From Bacteroidota bacterium (lineage in GTDB: Bacteria; Bacteroidota; Ignavibacteria; SZUA-365): DNA of 46,279 nt. Below are positions 1 to 46,279 of this stretch, piece after piece; the first letter of the stretch is position 1, and each line of letters opens with the position of its first letter. Under the pieces are notes generated by a model. The model searched no databases. It was given only the letters and a program-made list of their open reading frames with translations, and was not told where the DNA came from. The stretch lies in contig QKAF01000013.1 in assembly GCA_003246455.1 (NCBI GenBank), positions 1-46,279 of the forward strand, written 5' to 3'. The position numbers were made by a program, and so were the translations under genes.

Positions 1-468
1 ATGCTTGACGAATTAGATATTCTGATCCTGGACACCCTGCAGAGAAACGGCCGCATCAAGCGCAGCGAGCTGGCGGAGGTGGTGAAGCTGTCGCTGCCCG
101 CGACGAGCGACCGTCTGCGCAAGCTGGAGGATCGGGGATACATCCGGGGTTATGCCGCGGTTCTGGACCCGGCGAAGTTCGGGAAAGACATCACGGCGTT
201 CGTGCAGGTGTCCGTCGATACCTCGCTGCACTACGACAATTTTCTCAAGCACGTGCAGAAAAGTCCGGAAATCCTCGAGTGTCATGCCATCACGGGCGAA
301 GGGTCCCATCTGCTCAAGATCCGGACCGACAATACCGCCGCGCTGGAGCACGTGCTTTCCCAGATACAGTCCTGGAAGGAAGTGCGGCGGACGCAGACGA
401 GCATCGTCCTGTCGACGACGAAAGAAACGTTGAACATCAATCTCAAATCATTTTCCCCCCAATCATAG
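1..468 (+). CDS. Lrp/AsnC family transcriptional regulator
   Basis: A 155-residue protein with the usual two-part Lrp/AsnC layout. An N-terminal winged helix-turn-helix (about residues 3-55, with [21 protein letters not shown]) is followed by an RAM/ligand-binding αβ domain (about 65-145, with the [15 protein letters not shown] core). Family members bind amino acids and act as dimers or octamers on nearby promoters. The gene ends 13 bp before glnA and the glnA Shine-Dalgarno overlaps its stop codon, so the two are probably co-transcribed and the regulator probably senses nitrogen or amino-acid status. The ATG is the first base of the window, so promoter and start context cannot be seen; the length fits a complete family member. 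The specific ligand is not deducible. Confidence 0.9.
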
Positions 469-481
469 AGGAACAAACGCC

Positions 482-1912
482 ATGAGCGACGCGCGCACCG
501 ACGCTATTCGCAAAGTATTCGAAACGATCAAGGACAACAATGTCACCATGATCGACTTCAAGTTCATGGACTTCCCCGGTCAGTGGCAGCATTTCTCCGT
601 ACCGAAGCACCAGCTGAGCGAAGACAGCTTCGCCGAGGGCTTCGGTTTCGACGGCTCGAGCCTTCGCGGCTTCAAGGCCATTCACGAAAGCGACATGGTC
701 ATCATCCCCGATCCCGCGACCGCGATGATCGATCCGTTTGTAAAGGAGCCCACGCTCAGCCTCATCTGCGATATCTACGAACCGCTGACGATGGAGAAGT
801 ACGAGCGGTGCCCGCGGAATATCGCCCAGAAAGCGGAGCAGTATCTGAAATCGACAGGGATTGCCGACACCGCCTTTTTCGGACCGGAAGCCGAGTTCTT
901 TATTTTCGACGACGTGCGCTATTCCACCGGGGAGAATCACTCGTATTACGAAGTCGATTCCATCGAAGGCGGCTGGAACACCGGACGCGACGAAGGTCCC
1001 AACCTCGGGTACAAACCGCGTTACAAGGAAGGCTACTTTCCCGTTCCGCCGACCGATCACTTCAACGACCTGCGGAACGAAATGGTGCGCGTCCTGATGG
1101 AATGCGGACTGGACGTCGAGACGCAGCATCACGAAGTCGCTTCGGGCGGACAGTCCGAGATCGATCTCCGTTTCGCCCCGCTGCTCAAGTCCGCGGACGA
1201 CCTGCTCCTCTTCAAGTATATCATCAAGAACGTCGCGCACCGGAACAACCGCACCGCCACCTTCATGCCCAAGCCCGTGTTCGGAGACAACGGTTCGGGA
1301 ATGCACGTGCATATGAGCCTGTGGAAAGACGGGAAGCCGCTGTTCTACGGCGACCGCTATGCAGGACTGAGCGAAATGGGTCTGCACTTCATCGGCGGTC
1401 TGCTCAAGCATGCGCCCGCACTCTGCGCGATCACCAATCCGACCACCAACAGCTACAAGCGCCTGGTGCCCGGATTCGAAGCGCCGGTGAACCTGGCATA
1501 CTCGCAGCGCAACCGTTCCGCGTCCGTGCGCATTCCGATGTACTCTTCATCGCCGAAAGCCAAGCGCGTGGAATTCCGCACCCCCGATCCCAGCACCAAC
1601 CCGTATCTCGCGTTCTCGGCCCTGCTGATGGCGGGACTCGACGGCGTCATCAACCGCATCGATCCGGGCGAGCCGCTGGATAAGGACATCTACGACATGG
1701 CACCCGAGGAACTGAAGAATGTACCGTCCACGCCGGCGACGCTCGAGGAAGCGCTGATGGCGCTCGAACGGGACCACGACTTCCTTCTCAAGGGCGGCGT
1801 CTTCACGGAAAGCGTCATCCAGACATGGATCGACTACAAGATGAACCGCGAAGCCAAGCAGATCGCCCTGCGGCCGCATCCGTTCGAATTCGGACTGTAT
1901 TTCGACGTCTAA
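482..1912 (+). CDS. glnA: Glutamine synthetase, type I (adenylylatable)
   Basis: A 476-residue class I glutamine synthetase, which makes glutamine from glutamate, ammonia and ATP as a cytosolic dodecamer. Visible landmarks are the GFGFDGSS segment of the N-terminal β-grasp domain, the [14 protein letters not shown]/glutamate-binding segment, NRSASVRIP, and the [16 protein letters not shown] signature. Near the C-terminus [11 protein letters not shown] aligns with the E. coli adenylylation loop (NLYDLPPEE), making Tyr404 the expected AMP-accepting tyrosine. The partner adenylyltransferase glnE is present at 23870-26806. An AGAGGAA Shine-Dalgarno overlaps the stop codon of the upstream Lrp-type gene, and a strong hairpin terminator lies downstream. 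It is not the GSIII form common in many Bacteroidota. Confidence 0.97.
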
Positions 1913-1952
1913 GCGTCGCTGCGCTCCGCACGTGCGCCGCTTGCGCGGCGTG

Positions 1953-1987
1953 CAGGAGGCAGGAGGCAGGAAGCAGGAGGCAGGAAG
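1953..1987. repeat. Short tandem repeat, five 7-bp units
   Basis: Five consecutive 7-bp units of CAGGAGG or CAGGAAG lie between the glnA stop and its terminator. A GC-rich hairpin (CGCCGC, loop TTGC, GCGGCG, 1935-1950) comes just before. The units are non-coding and look like slippage-type low-complexity DNA; no function is implied. Confidence 0.85.
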
Positions 1988-2002
1988 CCATTAACACGAT
2001 GG

Positions 2003-2036
2003 ACCGCTCCCATGGTTGTCATGGGAGCGGTTTCGT
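2003..2036 (+). terminator. Rho-independent terminator after glnA
   Basis: A perfect 12-bp stem (ACCGCTCCCATG at 2003-2014 pairing with 2020-2031) with a 5-nt GTTGT loop, followed by TTTCGTT. It ends the lrp-like/glnA unit and faces the convergent lipoprotein gene. Confidence 0.88.
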
Positions 2037-2070
2037 TATGATCCCCGCCGATCGATGCCTGTGCCCAATG

Positions 2071-2613
2071 TCAGTGGCCGATTACCCAGGGGTGTATGTA
2101 CTGGAATGCCAGGACAAATCCCACCACCGCGCCACTGACAAGGCCGTAACCGATCAGGGTCCGCAGCCGTTCTTTTTCGCCCTCCTTTGGATCGATCAGT
2201 GTGACCTCGGCGGGCTCGTCGGTCGGCCGGTTTGCGTATCCCGCAATGAGGATCCCTGAAACGCGTCCATCCGCCAGGGAGAAGCCCGTCTCTCCGGTAC
2301 TGCAAAACTGTGCTTTTCCATCTCTGTACGTAACGATGCTTTTGACCTGCGGCCAGATCGCGACGAGACTGTCGAGCGCGAAGAGACGGTCGCCGCTGTC
2401 CTGTACCGTGCCGCGCAGGAATCGCTGTCCCCGGGTTTCTCCGATCACGCCCGTTCCTCCCTTTATGAGATATCTGTTCGTGGAGGTATGGACGGACAGA
2501 TCCCAACGCAGCAGCGCATCGAAATACCCGGCGCCCTCGTCAGGACGCATCGTCATGGTAGATGAACAGCCCGCGAGTGCGGAAAGCAGTATGATGCAGA
2601 GAAATGCCTTCAT
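2071..2613 (-). CDS. Hypothetical lipoprotein
   Basis: A 180-residue protein with a clear lipoprotein signal: MKAFLCIILL, then a lipobox ending in LAGC with the lipidated Cys at residue 16. One hydrophobic stretch near the C-terminus (about 153-172, GYGLVSGAVVGFVLAFQYI) may be a membrane segment. I do not recognise the central domain. A good ribosome site (AGAGGGG, 7 nt before the ATG) supports the start. It is convergent with glnA and divergent from the DUF1801 gene. Probably an envelope protein of unknown role. Confidence 0.7.
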   Translation of the reverse strand: MKAFLCIILLSALAGCSSTMTMRPDEGAGYFDALLRWDLSVHTSTNRYLIKGGTGVIGETRGQRFLRGTVQDSGDRLFALDSLVAIWPQVKSIVTYRDGKAQFCSTGETGFSLADGRVSGILIAGYANRPTDEPAEVTLIDPKEGEKERLRTLIGYGLVSGAVVGFVLAFQYIHPWVIGH

Positions 2614-2805
2614 CCCGAAACCCCTCTTGGACGATGGGAAAACTCATCACGCGGGAAGATACGAAAAAGTATTCAGCGGTATATTTTCTCGCATCTGTGT
2701 TTTATTATGCAGGGAACCGATCCCGGAAAGACATGCAAATCGCACAGGCCGGAGCGTGGGCGTGCTCCCCGGCGAATTCGAACGAACCCTGACATGGAGG
2801 AAGAG

Positions 2806-3219
2806 ATGGCTGAACTGAAAACACGGGCAAATGACGCCAGCGTCGACGCATTTCTCTCCGCGGTGGAGAACCCGGAGCGGCGGGAAGACTGTTTTACCGT
2901 GCTGGCGCTGATGAAGAAAATCACGAAGGAAGAACCCCGCATGTGGGGACCGAGCATTGTGGGCTTCGGCACGTACCGGTACAAATACGCGAGCGGCCGC
3001 GAAGGGGACTGGATGCTCACGGGATTCTCTCCGCGGAAACAGGCGCTCACGGTGTACATCATGGCGGGATTCGCGCGCTACGATGAGCTCATGGCGAAGC
3101 TGGGAAAATACAAGACCGGGCAGTCCTGTTTGTATATACGGAAGCTCGGGGATGTGGATATGAAGGTGCTCGCAGAGCTTGTCAAGCTGAGTGTCGCGCA
3201 CATGAAAAAGCAGAAATGA
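2806..3219 (+). CDS. DUF1801 (YdhG-like) domain protein
   Basis: A 137-residue cytosolic protein of the DUF1801/YdhG family, recognised from the MWGPSIVGFG, YRYKYASGREGDW and KQALTVYIMAGF blocks. The family has an iron-chaperone-like (frataxin-like) fold; its biochemical role is not settled. The start was set at 2806 because GGAGG at 2796-2800 is ideally spaced for it. The open frame reaches back to 2707, but that extension is Arg/Pro-rich and unlike the family. An ATG at 2794 lies too close to the Shine-Dalgarno. The stop overlaps the start of the next gene by 4 bp, so the pair is translationally coupled. Confidence 0.85.
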   Translation: MAELKTRANDASVDAFLSAVENPERREDCFTVLALMKKITKEEPRMWGPSIVGFGTYRYKYASGREGDWMLTGFSPRKQALTVYIMAGFARYDELMAKLGKYKTGQSCLYIRKLGDVDMKVLAELVKLSVAHMKKQK

Positions 3220-3707
3220 GTGACGCCATGCCGCGTCCGGATCCGGAACGTGCGCGGAGTCTCCGCCGCTACATTCGCATCGGCCAGACCACGGGCGGTT
3301 TCGTCCTCCTGCTGGGAATGGCGCTTCTGATACACGGGGCAGGCTGGAGCACGCGACCGCTGCCGTATGCGGCGTTCGGCGGGGTCATAGCAGTCACGGG
3401 ATTCGTTTTCATTCGCTACTTCCACCGATCGGCAACACGGCTGCAGTGGATTTTCCGCTTCGGCGTGCCGTTCGCAATGCGGGTTTCGGTCAGGATGGCT
3501 GACAGCGGGGAATTCGAGGCGCAGCTGTTCGAGGAGGACGCGCAGAGCGGCGGAAGGGTCGTCCGATACGTGGTCCCGATTCAGACACCGGACGCGACCG
3601 CAGCGACGGAAGGGGAGCCCCTTGCCTGCGCGGTGTACCCGGACCCGGAGTCCGGGCTCCCTGCGGTGATACGGACGGAGGATGCGGTGTACTGGGTGCG
3701 GGGCTGA
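3216..3707 (+). CDS. Small membrane protein of unknown function
   Basis: A 163-residue protein not matched to a family I know. An Arg-rich N-terminus is followed by two predicted transmembrane helices (about residues 24-42, TGGFVLLLGMALLIHGAG, and 50-67, PYAAFGGVIAVTGFVFI). A soluble tail of about 90 residues with β-strand character follows. This two-helix-plus-soluble-tail architecture resembles small envelope proteins with a cytosolic or extracytosolic β domain. The ATG overlaps the stop of the DUF1801 gene (ATGA), implying co-translation. Confidence 0.7.
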   Translation: MSDAMPRPDPERARSLRRYIRIGQTTGGFVLLLGMALLIHGAGWSTRPLPYAAFGGVIAVTGFVFIRYFHRSATRLQWIFRFGVPFAMRVSVRMADSGEFEAQLFEEDAQSGGRVVRYVVPIQTPDATAATEGEPLACAVYPDPESGLPAVIRTEDAVYWVRG

Positions 3708-3810
3708 CAGGTGACCCGGTGAAGGGATGATGGGCGGCCAGGTGAGGAGAAGGCCTGCGGTGACGCAGCATGCTCTGCCCCTGCAGGGAAAGGGGGATTT
3801 CGATTGATTT

Positions 3811-4449
3811 CTAGAACCGGAACTGCATGCCGAGTCCGTTGGGATTCGGCAAGAGCTGAAGACTGGCTTCGTCGGAAACGTCAAAGCTGAACAGCGCCGC
3901 GTCGACATAGGCGTCCGCGAGCTGCAGGAGGTATGTCACCAGCAGCCACCAGCCGTACGTGTCGCGCCTGTCCCGGTAGAATTCACGCCAGCGTTTAAAG
4001 AGCAGATCCCCGTTGGGCTTATCCTTGGTGATCGTCGCTTCGTACCAGGCGTCGTACTTCGTGTAATTGTTGTGTTCGGTGACAACGCCCCAGACGAGAA
4101 ACCCGGTAAGCCCCACGACCACCGGCACTTTCAGGTACGAACGATTGTAAAGCTGCCCCCAGCCGGGAACCACCGCCGAACGGAGAACCGCACCGAGACC
4201 GGATTTCGTCTCCGGTTCCTCGATGACCGGAACTCCGATCCCTTCCTTCAGCGTGATGCGCATCGAATCGTCCGCGGTTTCCGTATCCGCCTGCGGCTGC
4301 TTTCGAAGCATGATGCTGAGGGAATCCTTCTCGCCGAGGGGCGGGGCGGCGTAGTCCTTTTTCAGCGTGACTCGCGCGGAATCGTCCTGCGCCAGCGCTG
4401 GATGCGCGCAGGCGATAAGGATGAGCAGGATGGACAGCGTTCGTCTCAT
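3811..4449 (-). CDS. DUF5683 domain-containing exported protein
   Basis: A 212-residue protein with a signal peptide (MRRTLSILLILIACAHPALA, cleavage before QDD). A linker contains two similar short segments ending in R-x-TLK (RVTLKK, RITLKE). The DUF5683 core starts around residue 85 with AVVPGWGQLYNRSYLKVPVV and contains a membrane helix and a second hydrophobic stretch (WWLLVTYLLQLADAYVDAAL). DUF5683 is typical of Bacteroidota and relatives; its function is unknown and it is likely an envelope protein. It is divergent from ddl, with 175 bp between the starts, and no clear terminator is visible in 3708-3810. Confidence 0.85.
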   Translation of the reverse strand: MRRTLSILLILIACAHPALAQDDSARVTLKKDYAAPPLGEKDSLSIMLRKQPQADTETADDSMRITLKEGIGVPVIEEPETKSGLGAVLRSAVVPGWGQLYNRSYLKVPVVVGLTGFLVWGVVTEHNNYTKYDAWYEATITKDKPNGDLLFKRWREFYRDRRDTYGWWLLVTYLLQLADAYVDAALFSFDVSDEASLQLLPNPNGLGMQFRF

Positions 4450-4624
4450 TCGATCAACTTAGCATGCATCCGTGGGAGAAACAATGCCCCTGCGCCGCCG
4501 GGGGCGGCATGCACGCATTCCGCGCAGCGAGCATGGGCTCGCTTCCGGTCGATGCCGGGATTGCATCTCCCCGGACATGGCAGTAATTTTCATGCCTGTA
4601 TCATCTCCATTGCCTGTGAGTGCG

Positions 4625-5758
4625 ATGAATCTCAAAACCATTGCTGTGATCTTTGGCGGACGTTCCGGCGAGCACGAAGTCTCGCTGGTTTCGGCCGAAT
4701 CTGTCATGAAAGCGCTCGACCCGGCGCGCCACAGGGTCGTCCCCATCGGCGTCGACAAGGAAGGACGCTGGTGGACGGGACCCGGCGCGATGCCGTACCT
4801 CCGCCGCGGCGAAGGCGCGCCGCCGGAGGACTGCCGGCCCTGCCTGCTGCCGCCGGATCCTACCCGTCGTTCGCTGCTGGTCCTCGGTGACGGCGGCGGG
4901 GAAGAGATTCCCATCGACGTGGTGTTCCCCGTGATCCACGGCACCTTCGGTGAGGACGGGACGATGCAGGGGCTTTTCGAGCTCGCCGACCTGCCCTATG
5001 TCGGGGCCGGCGTTGCCGGATCCGCCGTGGCGATGGACAAGATTCTGCAGAAGCGGCTGCACCGCGATGCCGGACTTCCCGTCCCGGCATTCCTCCACTA
5101 CTATTCCACCGCCATCCAGGAGCGTGCCGAGGAAATCGCCGCGGAAGTGGAATCGGCGCTGGGCATGCCGCTGTTCGTCAAACCGCCCAACCTGGGGTCG
5201 AGCGTCGGCATCAGCAAGGCCCGGAATCGCCAGGAGCTCGTCACCGCCCTCATTCACGCCGCGCAGTTCGACCGCAAGGTGCTTGTCGAACGCGCCGTGC
5301 CCGAGGCGCGGGAAATCGAAGTCGCCGTGCTGGGCAACCAGGATCCGGTCGCGAGTATCCCCGGCGAGGTGGTGCCGAGCAACGATTTCTACGACTACGA
5401 TGCAAAGTATGTCGATAACGCCTCCGCGCTCCACATCCCGGCCGATCTGCCCGACGGACTTGCCGAACGCGTACGGACGCTCGCGGTCAAGGCCTTCCGG
5501 ACGCTGGACTGCGAGGGGATGGCGCGAGTGGATTTTCTGCTTTCACGCGTGGACGGCGCGCTGTTCATCAATGAAATCAATACGATCCCCGGTTTCACAT
5601 CGATCAGCATGTACCCGAAACTGTTTGCCGCCGCAGGAATTCCGTATCCCGAACTGCTCGAACGTTTGATTTCCCTGGCACAGCGCAGGCACGCCGAGCA
5701 GCGCGCGCTGCTGCGCTCATACACGCCGAAAACTGACTGGCATCGACGTGACGGCTGA
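4625..5758 (+). CDS. ddl: D-alanine--D-alanine ligase
   Basis: A 377-residue ATP-grasp ligase that joins two D-alanines for peptidoglycan precursors. Landmarks are the N-terminal VIFGGRSGEHEVSLVSA, the FPVIHGTFGEDGTMQGL signature, the ATP-grasp lysine region PLFVKPPNLGSSVGISKA, and the C-terminal metal-binding FINEINTIPGFTSISMYPKL. The start was chosen at MNLKTIAVIFGG because the family begins just before the VIFGG strand; the open frame continues upstream to 4472 without family similarity. The 3' end overlaps the following GTG-started methyltransferase gene by 11 bp. It stands alone rather than inside a mur/fts cluster. Confidence 0.96.
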   Translation: MNLKTIAVIFGGRSGEHEVSLVSAESVMKALDPARHRVVPIGVDKEGRWWTGPGAMPYLRRGEGAPPEDCRPCLLPPDPTRRSLLVLGDGGGEEIPIDVVFPVIHGTFGEDGTMQGLFELADLPYVGAGVAGSAVAMDKILQKRLHRDAGLPVPAFLHYYSTAIQERAEEIAAEVESALGMPLFVKPPNLGSSVGISKARNRQELVTALIHAAQFDRKVLVERAVPEAREIEVAVLGNQDPVASIPGEVVPSNDFYDYDAKYVDNASALHIPADLPDGLAERVRTLAVKAFRTLDCEGMARVDFLLSRVDGALFINEINTIPGFTSISMYPKLFAAAGIPYPELLERLISLAQRRHAEQRALLRSYTPKTDWHRRDG

Positions 5759-6392
5759 CATCAATACCCCCGGGTTCTGGGATGCCGCCTACCGTGAGGA
5801 TCGCGACAACTGGGACATGGGGACCCCCACGCCGGTGTTCGTCGACCTGCTCGAAAGGATGGAGATGGACTTTCGGCCGCTCGGCGGTCCGGATTTCTCG
5901 TCGCTCGGGCGCGCCCCCCGGGTCCTGATCCCCTGCAGCGGCAGAGGTTACGATGCGCTGCTGTTCGCGGAGCGCGGTTGGGAGGTCACGGCGGTGGATT
6001 TTTCCGCAGAACCCCTGCAGTGGCTGGAAGCGGAAAGGAGCCGGCGCGGTCTCGATGTTCGCGTGCTGCAGGAGGACATGTTCGCTCTCGGCGGAGAGCG
6101 GTCTCCGCAATACGACCTTGTGCTCGAGTATACCTGTGTCTGCGCCATCGAACCGGCGCGGAGGACCGAGTTTCTCGCATTCGCCGCGCGGGTGCTGCCG
6201 CCGGGAGGCGCGCTGCTCGCGCTGCTTTTCCCGGTCGACGGCCGTCCGGGCGGTCCGCCGTTCTCGATCGACGTCGATACCTTCAAGCAGGAAGCGGCGC
6301 GCGCATTTGCGCTCGTCCATGAAAGTATCCCCGACACGTCGGTGAAACCCCGGCGCGGCAAGGAACGCCTTCTGCTGTTCACGAAATCATAG
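5748..6392 (+). CDS. TPMT-family SAM-dependent methyltransferase
   Basis: A 214-residue class I methyltransferase. The N-terminal pattern FWDAAYREDRDNWDMGTPTP matches the thiopurine S-methyltransferase family (FWD..Y....W..G.P.P). The SAM site follows as RVLIPCSGRGYDALLFAERG, with an acidic residue after the next strand (VTAVDFS). Bacterial relatives methylate thiols, halides, or selenium and tellurium compounds; the substrate here cannot be told. Translation starts at GTG 5748, inside the ddl 3' end, so the two are coupled, although no functional link with D-Ala-D-Ala synthesis is known to me. Confidence 0.85.
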   Translation: MTADINTPGFWDAAYREDRDNWDMGTPTPVFVDLLERMEMDFRPLGGPDFSSLGRAPRVLIPCSGRGYDALLFAERGWEVTAVDFSAEPLQWLEAERSRRGLDVRVLQEDMFALGGERSPQYDLVLEYTCVCAIEPARRTEFLAFAARVLPPGGALLALLFPVDGRPGGPPFSIDVDTFKQEAARAFALVHESIPDTSVKPRRGKERLLLFTKS

Positions 6393-6476
6393 CCCCCTGC
6401 ACGGCGCCGGCCGATTCCACGGGGCGCGGCTGAATACCGCCCATGTCCCCCTGCAAACCGCGCAGGGCCTTTCCTG

Positions 6477-7079
6477 ATGAGAGAATACCGTATGTCTGAC
6501 ACGTCTCCACACCCCTCCTCCGAATCGCTGCGGAAGCTCCGGCACGAGGAGATACTCCGGACGGCGCCGGAAGAGATTTCCGCGAAGCGGCGCCATCCGA
6601 TCGTCATTGTGGTCGATAACGTCCGGTCGCTCTACAACGTCGGATCGATTTTTCGAAGCTGTGACGGAGCGCTGGTGGAAAAACTGTACCTGTGCGGCTT
6701 TTCCCCGTATCCTCCGCGGAAGGAGATCGCGAAAACGGCGCTCAGTGCGGACGAATCGGTCCCGTGGGAGTATGTCTATGATGTCTGCGACGCGATTCGA
6801 ACGCTGAGGTCGGAAGGGTGGCGTATCGCGGCGCTGGAGCACACCACCGGGAGCATTTCCTGCTTCGAAATGACCACAGAGATGTTCCCGCTCGCGATCG
6901 TGGTGGGAAACGAGGTGGCCGGGGTTTCGGACGATGCGCTGGCGCTCTGCGATCTGGCGATTGAGATTCCCATGTTCGGGACAAAACAGTCACTCAACGT
7001 CGCGGTCGCCACCGGTATCATCTGCTTCGAAAGTGTTCGCGCCCTCTCCGCCGATTTCCCTTGCCAGAATCATAAATAG
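6477..7079 (+). CDS. SpoU/TrmH family RNA 2'-O-methyltransferase
   Basis: A 200-residue protein with all three SPOUT knot motifs: NVRSLYNVGSIFRSCDGA (motif 1), IVVGNEVAGV (motif 2), and IPMFGTKQSLNVAVATGI (motif 3). It is expected to methylate a ribose 2'-OH in tRNA or rRNA. It lacks the N-terminal L30e-like substrate-binding domain of RlmB and so resembles short TrmH/TrmL-like proteins. The exact RNA target is unknown. Two in-frame starts compete: ATG 6477 (AGGG nine bases upstream) and ATG 6492 (GAGAG eight bases upstream). A second SpoU-family gene, rlmB, is at 16992-17714. Confidence 0.9.
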   Translation: MREYRMSDTSPHPSSESLRKLRHEEILRTAPEEISAKRRHPIVIVVDNVRSLYNVGSIFRSCDGALVEKLYLCGFSPYPPRKEIAKTALSADESVPWEYVYDVCDAIRTLRSEGWRIAALEHTTGSISCFEMTTEMFPLAIVVGNEVAGVSDDALALCDLAIEIPMFGTKQSLNVAVATGIICFESVRALSADFPCQNHK

Positions 7080-7093
7080 TTCAGATTTTGTGC

Positions 7094-7126
7094 CTTGGAT
7101 TTCCCCCCGGGGAGATCTATATTTTG
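7094..7126 (+). promoter_or_regulatory. Candidate promoter with Bacteroidota-like -7 box
   Basis: CTTG at 7094-7097, a 20-bp spacer, then TATATTTTG at 7118-7126. This resembles the TTTG / TAnnTTTG promoter of Bacteroidota (one extra T). It lies about 48 bp before the exported mini-protein start. An overlapping TATAAT (7129-7134) is an alternative -10 but lacks a recognisable -35. Confidence 0.4.
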
Positions 7127-7173
7127 GATATAATATGTCCCAAAAACACCATTATTAATACACAGGAGCACCC

Positions 7174-7440
7174 ATGAAGAAAGTTCTCAGCCTCGTCGCG
7201 ATGTTCGCCCTTGCGATGTCCCTGAACACTGCCCACGCGCAGGACAAGCCGAAGGAAACCGCCAAGAAGGAAGCGAAGACCGAGTGCAGCACCGATGCCA
7301 AGAAGGGCGGATGCTGCGATCACAGCGCCACCAAGACCAAGAAAATGGCCTCCAAGAAGGATTGCGGCGACAAGTGCGGCGATGGATGCGAAATGGCCCA
7401 CAAGACCAGCACCAAGAAAGACGAAGCGAAGAAGAACTGA
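7174..7440 (+). CDS. Small exported Lys/Cys-rich protein
   Basis: An 88-residue protein with a clear signal peptide (residues 1-22, cut after AHA). The 66-residue mature part is extremely polar. I count 18 Lys, 6 Cys and 2 His, with cysteines arranged as one single, one CC pair (GGCCDH) and a C-x3-C-x3-C cluster (DCGDKCGDGC). It has no recognised domain. The cysteine spacing and charge suggest metal binding or disulfide crosslinking in the periplasm, but that is inference. AGGAG lies 5 nt before the ATG, with its own candidate promoter and a strong terminator, so it is a monocistronic and probably well-expressed gene. Confidence 0.8.
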   Translation: MKKVLSLVAMFALAMSLNTAHAQDKPKETAKKEAKTECSTDAKKGGCCDHSATKTKKMASKKDCGDKCGDGCEMAHKTSTKKDEAKKN

Positions 7441-7515
7441 CGCGCTTCTTCTGTCAGAACCGGGAGTTTTCGGGACAGTTCCGATGAACCCGCGGTTTCA
7501 AAGAAGTATTACGAC

Positions 7516-7548
7516 AACGCCCCGCCAAATGGCGGGGCGTTTCATTTT
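7516..7548 (+). terminator. Rho-independent terminator
   Basis: An 11-bp perfect stem (AACGCCCCGCC 7516-7526 with 7531-7541), a 4-nt AAAT loop, then TTCATTTT. It ends the exported mini-protein gene and may also work weakly for the convergent YqaA-like gene. Confidence 0.9.
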
Positions 7549-7599
7549 CGGTGCGCGGACCGGGTCGTGTGCGGATCTGGCATCCGACGCCCCGCGAAA

Positions 7600-8202
7600 C
7601 TAGAAAACGTATTTGACGGCCACGAATCCCAGCACGAGGAGGACGACGAACGCGATCGACAGCTTGTCAAAGTACTTGTCGATGAAGGTTTTGATCGATG
7701 GCCCGAATTTCCAGATCAGGCCGGCGACGAGGAAAAACCGTGCCGCGCGACCCAGTGCGGATGCGACGAGGAAGGGGATGAACGGCATCTGCGTCGCGCC
7801 GGCTGCGATCGTGGCCACCTTGTAGGGAATGGGGGTGAATGCCGCGGCGACGAGGAACCAGACGCCCACCGGTCCGCGGTACGCTTCCTCCACGCGAAGC
7901 CAGTAGTGGTTGGCGTTGTAAAAATCGATGATCGGCCGCCCGACGATTTCCATGAGTTCATAGCCGATGAAATAGCCGAAAATCCCGCCGAGTACGGATC
8001 CCAGAGCACAGACGGCGGCGAAACGCATCGACTTTGTCGGCATGGCGACCGCCAGCGCGATAAGGAGCACATCGGGAGGAACCGGGAAGAACGACGATTC
8101 CATGAAGGCAATGATGAAAAGCGCCCATAGCGCTCCCGGCTTGGTCGAAAATCCCTCGACCCAGTTGTACATTTTTCGAATCCAGGCAAATAACGGCTTC
8201 AC
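7600..8202 (-). CDS. YqaA/DedA (VTT-domain) family membrane protein
   Basis: A 200-residue polytopic protein of the YqaA branch of the DedA/VTT superfamily. The diagnostic stretch is FMESSFFPVPPDVLLIALAVA near residue 40. It is followed by a Gly-rich helix (LGSVLGGIFGYFIGYEL), a re-entrant AFTPIPYKVATIAAGA segment, and the GRAARFFLVAGL Arg-rich motif of the family. DedA relatives are implicated in lipid carrier or phospholipid translocation; a specific substrate cannot be assigned. It is divergent from the flavoprotein gene across a 264-bp gap in which I found no further feature I can support. Confidence 0.9.
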   Translation of the reverse strand: MKPLFAWIRKMYNWVEGFSTKPGALWALFIIAFMESSFFPVPPDVLLIALAVAMPTKSMRFAAVCALGSVLGGIFGYFIGYELMEIVGRPIIDFYNANHYWLRVEEAYRGPVGVWFLVAAAFTPIPYKVATIAAGATQMPFIPFLVASALGRAARFFLVAGLIWKFGPSIKTFIDKYFDKLSIAFVVLLVLGFVAVKYVF

Positions 8203-8466
8203 TCAGTCCTGCCAGCGGTGGATAAAATCCCAAATTACGGAAAAGGGGTGAGAATTCAGCGCAGGATTATTCCCCTTCATTTTGCCCCGCCCATGCGGTG
8301 CGCAGTATTGCTTTTGAGATGATTTCTGTTAAAGTTGCTCGTAATTGTCAGAATCAACATTTCCCATCTGCCGCATCCCATGCGATCGGTCCCCGATCCG
8401 CCGTGTTTTTCCCTTCGGCGCGGGGGCGCTGGGCGCGTGGATTGCAGCCATACGAAGGAGGAGTAT

Positions 8467-9867
8467 ATGAGCGTTCAGGCAGAAAGCAGCCTGCAGGAAG
8501 CACCGCTGCGCGCACTGATTGATTCGTTTGGCGGCGAGATCGTTCTTCCGTCGGATTCGGGGTATGATGAGCATCGGAAAATCTGGAACGGATCGATCGA
8601 CAGGCGTCCGGCAATCATTGCGCGCTGCTCAGGCGTCGCGGACGTCATTGCGGCGCTGCGCTTCGGCAGGGAGCAGGCCCTGCAGATCGCCGTACGCAGC
8701 GGCGGGCACAGTTTCCCCGGGCAGTCCATCTGCGACGACGGACTGGTGATCGATCTCCGGCAGATGCGCGGGGTGCGTGTCGATCCCGATGCGCGGACCG
8801 TACGCGCACAGGCGGGCGCGCTGCTCGGCGAACTGGATCGCGAGACCCAGGCGTTCGGGCTGGCGGTGACGGCCGGGATCGTGACGCATACCGGTATTGC
8901 AGGGCTGACGCTCGGCGGGGGCGTCGGCTGGCTCCAGCGAAAATACGGCCTTACGATCGATAACCTTCTGTCGGTTGACCTCGTCACGGCAGACGGTCGC
9001 TTCGTGAAGGCGAGCGCGACCGAAAATCCGGAGCTGTTCTGGGGTGTCCGGGGAGGCGGCGGCAACTTCGGAATCGCCACTGCGTTCGAGTACCGGCTGC
9101 ATCCGGTCGGTCCGGAATTGATGGCCGGAACGCTGTTCTGGCCCGCCGAGATGGCGCACGACGTGCTGCATTATTACAGGGACTGGATCGCGGGCTGTCC
9201 CGATGAACTGATGACGATCGTCGTGCAGCGGAAAGCGCCGCCGATTCCCGGCGTCCCTCCCGACATCGTGGGCAAGAGGGTGATCGGCGTGATTTCCTGC
9301 TATGCCGGGAGCGTGGAAGACGGAGCACGGGTGCTGCAGCCGCTGAAGGATTTCCGCAGTCCGGTCGTGGACACCTGCCGGGCGAAGCCATATCTTGAGC
9401 ACCAGAAGTCCTTCGATCCATCGTTCAAACATGGCCGCTGGTACTATGTCAGGTCCTGCGACGTCGATACCCTGAGCGACGACGTCATCGATACCATGGC
9501 GGAGTTCGGCAGCCGTATCGAGTCACCCATTACCAGCATTGCACTCTGGCAGATGGGAGGCGCGATTGCCCGCGTCGGAGAAAACGAAACGGCGTTTCAC
9601 GGCAGGCAGGCAGGATTCACATTCAACATCAACGGCAACAGCGAGACGTCAGACGGTTTCGAGGCGGAACGCACGTGGGCGCGTACTTACTGGTCCGCCC
9701 TCGCGCCGCATCACACCAGCGTGTACGTGAATTTTCTCATGGAGGAAGGTGAGGAGCGGATCCGGGCCGCCTACGGTGAGGAGAAGTATGACCGGCTGAA
9801 GGCGCTCAAACGGCAGTATGATCCGGAAAACGTTTTCCGTTTGAACCAGAATATTGCTCCGGACTGA
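8467..9867 (+). CDS. FAD-binding oxidoreductase, berberine-bridge-enzyme type
   Basis: A 466-residue PCMH/VAO-type flavoprotein. The FAD domain (about residues 45-215) contains RSGGHSFPGQS, in which His81 is the expected covalent 8α-histidyl FAD site. The second (cysteinyl) attachment residue of bicovalent family members is not evident (GIVTHTGIAGLTLGGGVGW), so it is probably monocovalent. The C-terminal BBE segment YDPENVFRLNQNI is present. Family members oxidise sugars, alcohols or alkaloid-like substrates with oxygen; the substrate is unknown. The start at 8467 has an AAGGAGGAG site in front; the frame is open to 8335 but that part is not family-like. No signal peptide is seen. Confidence 0.92.
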   Translation: MSVQAESSLQEAPLRALIDSFGGEIVLPSDSGYDEHRKIWNGSIDRRPAIIARCSGVADVIAALRFGREQALQIAVRSGGHSFPGQSICDDGLVIDLRQMRGVRVDPDARTVRAQAGALLGELDRETQAFGLAVTAGIVTHTGIAGLTLGGGVGWLQRKYGLTIDNLLSVDLVTADGRFVKASATENPELFWGVRGGGGNFGIATAFEYRLHPVGPELMAGTLFWPAEMAHDVLHYYRDWIAGCPDELMTIVVQRKAPPIPGVPPDIVGKRVIGVISCYAGSVEDGARVLQPLKDFRSPVVDTCRAKPYLEHQKSFDPSFKHGRWYYVRSCDVDTLSDDVIDTMAEFGSRIESPITSIALWQMGGAIARVGENETAFHGRQAGFTFNINGNSETSDGFEAERTWARTYWSALAPHHTSVYVNFLMEEGEERIRAAYGEEKYDRLKALKRQYDPENVFRLNQNIAPD

Positions 9868-9908
9868 AAGCGTCCGGACATTCCGATACGGTAATGAAGC
9901 ACGCGCAC

Positions 9909-9938
9909 GCGGCGAATGAATCCCATTCGCCGCATTTG
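9909..9938 (+). terminator. Probable terminator hairpin
   Basis: A 10-bp perfect stem (GCGGCGAATG 9909-9918 with 9924-9933) and a 5-nt loop, followed by only a short ATTTG. It sits between the flavoprotein and DHFR-like genes; the weak T-tract lowers certainty. Confidence 0.5.
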
Positions 9939-9974
9939 CGCCCCCTTCGGCTGTTTCACGAATAAAGGATTCTC

Positions 9975-10538
9975 ATGAAGTGTTCCGTATTCATCGCCAC
10001 CAGTCTTGACGGATTCATCGCTCGAGAGGACGGGGGAATCGACTGGCTCCCGGGGCCGGAGGTGGCTGGTCCCGATGAGGATTTCGGCTACCAGGATTTC
10101 TTCGGCGCGATCGATGCGATCGTGATGGGTCGAAACACCTTCGAGCTGCTCCTGACCTTCAACGAATGGTACTACGGCGAGACCCCGCTGTTCGTGCTCA
10201 GCTCTCGCGAGATCGTCCTTCCGCAGCACCTCCCGACGACCGTATCGCGGATCAGCGGCCCGCCCGCCGAGGTTGTCCGTCTCCTCGAGGAGCGGGGTCT
10301 GCAGCATCTCTATGTCGACGGCGGACGAACCATCCAGGAATTTCTTCGCTCTGGCCTGATTGACGAGATGACGATCACACGAATACCCGTGCTCCTCGGA
10401 AACGGCGTCCCGCTGTTCGGTTCGTTGGAATCGGATATTCGACTCCGGCACATCGAAACACGGAGCTTCCCGGGCGGGATCGTCCAGAGCCGATATGCAG
10501 CAGTCAAGCGCGATATCGATGTGAATCAGCGCGGGTAG
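9975..10538 (+). CDS. Dihydrofolate reductase family (RibD C-terminal-like) protein
   Basis: A 187-residue protein with the RibD-C/DHFR-like fold. It has an N-terminal VFIATSLDGFIARED strand-loop, the AIVMGRNTFELLL NADPH-binding segment, the LYVDGGRTIQEFL motif, and the MTITRIPVLLGNGVPLF C-terminal block. These single-domain proteins are NADPH-dependent reductases of uncertain substrate; few act as genuine folate enzymes. It follows the flavoprotein gene after a hairpin, so it is probably transcribed separately. An AAGGA site upstream supports the start. Confidence 0.87.
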   Translation: MKCSVFIATSLDGFIAREDGGIDWLPGPEVAGPDEDFGYQDFFGAIDAIVMGRNTFELLLTFNEWYYGETPLFVLSSREIVLPQHLPTTVSRISGPPAEVVRLLEERGLQHLYVDGGRTIQEFLRSGLIDEMTITRIPVLLGNGVPLFGSLESDIRLRHIETRSFPGGIVQSRYAAVKRDIDVNQRG

Positions 10539-10582
10539 GACGGGGAACAGGGAGGCTTCCGATTTTCAATGCAGTGTGAAAT

Positions 10583-10612
10583 TGCAGGGGCGCAGCCAGC
10601 TGCGCCCCTGCA
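10583..10612. terminator. Perfect hairpin between convergent genes
   Basis: A 13-bp perfect stem (10583-10595 with 10600-10612) and a CCAG loop between the DHFR-like gene (+) and the giant T9SS gene (-). In the minus direction it is followed by ATTTCACA, a weak T-tract. It plausibly acts as a bidirectional terminator. Confidence 0.6.
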
Positions 10613-10634
10613 TGCATGGTATGAACCGCGTGGA

Positions 10635-13600
10635 CTATCGTGCGATGATCAGCGGTTTCGTCACGGCTCCGGTGTCACCCGAGAGACGGACGAAGTACGT
10701 GCCCGGCGCGAGTCCCGACATGTCGAGGTGCGCGCTGTGCAGTCCGGAGGTTTCGAACCCGGGATCGATTTGCGCGACACGCTCTCCAAGCTGATTGAAC
10801 AGCTCGAGCTGTACTGCCATGGCGCGCTTGAGTGCGTAGTTGATCGTCGCGGAATGTGCGGCCGGATTCGGGAAGGACTGCAGCAGTTCGAAGTCGCTGC
10901 TGAGCGACATGCTGCCGCTTCCGCGGATGGTGAGTACCGTCCCGCTGATACCGACGGTATCGGTCGCAAGGGCGTTGCCGTCGGCATCGTACGTGGTCCA
11001 GCGGACGACCGGGGTGCCGCTCGATGCGGAATCCCGCGCGACGACGAGGTTGAAATCGCCGCTGCTTCCCCCCGCCGGGACCGCTGTTTCGAAGGTGAAC
11101 AGTGCGTCCGTCGCTCCCTGCTCGTATCCTTCGAGCGCTTCGTAGCCCGGAGACAGCGCTGTCCCTTCCCAGTGCTGACCGGATCCTGCCACGATGACAT
11201 CGGACGCCGATTCGACACTGACCGAAATCCACTTCACGGGTTCGCTGCCGGAGGGATTCTGCAGCCGCAGCTTTTTCGCGTAGACACGGCCCTTGATCGG
11301 ATCGGTGAGCACGACACCCGTGCCGACCCCGAGCTTGGCTTTCCATGGTCCGTAGGTGAACAGGCAGCTGTCACCGTCGGCATGATGAACGACGATCTGG
11401 ACGTTGCCCGTCCAGTTGCACGAGTAGTTGATGGCCAGGTTGAAACTCACGGCCAGGTTCGCGCTGATGAAGCCGCTGGTCGGAATGCGCGTGTACGGCG
11501 CCGGCCAGACCGTGGGGACGTAATCGACTTTCAGTCCGCCGCCGACCACGCTGCACGGCGTGGGAATCGGCGTGACGTCGATATGCGTGATCGGGGAAGC
11601 GGGGACCTTGGTGTTCAGGATCTTGAACGTTCGTCCCGACAGCGCGAGACCGGCGGTGATGAACGGTTTGACCTTGATCTCGTCGCAGTGCTGCAGCGGG
11701 GTGCGGTCGCAGGTGTACTCGAAGCGGATCGTACAGGAGTCCTGTCCGTGATGCACGACGAGTGTGACGAAGATGGTGTTCGATGCGGTCGTCGGATTGC
11801 CCTGGAAGCTGAACATGATATTGCCCGCGCAGGGAGGACTGAAGTTCAGCACTCCCGATGTGCTTCCGGCAGGTGCGGGCGCAACGGGCGGACAGGGCGA
11901 CGTGCTGAGGTCGGCGACGGTCCCGCCGGTCACGTAGTACGAAATCGAGGTGATGGGCGTCCCCGGACCATTGAAGATGGTCGCGGAATATTCGCAGCAG
12001 ACCGTGTCGAGTTCAGCCTTGATGAGCGAATCGCAGGGCTTGGTGTCGCCGCAGGGCTCGATATCGAAACAGACGCTGTCGCAGAGCACGCGCTGCTGCG
12101 GCTGGACGCCCTGGAAAGTGCCGTAGCGGATACACACGAAGGTATCGCCCGGAGGGGTGTCGGTAAACGTCAGCGTCTGGATGCTCGGACCCGACGGAAC
12201 GGTCAGGCCGCCGGGGACGACCGTTCCTTCGAAGGAATCGAACCACATCGGAATCGGCGAGGAAGACGCGTTGGTGACGCTGAGGGCAACCGTGTAGTTG
12301 CAGTTGCCAGTGGCGTCGACGCCGGAAGAAGTCACGGCGGAGACCTTCACGGAGAGCGAGTCGCAGGGATCCGTGCCGCCGCAGGGGGGGAGATCGATGC
12401 AGAGACTGTCGCACAGCCGACGGACGCCGGTGGCGTCGTCGATGCCGTAGCGGATGCAGATGAACGAATCGGCCGGCGGCAGGTCGACAAAGGTCAGCGT
12501 ATCCGTCGACGTGCCGGTCGGGATCGGGATCGGCGACGGGCTCACCGTGCCGGAGAAGGATTCGAAATATCCCATGGTCGCGGGACCGGGATTGGAGATG
12601 CTGACCACGATGTCATAGGTGCAGTTCCCGACTGCATCGACCCCGGTGCTCAGGATGGACTGCGGTTTGACGTTGAAGCAGTCTTTCTGACCCGTGGTGT
12701 CCGCGGTCACGGTGACGCAGGCCGTCCCGGACTCGAGATTTCCCGTCACCTGATCGGTGTACACAGCGCTGTTGATCAGATGGCGGACGGCGGCGTTCGC
12801 TGCGAACGTATTGCAGGCGACGGCACTGTCAGGCGCGCCGGGCGCGACGGTCGCGGTGAATACGGTGGTCGCGGTGCTGCCGGCCCCGAGAGGAGCCGAC
12901 CCGAAATACCAGCCGAGGTTGCGATCCAGCGGTGCGATGCCGGGAACCCATGTTCCCATCGTGCCGCAGCCGCTCGTGAACATGGGCGCCGGGGCGCCCG
13001 ACGGCGTGAAGATGTTTACGTTGGAGAAGCTCGTGGCATTCTTGTAGTCGGCTGCCGCGGGCACGGATGATACCGGTGCGGAGAAGCCCAGGTTGAACGC
13101 GCTGCCCCGCGGCGTGCAGGGTCCGAGAATGAGATTGTCGCCGGGCGGATTATCACGCGGGAGCAGATCGGCGAACGTGACATGCCGCAGTCCGACGCTG
13201 CCGGGGGACACTGTGAGACGGAGGCGGTAATTCACGTTCGCGCCCGCCGTCGTGCTCAGCGTGGATGCCCAGCTGGTGGTGTCCGACGCGACGCCCTTGT
13301 CGAGGGAGAATCCCGCCGTCCCGACGACGTTGACGTACTCGATGTTCGACGACGTCGTCCCGGTCAGATTCCCGCCCGCGATATCGAAGCTGTTGGGGAT
13401 ATTCCCCAGCGCCGTCGTGTCGCTGACCTTGACGTCGAATTCGATGAAGTAGTAGGGGACGCCCGGAGTGCCGTACATCCCGCAGCTGCCGTAGAAGATA
13501 TTCTGGCACGTGGCCGGAATGGTCGGGAGCGTGAAGGTCAGGGTGTTGCCCGCCTGGGAGAGCGTGACGCCCGACCAGTTCGACGTCGTCTGGCAGGGGA

Positions 13601-15101
13601 CATTCCACGCCGAGGCGGTGTAATAGGACGGGCTGCCCACGTATTCGAGATTGGGATCGAGGACATCGGTAATCGTGGCGGCGGTGATCGGGAGTCCGCC
13701 GATATTCTGTACGCGCAGACGGTAACGGAACACGTCGCCCGGGGAATAGGAAGGCTGCTTATTGCAGACCTCTTTGCGGACGCAGGGCTTCGGTGCCGGC
13801 GCCGCGACGGTGAAACTCGCGCAGGCCGACAGCGGCGCGGTGCCGACGATGGTCGCCTGTGCGCAGTTCGTCACCACGCTGCCGACCGTCGCGAAATTGG
13901 GAATGGTGAAATTGACCTCGAAGTACACGCAGGCGGTGGGAGCCAGCGGGGAGGTCAGCGTCGCCGTGACGATATTCCCGGCAAGCGTCGCCGAAACGGA
14001 CGCCGACGAACCGCCGATGGAGAGGCCGGTCAGCGGGAAGGGGATCGTGTCGGTCACGGTCATGGAGGTGATTGGCACACTGCCGTTGTTGCAGATCCAG
14101 ATGCTGTATTTCCCGGTGCAGCCCGGCTGTCCGTTGGTGTAGACATACTTGCTGATCGTCCCGGATGTAATGGTCTTGATCTCGACGCAGGTCTGGTTGC
14201 TCACATGCAGGGCCGGACCGCAGGGGCTGTTGCCGCTTCCCAGTGTCCCCTGCAGCGTCGCCTGGTTCAGCAGCTGCGTCCCGGTGGGGAAAAGCGCCGG
14301 CGGGTAAAGCACCGAGTAGGTGCAGCACACGGTGTTGTACATCGGAAGCGCGGACAGCGACCCGATGTTCCATGTCACGACATTGCCCGTCTGCGTGGCT
14401 CCGCAGGTTGAGTTCACGAGCATGGCGCCCGGCGGCAGAGTGTCGTAGACGACGGCGCTTTCCATGTTCAGCTGCCCCGTGGTCCCGACATTCTTGTACA
14501 CGCAGATCTGGTAGGTGACGATGGAGTCCGCGGTCACTTTCGTGCATGGTCCCGGCTGCGTTCCCGCACCGATCACCCACTTCCCGATGTTCCACGGATC
14601 GGAAGCGGTCGCGGTGGTGCTGATATAGCCGGTGCAGAAATCGATCGGGGCACCGCCCAGCAGCGCCGTCATGCAGACGTTGTTGCGCGCCGCGGTCCCG
14701 GGACAGGTGATGCCATTGGGAAACTGCACGGTGACGACGAACGACCCTGAGCAGCCCGTGGGCACTGTTCCCCAGCTGAGCGAGACCGTACCGTTCGCGC
14801 CCACTGCCGGGGTCGTGACTGTCGGCGCACCGCACGCGCTCGTCACACTGATCGCCTGGTACGTCAGCGCCGGAGGAAGGGCGTCGGTGATGGTGACGCC
14901 GGTCGCTCCGGCCGGTATGGAGAAGTAGACGGTGTAGGAGAAATTCTGTCCTGTCGCGATAAGCGTGTCGCTGACGACTTTCTTGAGCGTGAATCCGCCT
15001 GAACCTGCTTCCGTGACATACGACTGCGCGTGTGCATAGGAAAGCAGCCCAAGACAGAGCAGCGCCCACCATACCAGTGCAAGGTGTATCGAACGTTTCA
15101 T
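10635..15101 (-). CDS. Giant secreted protein with DUF11-type repeats and T9SS sorting tail
   Basis: A 1488-residue exported protein. A signal peptide (residues 1-25, ending AHA-Q) is followed by about five DUF11-like β-sandwich segments up to about residue 650, recognisable by phrases such as VTITDALPPAL, VVYDTLPPGA, MTVTDTIPFPL and ATITDVLDPNLEYVG. Then come two tandem ~105-residue Cys-rich modules (about 811-1026, CDSLC and DSFICIRYG type). Two looser Cys-rich segments and a C-terminal Por/type IX secretion sorting domain (about 1400-1488, SFPNPAAHSATI through GTYFVRLSG) follow. It is expected to be exported by T9SS and displayed or released. The start at 15101 was chosen for the signal peptide; the frame extends to 15239. 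No T9SS machinery is in the window. Confidence 0.9.
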   Translation of the reverse strand: MKRSIHLALVWWALLCLGLLSYAHAQSYVTEAGSGGFTLKKVVSDTLIATGQNFSYTVYFSIPAGATGVTITDALPPALTYQAISVTSACGAPTVTTPAVGANGTVSLSWGTVPTGCSGSFVVTVQFPNGITCPGTAARNNVCMTALLGGAPIDFCTGYISTTATASDPWNIGKWVIGAGTQPGPCTKVTADSIVTYQICVYKNVGTTGQLNMESAVVYDTLPPGAMLVNSTCGATQTGNVVTWNIGSLSALPMYNTVCCTYSVLYPPALFPTGTQLLNQATLQGTLGSGNSPCGPALHVSNQTCVEIKTITSGTISKYVYTNGQPGCTGKYSIWICNNGSVPITSMTVTDTIPFPLTGLSIGGSSASVSATLAGNIVTATLTSPLAPTACVYFEVNFTIPNFATVGSVVTNCAQATIVGTAPLSACASFTVAAPAPKPCVRKEVCNKQPSYSPGDVFRYRLRVQNIGGLPITAATITDVLDPNLEYVGSPSYYTASAWNVPCQTTSNWSGVTLSQAGNTLTFTLPTIPATCQNIFYGSCGMYGTPGVPYYFIEFDVKVSDTTALGNIPNSFDIAGGNLTGTTSSNIEYVNVVGTAGFSLDKGVASDTTSWASTLSTTAGANVNYRLRLTVSPGSVGLRHVTFADLLPRDNPPGDNLILGPCTPRGSAFNLGFSAPVSSVPAAADYKNATSFSNVNIFTPSGAPAPMFTSGCGTMGTWVPGIAPLDRNLGWYFGSAPLGAGSTATTVFTATVAPGAPDSAVACNTFAANAAVRHLINSAVYTDQVTGNLESGTACVTVTADTTGQKDCFNVKPQSILSTGVDAVGNCTYDIVVSISNPGPATMGYFESFSGTVSPSPIPIPTGTSTDTLTFVDLPPADSFICIRYGIDDATGVRRLCDSLCIDLPPCGGTDPCDSLSVKVSAVTSSGVDATGNCNYTVALSVTNASSSPIPMWFDSFEGTVVPGGLTVPSGPSIQTLTFTDTPPGDTFVCIRYGTFQGVQPQQRVLCDSVCFDIEPCGDTKPCDSLIKAELDTVCCEYSATIFNGPGTPITSISYYVTGGTVADLSTSPCPPVAPAPAGSTSGVLNFSPPCAGNIMFSFQGNPTTASNTIFVTLVVHHGQDSCTIRFEYTCDRTPLQHCDEIKVKPFITAGLALSGRTFKILNTKVPASPITHIDVTPIPTPCSVVGGGLKVDYVPTVWPAPYTRIPTSGFISANLAVSFNLAINYSCNWTGNVQIVVHHADGDSCLFTYGPWKAKLGVGTGVVLTDPIKGRVYAKKLRLQNPSGSEPVKWISVSVESASDVIVAGSGQHWEGTALSPGYEALEGYEQGATDALFTFETAVPAGGSSGDFNLVVARDSASSGTPVVRWTTYDADGNALATDTVGISGTVLTIRGSGSMSLSSDFELLQSFPNPAAHSATINYALKRAMAVQLELFNQLGERVAQIDPGFETSGLHSAHLDMSGLAPGTYFVRLSGDTGAVTKPLIIAR
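12022..12668 (-). repeat. Tandem pair of Cys-rich protein modules
   Basis: Two adjacent copies of roughly 315-330 bp inside the giant gene. At protein level both run GVDA-x-GNC, then DSFxGTV or DSFEGTV, TLTF-x-D-x-PP-x-D, FxCIRYG, LCDS-x-C, and end PCDSL. They look like an internal duplication. Boundaries are approximate. Confidence 0.7.
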
Positions 15102-15215
15102 TGCAGTGCCCCGATCTGTGAGAAATCTGGAAACGGTCCAATGAATACAACGGACGCGGCGGCCGTGAAGGCTGCCTCGTGTTCGTATGAAACCGTACGT
15201 AGTTGTGAGTACAGG

Positions 15216-15247
15216 GCAACGTACAAGGAAATCGAACAAAATGCAAA
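15216..15247 (-). promoter_or_regulatory. Candidate promoter for the giant T9SS gene
   Basis: On the minus strand, TTTG (15247-15244), a 20-nt spacer, then TACGTTGC (15223-15216). This resembles the TTTG / TAnnTTTG Bacteroidota promoter, with the last two positions off. It would give a leader of about 110 nt. Confidence 0.3.
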
Positions 15248-15269
15248 AATGATAAGAATTATCCGGAAT

Positions 15270-15277
15270 TAATTTTG
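15270..15277 (+). promoter_or_regulatory. Candidate -7 box (TAnnTTTG)
   Basis: TAATTTTG is an exact match to the Bacteroidota -7 consensus, on the strand of the SDR gene. No upstream TTTG is seen at the right distance and the leader would be about 200 nt, so it is tentative. Confidence 0.25.
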
Positions 15278-15477
15278 CGAAAGGAAATACGGACCGGAAT
15301 GAATTGCCGATGTTTCCTGTTAATCAAGCATCATCGATTCCCATGTGCGAATCCGACAGCCTGTCGCGCTGCTGTACGGTCACGGAAGGTGTTCCATGTC
15401 GTCACGATGCAGACACCGGATGGTCGTGTGCCGGGTCGGGGCGGCCGGAGCGGCTGTCACGCGCATGCGACGTGGAA

Positions 15478-16959
15478 ATGCGGAATGCGAAAAGGACGGT
15501 ACGTTTGACTGATGCAACTCGCCTTATTCTCGTCACCGGTGCAACCGGGTATATCGGCGGACGCCTCGTGGTGCGTCTGCTCGAGATGGGCTATCGGATT
15601 CGCTGTCTGGTCAGGGATCCGGAACGGCTCCAGGGGCACCCGTGGCGCGATGCTGTAGAGATCATCGCGGGCGACGTCCTCGATGCGAACAGCCTGGGAC
15701 CCGCGATGTCAGGAGTCGATGCCGCGTACTATCTCATCCACAGCCTGGCCGGGGGAGCGGATTTCCATGAACGGGACATGACGGCGGCACGCAATTTCAG
15801 TGCGGCGGCGTGCGAGGGAGGAGTGAAGCGGATCCTCTTTCTCGGAGGACTTGCCGCGGAGGCCCCGGATCTTTCCGAGCACCTGCGGTCGCGGCAGGAC
15901 ACGGGCGATGCGCTGCGCAGCGGCGGCGTTCCGGTCACGGAATTCCGTGCCGGGGTGATCGTCGGTTCGGGCAGCCTTTCGTTTGAAATGATCCGCTATC
16001 TCTCGGAGCGGCTTCCGGTGATGATCTGTCCCCGCTGGGTGTACACCCGCACCCAGCCCATCGGAATCCGCGACGTGCTCACGTATCTCACCGCCGCGCT
16101 CGAAACGCCGGCGAGCACGGGACACATCATAGAAATCGGCGGCGCCGACGTCGTTACCTACGGGGATATGATGAAGATCTACGCGGAAGTGCGGGGGCTC
16201 CGCCGCTGGCTGCTGCAGGTGCCGCTGCTCACGCCGCGGCTGTCATCGTACTGGGTGAATATCGTTACACCCATCCCTGCCGTGATCGCGCGTCCGCTGA
16301 TCGAGGGACTTCGCAACGAGAACGTCGTTCGCGCTCCGCTCGCACGGCGGCTCTTTCCATCCATCGAGCCGGTGGGCTACCGCACCTCCGTGGAACGGGC
16401 GCTCGCCCGGCTGCAGGCGGACAACGTGGAAACGATATGGAGCGACGCGCTCAGCAGCAGCCAGGGCGATATTCGCCCGGTAACACTCGAGGTGAACGAA
16501 GGGATGATCATCGAACGCCGCCTGCGGGTGGTAACCGCGGCACCGGATCGGCTCTTCCGGATATTCACCGGCCTGGGCGGCGAACGCGGATGGCTGACGA
16601 TGAACTGGGCATGGAATATTCGCGGGTTCTTCGATAAACTGATCGGGGGGGTGGGACTCCGCCGCGGACGCCGGCATCCTGACGAACTGCGCGTCGGCGA
16701 TGCGCTCGATTTCTGGCGCGTGGAAGCGGTCGAAGCGGATCACCTCCTGCGTCTCCGCGCGGAGATGATCGTCCCCGGCAAAGCCTGGCTGCAGTTTCAG
16801 GTGGTGACGCGTGAGGATGGCGGGACGCTGCTTTCACAGACCGCGTTCTTCGCTCCCCGCGGATTGGCGGGCTGGACCTACTGGTACGCACTGTACCCTC
16901 TGCACGCAATTATCTTCAGCAGGCTCATCAGCAACATCGCCAAACGGGCGATGGTCTGA
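15478..16959 (+). CDS. NAD(P)-binding SDR protein fused to DUF2867
   Basis: About 493 residues in two parts. The first is an atypical short-chain dehydrogenase/NmrA-like Rossmann domain with LILVTGATGYIGG for dinucleotide binding and a YYLIHSLAGG segment in place of a classical Tyr-x3-Lys site. From about residue 340 a DUF2867 domain follows (EVNEGMIIERRLRVV, WLTMNWAWNIRGFFDKLIGG, WLQFQV), which is START/SRPBCC-like and may bind a hydrophobic ligand. This SDR-DUF2867 fusion is a recurring architecture of unknown substrate. Start choice: ATG 15478 is used; TTG 15505 with AAGGA seven bases upstream is a serious alternative. Confidence 0.87.
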   Translation: MRNAKRTVRLTDATRLILVTGATGYIGGRLVVRLLEMGYRIRCLVRDPERLQGHPWRDAVEIIAGDVLDANSLGPAMSGVDAAYYLIHSLAGGADFHERDMTAARNFSAAACEGGVKRILFLGGLAAEAPDLSEHLRSRQDTGDALRSGGVPVTEFRAGVIVGSGSLSFEMIRYLSERLPVMICPRWVYTRTQPIGIRDVLTYLTAALETPASTGHIIEIGGADVVTYGDMMKIYAEVRGLRRWLLQVPLLTPRLSSYWVNIVTPIPAVIARPLIEGLRNENVVRAPLARRLFPSIEPVGYRTSVERALARLQADNVETIWSDALSSSQGDIRPVTLEVNEGMIIERRLRVVTAAPDRLFRIFTGLGGERGWLTMNWAWNIRGFFDKLIGGVGLRRGRRHPDELRVGDALDFWRVEAVEADHLLRLRAEMIVPGKAWLQFQVVTREDGGTLLSQTAFFAPRGLAGWTYWYALYPLHAIIFSRLISNIAKRAMV

Positions 16960-16991
16960 TCACGCTGCCGCGCAGACGGCCATCCGGTCGC

Positions 16992-17714
16992 TTACATCCT
17001 TTTGCGACGCACTTCGTAGAGCGCGAGCGCGGCGGCGACCGACGCGTTGAGTGAGTCGACTTTTCCCCACATCGGAATGCGCAGGTTGATGTCGCAGGCC
17101 TTGCGAATCATCGGGCGCAGTCCCTTCCCTTCACTCCCCACCACGAGGCAGATGGGCCGGTATCCGTCGAACGTCAGCAGATCGCTTTCGCCCTCGGCGT
17201 CGAGTCCGGCGATCCAGATGTCGGCTTCCTTGATCTGCAGCAGTGCCTGGTGCAGGTTCCCCACTCGTGCGATAGGGAGATGCGCGGTCGCGCCCGCGGA
17301 AGTCTTGACGACGACGTCCGTAATGGGGGAAGAATCCCGCTGCGGAAGGATGATGCCGTGTACGCCCGCGCATTCCGCGCTTCGCAGAATGGCTCCCAGG
17401 TTGCGCGGGTCGGTGACATTATCGACCGCGAGGAGGAACGGCGGGTCCTGTTCCCGACGCATGGCAAGGAGTTCCTCGAGCGAAAGGAGCTGGATTTCCT
17501 CTATCAGCGCGACGATGCCCTGCGCCTCGCGGGGAGCGCCGAGGCGATCGAATTTCTGTTTGTCGAGCTGGGTGACCGGGACGCCGTGCTCCCGCGCATA
17601 CCGTTTTATTTCCTCGACCACATGTCCCTGCGTGCCGAAGCGTATGAAGACCTTCGCCACGGTGGTGCCGGACTTGAAGGCTTCGATGATGGGATTTCTG
17701 CCGTGTATGTACAT
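16992..17714 (-). CDS. rlmB: 23S rRNA (guanosine-2'-O-)-methyltransferase RlmB
   Basis: A 240-residue SpoU enzyme with an N-terminal L30e-like substrate-binding domain starting IHGRNPIIEAF. The catalytic knot carries NVTDPRNLGAILRSAECAG, LVVGSEGKGLRP and IPMWGKVDSLNASVAAALAL. RlmB methylates the ribose of G2251 (E. coli numbering) in the 23S rRNA peptidyltransferase loop. GAGG five bases before the ATG supports the start. It lies 60 bp downstream of recG on the same strand and is probably co-transcribed with it. Confidence 0.94.
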   Translation of the reverse strand: MYIHGRNPIIEAFKSGTTVAKVFIRFGTQGHVVEEIKRYAREHGVPVTQLDKQKFDRLGAPREAQGIVALIEEIQLLSLEELLAMRREQDPPFLLAVDNVTDPRNLGAILRSAECAGVHGIILPQRDSSPITDVVVKTSAGATAHLPIARVGNLHQALLQIKEADIWIAGLDAEGESDLLTFDGYRPICLVVGSEGKGLRPMIRKACDINLRIPMWGKVDSLNASVAAALALYEVRRKRM

Positions 17715-17774
17715 GATGCCTCGGAAAGAAAAATGTGGCGGAATTTCGGATCGCGGAGTCGGGAATCCGTGTCG

Positions 17775-19991
17775 TCAGGAAATGGTCGAAAGACCGAGCT
17801 GTTCGCGTATGCGCGGACCGAGCACCTCGCGAATGCCGCTGTGTTCCGGCGAACGCAGCTGCGGATCTTCTTCGATAATGGTGAATGCGCGATCGCGCGC
17901 GCGCTGGAGAATGTGTCCGTGCTCCAGGAGATTCGCGATGCGAAATGCCGGATAGCCGCTCTGCTGCGTGCCCCAGAGATCGCCCGGTCCGCGGATTTCC
18001 ATGTCCACCTCCGCGATGCGGAAGCCGTCGGTCGAGTCCCGCATGGTATCGAGACGGCGCCGCAGGTCGCTGATCTCCTTCTGCTCTTCCGTCGTGCGCG
18101 CCTTGCCGGCGAAATACAGCCGCTTCGAAGTGACGAGGATGCAGTACGCCTGCTTGTCGCTGCGGCCGACACGGCCCCGCAGCTGATGGAGCTGTGCGAG
18201 ACCGAAACGCTCGGCATGCTCGATGACCATCACGGTCGCGTCAGGCACATCGACACCGACCTCAATAACGGTGGTCGAGACGAGAATATCAATCTGCCGC
18301 TTCTTGAACGCCGTCATGATCGCGTCTTTCTCCTCCGGTTTCATGCGTCCGTGGAGCAGGCCGAGACGGAGGTCGGGAAATACGCTCGCGCGCAGGGTCT
18401 CGTATTCTTCCGTCGCCGCTTTCAGATCGAGCTTCTCCGATTCACTGACGAGCGGGAAAACGATATAGGCCTGGTTGCCCGCAGCGATCTCGTCGCGGAC
18501 GAAACTGTGAACCCCGCCCAGATCCTCATCGAAACGGATGGCGGTTTTCACCTGCTTCCGGTTTGCCGGGAGTTCGTCGATCACGGAGACGTCCAGGTCT
18601 CCATACAGTGTCATCGAGAGCGTGCGGGGGATCGGGGTGGCGGTCATCACCAGTACATCGGGCGCGGTGGCTTTCCCGCGAAGATCCGCCCGCTGCATCA
18701 CGCCGAAACGGTGCTGTTCGTCGATGACCACCAGGCCGAGCCGGTGAAACTGCACCGCTTCCTGAATCAGGGCATGCGTGCCGACGACGACGTGCACGTC
18801 GCCGTTCGCGATCGCGGCGCCGAGCTGCTGTTTCTGTCCGGCGGACTGCTGACCGGTGAGCAGTTCGACGCGAATGCTCAGATCGTCGACGAGGCCCGTG
18901 ATGGTCCGGAAATGCTGCTCGGCGAGAATTTCCGTCGGCACCATCAGGGCGCATTGATGTCCGTTGTCCACCGCAAGCAGCATGGCCAGCAGCGCGACCA
19001 CGGTTTTTCCGGAGCCGACATCGCCCTGCAGAAGGCGGTTCATGGGCTGCGCACGCCGCATGTCGCCGACGATCTCGCGCAGCACCCGTTTCTGCGCGGC
19101 GGTGAGTTCGAACGGAAGGCGGTGTACCAGGTCGCGGGCGGTCGGACTCTCTGCCGTGAAGGCGATGCCGGGAACCGCGCCCGCCTGCATGCGCTTGCGC
19201 AGGGCGAGCTGCAGCGAGAGAATGAAGAACTCGTCGAATATCAGGCGTTCCTTCGCGGCGTTCAGGCGGTCGGTGTCCGGCGGCCCATGAATGATTTCGA
19301 TGGCGTCATGAAGCGGCAGCAGCGTTTCGCTTTTCAGGACAGCAGGGGAATACCATTCCCTCAGGCCCGCGAGATGCCGCTGCAGAACGGCGTGGATGAG
19401 TTTCCGGAAACCGCCGTGCCGGTTGAGCCCGACCTTCTCCAGTTCCGCGTTCGAGGGATAGACCGGGACGATGCCCCCGGTGTTGATGAAGGCAAGGGTT
19501 TCCCCGTCCTGCAGGCGGTCGATGTCGGGGTGCACCATGCTGGCCCTGCGCCCGTACAGCTGTACCTCGCCGGAAACGGCGACGTCCTCGCCCTCTTTGA
19601 ATGCACTCTGCCAGTAGTGAAGTCCCTGGAAGAAAACGAGTTCCATCGACCAGCGCTGATCCCGCAGCGTGACGACCAGCCGCTTGCGGCGCGCCCGCAC
19701 CGTGGCGATGCTGCCGACGCGTCCGACAACCGTGACGACGAGCCCCGCATAGCGATGCAGTTCTCCCATCGGGACGATGGTGCTGCGGTCGAGGTAGCGG
19801 CGCGGGAAATAATACAGCAGATCCCAGGCCGTGTGTATGCCGGCTGCCTCGAGCACGCGCGCGCGTCCGGGGCCCACCCCCGGCAGCTGTGCCACGGGAA
19901 CCTTCTCCGGCAGTATGGTTGCGTCGATCGCCAACGGGTATGATTTCCCTGTGAAAACCCTAAAGCTACGTCGCCCCGTCATGAAAGGCAA
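17775..19991 (-). CDS. recG: ATP-dependent DNA helicase RecG
   Basis: A 738-residue superfamily 2 helicase that remodels stalled replication forks and recombination intermediates. A wedge/OB-fold domain with the helix-hairpin-like LPGVGPGRARVLEAAGI and YFPRRYLD comes first. The motor follows: Walker A LLQGDVGSGKTVVAL, DEQH box VIDEQHRFGV, motif III MTATPIPRTLSMTLYGDLD, motif VI QLRGRVGRSDKQAYC. The C-terminal region is complete. The N-terminal 20 residues are unlike the family and the start has no good Shine-Dalgarno, so the true start may lie slightly inside. It is divergent from the GT-C gene with only 67-91 bp between starts. Confidence 0.96.
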   Translation of the reverse strand: MPFMTGRRSFRVFTGKSYPLAIDATILPEKVPVAQLPGVGPGRARVLEAAGIHTAWDLLYYFPRRYLDRSTIVPMGELHRYAGLVVTVVGRVGSIATVRARRKRLVVTLRDQRWSMELVFFQGLHYWQSAFKEGEDVAVSGEVQLYGRRASMVHPDIDRLQDGETLAFINTGGIVPVYPSNAELEKVGLNRHGGFRKLIHAVLQRHLAGLREWYSPAVLKSETLLPLHDAIEIIHGPPDTDRLNAAKERLIFDEFFILSLQLALRKRMQAGAVPGIAFTAESPTARDLVHRLPFELTAAQKRVLREIVGDMRRAQPMNRLLQGDVGSGKTVVALLAMLLAVDNGHQCALMVPTEILAEQHFRTITGLVDDLSIRVELLTGQQSAGQKQQLGAAIANGDVHVVVGTHALIQEAVQFHRLGLVVIDEQHRFGVMQRADLRGKATAPDVLVMTATPIPRTLSMTLYGDLDVSVIDELPANRKQVKTAIRFDEDLGGVHSFVRDEIAAGNQAYIVFPLVSESEKLDLKAATEEYETLRASVFPDLRLGLLHGRMKPEEKDAIMTAFKKRQIDILVSTTVIEVGVDVPDATVMVIEHAERFGLAQLHQLRGRVGRSDKQAYCILVTSKRLYFAGKARTTEEQKEISDLRRRLDTMRDSTDGFRIAEVDMEIRGPGDLWGTQQSGYPAFRIANLLEHGHILQRARDRAFTIIEEDPQLRSPEHSGIREVLGPRIREQLGLSTIS

Positions 19992-20012
19992 CGGCCGCAG
20001 CCGCAGCTTCCC

Positions 20013-20045
20013 TTGATCGCATGCCCGCGAAAAGCGTATATTTTC
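20013..20045 (+). promoter_or_regulatory. Candidate promoter with TATATTTTC box
   Basis: TTGA at 20013-20016, a 20-bp spacer, then TATATTTTC at 20037-20045. It resembles the TTTG / TAnnTTTG promoter and sits in the recG / GT-C divergent gap. It would drive the four-gene run ending in truA. Confidence 0.4.
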
Positions 20046-20082
20046 TGATTATTCGCAGGTGAAACAAGACAGACGTGAGTCC

Positions 20083-22071
20083 ATGGAGAAATCGAAGAAG
20101 CAGGCGAAGGGGGCTGCCGCGATGAAGGTGCCCGGCGCGTTCCATTTCACTCATACGCAGAAGCAGGCGCTTGGATGGGCGTTCCCCGTTCTCGCGGCCA
20201 TTGCGGGACTGCTGTATGCGCTGTCGATGCCATCCTCCGTCGGTGAGACCGGATTTCCTTTCGATGACGCCTACACCGCGCTGACATTCGCACGGAACCT
20301 GATCGAAAACGGGGTGTACTCCTTCCACGCCGGGGCGCCGGCGACGTCGGGACTGACGGCGCCGCTGCAGGTGTTTCTGCTTGCCGCGCTCGGCACGGTG
20401 ATCGAAGGCCTGCGCGCCAGCTTCGCGCTCGGCATCGTGAGCTTTGCCGCGGTGGCCGGTCTCACGTTCCTGCTGGGGCTTCGGCTTTTCCGCGATCAGG
20501 AATGGATCGCCGCCGCTGCCGCGCTTTTCGTCGCCGTGTCTCCGCATATGGCCAGCGCCGCGGTATCGGGACTCCCGACCATGCTGTTCACCTCCCTGAT
20601 TCTTGCCTCGGCGTACTTCTATTTCGCGCGCCGGTCGATGCTGTTCTTCCTTTTTGCAGGGCTGGCGCTCTGGGCGCATCCCGCCGCGCTGGTCTTCTTC
20701 CTCGCGGCCCTCATCCACCTGCTCTACAGCCATCTTGCGGTGAGCGGGGAGAACAAACCGTCGTTCGAAGGAGAGCGGGCGGTCACCGGGCGTGAGACCG
20801 CCATCGGCGGGATCCTCTACCTGCTGCTGGTCGCCGCGTACGGCGTCTTCAATTTCTCGCTCTCCGGGACGTTCTTCGTCAATCCTGTCACGGCAAAGCT
20901 GACCTATTATGCGAATGCGACCACGGCCTTCCCACGGGAAGTCTGGAATTTCTATTCGCACTCCTGGGCGGCGGCGATCGTGCTGTTTGCGATCTTCGGG
21001 CTGGGAGCGATGGCCATCGATATCCTTCGGCGCAGGCACGTTCCGCTCCTGATGAGCGCCGCATTCATCCTCGGGATAATTGCGGCATACGGAATCATCT
21101 TCCCGATCGTGCAGGACCATCATGTGCTGCTGCCCACGCTTCCGTTCTTCGCCCTGCTCGGGGTATGGGGACTGTGGCGCGCGTTCGATCTGCTCACGAT
21201 GGCGCTGCCCCTGCCCATCATGCGGACGGTGACCAGAGCCCTGATCGGGCTGGTGTGCGCCGCTGCAGTGCTGATCGCACTGGCGGACTGGTTGCCGTAC
21301 CGCGATTCGCATTACCGCACCGTGCGTTTCGTCCTCGATCGCCAGGTGGCGGCAGGCCGGTGGATCGCCGCAAACACGTTCGAGGATGCCCGCATTGCGA
21401 CGCATTTTCCCGGCGCGGTGACCTATTACGGTCACCGGCCCGTTCTCGACATCACCGGTCGGCTCACCCCTGCCGTCGTTCAGCACATGAGCAACCTGGC
21501 GGAGCTTGTCGCGGAATTCCGTACGAGCCGCGTGACGCATGTCGCCACGCAGCGGGACGAATTCGAGGTCGTGAACTCCAATCCGCTGTTCACGTCCGAT
21601 CCGGGAAAGCCGGGAGTGACGGAGGTGTTTCTCTACACGCCCGGGCAGACACACCTGATGTCGCAGGTCGCCAGCGCCCTGAACGTCGAAGCCGCGCGCT
21701 ACATGACCCAGAAGCGCTGGCGCGACGCGGAGGCGGTACTGCAGCGCTCGTTCAAGGAAGACCCCTACTCCTCACGGACGAGTACGCTGTACGGACTGAC
21801 GATTCTGCAGCTCGGCGACACCGCGAACGCGCGCACCTATCTCGAACAGGCGATCACCCTGCACGAACAGTATGCGCCGGCGATGGTGCCGCTCGCGGAC
21901 ATTCTCATCGGACAGCGGCAGCTCGACGAAGGCATTCGACTCCTGCAGAGGGCGCTGCAGATCAATCCGCAGTCGTTCCAGGCGCGGTCGTCGCTCAATG
22001 CCGCGAAGAAGCTCAAGCGCACCGATTCGCTCGAGGCGCGCGGCATCCACTCATATACGTTCACGCGGTAA
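20083..22071 (+). CDS. GT-C-like polytopic glycosyltransferase with C-terminal TPR
   Basis: About 662 residues. The first ~430 are hydrophobic with roughly ten membrane helices. Between the first two is a loop with FPFDDAYTALTFARNL and GAPATSGLTAPL, the acidic DD plus SGLTxPL pattern of GT-C lipid-linked-sugar transferases; Asp61/Asp62 are the candidate catalytic acids. A soluble domain (about 430-520) and two or three TPR-like repeats (about 530-640, RYMTQKRWRDAEAVLQRSF, AQ-rich pairs) follow. It probably transfers a sugar from a polyprenyl-phosphate donor on the periplasmic side; donor and acceptor are unknown. A GTG at 20059 would add eight residues. It lies 6 bp before the GHL10 gene. Confidence 0.75.
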   Translation: MEKSKKQAKGAAAMKVPGAFHFTHTQKQALGWAFPVLAAIAGLLYALSMPSSVGETGFPFDDAYTALTFARNLIENGVYSFHAGAPATSGLTAPLQVFLLAALGTVIEGLRASFALGIVSFAAVAGLTFLLGLRLFRDQEWIAAAAALFVAVSPHMASAAVSGLPTMLFTSLILASAYFYFARRSMLFFLFAGLALWAHPAALVFFLAALIHLLYSHLAVSGENKPSFEGERAVTGRETAIGGILYLLLVAAYGVFNFSLSGTFFVNPVTAKLTYYANATTAFPREVWNFYSHSWAAAIVLFAIFGLGAMAIDILRRRHVPLLMSAAFILGIIAAYGIIFPIVQDHHVLLPTLPFFALLGVWGLWRAFDLLTMALPLPIMRTVTRALIGLVCAAAVLIALADWLPYRDSHYRTVRFVLDRQVAAGRWIAANTFEDARIATHFPGAVTYYGHRPVLDITGRLTPAVVQHMSNLAELVAEFRTSRVTHVATQRDEFEVVNSNPLFTSDPGKPGVTEVFLYTPGQTHLMSQVASALNVEAARYMTQKRWRDAEAVLQRSFKEDPYSSRTSTLYGLTILQLGDTANARTYLEQAITLHEQYAPAMVPLADILIGQRQLDEGIRLLQRALQINPQSFQARSSLNAAKKLKRTDSLEARGIHSYTFTR

Positions 22072-22077
22072 GCCGCC

Positions 22078-23829
22078 ATGCGCCGCAGGGCTTCATCGCT
22101 TCCCGTCCTCCTGTTCTTCACGCTCCTGCTCTGCGGAGCGGTTCTTCCGCAGCATGCCGCTCCGGCGCAGAATGCGCGGCGGGAACTGCGGGGAGTGTGG
22201 CTGACGACGCTGCTGGGTCTGGACTGGCCCGCCGCATCGCTGCGCGGAAACGTGGAAGCCCAGAAGCAGGCGCTGCGGGACATTCTTGACGACCTGCGGG
22301 AGAGGCATTACAACACCGTTTTCTTCCAGGTCCGGTCGCGCGGAAACGCGATGTACCGGTCCGCGTTCGAACCGTGGGCCTCGGAAATGACCGGCGTCCT
22401 GGGACGCGATCCCGGCTGGGATCCCCTCGCATTCGCGATAGCGGAATGCCATGCCCGGGGGCTGCAGCTCCATGCCTGGTTCAACGTCTGTCGTGTCTGG
22501 AGCAAGGGGGATCCTCCTGCGTCCGATCCGATGCATGTCGCGCGACTGCACCCGGAATGGGTGCAGCGGTTCGGCGACGACCTGTGGATCGATCCCGGAA
22601 TCCCCGCCGCCCGCTCCTACACCGTGCAGGTCGCCGAGGACCTGGTCCGCAGCTACGCCGTGGACGGACTGCATTTCGACTATGTCCGCTATCCCGATCG
22701 CGGATTCAAGGATGACGACACCTACCGTCGATTCGGGGGCGGCAAAGGGCTGGACGACTGGAGGCGGGACAACGTGTGTGCCTTCGTGCAGGAAGCATAC
22801 GCGCGCTGCACGGCGCTGCGGCCCTCGCTGCAGGTCGGTTCCGCCCCGATCGGCATCTACCAGAACCTTCCGACGGCGAAAGGCTGGGAGGGTCGCAATG
22901 CGATCTACCAGGACTCCCGCCGCTGGCTCCGCGACGGCTACCATGACTATGTCGTGCCGCAGATCTACTGGGGGCTGGTACGGAAGGGAAGCAAAATCGA
23001 TTTCGAGGCGCTGGTCGCCGACTGGAAAAGGGGGGCGTCCGGACGCCAGGTGTTCCCCGGTATCGCCGCGTACAAGGACAACGTCCAGCCGTGGCTCGCG
23101 GATCACATCGATGCCGCGCGTGACCGGGGAGGAGACGGCGTCGTGTTCTTCCGTTACGAACACGTGAAAGGAAACGCGCTTGGCGGGCGCTTCGACCATG
23201 TGGCCATCCCTCCCGCGATGCCCTGGCGCGATGCCCTGCGGCCGAATCCGCCCATGCGGCTCCGCGGCGAAAACGGGTCGCTCGCCTGGGATGCTCCGGT
23301 CGCGGCCTCGGACGGCGACGTCGCTTCCTGGTACGCGGTGTATCGCCGTGACGCGCACGGCGGCAGTGATGCACCCGTGGCGCTGCTTCCCGCATCCCAG
23401 CTCCGATGGACGCTCCCCGCAGGTATTTCCGCAGACGAATTCACCGTGACCGCACTTGACGCCTTCTGGAACGAAAGCGCGACGGCCGGTGCCGGCGCGG
23501 CGATCGCGGCCGCCGATGCGGCAGGCTCGCCGGCGGAGGAAATCGTCGCGGCACCATCGATCCCGGTATTCGAACCGCGCATTTCCACACCGCAGGCAGC
23601 GGGCAACGATCTCGTTCTTCTCGGGTACGAACTCGGCCAGCCGGAGTTCGTCCGTCTCCGGCTCATGGACAGCAACGGTGCGGAGAGTCTCGTCCTCGTC
23701 GACGGATGGCAGGGAACCGGCACCCATGTGATCGGCATCGAGCGCGACCGTCTTCCTGACGATGTCCGGCGGTACTTCTTCGAAGCCGGCGATCTCCGCA
23801 TTATCATGGATTTCACGATCGAAAACTGA
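22078..23829 (+). CDS. GHL10 (DUF187) glycoside-hydrolase-like exported protein
   Basis: 583 residues with a signal peptide (about 1-30, LLFFTLLLCGAVLP through APA). A GHL10/DUF187 TIM-barrel follows: ELRGVWLTT, NTVFFQVRSRGNAMY, EPWASEMTG, PGWDPLAFAIAECHARGLQ, LHAWFNV, GLHFDYVRYP, VVPQIYWGL. From about residue 395 there is a fibronectin type III-like domain (SLAWDAPVA through EFTVTALDAFWNES), then a β-rich tail. Some relatives act on peptidoglycan or exopolysaccharide. FN3 suggests cell-surface attachment. Together with the GT-C gene just upstream it hints at surface glycan processing; the substrate is not known. Confidence 0.88.
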   Translation: MRRRASSLPVLLFFTLLLCGAVLPQHAAPAQNARRELRGVWLTTLLGLDWPAASLRGNVEAQKQALRDILDDLRERHYNTVFFQVRSRGNAMYRSAFEPWASEMTGVLGRDPGWDPLAFAIAECHARGLQLHAWFNVCRVWSKGDPPASDPMHVARLHPEWVQRFGDDLWIDPGIPAARSYTVQVAEDLVRSYAVDGLHFDYVRYPDRGFKDDDTYRRFGGGKGLDDWRRDNVCAFVQEAYARCTALRPSLQVGSAPIGIYQNLPTAKGWEGRNAIYQDSRRWLRDGYHDYVVPQIYWGLVRKGSKIDFEALVADWKRGASGRQVFPGIAAYKDNVQPWLADHIDAARDRGGDGVVFFRYEHVKGNALGGRFDHVAIPPAMPWRDALRPNPPMRLRGENGSLAWDAPVAASDGDVASWYAVYRRDAHGGSDAPVALLPASQLRWTLPAGISADEFTVTALDAFWNESATAGAGAAIAAADAAGSPAEEIVAAPSIPVFEPRISTPQAAGNDLVLLGYELGQPEFVRLRLMDSNGAESLVLVDGWQGTGTHVIGIERDRLPDDVRRYFFEAGDLRIIMDFTIEN

Positions 23830-23869
23830 GTCCCCGCTCCGGACTCCCGGAATTCTCGTATTTTACCCT

Positions 23870-26806
23870 GTGATTCAGCGATCCCATACGGAAAAGCGTC
23901 TGCTCGAGGAGTTGAACGATCTTCGCCCCGCGGATAGCATCCTCTCGCGCTGCGATGATCCGGAGCGCTGCGCGCGGCTCTACCGGGGCATCCTGGTACG
24001 CGCGGCCCTCACGATCGAGCGCGGCGCGGTCATCATGGAGGCCCTGCTCGGCGATGCCCTGCAGCGGGTCCCTTCCCCTGAACGCGCGCTGGTGCACCTC
24101 GACCGCTTTCTCGAAGCCTCCCTGAGCCCGAGCGGCATCCTCGAGCATTTCCTGCGCGCGCCGCGCCTTCTTTCCGATTATCTGGTCCTGATATCCGCTT
24201 CTCTCTGGCTCGCCGATACGATGGTGCGGGACGCCGGTCTCTTCCGCTGGCTTCTTGCCTCCGACGTGCTCGAACAGACGCCGTCGCGCGTCGCGCTGTT
24301 CGATGCGGCACGGGGGGCGCTGCGCCGTTTCGACCGGCCGGAGACGCGGTACAACGCATTGCGGCGATTCCAGCGCAGGGAACTGCTGCGCATCGCCGCG
24401 GCGGATGTCCTGGGACGCAAACCGTTTGCGCAGGTGGTCAGGGAACTCAGCGCGCTTGCCGACGCGGTCGTCAACTGTGCGCTCGAGGAAGCGGCGGCAA
24501 CCGTCGCCCGTCGGAGAGGCCGCGCGGGAAGGGGACGCATCGCCGTGCTCGCCCTGGGAAAACTTGGAGGGAGCGAACTGAACTACAGTTCGGACATCGA
24601 CCTGATGATCGTGTACGATACCGCCGTCGCTGCGGACGAATTACCGTCACTGGCGCCGAAGGAGGAGACGGACAGGGACATCACGTCCGAAGTACACGAT
24701 GAGGTGATCGCGGTCGTCAAGGAAATGCTCCGGATGCTGACCGAGAGCAGCAGCGAAGGGATGCTGTACCGCACGGATCTGCGGCTGCGCCCCGATGGCG
24801 CCGCGGGCGCGCTGGCCCTTTCTCTGACCGCCACCCTCGCCTATTACGAGCGCCGGGGAGCGCTGTGGGAACGGCAGATGCTGCTGCGCGCGCGGTTCTG
24901 TGCGGGGAACGGGGAACTGGGCCGGGAGGTGCTGCAGCGGATCGAGCCGTTCGTGCATCCGCGCACCATCCTGCGTCCGCCCTCGCAGATGCGGGCGGAT
25001 GTCCAATCCCGGCTGGCCGAACGCTGGCGTGCCGATACGGATGTCAAGCACATGCGCGGAGGCATACGGCACATCGAGTTCAGTCTTCAGACCATGCAGA
25101 TGCTGCATGGTCAGCAGCGGGGCGTGCGCACGCCTTCGACGCTCGAATCGATCGCTGCGCTGGCGACGGCAGGATTGCTGCGGCCGGAGGAAGAGGCGCT
25201 GCTTCGGAACGCATACGTTTTCCTGCGTCGCGTGGAGCATGTACTCCAGCTCGAGCGATTCGAGCAGACGCACACGCTGCCGGAGTCGGCGACAGACCTT
25301 CTTCGCGTCGCATGGGTGCTGGGATTCGACACCGTCGAAGCATTCCGCCGCCGGCTGCAGGAGACGCGCGCGGATGTTTCCCGGATATGTGATGAAATCC
25401 TGGGCGGATCGTCTGGGAGCGGAGAGGACGACGCGTTCGCCGTTCCTCCATCGCTTCCCGACGATGTCCGAACCCGTGCACTTCTCCACGACCTGATTTA
25501 CGGACGCAGCAGCGCGCCGCGAAGAACAGGGGAACGCCACCGGCTCCGGGAACTGCTCCCGGACCTGCTTCGCGACGTATCGGCCACGCCGCTTCCCGCC
25601 CACGGACTCGCGGGGGTCGAGCACTTCATTCATGCCGCGGGCACGTCGGGCGGATTGACCTACCTCGCGCATCCCCGTGCGCGCCAGCTTCTGCTGCGCC
25701 TGGCCGCGCTCGCGCCGGCGGTGCTCCGGCAGCTCGAACGCGATCCCCTTGCACTGGAGCTTGTCTTCAGCGGCTGGGATGGAGATATCCTCGATGCACC
25801 GCGTCTCCAGCGCGTCGTCTCGGTCTCGGCCCTCGCGTCACTGCTTCTTGACGATCAGGGGATGGACGCCTGCAGCAGGACTCTGACCGGGGTCGCCGAC
25901 ACCCTGCTTCTGCGCGCGCTCGCGCGCCTGCACGACGACAGCTTTCCTTTCGCGGTACTGGCGCTCGGAAAATACGGCAGCGCGGAGCTGATCCCCGGAA
26001 GCGATCTCGACGTCATTCTGCTCTATGAAGCGCGGGCGGCCGAGGATCACGAGCGCGCACAGCGCCTGGCGCGGGATCTCATCCGGGAAATGCAGGGCGG
26101 GGTCATCCCGGCGCTGTACGAGGTCGATGCGCGGCTGCGCCCGGAAGGACGCAACGCCCCGCTCGCCGTGACGCGTGAAGCCTGGGAGCGCTATCTCCAT
26201 GAACGCGCGTCGCTGTGGGAACGGCAGTCGCTGCTCCGCGCGCGCATCGCCGCCGGGGATTCCCGTCTCTCCGAGGAGATCGCGGGCGTGGTCGAGAAAC
26301 TCCGGACCGGGATGCGGCTCACGGGAACGGACGTCGGTACCATCCGCGGGATGCGCGCAAAGATGGAACCGGAGAACCGTTTCCGCCAGCACGATTTTTT
26401 CGATGTCAAGAAATCCGCCGGCGGGCTCGTCGACGCCGAGTTCGCCGCCCAGGCGCTGCAGCTGGCTCTCCCGCAGATCCGCACCGGCGGAACCATCACG
26501 GTTCTCACCGAGGCAGCGGCCCATGTCCCGGGCATCGCCGGGGCTCTTGTGCGTCTCCGCGAGCAGTATCAGTTCCTGCGCCGGGTGCAGCTGTTTCTCC
26601 GTCTGCTCATCGAAACGCCGTCAAACCTTTTTCCGCAGGACGACGAACAGCGCATGCGTCTCGCCGCCGCCATGGGATTCGATACCGGCTCGGCGCTGAT
26701 CGACCATGTGCGGAAGGGAATGCTGGCGGCAAGAAAGGATTTCGAAATCGTACTCGACACCGTATCTTCCATCGTTACGGCAACCGGAGCGCAGGCAGAA
26801 CCATGA
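23870..26806 (+). CDS. glnE: Bifunctional glutamine synthetase adenylyltransferase/adenylyl-removing enzyme
   Basis: 978 residues from GTG 23870. Two nucleotidyltransferase domains are visible. The N-terminal deadenylylase domain has LGKLGGSELNYSSDIDLM (catalytic Asp242/Asp244). The C-terminal adenylyltransferase domain has LGKYGSAELIPGSDLDVILLYE (Asp712/Asp714). Each is followed by an all-helical GlnD-like UR-associated region, including LRLRPDGAAGALA and MRAKMEPENRFRQHD. It modifies GlnA at its Tyr (Tyr404 of the product at 482-1912), tuning glutamine synthetase to nitrogen status. The start was chosen where family similarity begins; the open frame to 23762 overlaps the GHL10 end. A TATTTTAC box lies only 4 bp before the GTG. 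The stop overlaps truA by 4 bp. Confidence 0.93.
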   Translation: MIQRSHTEKRLLEELNDLRPADSILSRCDDPERCARLYRGILVRAALTIERGAVIMEALLGDALQRVPSPERALVHLDRFLEASLSPSGILEHFLRAPRLLSDYLVLISASLWLADTMVRDAGLFRWLLASDVLEQTPSRVALFDAARGALRRFDRPETRYNALRRFQRRELLRIAAADVLGRKPFAQVVRELSALADAVVNCALEEAAATVARRRGRAGRGRIAVLALGKLGGSELNYSSDIDLMIVYDTAVAADELPSLAPKEETDRDITSEVHDEVIAVVKEMLRMLTESSSEGMLYRTDLRLRPDGAAGALALSLTATLAYYERRGALWERQMLLRARFCAGNGELGREVLQRIEPFVHPRTILRPPSQMRADVQSRLAERWRADTDVKHMRGGIRHIEFSLQTMQMLHGQQRGVRTPSTLESIAALATAGLLRPEEEALLRNAYVFLRRVEHVLQLERFEQTHTLPESATDLLRVAWVLGFDTVEAFRRRLQETRADVSRICDEILGGSSGSGEDDAFAVPPSLPDDVRTRALLHDLIYGRSSAPRRTGERHRLRELLPDLLRDVSATPLPAHGLAGVEHFIHAAGTSGGLTYLAHPRARQLLLRLAALAPAVLRQLERDPLALELVFSGWDGDILDAPRLQRVVSVSALASLLLDDQGMDACSRTLTGVADTLLLRALARLHDDSFPFAVLALGKYGSAELIPGSDLDVILLYEARAAEDHERAQRLARDLIREMQGGVIPALYEVDARLRPEGRNAPLAVTREAWERYLHERASLWERQSLLRARIAAGDSRLSEEIAGVVEKLRTGMRLTGTDVGTIRGMRAKMEPENRFRQHDFFDVKKSAGGLVDAEFAAQALQLALPQIRTGGTITVLTEAAAHVPGIAGALVRLREQYQFLRRVQLFLRLLIETPSNLFPQDDEQRMRLAAAMGFDTGSALIDHVRKGMLAARKDFEIVLDTVSSIVTATGAQAEP

Positions 26807-27615
26807 TCGAAGAACAGGGCAGACGGTATCGCCTCCTGATTGAATATGACGGCACGGACTTCGTCGGATGGCAGCTGCAGCCGAACGGCCGTTCGGTGCA
26901 GGGCGAAATCGAACTGGCACTCCAGCGGCTGTTTCAGCAGCAGGTCCGTGTGCACGGGGCCGGACGCACCGACGCGGGGGTGCATGCTTCGGGCCAGGTC
27001 GCCCATTTCGATCTTCACAGCAGGCTGGATGCCGAAACCGTCGCGCGGGCACTGAACGCAGAGCTGCCGAACGATGTCACGATCCGTGAAGCCGGGGAAG
27101 TGGACAATGCGTTTCATTCGCGCTTCTCCGCCTCTTCCCGCTCGTACGATTACACCATCGTCCAGGAGCGCGTTTCGCTCATGCGCCGGCAGCAGTGGAT
27201 CCTGTATTCATCGCTCGATCATGGCGCGATCCGGGAAGCGGTCGCATCGCTCCGGGGAACCCACGACTTCACCACGTTCTCAAAACATGTTCCCGGAATG
27301 CCGCATCACTTCTGCCATGTCTTCGAGGCAGTCTGGGAGCACGATCGTACCGAAAACCATTTCCGCATCAAGGCAAATCGGTTCCTGCAGGGAATGGTTC
27401 GCTGCCTGGTCGGCGGCATCGTTCACGTCGGCCGCCAGCGCATCACCCCGCAGGAGTTCGCCGCAATGCTCGAGGCGCGGGACCGGGGACGCGCGCCGAT
27501 GCTGGCGCCGGCGCACGGACTCGTACTCACCCGCGTCGCCTATGACGCGGAAGAGCGCGCGCTCGTGAACGGGATCATGACCGAGCTGCGCATGGCGCGG
27601 GAGATGGAGGAGTAA
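26803..27615 (+). CDS. truA: tRNA pseudouridine(38-40) synthase
   Basis: A 270-residue TruA that converts U38-U40 of the anticodon stem-loop to pseudouridine. RYRLLIEYDGTDFVGWQLQP opens the protein; GAGRTDAGVHASGQVAHFD holds the catalytic Asp57; FLQGMVRCLVGGIVHVGR is the C-terminal signature. The ATG overlaps the glnE stop (ATGA), so translation is coupled. It converges on comEC with 44 bp between and no obvious terminator. Confidence 0.96.
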   Translation: MIEEQGRRYRLLIEYDGTDFVGWQLQPNGRSVQGEIELALQRLFQQQVRVHGAGRTDAGVHASGQVAHFDLHSRLDAETVARALNAELPNDVTIREAGEVDNAFHSRFSASSRSYDYTIVQERVSLMRRQQWILYSSLDHGAIREAVASLRGTHDFTTFSKHVPGMPHHFCHVFEAVWEHDRTENHFRIKANRFLQGMVRCLVGGIVHVGRQRITPQEFAAMLEARDRGRAPMLAPAHGLVLTRVAYDAEERALVNGIMTELRMAREMEE

Positions 27616-27659
27616 ACCGGGCTTCCCGCATCGCGAAAGGGAGGAGGGGAGGGAAACAG

Positions 27660-30080
27660 TTACGGGGACCAGCGGACGTGCGACACCTGCCTGCCGTCCG
27701 AGGTGAAAATCACCGCGCCTTCAATGTCCGTTCGATGAATCTGCGCACCCGCCAGCCGCAGACGCGTGAGTATTTCCTGACGCGGGTGATTGAACTGGTT
27801 ATTCCGTCCCACGCTGATAACGGCATACCTGGGCTTGACCTTCACCGCGAAACCCGGGCTCGTGCTCGTCGTACTTCCGTGATGCCCGACTTTCAGCACG
27901 TCCGCATGCAGAAACGAATCGTAGCGGGCGAGCATCTGCCGTTCCGCTTCGACATCGGCATCGCCGGTGAAGAGGAAACGGGTTTTTCCATAGACCAGCA
28001 GCACGACGACGGAATTCCTGTTCGACGGAGTGCAGTCGGTATCCGCGGGCGGCGAAAGAACGTACAGCCGCGTGCGCGACCCGAGCGCGAATCGGTCGCC
28101 GGCGCGGACATCACGCACGCCGCGGGTGCGCGACTGCATCAGCGCATACAGGGCGCCGCTTTCGCCGTCGCGTTTCCATGTGCAGCTGATGTAGGCGCTG
28201 TCGACGCGAACGCCCTCGAGCACCGCCTCGGCGCCGCCGCGATGGTCGTCATCCGGATGCGTGATGATGAGTCCGCCAAGCCTGGCGATGCCCCTCGCCC
28301 GGAGGTAGGGCAGGATGGTCTGCGTTCCGCTGCCGCTGCGCGCACCGCCGGGACCGGTATCGATCAGCCATGGCGCGCTCCCCGGAACTTCGATCAGCGC
28401 CGCGTCTCCCTGGCCGACATCGAGGAATGTCACCCGCAGCTGCGGATCGGGGGACGGTGCGAGCGCCGAACCGGTGATGACGGCGGTGAGAATGAAGAGC
28501 GCGAGGATGAAAAGTTTCTGACGCATACGTCCTGGGGTTGCGGCGAGATAAGCGATAGCCGAAACATACAGAAAGAGCACCGCGGATGGAAGCGCCGGCA
28601 GGTCGATCACGCCGCCGGGCAGCGCGGCCAGCTGATCGGACGCGATGAAGATCAGGTCGAGCGCACCGCCCGCGGTCGCGGCGAAAAGATGCGCGGGAGC
28701 GCTCCACACGGCCAGCGTCAGAACCGAGAGAATTCCGCAGCAGACCACGACGAATACGAGCGGGACGGCCAGGATATTGGTCAGCAGGCCTGAGGCGCTG
28801 ATCTGCCCGAAGTTCGCCGCGAGCAGAGGCAGGGTCAGCGCCTGTGCGGAAAGCGTGAGGGAGAGCAGTGCCAGAACCGTGTCCGCCGCTTTGCCCCGCA
28901 GCATCCGGGGGAGCAGCGATGTGAGGGAGTTCTGGATCCGGTCGTGGAACAGGAGAATGCCCAGCACCGCACCGAAGGAAAGCTGGAAACTGAGTCCGAG
29001 CAGACTGAGCGGATCCAGGATCAGAATGATCACGCCGGCGACGGCCAATGCGTTGATGCTGCTGCCGGGTCGTTGAAACTGTATGCCGCCGAGGAAGAGC
29101 GTCGCCATCAGCGAGGCGCGCGTGACGGGCGGCGCGAAGCCCGTCACCGCCGCGAACACCCAGAGAAATGCGAGCGCAATACCGGCGCGCAGCGGGAAAC
29201 GCAGCCGCTCGAACGGGACGAACGCCATCATGAGCACGATGCCTGCATGCAGTCCCGAGACCGCGAGGATATGCATGATCCCGGAGCGCCGGAAATCGTC
29301 GAGCGTTTCGGCATCGATCCCGCTTCTGTCTCCGAGCAGCAGTCCGGTCATCACGGCCGCCGGGTGAGGGGGATACAGGCGGGTGATGGCGTCGCGCACG
29401 GCGTCGCGCAGTTCCCCGACCCGCAGCCGCCACCAGGCCGCTTCCCCGCGCGCGATGAGACGGAGATCGCTTCCTTTCGACGCGGACGCCTGGAGCAGCG
29501 CGCCTTCCTGCAGCATCCAGCTGCGTGCGTCGAAGGCGTGCGGATTGCGCGGCGGCCGCGGAACACGCAGCCGGCAGCGGATCTCGACGGCGTCGCCGAC
29601 CTGCAGCCGCAGCAGCGTGTCGCTGCTGTCGAAACGGCTGCGGTTATATGAAAACAGCACGGTGCCCGCAGCCGCGGCCGAGTTCTGGCCGTCGATCACA
29701 CGTGTGATACGGAGGATGCACCTCTGACGATCGGACGTGGCGCGCGGATGCGACGCGACGACTCCATGAAGCCGTACTTTCTCCCTCCGATCGGCGTACG
29801 GCAGGAGATCGGCGGGGAAGCGCGCAAGGGCCGCCGCGCCGCTCAGCATACCGGCGAGAAGGAGGAGCAGAACCAGGCAGACGTCGCGGGGCAGCTGCAG
29901 CGCGGGCTGACGGCGTGCCGCGAGCAGGAAGAAAACCGCGCATGCAAATACCGTCGCGGCAGCGGCGAGGATCACGCGATCACCGCACGGCGCATGCCAT
30001 TGCAGAATGATCCCCGCGGAGAAGAATAGGAAAATGCGCATCGCCGGAAGGAGCGCGATGCGGCGCCAAGGATGACGCAT
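27660..30080 (-). CDS. comEC: ComEC/Rec2 DNA-uptake channel protein
   Basis: An 806-residue full three-part ComEC. N-terminal membrane helices and an OB-like DUF4131 region come first (about 1-200, with LHGVVASHPRATSDRQRCIL). The central Competence permease domain follows (about 230-500, GLLLGDRSGIDAETLDDFRRSGIMHILAVSGLHAG is its entry). Last is a C-terminal metallo-β-lactamase-like nuclease domain with VTFLDVGQGDAALIE and HPDDDHRGG (His608-His613). ComEC carries single-stranded DNA across the inner membrane; the intact MBL motif suggests a nuclease-competent form. It lies 70 bp downstream of the phosphatase-like gene and may share its transcript. No other com or pilus gene is in the window. 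Confidence 0.93.
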   Translation of the reverse strand: MRHPWRRIALLPAMRIFLFFSAGIILQWHAPCGDRVILAAAATVFACAVFFLLAARRQPALQLPRDVCLVLLLLLAGMLSGAAALARFPADLLPYADRREKVRLHGVVASHPRATSDRQRCILRITRVIDGQNSAAAAGTVLFSYNRSRFDSSDTLLRLQVGDAVEIRCRLRVPRPPRNPHAFDARSWMLQEGALLQASASKGSDLRLIARGEAAWWRLRVGELRDAVRDAITRLYPPHPAAVMTGLLLGDRSGIDAETLDDFRRSGIMHILAVSGLHAGIVLMMAFVPFERLRFPLRAGIALAFLWVFAAVTGFAPPVTRASLMATLFLGGIQFQRPGSSINALAVAGVIILILDPLSLLGLSFQLSFGAVLGILLFHDRIQNSLTSLLPRMLRGKAADTVLALLSLTLSAQALTLPLLAANFGQISASGLLTNILAVPLVFVVVCCGILSVLTLAVWSAPAHLFAATAGGALDLIFIASDQLAALPGGVIDLPALPSAVLFLYVSAIAYLAATPGRMRQKLFILALFILTAVITGSALAPSPDPQLRVTFLDVGQGDAALIEVPGSAPWLIDTGPGGARSGSGTQTILPYLRARGIARLGGLIITHPDDDHRGGAEAVLEGVRVDSAYISCTWKRDGESGALYALMQSRTRGVRDVRAGDRFALGSRTRLYVLSPPADTDCTPSNRNSVVVLLVYGKTRFLFTGDADVEAERQMLARYDSFLHADVLKVGHHGSTTSTSPGFAVKVKPRYAVISVGRNNQFNHPRQEILTRLRLAGAQIHRTDIEGAVIFTSDGRQVSHVRWSP

Positions 30081-30150
30081 GTCTGATCTCCCGCTTCATT
30101 GAGATTCGCGGTCGGCCCGTTTCCCTGAAAATGCGAATGGCCGTCCGGCG

Positions 30151-31110
30151 CTATCCCAAAAAGCTACGGATGGCGGGTACAAGATGCGAGAGAGAAAGCA
30201 GTCCGTCCAGGGGAAATCCCTCACGATTCCCGAAGAAGACGGCCGGCACAGGGTGACGCGTATGCGTCTTGATGCCGATTTCCTCCATGTTGCCGTGATC
30301 GCTCGTCACGATGACCAGCGTGTTCGCAAGGTCTGCATGATCATACACCCCGCGGAGCAGCTCGTCAACCTCCCCTAGGACGTGCCGCGCCTTGGCGCGG
30401 TTCATCTCGTGCCCCGCCTTGTCGGTGCGGAAGTACTCGAACAGAGTGAAAGCGTGCGTGTCGGCGACACGGGCAAGAATCGCCCCCGCTTCGTACGGCG
30501 TGGAGACCGGTGCGTCGGGATGCCCGATGGCGTGCCACCGCTCGGCGGTGATATCGGTGGAAACGGCAAGTCCTGCCTTCAGATCGTCGATGTCGCGGAA
30601 GGGTACGCCCGCGGTGAGGGCGGCGTACATGCCCGCGACAATGCGTCGCCGCGGTCCGTCGAGGTAGTCGAAAAACCGCTGCGGAAAGGCGTTCGCCAGG
30701 GCGACGGGACGGGAGCTCCCGTTGGATTTGAGCTGCGCGAAGATACTGTGAGCCTCGACGACCGGTTTCAGCGTCGAGTAGAGATAGGGCCCGAAATGCT
30801 GGCGGATGATGCGCGCCGCGTTGATGCCGGTGTACAGTGTCGCCTGTCCCGTTCCGCTCTGGGGGAGCCCCGCCACACCGAGGTTGGGATCGAGCGGGAT
30901 GCACGACGCGACGGCGCTTTCCAGGGTGCGGCTGCCGAGCGAGGGAAGCTCGCCGTCGAACAGGGCGGAGAGAAAGGGGGGACGGGTTTCGAAGAGCGGG
31001 TTGCGGCGCGGGTCCTTCACCCCGATGCCGATGCCGTCGAGAAAGACCAGCAGCACACGGCGCTTTTCCTTCCCGTGCGGGGAGGGGGGAGGAGGATCAG
31101 TACGATTCAT
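30151..31110 (-). CDS. Metalloenzyme-superfamily (alkaline phosphatase/iPGM-like) protein
   Basis: A 319-residue protein of the alkaline-phosphatase/phosphopentomutase superfamily. Metal and nucleophile motifs are in order: [11 protein letters not shown] (first Asp), [14 protein letters not shown] (candidate phospho-Thr/Ser), DKAGHEM (Asp/His), [12 protein letters not shown] (Asp-His), and [13 protein letters not shown] (His). It has no inserted domain like that of true phosphoglycerate mutase and is shorter than it (about 500). It is probably a phosphohydrolase or phosphomutase of unknown substrate. It overlaps the 3' end of dtd by 14 bp. Confidence 0.82.
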
Positions 31111-31582
31111 CGCCTGCGCCGTATTCGGATTTGCTCTTTACCGTCACGGTCACCGGACCGTCGTTCACCAGTTCCACCTGCATCATGGCGCCGAATTCTC
31201 CTGTTCCCACGCGGCGGTCGCCGAGCAGGACACGCATTTCCCCGACGAAGCGCTCGTACAGACGCTCGGCGAGCACGGGTTCGGCGGCATGACCGTAGCT
31301 GGGCCTGTTCCCTTTACGCGTATCCGCGTGGAGGGTGAACTGCGACACCACGAGCGCCTCACCGCCGGTGTCGAGCAGCGAGAGATTCATCTTTCCTTCC
31401 GTGTCCTCGAAGACGCGCAGCCGGGCGACGCGTCCGGCGAGGTATATCGCGTCGGCTTCCGTATCCCCGTGACGGACACCGCAGAGCACCAGCAGGCCGG
31501 GACCGATCGCGCCCGTGATGCGCGGATCGGTATCGCCCACGGTCACGCGGGCATGGCTGACACGTTGAATGAGAACACGCAT
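31097..31582 (-). CDS. dtd: D-aminoacyl-tRNA deacylase
   Basis: A 161-residue Dtd. It opens with [15 protein letters not shown], and carries the family motifs [18 protein letters not shown] and [19 protein letters not shown] (the Gly-Ala... cross-subunit loop). It hydrolyses D-amino acids and glycine mischarged on tRNA. The gene is 11 bp downstream of the SpoT-type HD gene and overlaps the next gene by 14 bp, so it belongs to a minus-strand operon. Adjacency of dtd to relA/spoT is known in other bacteria. Confidence 0.97.
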
Positions 31583-31593
31583 GCGGAATCCGA

Positions 31594-32211
31594 TCAGGAG
31601 TAGAGTTTGCGCTTGATGCTGTCCATTTCCTCAACGATGCGATCGAGCATTTCGTTCTGCTCCTCACGCGCCATCGGGTAATAATCCCGCTCGGTTGCCT
31701 CGATGTAACCGAAGGGATTGCGCTTTACGCCGAATTCGAGACAGCGGTAATTGTCCAGCCGCTCGGCGAACTTGACGATTTTACAATCGATGCTGCTGAA
31801 GCGCAGTCGTTCGATGTACTCGGTGTCTTCCTGCTCCCGCTGGACCCCCATGAGACGGATATTCTTCGTGAGCACTTCCACGATGTAGGAAATGTAGGCG
31901 CTGAAATTGTACTTGATCACTTCGGCGGTGATGATTTCCGAATCCTCGAGCACGTCGTGCAGAAGCGCCGCGCTGATGACATCGGCGTTCAGGTAGCGGA
32001 GTTCGTGAATCACGATGCGGGCGACGCGGGAGAGGTGCCAGAAGTAGGGAGTGGAATCGTTGCGCCGCTGGTACTCGTGCACGCTGCTCGCCATTTCATA
32101 CGCGCCGAGTACGGTCGTGAGTTCGACGGGATCCAGTTTCGTCGCGATGGCGTCGATCAGTTCCTGGCGCGTGAAATGGGTCTGATTGTATAGCGGAAGC
32201 GTAGATTCCAT
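31594..32211 (-). CDS. RelA/SpoT-type HD hydrolase, stand-alone
   Basis: A 205-residue protein consisting of the hydrolase (HD) domain of RelA/SpoT enzymes, with no synthetase, TGS or ACT part. Key residues aligned to Rel hydrolase: His59 (YFWHLSRVA), His85-Asp86 and Glu89-Asp90 (ALLHDVLED), Asn154 (AERLDNYR). The position normally occupied by the metal-binding Asp of ADRLHN is Glu150 here. VEVLTKN matches the conserved TK turn. It may be a small alarmone hydrolase degrading (p)ppGpp, or have another nucleotide substrate. The start is set at 32211 because an earlier ATG (32283) lies inside the preceding gene's terminator; 32235 is another option. Confidence 0.82.
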
Positions 32212-32266
32212 AGCGTGCGTGCTTGCGGGTGACATGCGGGCGGTTCGTGTATCCGCGGTATCGGGT

Positions 32267-32302
32267 AAAAAAAAGCGGGACACCGCGGCTGCGATGTCCC
32301 GT
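32267..32302 (-). terminator. Rho-independent terminator for the GH57-like gene
   Basis: On the minus strand, CGGGACA pairs with TGTCCCG (32301-32295 with 32282-32276), with extra inner CGC/GCG pairing, followed by a run of eight T (32274-32267). It begins 16 bp after the GH57-like stop. Confidence 0.93.
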
Positions 32303-32317
32303 TTTGCTCGGGTTCGA

Positions 32318-34900
32318 TCAGTACTTGTTCTTGATGCGCGCGAAGATGTCCTCGATGGTCATCTTGTCGCCTTCGATCTTGATGCGGCGCCACTCGTCGG
32401 GGAAGGTCTCCGCACCGTCCCAGGTGCCCTGACCGCCGGAGTTGCAGTACTTGTACAGCAGATCGCCTTCGTCGAGTTCGACGATCAGCGTCCACTGGTT
32501 GTCGCCGTAGTTCTTGTCGCCGTTCTCGCCGTTGTCCCACATCCGGATGGTGTTCGGTTCCATGTTCGCAAGTTCCTTGCGGTTGCCTGCGATGAACACG
32601 GAGGTAATGGCTTCACGGTCGACCAGTTTGCAGAGGAAGGTCACGGTCGTGCGCTTGCGCGGCTTGCTCCATTCCGGGGAGAAGTCCGCCGGATTGACGA
32701 ACGCGTCGAACTTGGTCGGCTTCGCGAGGCCTGCCGTCACGTACGCGTCGGCAAGCTGGTTGCGGAACTGAACCTCGAACGGTTTCGGCGGCATTCCCTG
32801 CACGGAACTGCTGTTGAACAGCTGCATCCAGTGGGGGCTGGTCGCGGCGTAGAAGAAATTCATCGGCTGCTGCGTGAAGTTGTCGAGGTACTCGACGGTG
32901 GTGACTGCCGCGGCGCCCTTGCCCAGATCGGTGCGCGCCTGGCGGAGATAATCCCACGCCTTGTTCATCTCGCGGCTTCCGATCCACATGTTGAACTTGC
33001 CGTTGAAACGGGAACCGGCGGCCAGTTCCTTGATCCCGTCGAAGTCGTCGACCTTGTTGGCCGGGATACCGCGCAGGCGGTTGCCCTTGACGTATTCGCT
33101 CAGCGTCACGGAGACGACGGCGCGGGTCTTGAACAGCTTGTTGAGCTTGCGGTAGATCCCGTTCATGATGCCCTTGCCGTCGATATCGCGCTGGTAATAC
33201 TGCCAGGCATCATCGCCGTCGATCACGACCGTCACGAGCGCGTGCTTCTTCGGATTGTTCGGCGCCATGGCCAGCACGTTCGAGATGAAATCGTCGGCGG
33301 AGTTTTCCGCGTAGTAATTGCGGTAGCTCCAGTTGATGCGGTTCGTCAGCAGGGAATTCGAGAACGCGCCGTACATGGTTTTGCCGTCGATCGTGACGGA
33401 GTAGGGAAGCGTGCTCGGAAGGTTTTTCGGTGAGGAGTTCTTCAGGACCTGCTCGTCGGAGACGAACCAGTCGAAGCCGTTGTCTTTCAGCAGCGGAATC
33501 ACCGCCGGGGAGATGGCGCCGAACGGTGCCACGTACCCGGTCGGGGTGTAATTGAAATACTTCTGATATGCGGTGAGGCTCATCTTCAGCTGCGCGTCCG
33601 CATCCTCGGGATGCATGTAGGCCGCGGGAAGGCTGACGTTCGGATCCGCCTGCTTGGCGATGTCGGAGTTGATCAGCAGCGGGAGGATCGCGTCGGAGTA
33701 CGACGACGCCGCCAGTTCGAGCTGTCCGATCATCGCGCGGCTGTCGAATTTCGTCTTGTCGAAGGCCGGCTGAATACTGGCCATGATATACCAAGCGGAA
33801 GCGACGATGCGGCGGCAGTCTTCTTCCGTGATCGCACGCTTGAGATAGTATTTGCCGTCGCTGCGGAAAGAAACGAGGTCGCGCAGGTCGAGCGAACGGT
33901 AGATGCGCGTGCCGGTCTGAATCAGGGGAACGCGGCGCTCGTAGAATTCACTGTCGAAATTGGAGAAGATCGCGAAGAACTTGAGCAGACGAAGTTCGTC
34001 CACCGTGTAGCTCGGATTGCCGTTCGCGTCGCGCCATTTCGCGTAGAGCTCCATCAGCTCGGGGAAGCGGTACAGCCGCACTTCGCTCATCGTGAATGCG
34101 TTCCACTCGTTCTTGTACAGCCACGCCTTGTCTTCGTCGGTCAGCTGCTCGGCCGGGGTGAGGCAGGCGTCGATCCAGGGATCGGTCTTGCCTTTCATTT
34201 CGCGGAGGAAACGCGCGGCGTCCATGTCGGCGGAGCGCGGATTCATCGCGCGGTACTTGGCGATATACGGTTCGAGCCGCTTGACGTAGATTTCCTGCAG
34301 CTGCCAGAGCAGGGTGGGAGAAAGAGCCACGGTCGCGTGCACGTTCGGATAGCGCTGGATCACGTCGGCCATCTGGAAGTAGTCGCGCAGCGCGTGCTGG
34401 CGGACGAAAGGCGCTTCGATGCGATCAGTCTGCGCGCTGTAATAAAGCGGCACGTGATGGCGGAAAACGATATTCAGATAGACGGTCCCACCCTTTTTCT
34501 CGTAATTATCATCAAGATTCATTCGTACCGGGTATCCCTGGGTACGCAGGCTGCCGTCATCCGAAACCGATACCAGTGAATTCAGACGACGGCCGTCGAT
34601 CGACTCGAACGTCAGCGGATTGGCCGGATCGATTTCGATGCTGCTGCCGTCAACCGAGTACGCGTACTGGTAGGTACCGGGAAGAAGGGGAACGGTCACC
34701 GACCAGGTACCGTCGCCTGCCTTGCTCATCGGATGCGCTTCCTTCGACCAGGCATTGAAATCGCCGACCAGCGAAACAGATGCGGCCTCGGCATTCGCGT
34801 ATACGAAAGAGATGCCCTCAGCCGTTTTTGTCGGCTGGGCATTGGCGAATACGGATACAAACAGGAGTGCAACCAGCAGGTGGAGGGAACTGCGTCTCAT
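32318..34900 (-). CDS. Secreted GH57-like protein flanked by CBM48-like and starch-binding-like modules
   Basis: 860 residues with a signal peptide (1-21, ending ANA-Q). An E-set/CBM48-like domain (about 25-95, VSLVGDFNAWSKEAHPM) comes first. A GH57-type catalytic region follows (about 140-650): FRHHVPLYY (His148, His149) replaces the HQP motif, ATVALSPTLLWQL is typical GH57, and VVIDGDDAWQYY supplies the expected acid/base Asp561. The usual nucleophile motif G-x-W-P-x-E reads GYVAPFGAIS, with Phe460 where Glu is expected. A CBM20-like domain ends it (about 755-845, FIAGNRKEL, YKYCNSGGQGTWDG). It probably binds α-glucan in the periplasm or outside the cell, possibly as a non-hydrolytic homologue. 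It is monocistronic. Confidence 0.8.
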   Translation of the reverse strand: MRRSSLHLLVALLFVSVFANAQPTKTAEGISFVYANAEAASVSLVGDFNAWSKEAHPMSKAGDGTWSVTVPLLPGTYQYAYSVDGSSIEIDPANPLTFESIDGRRLNSLVSVSDDGSLRTQGYPVRMNLDDNYEKKGGTVYLNIVFRHHVPLYYSAQTDRIEAPFVRQHALRDYFQMADVIQRYPNVHATVALSPTLLWQLQEIYVKRLEPYIAKYRAMNPRSADMDAARFLREMKGKTDPWIDACLTPAEQLTDEDKAWLYKNEWNAFTMSEVRLYRFPELMELYAKWRDANGNPSYTVDELRLLKFFAIFSNFDSEFYERRVPLIQTGTRIYRSLDLRDLVSFRSDGKYYLKRAITEEDCRRIVASAWYIMASIQPAFDKTKFDSRAMIGQLELAASSYSDAILPLLINSDIAKQADPNVSLPAAYMHPEDADAQLKMSLTAYQKYFNYTPTGYVAPFGAISPAVIPLLKDNGFDWFVSDEQVLKNSSPKNLPSTLPYSVTIDGKTMYGAFSNSLLTNRINWSYRNYYAENSADDFISNVLAMAPNNPKKHALVTVVIDGDDAWQYYQRDIDGKGIMNGIYRKLNKLFKTRAVVSVTLSEYVKGNRLRGIPANKVDDFDGIKELAAGSRFNGKFNMWIGSREMNKAWDYLRQARTDLGKGAAAVTTVEYLDNFTQQPMNFFYAATSPHWMQLFNSSSVQGMPPKPFEVQFRNQLADAYVTAGLAKPTKFDAFVNPADFSPEWSKPRKRTTVTFLCKLVDREAITSVFIAGNRKELANMEPNTIRMWDNGENGDKNYGDNQWTLIVELDEGDLLYKYCNSGGQGTWDGAETFPDEWRRIKIEGDKMTIEDIFARIKNKY

Positions 34901-35241
34901 AATACTCCGCGAAGGCTATTGAAGAGATAGAATAAGCTCAGGGCTCTGGAACTGATGTGCCATCAAGACGTCAAACTACTTTTTTATCGCTAGAAATGCA
35001 ACAAAATCAAAGGTGTTGCAGGGTATCGGGGGAGGCGTGAATCATGCGCACAGGGCAGTTGTACGGTTTCGCTCCGCGCGCGGTTCCGGCGTCTGTATGC
35101 CTCCGCTTCCGCTCCGATGCATGGCGGCGCTTCTCCGCATCCCTCGCCGCCGGTCCAAAGTCCGTGCCCCGCGCGGGGAAAAGCGCGTTTTTCCGTACTT
35201 TGCAGTGATACTCGGTTAAAGAAGAGAAGAAAGGTCCGCAG
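34901..35241. other. Divergent intergenic region
   Basis: 341 bp between the GH57-like gene (-) and the tilS cluster (+). It is AT-rich at 34960-35015. It holds two short TAnTTTG-like boxes facing outward (minus-strand TAGTTTG at 34978-34972; plus-strand TACTTTG at 35196-35202) that may be promoter -7 elements. No gene or RNA that I can support is present. Confidence 0.5.
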
Positions 35242-35685
35242 ATGGATATCTCACCCCAGGTCGAGCTGATTCTCGAATTCCTGCAGCAATATGCGCCCGA
35301 GGGACTCCGTGACGAGAAGCTTTTCGCGCAGTTCATGCAGCATGCCCAGAACGGCGGCAAGCAGGAGGCACTCGGCGCGCTCGCCTTCCACGGGAAATAC
35401 CTGCGGAACCTCTATATCACCATCCGCCGGCAGACGCGGGAAACGGAACTCTACGACAAGATCGAGCAGGAATTCTCCCGCGCGGTGAATGATTTCCACG
35501 GGATGATCACCGAGTTCGTCGCGGACGCGGACGCGGATTTCCGGGCGACGGTCGAACGGCATGCGCTTGCCGTCAGTGAATCCGGCCTGAAAAACCTGCT
35601 CGCGCTGGCGGAAGATTTCACCGCGCTGAAGAACCTCGAACTCGACTATCTCAAGGACGAAGGAGCGGACAGTACCGAGGAATGA
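35242..35685 (+). CDS. Hypothetical helical protein
   Basis: A 147-residue soluble, mostly α-helical, acidic protein with no signal peptide or known motif. A helical N-terminal half contains EKLFAQFMQHAQNGGKQEAL; the C-terminal half (ELYDKIEQEF through SGLKNLLALAEDF) has heptad-like hydrophobic spacing that could pair. AAAGG about 9 bp before the ATG supports the start. The stop overlaps tilS by 4 bp, making it the first gene of the ten-gene run. Function unknown. Confidence 0.75.
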   Translation: MDISPQVELILEFLQQYAPEGLRDEKLFAQFMQHAQNGGKQEALGALAFHGKYLRNLYITIRRQTRETELYDKIEQEFSRAVNDFHGMITEFVADADADFRATVERHALAVSESGLKNLLALAEDFTALKNLELDYLKDEGADSTEE

Positions 35686-37145
35686 CCGCTACGTCGCCAC
35701 ATCTGGAAGCGCGCGTGACGGAGTTCCTCCGCACGCATCGCCTGCTTGATCCCGGGTCCGAATCCTCCCCGCCGGATGCGGGCGAGACCGGGGCTGATGC
35801 CGCCGGTGCCTCCGAGCGGGGAAGCACCCACCTGCTCGTGGCCGCAAGCGGAGGATGCGATTCCACGGTCCTCGCACACCTGGCGGCGCGTATCGGGAAC
35901 GCCTGGCACTGCCGGGTGACCCTCGCCACCGTGCATCACGGACTCCGTCCGGAAGCGGATGCGGAAGTCGCGTTCGTGCGCGCGCTGGCAGGCACACTCG
36001 GGACGGGATTCCTTGTCCGCCATGTCGACGTGCATGCGGAAATGCGGCGCAGCGGCTCGTCCGTGCAGGACGCGGCGCGTACCCTGCGGTACGATGCCCT
36101 CGAGGAGATGTGCGACGAGGCGGGAGCCTCGGTCATACTCACCGCGCATCATGCGGACGATCAGGCCGAAACCCTGCTGGCGCATTTTCTCCGTGGCGCG
36201 GGACCCGACGGGCTCGCGGGAATCCGGCCCCTGCGCGGTCGCATCGCCCGTCCGCTTCTTCGTTCCACGCAGGAGGAAATCCACGTGTGGGCGGAGACGG
36301 AGGGAATCTCCTGGATGCATGACGCATCGAATGACAGTGACAGGTACCGGAGAAACGCACTGCGGCATCATGTCGCGCCCGCGATCACGCAGGTCATGGG
36401 CAGCGGGTGGGTACACGCGCTTGGGGACACGGCACGGGTCTTCGAGATGCTGTCATCCTCCCTGCTCCTGCGCGGCGCGCAGCTGGCCGAGGGACGCGTT
36501 CTCGACGAAGGCGAGTCCGTCCTGGTGCGGGGAAATTCCTTGAATGACAGCACGGATTTTGAGAAATTAACCGTCTGCCGATACGCGCTCCGGGCATTGC
36601 GCGGAACGGAGGCGACGCTGGAGGAAAGTCTCACACTGCTTCGGCTTCTCGACGCCGATGCCGGAACAACCGCGCAGCTGCGCGGAGGTGCATCCGCAGT
36701 CGTCGATCATGACGGACTGCACATCCTGCCGCCGGCAGAAGCGCGGCTGCCGCTGTCGCTTCTTCCCGGAGCGGAGGCGGACTGGGGGCACTGGCATTTC
36801 ACCGCGGAAGACCTCGGTACGGAACGTCCGGGGTTTGCCGGTGATGCGGAAACGGAACTGATCGATCTGGACGCAGTCGGCGTTCCGTGGCAGCTGCGGC
36901 AGTGGACGCAGGATGACCGGTTCGAGCCGCTCGGGTTCGGCCGTGAAAAGAATGTCGGGACGTTCCTCGCCGACAGCGGGTACCCGTTCGCGCGGAGACG
37001 CCGCATCCCGGTCCTTGCCGGACCGCACGGAATCATCTGGATCTGCGGGGTACGCCTCGCCCAGCACGCCGCCCTGCGCGGCGATTCGCGGCACATCGGC
37101 CGCATCCGGTTTTCCAAAACAGACAAGACCGCACATGATACCTGA
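35682..37145 (+). CDS. tilS: tRNA(Ile)-lysidine synthase
   Basis: 487 residues. TilS attaches lysine to C34 of tRNA-Ile2 so that it reads AUA. The PP-loop ATP site is LLVAASGGCDSTVLAHLAAR, with TVHHGLRPEADAE and ILTAHHADDQAETLLAHFLRGAG as further N-domain motifs, and NDSDRYRRNALRHHV near residue 220. A TilS C-terminal domain (about 385-480, WTQDDRFEPLGFGREKNVG) is present. The tilS-hpt-ftsH order is the one seen in many bacteria, including Bacillus. The 3' end overlaps hpt by 11 bp. Confidence 0.95.
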   Translation: MTATSPHLEARVTEFLRTHRLLDPGSESSPPDAGETGADAAGASERGSTHLLVAASGGCDSTVLAHLAARIGNAWHCRVTLATVHHGLRPEADAEVAFVRALAGTLGTGFLVRHVDVHAEMRRSGSSVQDAARTLRYDALEEMCDEAGASVILTAHHADDQAETLLAHFLRGAGPDGLAGIRPLRGRIARPLLRSTQEEIHVWAETEGISWMHDASNDSDRYRRNALRHHVAPAITQVMGSGWVHALGDTARVFEMLSSSLLLRGAQLAEGRVLDEGESVLVRGNSLNDSTDFEKLTVCRYALRALRGTEATLEESLTLLRLLDADAGTTAQLRGGASAVVDHDGLHILPPAEARLPLSLLPGAEADWGHWHFTAEDLGTERPGFAGDAETELIDLDAVGVPWQLRQWTQDDRFEPLGFGREKNVGTFLADSGYPFARRRRIPVLAGPHGIIWICGVRLAQHAALRGDSRHIGRIRFSKTDKTAHDT

Positions 37146-37716
37146 CACAGCGATTCCACCGCACATCGAAATCAAGGGCGACCGTTTCGTACCGTACATT
37201 CCCATCGACCGCCTGCAGGGCCGCATCAGCGAACTGGCGGCGGAGATCAACCGGGACATGGAAGGGAAGGCCCCGATTTTCATCTGTGTGCTCAACGGCG
37301 CGTTCATGTTCTTCGCCGACCTGGTCCGTCAGATAACCATCGACTGCGAGGTCGACTTCCTGAAGCTGTCCAGTTACGGCGCCTCGAAAATTTCATCCGG
37401 ACAGGTCGAACTCGTGAAGGATCTCAGCTGCGAGGTGACGGACCGGCATATCGTTCTGATCGAGGATATCGTCGATACGGGCTATTCCATCGATTTCATG
37501 AAGAAATGGATCGAAAAAAAGAACCCCGCTTCATTGAAAATTGTTACATTGTTGCATAAACCCGCGAGCACGAAAATCGCCCATAATCTGGATTATGTCG
37601 GTTTCGAGATCCCTCCCCAGTTTGTGGTCGGATTCGGGCTCGATTACGCGCAGAAAGCGCGAAATCTTCCGGCGATTTACATTCTTGCGGGAAACGGATC
37701 ACAGAATAACGAATAA
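37135..37716 (+). CDS. hpt: Hypoxanthine phosphoribosyltransferase
   Basis: A 193-residue type I phosphoribosyltransferase that salvages hypoxanthine/guanine to IMP/GMP with PRPP. ICVLNGAFMFFADLVRQI precedes the flexible-loop SSYGASKISSG. The PRPP-binding signature is HIVLIEDIVDTGYSIDFM, and FVVGFGLDYAQKARNLP lies near the C-terminus. The start ATG at 37135 overlaps the end of tilS; the frame is open upstream to 36913 but is only a shadow of tilS. It lies 24 bp before ftsH. Confidence 0.95.
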   Translation: MIPDTAIPPHIEIKGDRFVPYIPIDRLQGRISELAAEINRDMEGKAPIFICVLNGAFMFFADLVRQITIDCEVDFLKLSSYGASKISSGQVELVKDLSCEVTDRHIVLIEDIVDTGYSIDFMKKWIEKKNPASLKIVTLLHKPASTKIAHNLDYVGFEIPPQFVVGFGLDYAQKARNLPAIYILAGNGSQNNE

Positions 37717-37740
37717 CATACTTTCATCTTATAGCATTAC

Positions 37741-39900
37741 ATGCAGGAATTCAGAAATCCCCGCTGGCTGATGGCCGGCACAGACGACGAGGGCGGTTCA
37801 CGTCCGTCGCCGAAACGCGACAACAAGCAGACGCCGCGGCCTCCCGACGAGAACAACTGGACGCGGTATTCGAAGGTCATCCTTACCTGGCTGCTCGTCC
37901 TGGTGCTCGTCTTCGCCGCGATCTCGATGTTCAACCCGAAAAGCGACGTTCCCGCCATCACCTATTCGCGATACGAGGAACTGCTTTCGGGCAAGGTCAC
38001 CACGCTCGACGATACGGAAGTCAAGATCGTCAAGGCGGTCGTCAAGAAGTCGAACTTCAACGATTACGAGCTGTACGGGACGCTGAACCAGGCCATTCCG
38101 CTGAAGGACAAGGACGCCAAGGTGACGAAGGAGTCCGCGGAATTCATGGTGACGCTGGGTGCGGTGGACGCCGAGATCCAGCGCGAATGGATCGCGCGCG
38201 GTATCGAGGTCACGTTCGAAGAAAAGGATTCGCTCTGGACGCAGACCCTGATCGGTTTTCTCCCCTGGATTCTCATCATCGGTGTCTGGCTGTTTTTCAT
38301 GCGCCGCATGCAGGCCGGTGCGGGCGGAGGCCAGAAGGGGCTTTTCTCCTTTGGCAAGAGCCGGGCCAAGATGATCAACGAGAATTCCATCCGGGTGAAT
38401 TTTTCCGATGTCGCCGGGGCGGACGAGGCGAAATATGAGCTGCAGGAAGTGATCGAATTCCTCAAGGAACCCGATAAATTCCAGCGCCTCGGGGGAAAGA
38501 TCCCGCGCGGCGTGCTGCTGCTCGGACCTCCGGGAACCGGGAAAACCCTGCTCGCGCGCGCCGTGGCCGGAGAAGCCGGCGTGCCGTTCTTCTCGATTTC
38601 TGGCGCGGAATTCGTCGAGATGTTCGTCGGCGTCGGCGCGAGCCGCGTACGCGACCTTTTCGAAAACGCGAAGAAGAATTCTCCCTGTATCGTGTTCATC
38701 GACGAAATCGATGCCGTCGGACGTCAGCGCGGGGCAGGACTCGGCGGCGGTCATGACGAACGGGAACAGACGCTCAATCAGCTGCTGGTGGAAATGGACG
38801 GCTTCGAACAGGGCAACACGGTGATCATCATCGCGGCGACAAACCGCCCCGATGTCCTCGATCCCGCGCTCCTGCGCCCGGGCCGTTTCGACCGCCAGAT
38901 CGTCGTCGACCGTCCCGACGTGAAGGGACGCCTCGGCATTCTCAAAGTCCATACGCGGAAAATTCCGCTGGATCCGGACGTCGACATCGAAACGCTCGCC
39001 AAGGGCACGCCGGGACTCGCCGGCGCGGAGCTGGCGAACCTCGTCAACGAGGCGGCGCTGTACGCGGCCCGGCGCAACATGAAGACCGTGACCATGCGCG
39101 ACTTCGAGGAAGCAAAGGACAAGATCATGATGGGCATGGAGCGGAAGAGCCTCATCATCTCGGACGATGAAAAACGCATGACCGCGTATCACGAAGCGGG
39201 ACACGTCCTCGTGGCCAAGATGATTCCGGAAGCGGATCCCGTGCACAAGGTCACGATCATTCCCCGCGGACGCGCGCTCGGTGTGACCACGTATCTCCCG
39301 ATCGACGAGAAGCACACCTATTCCAAACCGTATCTCGAGGCGATGATCGCCTACGCGATGGGCGGCCGGGCCGCGGAAATGCTGATCTTCGGACAGCTGA
39401 CCACCGGTGCGGGCAACGACATCGAGCGCGCGACCTCGCTGGCGCGAAAAATGGTGTGTGAATGGGGCATGAGCGAGCTCGGGCCGCTGACTTTCGGCGC
39501 GAAGCAGGAAGAGATATTCCTGGGCCGCGAGATCTCGCAGCATCGCGACTACAGCGAACAGACCGCGGTCGCCATCGACGAGGCCGTGCGCGTCATCGTC
39601 CTTCGCGGAATGAAGCGCGCGGAAGACATCCTGCTCGAGAACCGGGCGACGCTCGACGAACTTTCCGAGGCGCTGCTCGAGCGCGAAATCCTCGACAGTG
39701 ACGAGATCGACGCGATCCTTCGCGGCGACACGCTGCCGCCGAAAAAAATCTCCGGGAACGGAGACGGAAACGGAGACGCGCGCCGGCAGGGCGAGGAGCG
39801 TCTGCGTATCGACCAGGAGCGGGCGGACAAGATCCGCAAGGCGGTCGAGGAAATTCAGCGCCAGGAAGGAAAGGAAACGAAAAAGGACGGGGATGCATGA
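37741..39900 (+). CDS. ftsH: ATP-dependent zinc metalloprotease FtsH
   Basis: A 719-residue inner-membrane AAA+ protease that degrades unstable membrane and regulatory proteins. Two membrane helices (about 40-62, [15 protein letters not shown], and 175-195, [18 protein letters not shown]) enclose a periplasmic domain. AAA motifs follow: Walker A GPPGTGKT (262-269), Walker [40 protein letters not shown]. The zinc site is HEAGH (His484), with a later Asp in NDIERATS. The C-terminal tail is long and charged. The stop overlaps the next gene by 4 bp. Confidence 0.98.
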
Positions 39901-40574
39901 GTGAACCGCAGGCGGCTGCAGCCGGCAGCCAACACGTCTCCTTCCAGTATGAGCTGATCCGGAAAGGCATCCACATGATGTCTCTCTCCATCCCGGTCTC
40001 GTACTATTTCATGTCGAAGGAGCTGGCGCTCACGCTTATCATCCCGCTCGCGCTGATCTTTGTTGTCGCGGATGTGCTTCGGTCGTACCACGCGCCGACC
40101 TTCACGCTGTACAACAGGATTTTCGGACGCATGCTGCGTCCGCATGAAAAGACGCTGAAAAAGAAAACGCTCAACGGCGCCAGCTGGGTGCTCATCTCCG
40201 CCGCCGTCTGCGTGCTGGTATTTCCCAAGCTGATCACGATCACCGCGTTTTCGATCCTGATCATTTCCGATACCACCGCCGCGCTGATCGGGCGGCGTTT
40301 CGGAACGCGGAAGTTTAACGATAAGACGCTGGAGGGATCGACAGCCTTCGTCGTGTCCGCAGCGATCGTCATCCTGTTCACCCCGAAGGTTCAGCACCTG
40401 TTCATGGAGTACCTCATCGCGATCCTTTCGGCGGTGATCGGCGCGCTGGCAGAGGTGTTTTCCTTCGACATCATCGACGACAACTTCGCCATCCCCGTGG
40501 CCATCGGCGCATCGCTGTGGCTGTTCTATCTCGTATTCTTGCCGGAACTGAACATTTATCTTCTGGATGGCTGA
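39897..40574 (+). CDS. VTE5/SEC59/DGK1-family lipid (polyprenol) kinase-like protein
   Basis: A 225-residue membrane protein of the dolichol/phytol/diacylglycerol kinase family (CTP-dependent in characterised members). An [17 protein letters not shown] helix with the family-typical RK-x-IH start comes early. [16 protein letters not shown], then the diagnostic [18 protein letters not shown] and [13 protein letters not shown] blocks follow; about six membrane helices in total. It likely phosphorylates a lipid alcohol such as undecaprenol or diacylglycerol. It overlaps the ftsH stop (ATGA). Neighbouring LPG-synthase-like and GT2 genes fit lipid-carrier metabolism. Confidence 0.85.
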
Positions 40575-40575
40575 C

Positions 40576-41646
40576 ATGACTCTTCGCATCCCTGTCGTTC
40601 TCGCCACGCTGATGCTGCTTGGCACGGCATCCTGCGGGCTCCAGACCAAAAACGAAGCACTGGGCGAAAACGACTTCATCACCATCATCGCCGACAGCAG
40701 CGATTACGATGCGCTCGGCGACGTCATCGAAAATGCTTTCGGCCAGCCGTTTTTCACCCCGCAGCCGGAGACCTGGTTCACCTGGCAGCGGTTTGACCTG
40801 GCCGACCTGCTCGATCACAAACGTGACCGCAACATCCTGATCGTGGCCCCGCTCGACGCCGAGGGACGCATGGGCGAGTACATGCGCACAGCGCTTGATT
40901 CCTCCGTGCGGACGCTCGTGCGCGAAGGCAAGGAACATGTGTTCGTAAAAAAGGATCTCTGGTATCGCGGACAGACCGTCGTGCATTTGACCGGAAAAAC
41001 GATGGAAGACCTGCGCGACTTCATGGCATCGAACGCCCAGCAGCTGGAATACTACTTCAAACAGGCCTGGGACGAACGTGAACTGGCCCATCTTCGCAGC
41101 CTGCCGCGTGAGACGGAGATCGAACAGCGGCTGCTCGACGAACACGGCTTCACGTTCACGCTCATCAAGAGCTGGTTCGTGGCGAAGGACAGCAGCGAAA
41201 TCAACACCGTCCTCCTTCGCCGACAGGCGCCGAAGGAAACCGAGCGCTGGCTGATGGTGCACTGGCTCGACACCACGAACACCGCGCTTCTCACCAGCGA
41301 TTTCGCCCTTGCCACACGAAACCGCCTGACGGAAATCCTGTATCGGACCTATGACGATTCCGCGTGGGTGGTGGTGGACACCACGCACTACCTGCAGTTC
41401 GACGAGGTGAATTTTCAGGACCGGTTCGCCATCCGTATGAAAGGACTCTGGCGGATGAGCGACTATTCGATGGGCGGTCCCTTCGTCAGTTACCTGTTTT
41501 ATGACGAACAGCAGCGCCGCATCTACTTCGTCGAGGGCTCGATCTTCGCGCCGCGCTACGAAAAGAAGAAGCTGATACAGGATATCGACATGATCATCAA
41601 GTCGATGCGCACGGTCCCGCTGAAGGGGTCGCAAGCGGCATCCTGA
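40576..41646 (+). CDS. DUF4837 family lipoprotein
   Basis: 356 residues with a lipoprotein signal (LATLMLLGTASC, lipidated Cys20). The DUF4837 body includes ITIIADSSDYDALGDVI, PQPETWFTWQRFDL, RNILIVAPLD, and VHLTGKTMEDLRDFM. The family is mostly confined to Bacteroidota and relatives; its function is unknown. The start ATG 40576 has GGATGG five bases upstream; ATG 40567 would overlap the upstream gene and add three residues. Its stop shares one base with the next start (TGATG). Confidence 0.86.
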   Translation: MTLRIPVVLATLMLLGTASCGLQTKNEALGENDFITIIADSSDYDALGDVIENAFGQPFFTPQPETWFTWQRFDLADLLDHKRDRNILIVAPLDAEGRMGEYMRTALDSSVRTLVREGKEHVFVKKDLWYRGQTVVHLTGKTMEDLRDFMASNAQQLEYYFKQAWDERELAHLRSLPRETEIEQRLLDEHGFTFTLIKSWFVAKDSSEINTVLLRRQAPKETERWLMVHWLDTTNTALLTSDFALATRNRLTEILYRTYDDSAWVVVDTTHYLQFDEVNFQDRFAIRMKGLWRMSDYSMGGPFVSYLFYDEQQRRIYFVEGSIFAPRYEKKKLIQDIDMIIKSMRTVPLKGSQAAS

Positions 41647-42779
41647 TGAAGCAGCGGCGCGACGACATACGCCGCTGGTCCCTGTGGTCGGGGAAGCTTC
41701 TGCTCGCCGCGCTGCTGATTGCATTGCTGGCGCGGTCCCTGCAGAGTCAGGCGATCATCTCGGTGATCGTCCGGGCAAATCCTCTTCTCATTGCAGCGGC
41801 CCTGCTGCTGCTCCCGGTAAACCTGTTCTTCCAGTTTCGGAAATGGCGGCTGCTCGTGCGCAGCCGCTTTCCTTTTGTCTCCCGGCGCGATCTGACGACA
41901 TCCCTCCTGCTCGGGTTCACCTTCGGCATCGTCACCCCCGCTCGGATCGGCGAGTTCGGCGGGCGCGCCGCGGGGATCCGCCGGAAAGGACGGCCCGCCG
42001 GAGGACCGGTCGTCGGCGTACCGCCCCCCGGGATGCCGGCTGAAGGAATGCCGGCCGACGAGAAGCTGTCCGCAGGCGACCGCCTGACCCTGGTCGGACT
42101 CACCGGGCTCGACAAACTGGCCACCATGCTTATCACCCTTTCCGCCGGACTCGGCGGCCTGCTGTATTTCGGCTGGCGCCATCCGTTCATGGATCCCGTG
42201 CTCCTGACGGGCATCATCGCCACGGTCGCAGTCGCAGCGCCCGTGATCATCCGACGTCAGTGGCATGCCGTACAGCGTGCCACGCGGGACGGCAGCACCG
42301 ACGGGGACGACAGCACGCACAGGGACACGGCTGCGGCAGGGAAATTCGGTTTTCTCCGGAAGCCGATGGCAGAGGCCGGGAAACTGCTTCGAACGCTCGA
42401 CAGGCAGCGGCTGCGTTCGCTGCTCATTCTTTCATCGCTGTTCTATGCGACGTTTCTGCTGCAGTTTTTTTTCCTGCTGCTCGCTTTCGGTCCCATCGAC
42501 GCGCTGAGCGCGATCGCGGGCATATGCACGATCATGCTCGTGAAAACCGTGATTCCGCCCGTCACCGTCGGAGAACTCGGCATTCGCGAGGGTGCGAGCG
42601 TCTATGTGCTCGGCCATGCGGGGATCGCCGCGGCTGCCGCCTTCAACGCATCGCTGCTTCTTTTCGCGATCAACGTGGTTCTCCCGAGCATCGCGGGTCT
42701 CGCCCTGCTCTTCACCGCAGGTGCGTCCGCGCGGCTGGTTCCGCCGGTCACGAAAACGACCTCCGGGGGACGCCCTTGA
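41646..42779 (+). CDS. LPG-synthase transmembrane-region (flippase-like) protein
   Basis: A 377-residue polytopic protein of the lysylphosphatidylglycerol-synthetase N-terminal/UPF0104 family, without the C-terminal tRNA-dependent synthase domain. Landmarks are FFQFRKWRLLVR, FGIVTPARIGEFGGRAAGI (matches the conserved P-x-R-x-GE region), and VIPPVTVGELGIREGASVYVLG late. Members lacking the catalytic domain are thought to move lipids. Two hydrophilic insertions stand out: a Gly/Pro-rich one with GMPAEGMPADE (about 115-140), and an Asp/Thr-rich one at about 205-235. The neighbours are the lipid kinase and GT2 genes. Confidence 0.88.
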   Translation: MKQRRDDIRRWSLWSGKLLLAALLIALLARSLQSQAIISVIVRANPLLIAAALLLLPVNLFFQFRKWRLLVRSRFPFVSRRDLTTSLLLGFTFGIVTPARIGEFGGRAAGIRRKGRPAGGPVVGVPPPGMPAEGMPADEKLSAGDRLTLVGLTGLDKLATMLITLSAGLGGLLYFGWRHPFMDPVLLTGIIATVAVAAPVIIRRQWHAVQRATRDGSTDGDDSTHRDTAAAGKFGFLRKPMAEAGKLLRTLDRQRLRSLLILSSLFYATFLLQFFFLLLAFGPIDALSAIAGICTIMLVKTVIPPVTVGELGIREGASVYVLGHAGIAAAAAFNASLLLFAINVVLPSIAGLALLFTAGASARLVPPVTKTTSGGRP

Positions 42780-43924
42780 TCGCCTACGCATTTTTCTCCC
42801 TCTTCGCCGCACTGACGGGAGTGTACGTGCTCTTCCTCCTCCGCATGCGCGCCGGACTGCGCTTCATCGCTCAGCAGCACAGCGACGGGGAGAGACCTTC
42901 ATCGGAAAAAGATCTTCCCGTCGTGACGGTTCTCGTTCCCATGCGGAATGAGGAAGATCAGATCAGGGGACTCGTGTCCTCGCTCCGCGGACAGGATTAT
43001 GCGCCGGAAAGGACGGAGGTGCTGCTTCTGGACGACCATTCCGACGACGGGACCGCACGGCACGCCGCGGAGGCGATCGGCGGCGATGCGCGCTTCCGCA
43101 TTCTGCCGATCGCGGGCACTGGGAAGAAGGCCGCCATCACCGAGGGCGTTCATGCCTCGCGGGGAGAGATCGTCGTCACGACCGACGCCGACTGCCGTCA
43201 CGCAGCCGGCTGGCTCGCGGCCATGGCCGCGCCGTTCCGGGACGGCGCCGACATCGTCGCGGGACCGGTGGTGTATGATGACCGACGAACGCTGTTCCAG
43301 CGCTTCCAGGCGATGGAGTTTCTCGGATTGATGGGGGTGGGCGCGGGCTTTTTCGGGATCGGCTATCCGCGGCTGTGCAACGGCGCGAACCTCGCGTATC
43401 GGCGCGCGATGTTCACCACCGTCTCGGGATTCGAAGGAAATGCGCACGTGCAGAGCGGGGATGACGAGTTCCTCCTGCACAAGATCATCTACCGGCAGGG
43501 GGGTGTCGGGCGGTTTACCGCCCATCCGGATGCGCTCGTGCGCACCGCCGCCGCGCCCACGGTCCGGAGCTTCCTGCAGCAGCGCGTGCGATGGGCGTCA
43601 AAGGGGCGGTCATACGACGACGGTCGGTTCGTTTCCTTCCTTGTCCTGCTCTTCATCTACATGCTGTTTGCTGCAGCGGCACCCTTCGTGAGCTTCGCCT
43701 CGGGTCCGGCGCTGCTCGCGGGCATACTGTTTTTCGCGGTGAAAGTTATTGCGGACGCAACTGTCCTGTATTCGGCCGCCGCGCTGTTCCGCCAGCCGCT
43801 GCGAATTCCGGACCTGGTGGCGGCGGAATTTCTGCATGCGTATTATCTGGTGTCTGTTTCCATCATCGGGTTTTTCGGAGGCTACACATGGAAGGATCGC
43901 AGGATCAGGAGCCGGGAGCAGTAA
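42776..43924 (+). CDS. Family 2 glycosyltransferase, membrane-bound
   Basis: 382 residues from a TTG start at 42776 that overlaps the upstream stop (TTGA) and has GGGGGA five bases before it. An N-terminal membrane helix is followed by the GT-A domain: VTVLVPMRNEEDQIRGL, LLLDDHSDDGTA (nucleotide-sugar Asp), the DxD-equivalent VVTTDADCRH, and the acceptor-side GDDEFLLHKI and QQRVRWASKG (QxxRW-like). Two or three C-terminal membrane helices follow. The QxxRW-like motif is seen in processive synthases and in lipid-linked transferases. It probably adds a sugar to a lipid carrier or surface glycan. Confidence 0.88.
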   Translation: MIAYAFFSLFAALTGVYVLFLLRMRAGLRFIAQQHSDGERPSSEKDLPVVTVLVPMRNEEDQIRGLVSSLRGQDYAPERTEVLLLDDHSDDGTARHAAEAIGGDARFRILPIAGTGKKAAITEGVHASRGEIVVTTDADCRHAAGWLAAMAAPFRDGADIVAGPVVYDDRRTLFQRFQAMEFLGLMGVGAGFFGIGYPRLCNGANLAYRRAMFTTVSGFEGNAHVQSGDDEFLLHKIIYRQGGVGRFTAHPDALVRTAAAPTVRSFLQQRVRWASKGRSYDDGRFVSFLVLLFIYMLFAAAAPFVSFASGPALLAGILFFAVKVIADATVLYSAAALFRQPLRIPDLVAAEFLHAYYLVSVSIIGFFGGYTWKDRRIRSREQ

Positions 43925-44859
43925 CGCCGGCGCGGGAGGGAACGGCGCGGAGCGATTTCTGGTATCGGGAAGGCGATCTCCGTGCCGTGTGGAAGCTCAG
44001 CGTGTACGGCACCGTCGCCTTTTTCGCGATGCTTTTCATCGGGGCAGGATTCTACACGGTGTTTCGAGACGCCGACTGGCGGTTCGCCACGCCGGGCATC
44101 ACGATCGCCGTCGCGCTCGCCGCGACATTGTTCTGTACGTGGCTGATCGAACAGGTTCGCCTAACGGATGTCGGGACGGTGCTGGATTTCATCGGGCTGC
44201 GGCCGCGCCCGCAGATGTGGCGGCATCTCGGACTGGGTCTCGGTATCACCCTTGTCCTGCAGGGACTGCTCCTTGGCATGGAACTTCTTTTCTGCGACGC
44301 GCGTATGTTGTCCGGCCATGTGACAATCGCCAACACCCTGTCACTGCTCCTCTACGGATTTGCATCGTTTATCCTGGTCGGATTCGCCGAGGAGATTCTC
44401 GTACGCGGGTATGCGTTCCGCGTGCTGCAGAAACAGGGGAGTGACCTCGCGGCGCTGTTCATCACTTCGGGCGTGTTCAGCCTCATGCACGCGCTGAATC
44501 CCGGCATCGGCTGGATCGGCTTCGCGAACATCTTCCTTGCGGGAATCTGGCTCGGTGTGGCGCGCGTGGTTACCGGGTCGCTCTGGCTGTCGGTGGGAAT
44601 GCATATCGGATGGAATTTCTTTCTCGGTCCGGTATTCGGCTTCCCCGTCAGCGGCATTATCGAACGCAGCGTCTTCGTCACCACACCCGGCGGAGCCGAG
44701 TGGATCAGCGGCGGGGCGTTCGGTCCGGAAGGCGGTATCCTTGTCACACTGCTGCTGATTGCGGCCATTGCCGTGCAGTATCACCCGCGTTTCCGCGTTG
44801 TCACTGCCTCGGCTGCCGGAGAGACAACGTTCCATGCACCGATCGAGGAATCCGAATGA
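43888..44859 (+). CDS. CPBP-family intramembrane metalloprotease
   Basis: A 323-residue membrane protein with the CAAX-protease/bacteriocin-processing (CPBP, Abi) motifs: AEEILVRGYAFRVL (EExxxRG), FSLMHALNPG (FxxxH) and HIGWNF (HxxWN). The motifs sit near the ends of helices in a typical eight-helix core. Members are proteases or scaffolds in the membrane; the substrate is unknown. ATG 43888 has GGAG seven bases upstream and overlaps the GT2 3' end by 37 bp. The stop overlaps the next gene (ATGA). Confidence 0.9.
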   Translation: MEGSQDQEPGAVTPAREGTARSDFWYREGDLRAVWKLSVYGTVAFFAMLFIGAGFYTVFRDADWRFATPGITIAVALAATLFCTWLIEQVRLTDVGTVLDFIGLRPRPQMWRHLGLGLGITLVLQGLLLGMELLFCDARMLSGHVTIANTLSLLLYGFASFILVGFAEEILVRGYAFRVLQKQGSDLAALFITSGVFSLMHALNPGIGWIGFANIFLAGIWLGVARVVTGSLWLSVGMHIGWNFFLGPVFGFPVSGIIERSVFVTTPGGAEWISGGAFGPEGGILVTLLLIAAIAVQYHPRFRVVTASAAGETTFHAPIEESE

Positions 44860-45998
44860 AATACATCACCCTGTTCCTGCTGTTCCTCACATCGTCCGTC
44901 GCCACCGCGCAGTGGATCGAGGATCCGGCCATCGACGCGCTGATACGGGAAGGCATACAAAACACCTACAACATGAAGTTCGAATCGGCCGACGCCGCCT
45001 TCAAGAAAGTGGCGAAGGCGTATCCCGACCATCCCGCGGGGCCGTTCTTTCTCGCCATGGTCGAGTGGTGGCGCATTCTGATCGATATCAATGACGAGTC
45101 CCGCGACGACCATTTCTACGAGATGCTCGACGACGTGATCGACATGTGCGATGAGCGGCTCGACAGGAACGAACAGGATATCGCCGGGCTGTTTTTCAAA
45201 GGCGGTTCCATCGGCTTCAAGGGGCGGCTGCTCGCCAACAGGAAGAGCTGGGTGAAAGCGGCGACGACGGGCAAGGAGGCGCTGCCCGTGGTAATGGACG
45301 CCGCGGAACTGGCGCCGAACAATGCCGATCTCGCTTTCGGCACCGGTATCTACGATTATTACGCCGCGGTGCTGCCCGACCGGTACCCGGTGCTCAAGCC
45401 GCTGATGATGTTCCTGCCCGAGGGAAACAAGACCCTGGGCCTGAAGGAACTGCGTCACGCCGCGGAGAAGGGGCGCTACGCCAACTACGAGGCGATGTAC
45501 TTCCTGATGCAGGTGTATTACAGCAACGAAAACAAGCCCTCGTCCGCGCTGACGTATATTCGCAAACTGCGCGCCGCCTTCCCGGATAATCCGGTGTTTC
45601 ACCGCTACCTGGGGCGGATCTACATCAAGCTGGGCAACTGGGAGCGCGCAGCGCAGGTGTTCGCCGATATCGTCACCGCCGTGAACGCCGGGAAACGCGG
45701 CTATTCTCCCCAGATGGAGCGCGAAGCCCAGTACTATCTCGGTTACAACGACATGCTTCAGAATAAACCGTCCACCGCGATGAAGCATCTCGTAGAGTGC
45801 GACCGGCTCTCACGAAAGGTCGACGAGGATCCTTCCGGCTTCATGATCATGGCGAACCTGCGCATGGGACAGCTCCATGACATGATGGATCAGCGCGACT
45901 ACGCGCTCAAACAGTACGACAAAGTCCTGCGCATGCCGGATTTCAAGGGATCGCACGATCTGGCCGAGAAGTACAAAAAATCCGCATACGTGAGGTAG
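44856..45998 (+). CDS. Exported TPR-repeat protein
   Basis: A 380-residue protein with a signal peptide (MKYITLFLLFLTSSVATA, cut before QW). Helical repeats resemble TPRs: NMKFESADAAFKKVAKAYPDHPAG near residue 45; YIRKLRAAFPDNPVFHRYLGRIYIKLGNWERAAQVF near 250; and a final DYALKQYDKVLRMPDF near 350. It is likely a periplasmic or lipoprotein-less envelope scaffold; it lacks a lipobox. It is the last gene of the cassette, overlapping the CPBP stop by 4 bp, followed by an inverted repeat. Confidence 0.8.
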   Translation: MKYITLFLLFLTSSVATAQWIEDPAIDALIREGIQNTYNMKFESADAAFKKVAKAYPDHPAGPFFLAMVEWWRILIDINDESRDDHFYEMLDDVIDMCDERLDRNEQDIAGLFFKGGSIGFKGRLLANRKSWVKAATTGKEALPVVMDAAELAPNNADLAFGTGIYDYYAAVLPDRYPVLKPLMMFLPEGNKTLGLKELRHAAEKGRYANYEAMYFLMQVYYSNENKPSSALTYIRKLRAAFPDNPVFHRYLGRIYIKLGNWERAAQVFADIVTAVNAGKRGYSPQMEREAQYYLGYNDMLQNKPSTAMKHLVECDRLSRKVDEDPSGFMIMANLRMGQLHDMMDQRDYALKQYDKVLRMPDFKGSHDLAEKYKKSAYVR

Positions 45999-45999
45999 G

Positions 46000-46220
46000 G
46001 GAGGAGTAAGGGAGGGAGGGAGCAGAGGGCACCGAGAAGATTTTACCGCAGAGGCGCAGAGAGGGACACAGAGGATTTTTTCGGATCGCATTGGAGTTCC
46101 CTGCGGGGGAATGGACCGACATCAGAGATGGAACATGTAAAAAATCCTCAGTGCGCCTCAGTGCGCCTCTGCGGTAAAATCTTCTCTGCGTTCTCTGCTC
46201 CCTCCCTCCCTTTCTCCTCC
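46000..46220. repeat. Large imperfect inverted repeat (about 82-bp arms)
   Basis: Left arm 46000-46081 and right arm 46139-46220 are reverse complements with about 10 mismatches (roughly 88% by hand count), separated by 57 bp. The core contains ATTTTACCGCAGAGGCGCA and GGGAGGGAGGGAGCAGAG on the left arm. The right arm has an internal direct repeat of CCTCAGTGCG. It could form a long hairpin, and may also end the upstream cassette. It is a REP- or MITE-like element rather than a coding insertion sequence; no transposase is nearby. Confidence 0.9.
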
Positions 46221-46254
46221 TTCGCCTTGCCATACTTTTTCCCCCGAAAATCCC

Positions 46255-46262
46255 TATCTTTG
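46255..46262 (+). promoter_or_regulatory. Candidate -7 box (TAnnTTTG) at window end
   Basis: TATCTTTG is an exact match to the Bacteroidota -7 consensus, 17 bp before the window end, suggesting a plus-strand gene just beyond it. No -33 TTTG is seen at the usual distance. Confidence 0.35.
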
Positions 46263-46279
46263 TAATCAGCACCGATTTC

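Follow-up and report, generated by a model that had tools for sequence, protein, structure and literature searches.

The GH57-derived protein encoded in the 46,279-nucleotide stretch of DNA analyzed here (the window), from a member of the order SZUA-365 of the Ignavibacteria, is probably a secreted pseudoenzyme that arose from an active CBM48–GH57–CBM20 amylopullulanase-type enzyme and took on a new, non-catalytic role under strong selection. Judged from its sequence and those of its relatives, it would no longer make or break glycosidic bonds.

The open reading frame lies on the minus strand at 32318-34900, as do all features of the gene given below. It starts with an ATG at 34900, encodes 860 amino acids and has orthologs across the order. 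The protein is probably exported. Read by eye, its N-terminus has a probable signal peptide, a hydrophobic stretch of residues 1-21 ending in ANA before Q (34838-34900), lacks a Cys for a lipobox, and resembles the N-termini of the relatives. A CBM48 domain occupies residues 28-112 (34565-34819), as seen in the alignment and in a Pfam match at residues 28-87 (44.6 bits, above the cut-off of 22.4). The GH57 catalytic-domain region covers residues 138-660 (32921-34489), as delimited with Pfam and hhalign. The GH57 profile PF03065 matches residues 144-610 with 101 bits against a cut-off of 21.2, and four relatives from the order score 90-105 bits, compared to 163-201 bits in six active relatives. 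Aligned with hhalign, the profile of the order and that of active relatives match end-to-end over 834 columns with a probability of 100. By homology, as seen in the profile match and in the alignment with active GH57 proteins along the barrel, the protein is a member of GH57. A region after the barrel, residues 661-745 (32666-32920), carries a changed CSR-5 and is the fastest-evolving of the segments compared, with a mean rate of 1.71. The C-terminal domain, residues 748-852 (32345-32659), is CBM20-like: it reaches 17.8 bits, below the CBM20 cut-off of 23.3, and the same domain in two active relatives reaches 49.1 and 47.5 bits. Structure predictions for the window protein had pLDDT values of 35 (full length, six relatives) and 38 (residues 133-734, a single sequence without an alignment), too low for the models to be of use.

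A first-pass annotation had proposed from the DNA alone that the catalytic nucleophile is lost, and alignment with active amylopullulanase-type relatives bears this out. F460 (33521-33523) falls opposite the catalytic Glu of GH57 whichever of three methods is used: MAFFT on 70 rows, phmmer with solved GH57 chains, or hhalign on two clade profiles (15 order rows, with L019 omitted, against 14 active rows), the last of these being gap-free near this position. The best matches among solved structures are the GH57 chains 9ii1, 9iht and 8zyi and their relatives (477-485 amino acids, E 1.5e-24), and these are restricted to the GH57 part of the protein. In the five phmmer alignments printed for such chains, the residue opposite F460 is Glu in three, Leu in one and Gln in one; the Leu and Gln chains are probably engineered nucleophile variants. 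The codons for F460, D561 and RHHV147-150 were confirmed in the window DNA. Across the 16 order rows (the window plus 15, after second copies of genes already represented, L001, L008-L012, L014 and L016, had been dropped), position 460 is most often Tyr (10 rows) and otherwise Phe or Gly (3 rows each). Taken as aligned, the mark of an active GH57 enzyme in CSR-3, the nucleophile Glu, is therefore missing from the order. Between D433 and E483 no residue is acidic in all 16 order rows, and therefore there is no new Glu near 460. Over residues 138-745, just three positions, D291, D403 and D564, are acidic in all 16 rows without being so, as a rule, in the active subfamily.

The same annotation had read the acid/base Asp as kept and the HQP motif as changed, and both readings hold across the order. 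D561 (33218-33220) is Asp in 15 rows and Glu in one, so that CSR-4 retains an acid/base residue. RHHV147-150 (34451-34462) replaces HxHQ: the first His of HxHQP is Arg or Lys in every row, and the second, H149, is always retained. By our own mapping of the motif, this first His would correspond to H10 of TK1436, the His listed as polarizing the acid/base in Table 1 of PMC6616209. So mapped, the polarizing His expected in CSR-1 is R/K147 in 16/16 rows. D403 (33692-33694) is an acid where the active rows have His, with Asp in 13 order rows and Glu in 3, and D563-D564 (33209-33214) replace the Glu-Asn of LDGEN; these codons, too, were read back from the DNA. At 403 and at 564 every order row of the 16 carries Asp or Glu, and no active row with a letter at these positions has an acid there (82 of the subfamily and 33 more distant). 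At seven positions (R/K147, H149, D/E403, D/E561, D563, D/E564 and R/K631) either the residue or its charge is the same in 16/16 rows, a constancy that would be compatible with a new pocket.

The loss is a property of the order. Each of the 16 order genomes examined, five of them less than 90% complete, has one ortholog that lacks the Glu and whose frame is uninterrupted. The match in G006 was counted with one TAG inside, which we take to be the natural stop; its frame of 878 amino acids ends level with query residue 857. The search sample comprised 391 genomes of the class and 296 of the phylum, drawn from larger groups. Here the 83 subfamily rows that come from other orders of the class (21 + 62 rows), some of them fragments, all have the Glu. 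They represent 82 matches at E <=1e-80 in 76 of 375 non-order genomes plus a second gene fragment of G096. The Glu is also present in 33 of 33 rows taken from the 45 more distant GH57 matches listed (E <1e-20), 32 of them from outside the order and one, L058, a separate GH57 of the order genome G012. Absence in 16/16 against presence in 83/83 and 33/33 rows is not chance. On a maximum-likelihood tree of the GH57 part (70 rows, from a quick search without bootstrap, with columns 455-464 excluded and the later 62 rows not included), the 16 order rows lie on one side of a branch with an SH-aLRT of 100, and the active subfamily as a group has a support of 82. The tree requires the Glu to change just once, and the order's stem branch is 0.93 changes per column long. 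A single loss of the Glu on this long stem branch explains its absence throughout the order. G012, which is 74% complete, is the sole order genome with two further GH57 matches (L058/L078 at G012:C107, and G012:C112), and L058 retains both the nucleophile Glu and the acid/base Asp.

Changes in the barrel go beyond the nucleophile. Active enzymes are near-invariant in 78 columns, and 29 of these have a different predominant residue in the order, including H147 to R/K, Q150, W165 to F, H403 to D/E, W457 to V/I, R514 to S/A/T, D520, E563 to D, N564 to D/E, W631 to R/K, S689, D690, W693 and W694; some of the changes are mild, such as I559 to V. Barrel Trp residues are lost in 16/16 rows at positions 165 (to Phe), 457, 631, 693 and 694, and under a looser cut-off W146 can be added, with F in 13 rows and W in 3. 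Five others, W478, W566, W639, W649 and W691, are retained in 16/16. Several of the lost invariant Trp residues may line the cleft. By our own matching of CSR-5, W693 and W694 appear to correspond to the pair of Trp that ends this region and that, according to PMC6037648, marks amylopullulanases, ‘although not unambiguously’. The 29 changed columns have a mean rate of 0.91, compared to 1.02 in other columns (Mann-Whitney p=0.44), whereas the 49 retained columns are slower (mean rate 0.51, p=1.4e-5). The changed columns thus evolve at the background rate, and the lost positions, as a set, are therefore without special constraint.

The starch-binding modules flanking the barrel had been described in the first-pass annotation as kept, and this is correct only in part. 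In CBM48, W51 is retained in 16/16 rows, whereas the Lys expected at position 80 is Ala or Gly in all 16 (Ala in the window protein) and Lys in 19 of 24 active relatives with a letter there. Full-length scans give CBM48 scores of 44.6 bits in the window protein and 33.8-43.5 in four order relatives versus 27.0-46.1 in active relatives, so that these scores are not reduced. In the CBM20-like domain, K817 and W827 are retained in 16/16 rows, whereas M780 (32561-32563, from the alignment, with the codon read back) occupies a conserved Trp position that is Met, Leu or Lys in all 16 and Trp in each of the 70 active rows that have a letter there. Of the pair of Trp that we take to be CBM20 binding-site residues, the first is therefore gone and the second kept throughout the order. 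The corresponding residues of CBM48 and CBM20 hold sugar in AMPK and glucoamylase. CBM20 scores are 32.5-58.7 bits in six active relatives; in four order relatives they are 31.7, 18.5 and 17.1 bits and no match, and L022, with 31.7 bits, is the sole one of the four to pass the cut-off. The domain is nevertheless the slowest-evolving of the segments compared (mean rate 0.66), and is therefore retained for some function.

The GH57-derived gene is under purifying selection. Pairwise dN/dS values (NG86) are 0.055-0.186 over 21 pairs of seven sequences; six of the dS values lie above 1.5 and are rough. Where longer flanks were available, at six loci, identity to the window protein is 76-94%, compared to 82-93% for FtsH, and the protein is more conserved than TilS and ComEC at each of them. 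In the most distant family of the order (L021-L023) it is 45% identical, versus 50-54% for the HD protein and 62-65% for the deacylase. These last two are neighbors of the gene in 16/16 genomes: a RelA/SpoT-type HD domain protein (31594-32283, minus strand), encoded by the next gene downstream at a distance of 34 bases, and a D-Tyr-tRNA deacylase, DTD (31097-31582, minus strand). The HD protein has 229 amino acids and an HDxxED motif recognized by eye, and it matches just the first 124 of 687 positions of the RelA/SpoT model; it is possibly a small alarmone hydrolase.

Other genes around it can be described more briefly. A metalloenzyme-superfamily protein of 319 amino acids (30151-31110, minus strand) matches PF01676 with 61.5 bits, over the later part of the profile only, and falls far below the cut-offs of the NCBIfam phosphoglycerate mutase and phosphopentomutase models. 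A plus-strand frame (35242-35685) is oriented divergently to the GH57-like gene; it encodes 147 amino acids, has no Pfam or NCBIfam match and overlaps tilS by 4 bases. This protein is encoded at the same place in 14 of the 16 order loci, the window included, and one miss (L023) is a short contig. None of eight window neighbors was found (E <=1e-3) in the 11-16 kb stretches around seven active relatives; the two of these seven loci that were scanned both have a gene for a GH13 protein with a secretion tail and sugar ABC transporter genes. α-Glucan metabolism is represented in the order by GH13 matches in the window's own genome and by glycogen-synthase-family (PF08323) matches in 15 of the 16 genomes. 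A short frame of 149 amino acids elsewhere in the window's genome (L095, G000:C111:99346-99564) has an AMPK1_CBM match of 32.6 bits and is perhaps a stand-alone glycogen-binding-type protein; similar matches occur in short frames of several relatives.

Several other explanations can be set against a new non-catalytic role. That an ordinary active GH57 enzyme has been misaligned at its nucleophile is very improbable. The identity of about 30-41% that most of the protein shares with active relatives and the conserved acid/base Asp are what such an enzyme would show, but the three alignments agree and are gap-free around 460, D291, D403 and D564 are the only order-specific acids available between residues 138 and 745, and neither R514 nor the first His of HxHQP survives. 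We consider it scarcely credible that the gene is decaying: many formerly near-invariant residues are indeed gone, yet the frame is intact in all 16 genomes, the dN/dS values are low enough to indicate purifying selection, and protein identity at the six loci is near that of FtsH. An inactive partner of an active GH57 paralog was rejected for 15 of the 16 genomes, among them the 11 with a completeness of 90% or more, as they have no other GH57 match at E <=0.001; the window's own genome has none besides the frame discussed here. Sialidases use Tyr as a nucleophile. As a general explanation, a substitute Tyr nucleophile was rejected, with Phe at position 460 in 3 and Gly in 3 of the 16 rows. 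A metal site at 460 of the GH38 or deacetylase kind was dropped, because the residue there is no ligand. Weak Polysacc_deac_1 matches below the cut-off of 23.1 bits in three order relatives (L020, 19.4; L018, 18.8; L017, 14.4) are taken as distant fold kinship only.

Two further alternatives are less remote. The first-pass annotation had suggested a glycan sensor or binder in place of an enzyme; its premise, the lost nucleophile, stands, whereas a starch reading of it is weakened. A starch or maltodextrin sensor or binder, in which catalysis is gone and α-glucan is still bound by the CBMs and perhaps in the cleft, is less likely than a new non-catalytic role, and we regard it as an unlikely though serious alternative. 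The unreduced CBM48 scores and the retained Trp residues, five of them in the barrel, speak against a complete loss of starch binding. Because L022 passes the CBM20 cut-off, the CBM48 scores are unreduced, and W51, K817 and W827 are kept, α-glucan binding may survive; the slow evolution of the CBM20-like domain and the glycogen-synthase-family matches fit such a sensor too. Against it stand the order-wide losses of five barrel Trp residues, of the CBM20 Trp at 780 and of the CBM48 Lys, the CBM20 scores of the order, and the non-starch genes that surround the gene. It is also doubtful, and more so, that the active site was rebuilt for other chemistry, with D/E403, D561, D563, D/E564 and H149 as a new acid/base or metal site. 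The different nucleophile that the first-pass annotation also allowed for might then lie among the acids at 403 and 564. The acids at 403, 563 and 564, the retained H149 and the basic residues at 147 and 631 in 16/16 rows argue for this, whereas position 460 varies among Tyr, Phe and Gly, position 561 is Glu in one row, and the changed columns as a set evolve at the background rate. We would give as little weight to the broader version, in which the former amylase site has been remade on the same barrel into an acidic and basic pocket (R/K147, H149, D/E403, D/E561, D563, D/E564, R/K631) for the binding or transformation of a different extracytoplasmic ligand in a function essential to the order. 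The retention of D561, H149 and five invariant Trp residues, together with the conserved acids D/E403, D563 and D/E564, does count against a dead pocket.

We favor a model in which the ancestor of the protein was an active CBM48–GH57–CBM20 amylopullulanase-type enzyme. Along the order's stem branch, it would have lost its nucleophile, the putative acid/base-polarizing His and several invariant Trp residues; afterwards the gene would have become fixed beside housekeeping genes and been maintained under strong selection. Its role would be exerted by binding, either to a protein partner or to a glycan other than α-glucan held in the old cleft, and the conserved CBM20-like domain and the charged, remodeled pocket would be the likeliest contact surfaces.

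The closest relatives of known type are active CBM48–GH57–CBM20 proteins of other orders of the class (such as L025 and L027), which share length and domain order with the window protein at about 30-41% identity and, unlike it, retain HQHQP, WP[AG]EG and LDGENAW; many other relatives in the class are without the CBM48 or the CBM20 part. A possible working analogy for a non-catalytic CBM48 protein that acts with an α-glucan enzyme is FLO6, presumably no enzyme itself and, to our knowledge, without a GH57 domain; it is a plant protein, and not homologous as a whole to the window protein. PMC6243121 reports an interaction of FLO6 with rice isoamylase 1. GH57-like groups without catalytic residues have already been described (PMC6037648). 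Table 1 of that paper has α-amylase-like, 4-α-glucanotransferase-like, amylopullulanase-cyclomaltodextrinase-like, maltogenic-amylase-like and branching-enzyme-like groups, and no amylopullulanase-like group. The group described here differs from those in this table in that its ancestors, by our matching, had a CSR-5 ending in two Trp, and in its CBM48 and CBM20-like domains, its order-wide occurrence and its fixed neighbors. The kind is thus known, and the present group looks like an amylopullulanase-type, order-wide variant of it. In open-access text we found no paper on the present group, none on a GH57 pseudoenzyme, and none for PDB entries 8ZYI, 9IHT, 9JLQ and 9JLV.

If these organisms were annotated from the GH57 profile alone, they would be credited with an amylase, even though the sole GH57 found in 15 of the 16 genomes is without its nucleophile. 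The family offers a clean case of an enzyme becoming an apparent pseudoenzyme, with one loss event, a known active sister clade, fixed neighbors, retention in 16/16 genomes and strong selection, and its new role would be testable in any cultivable member of the order.
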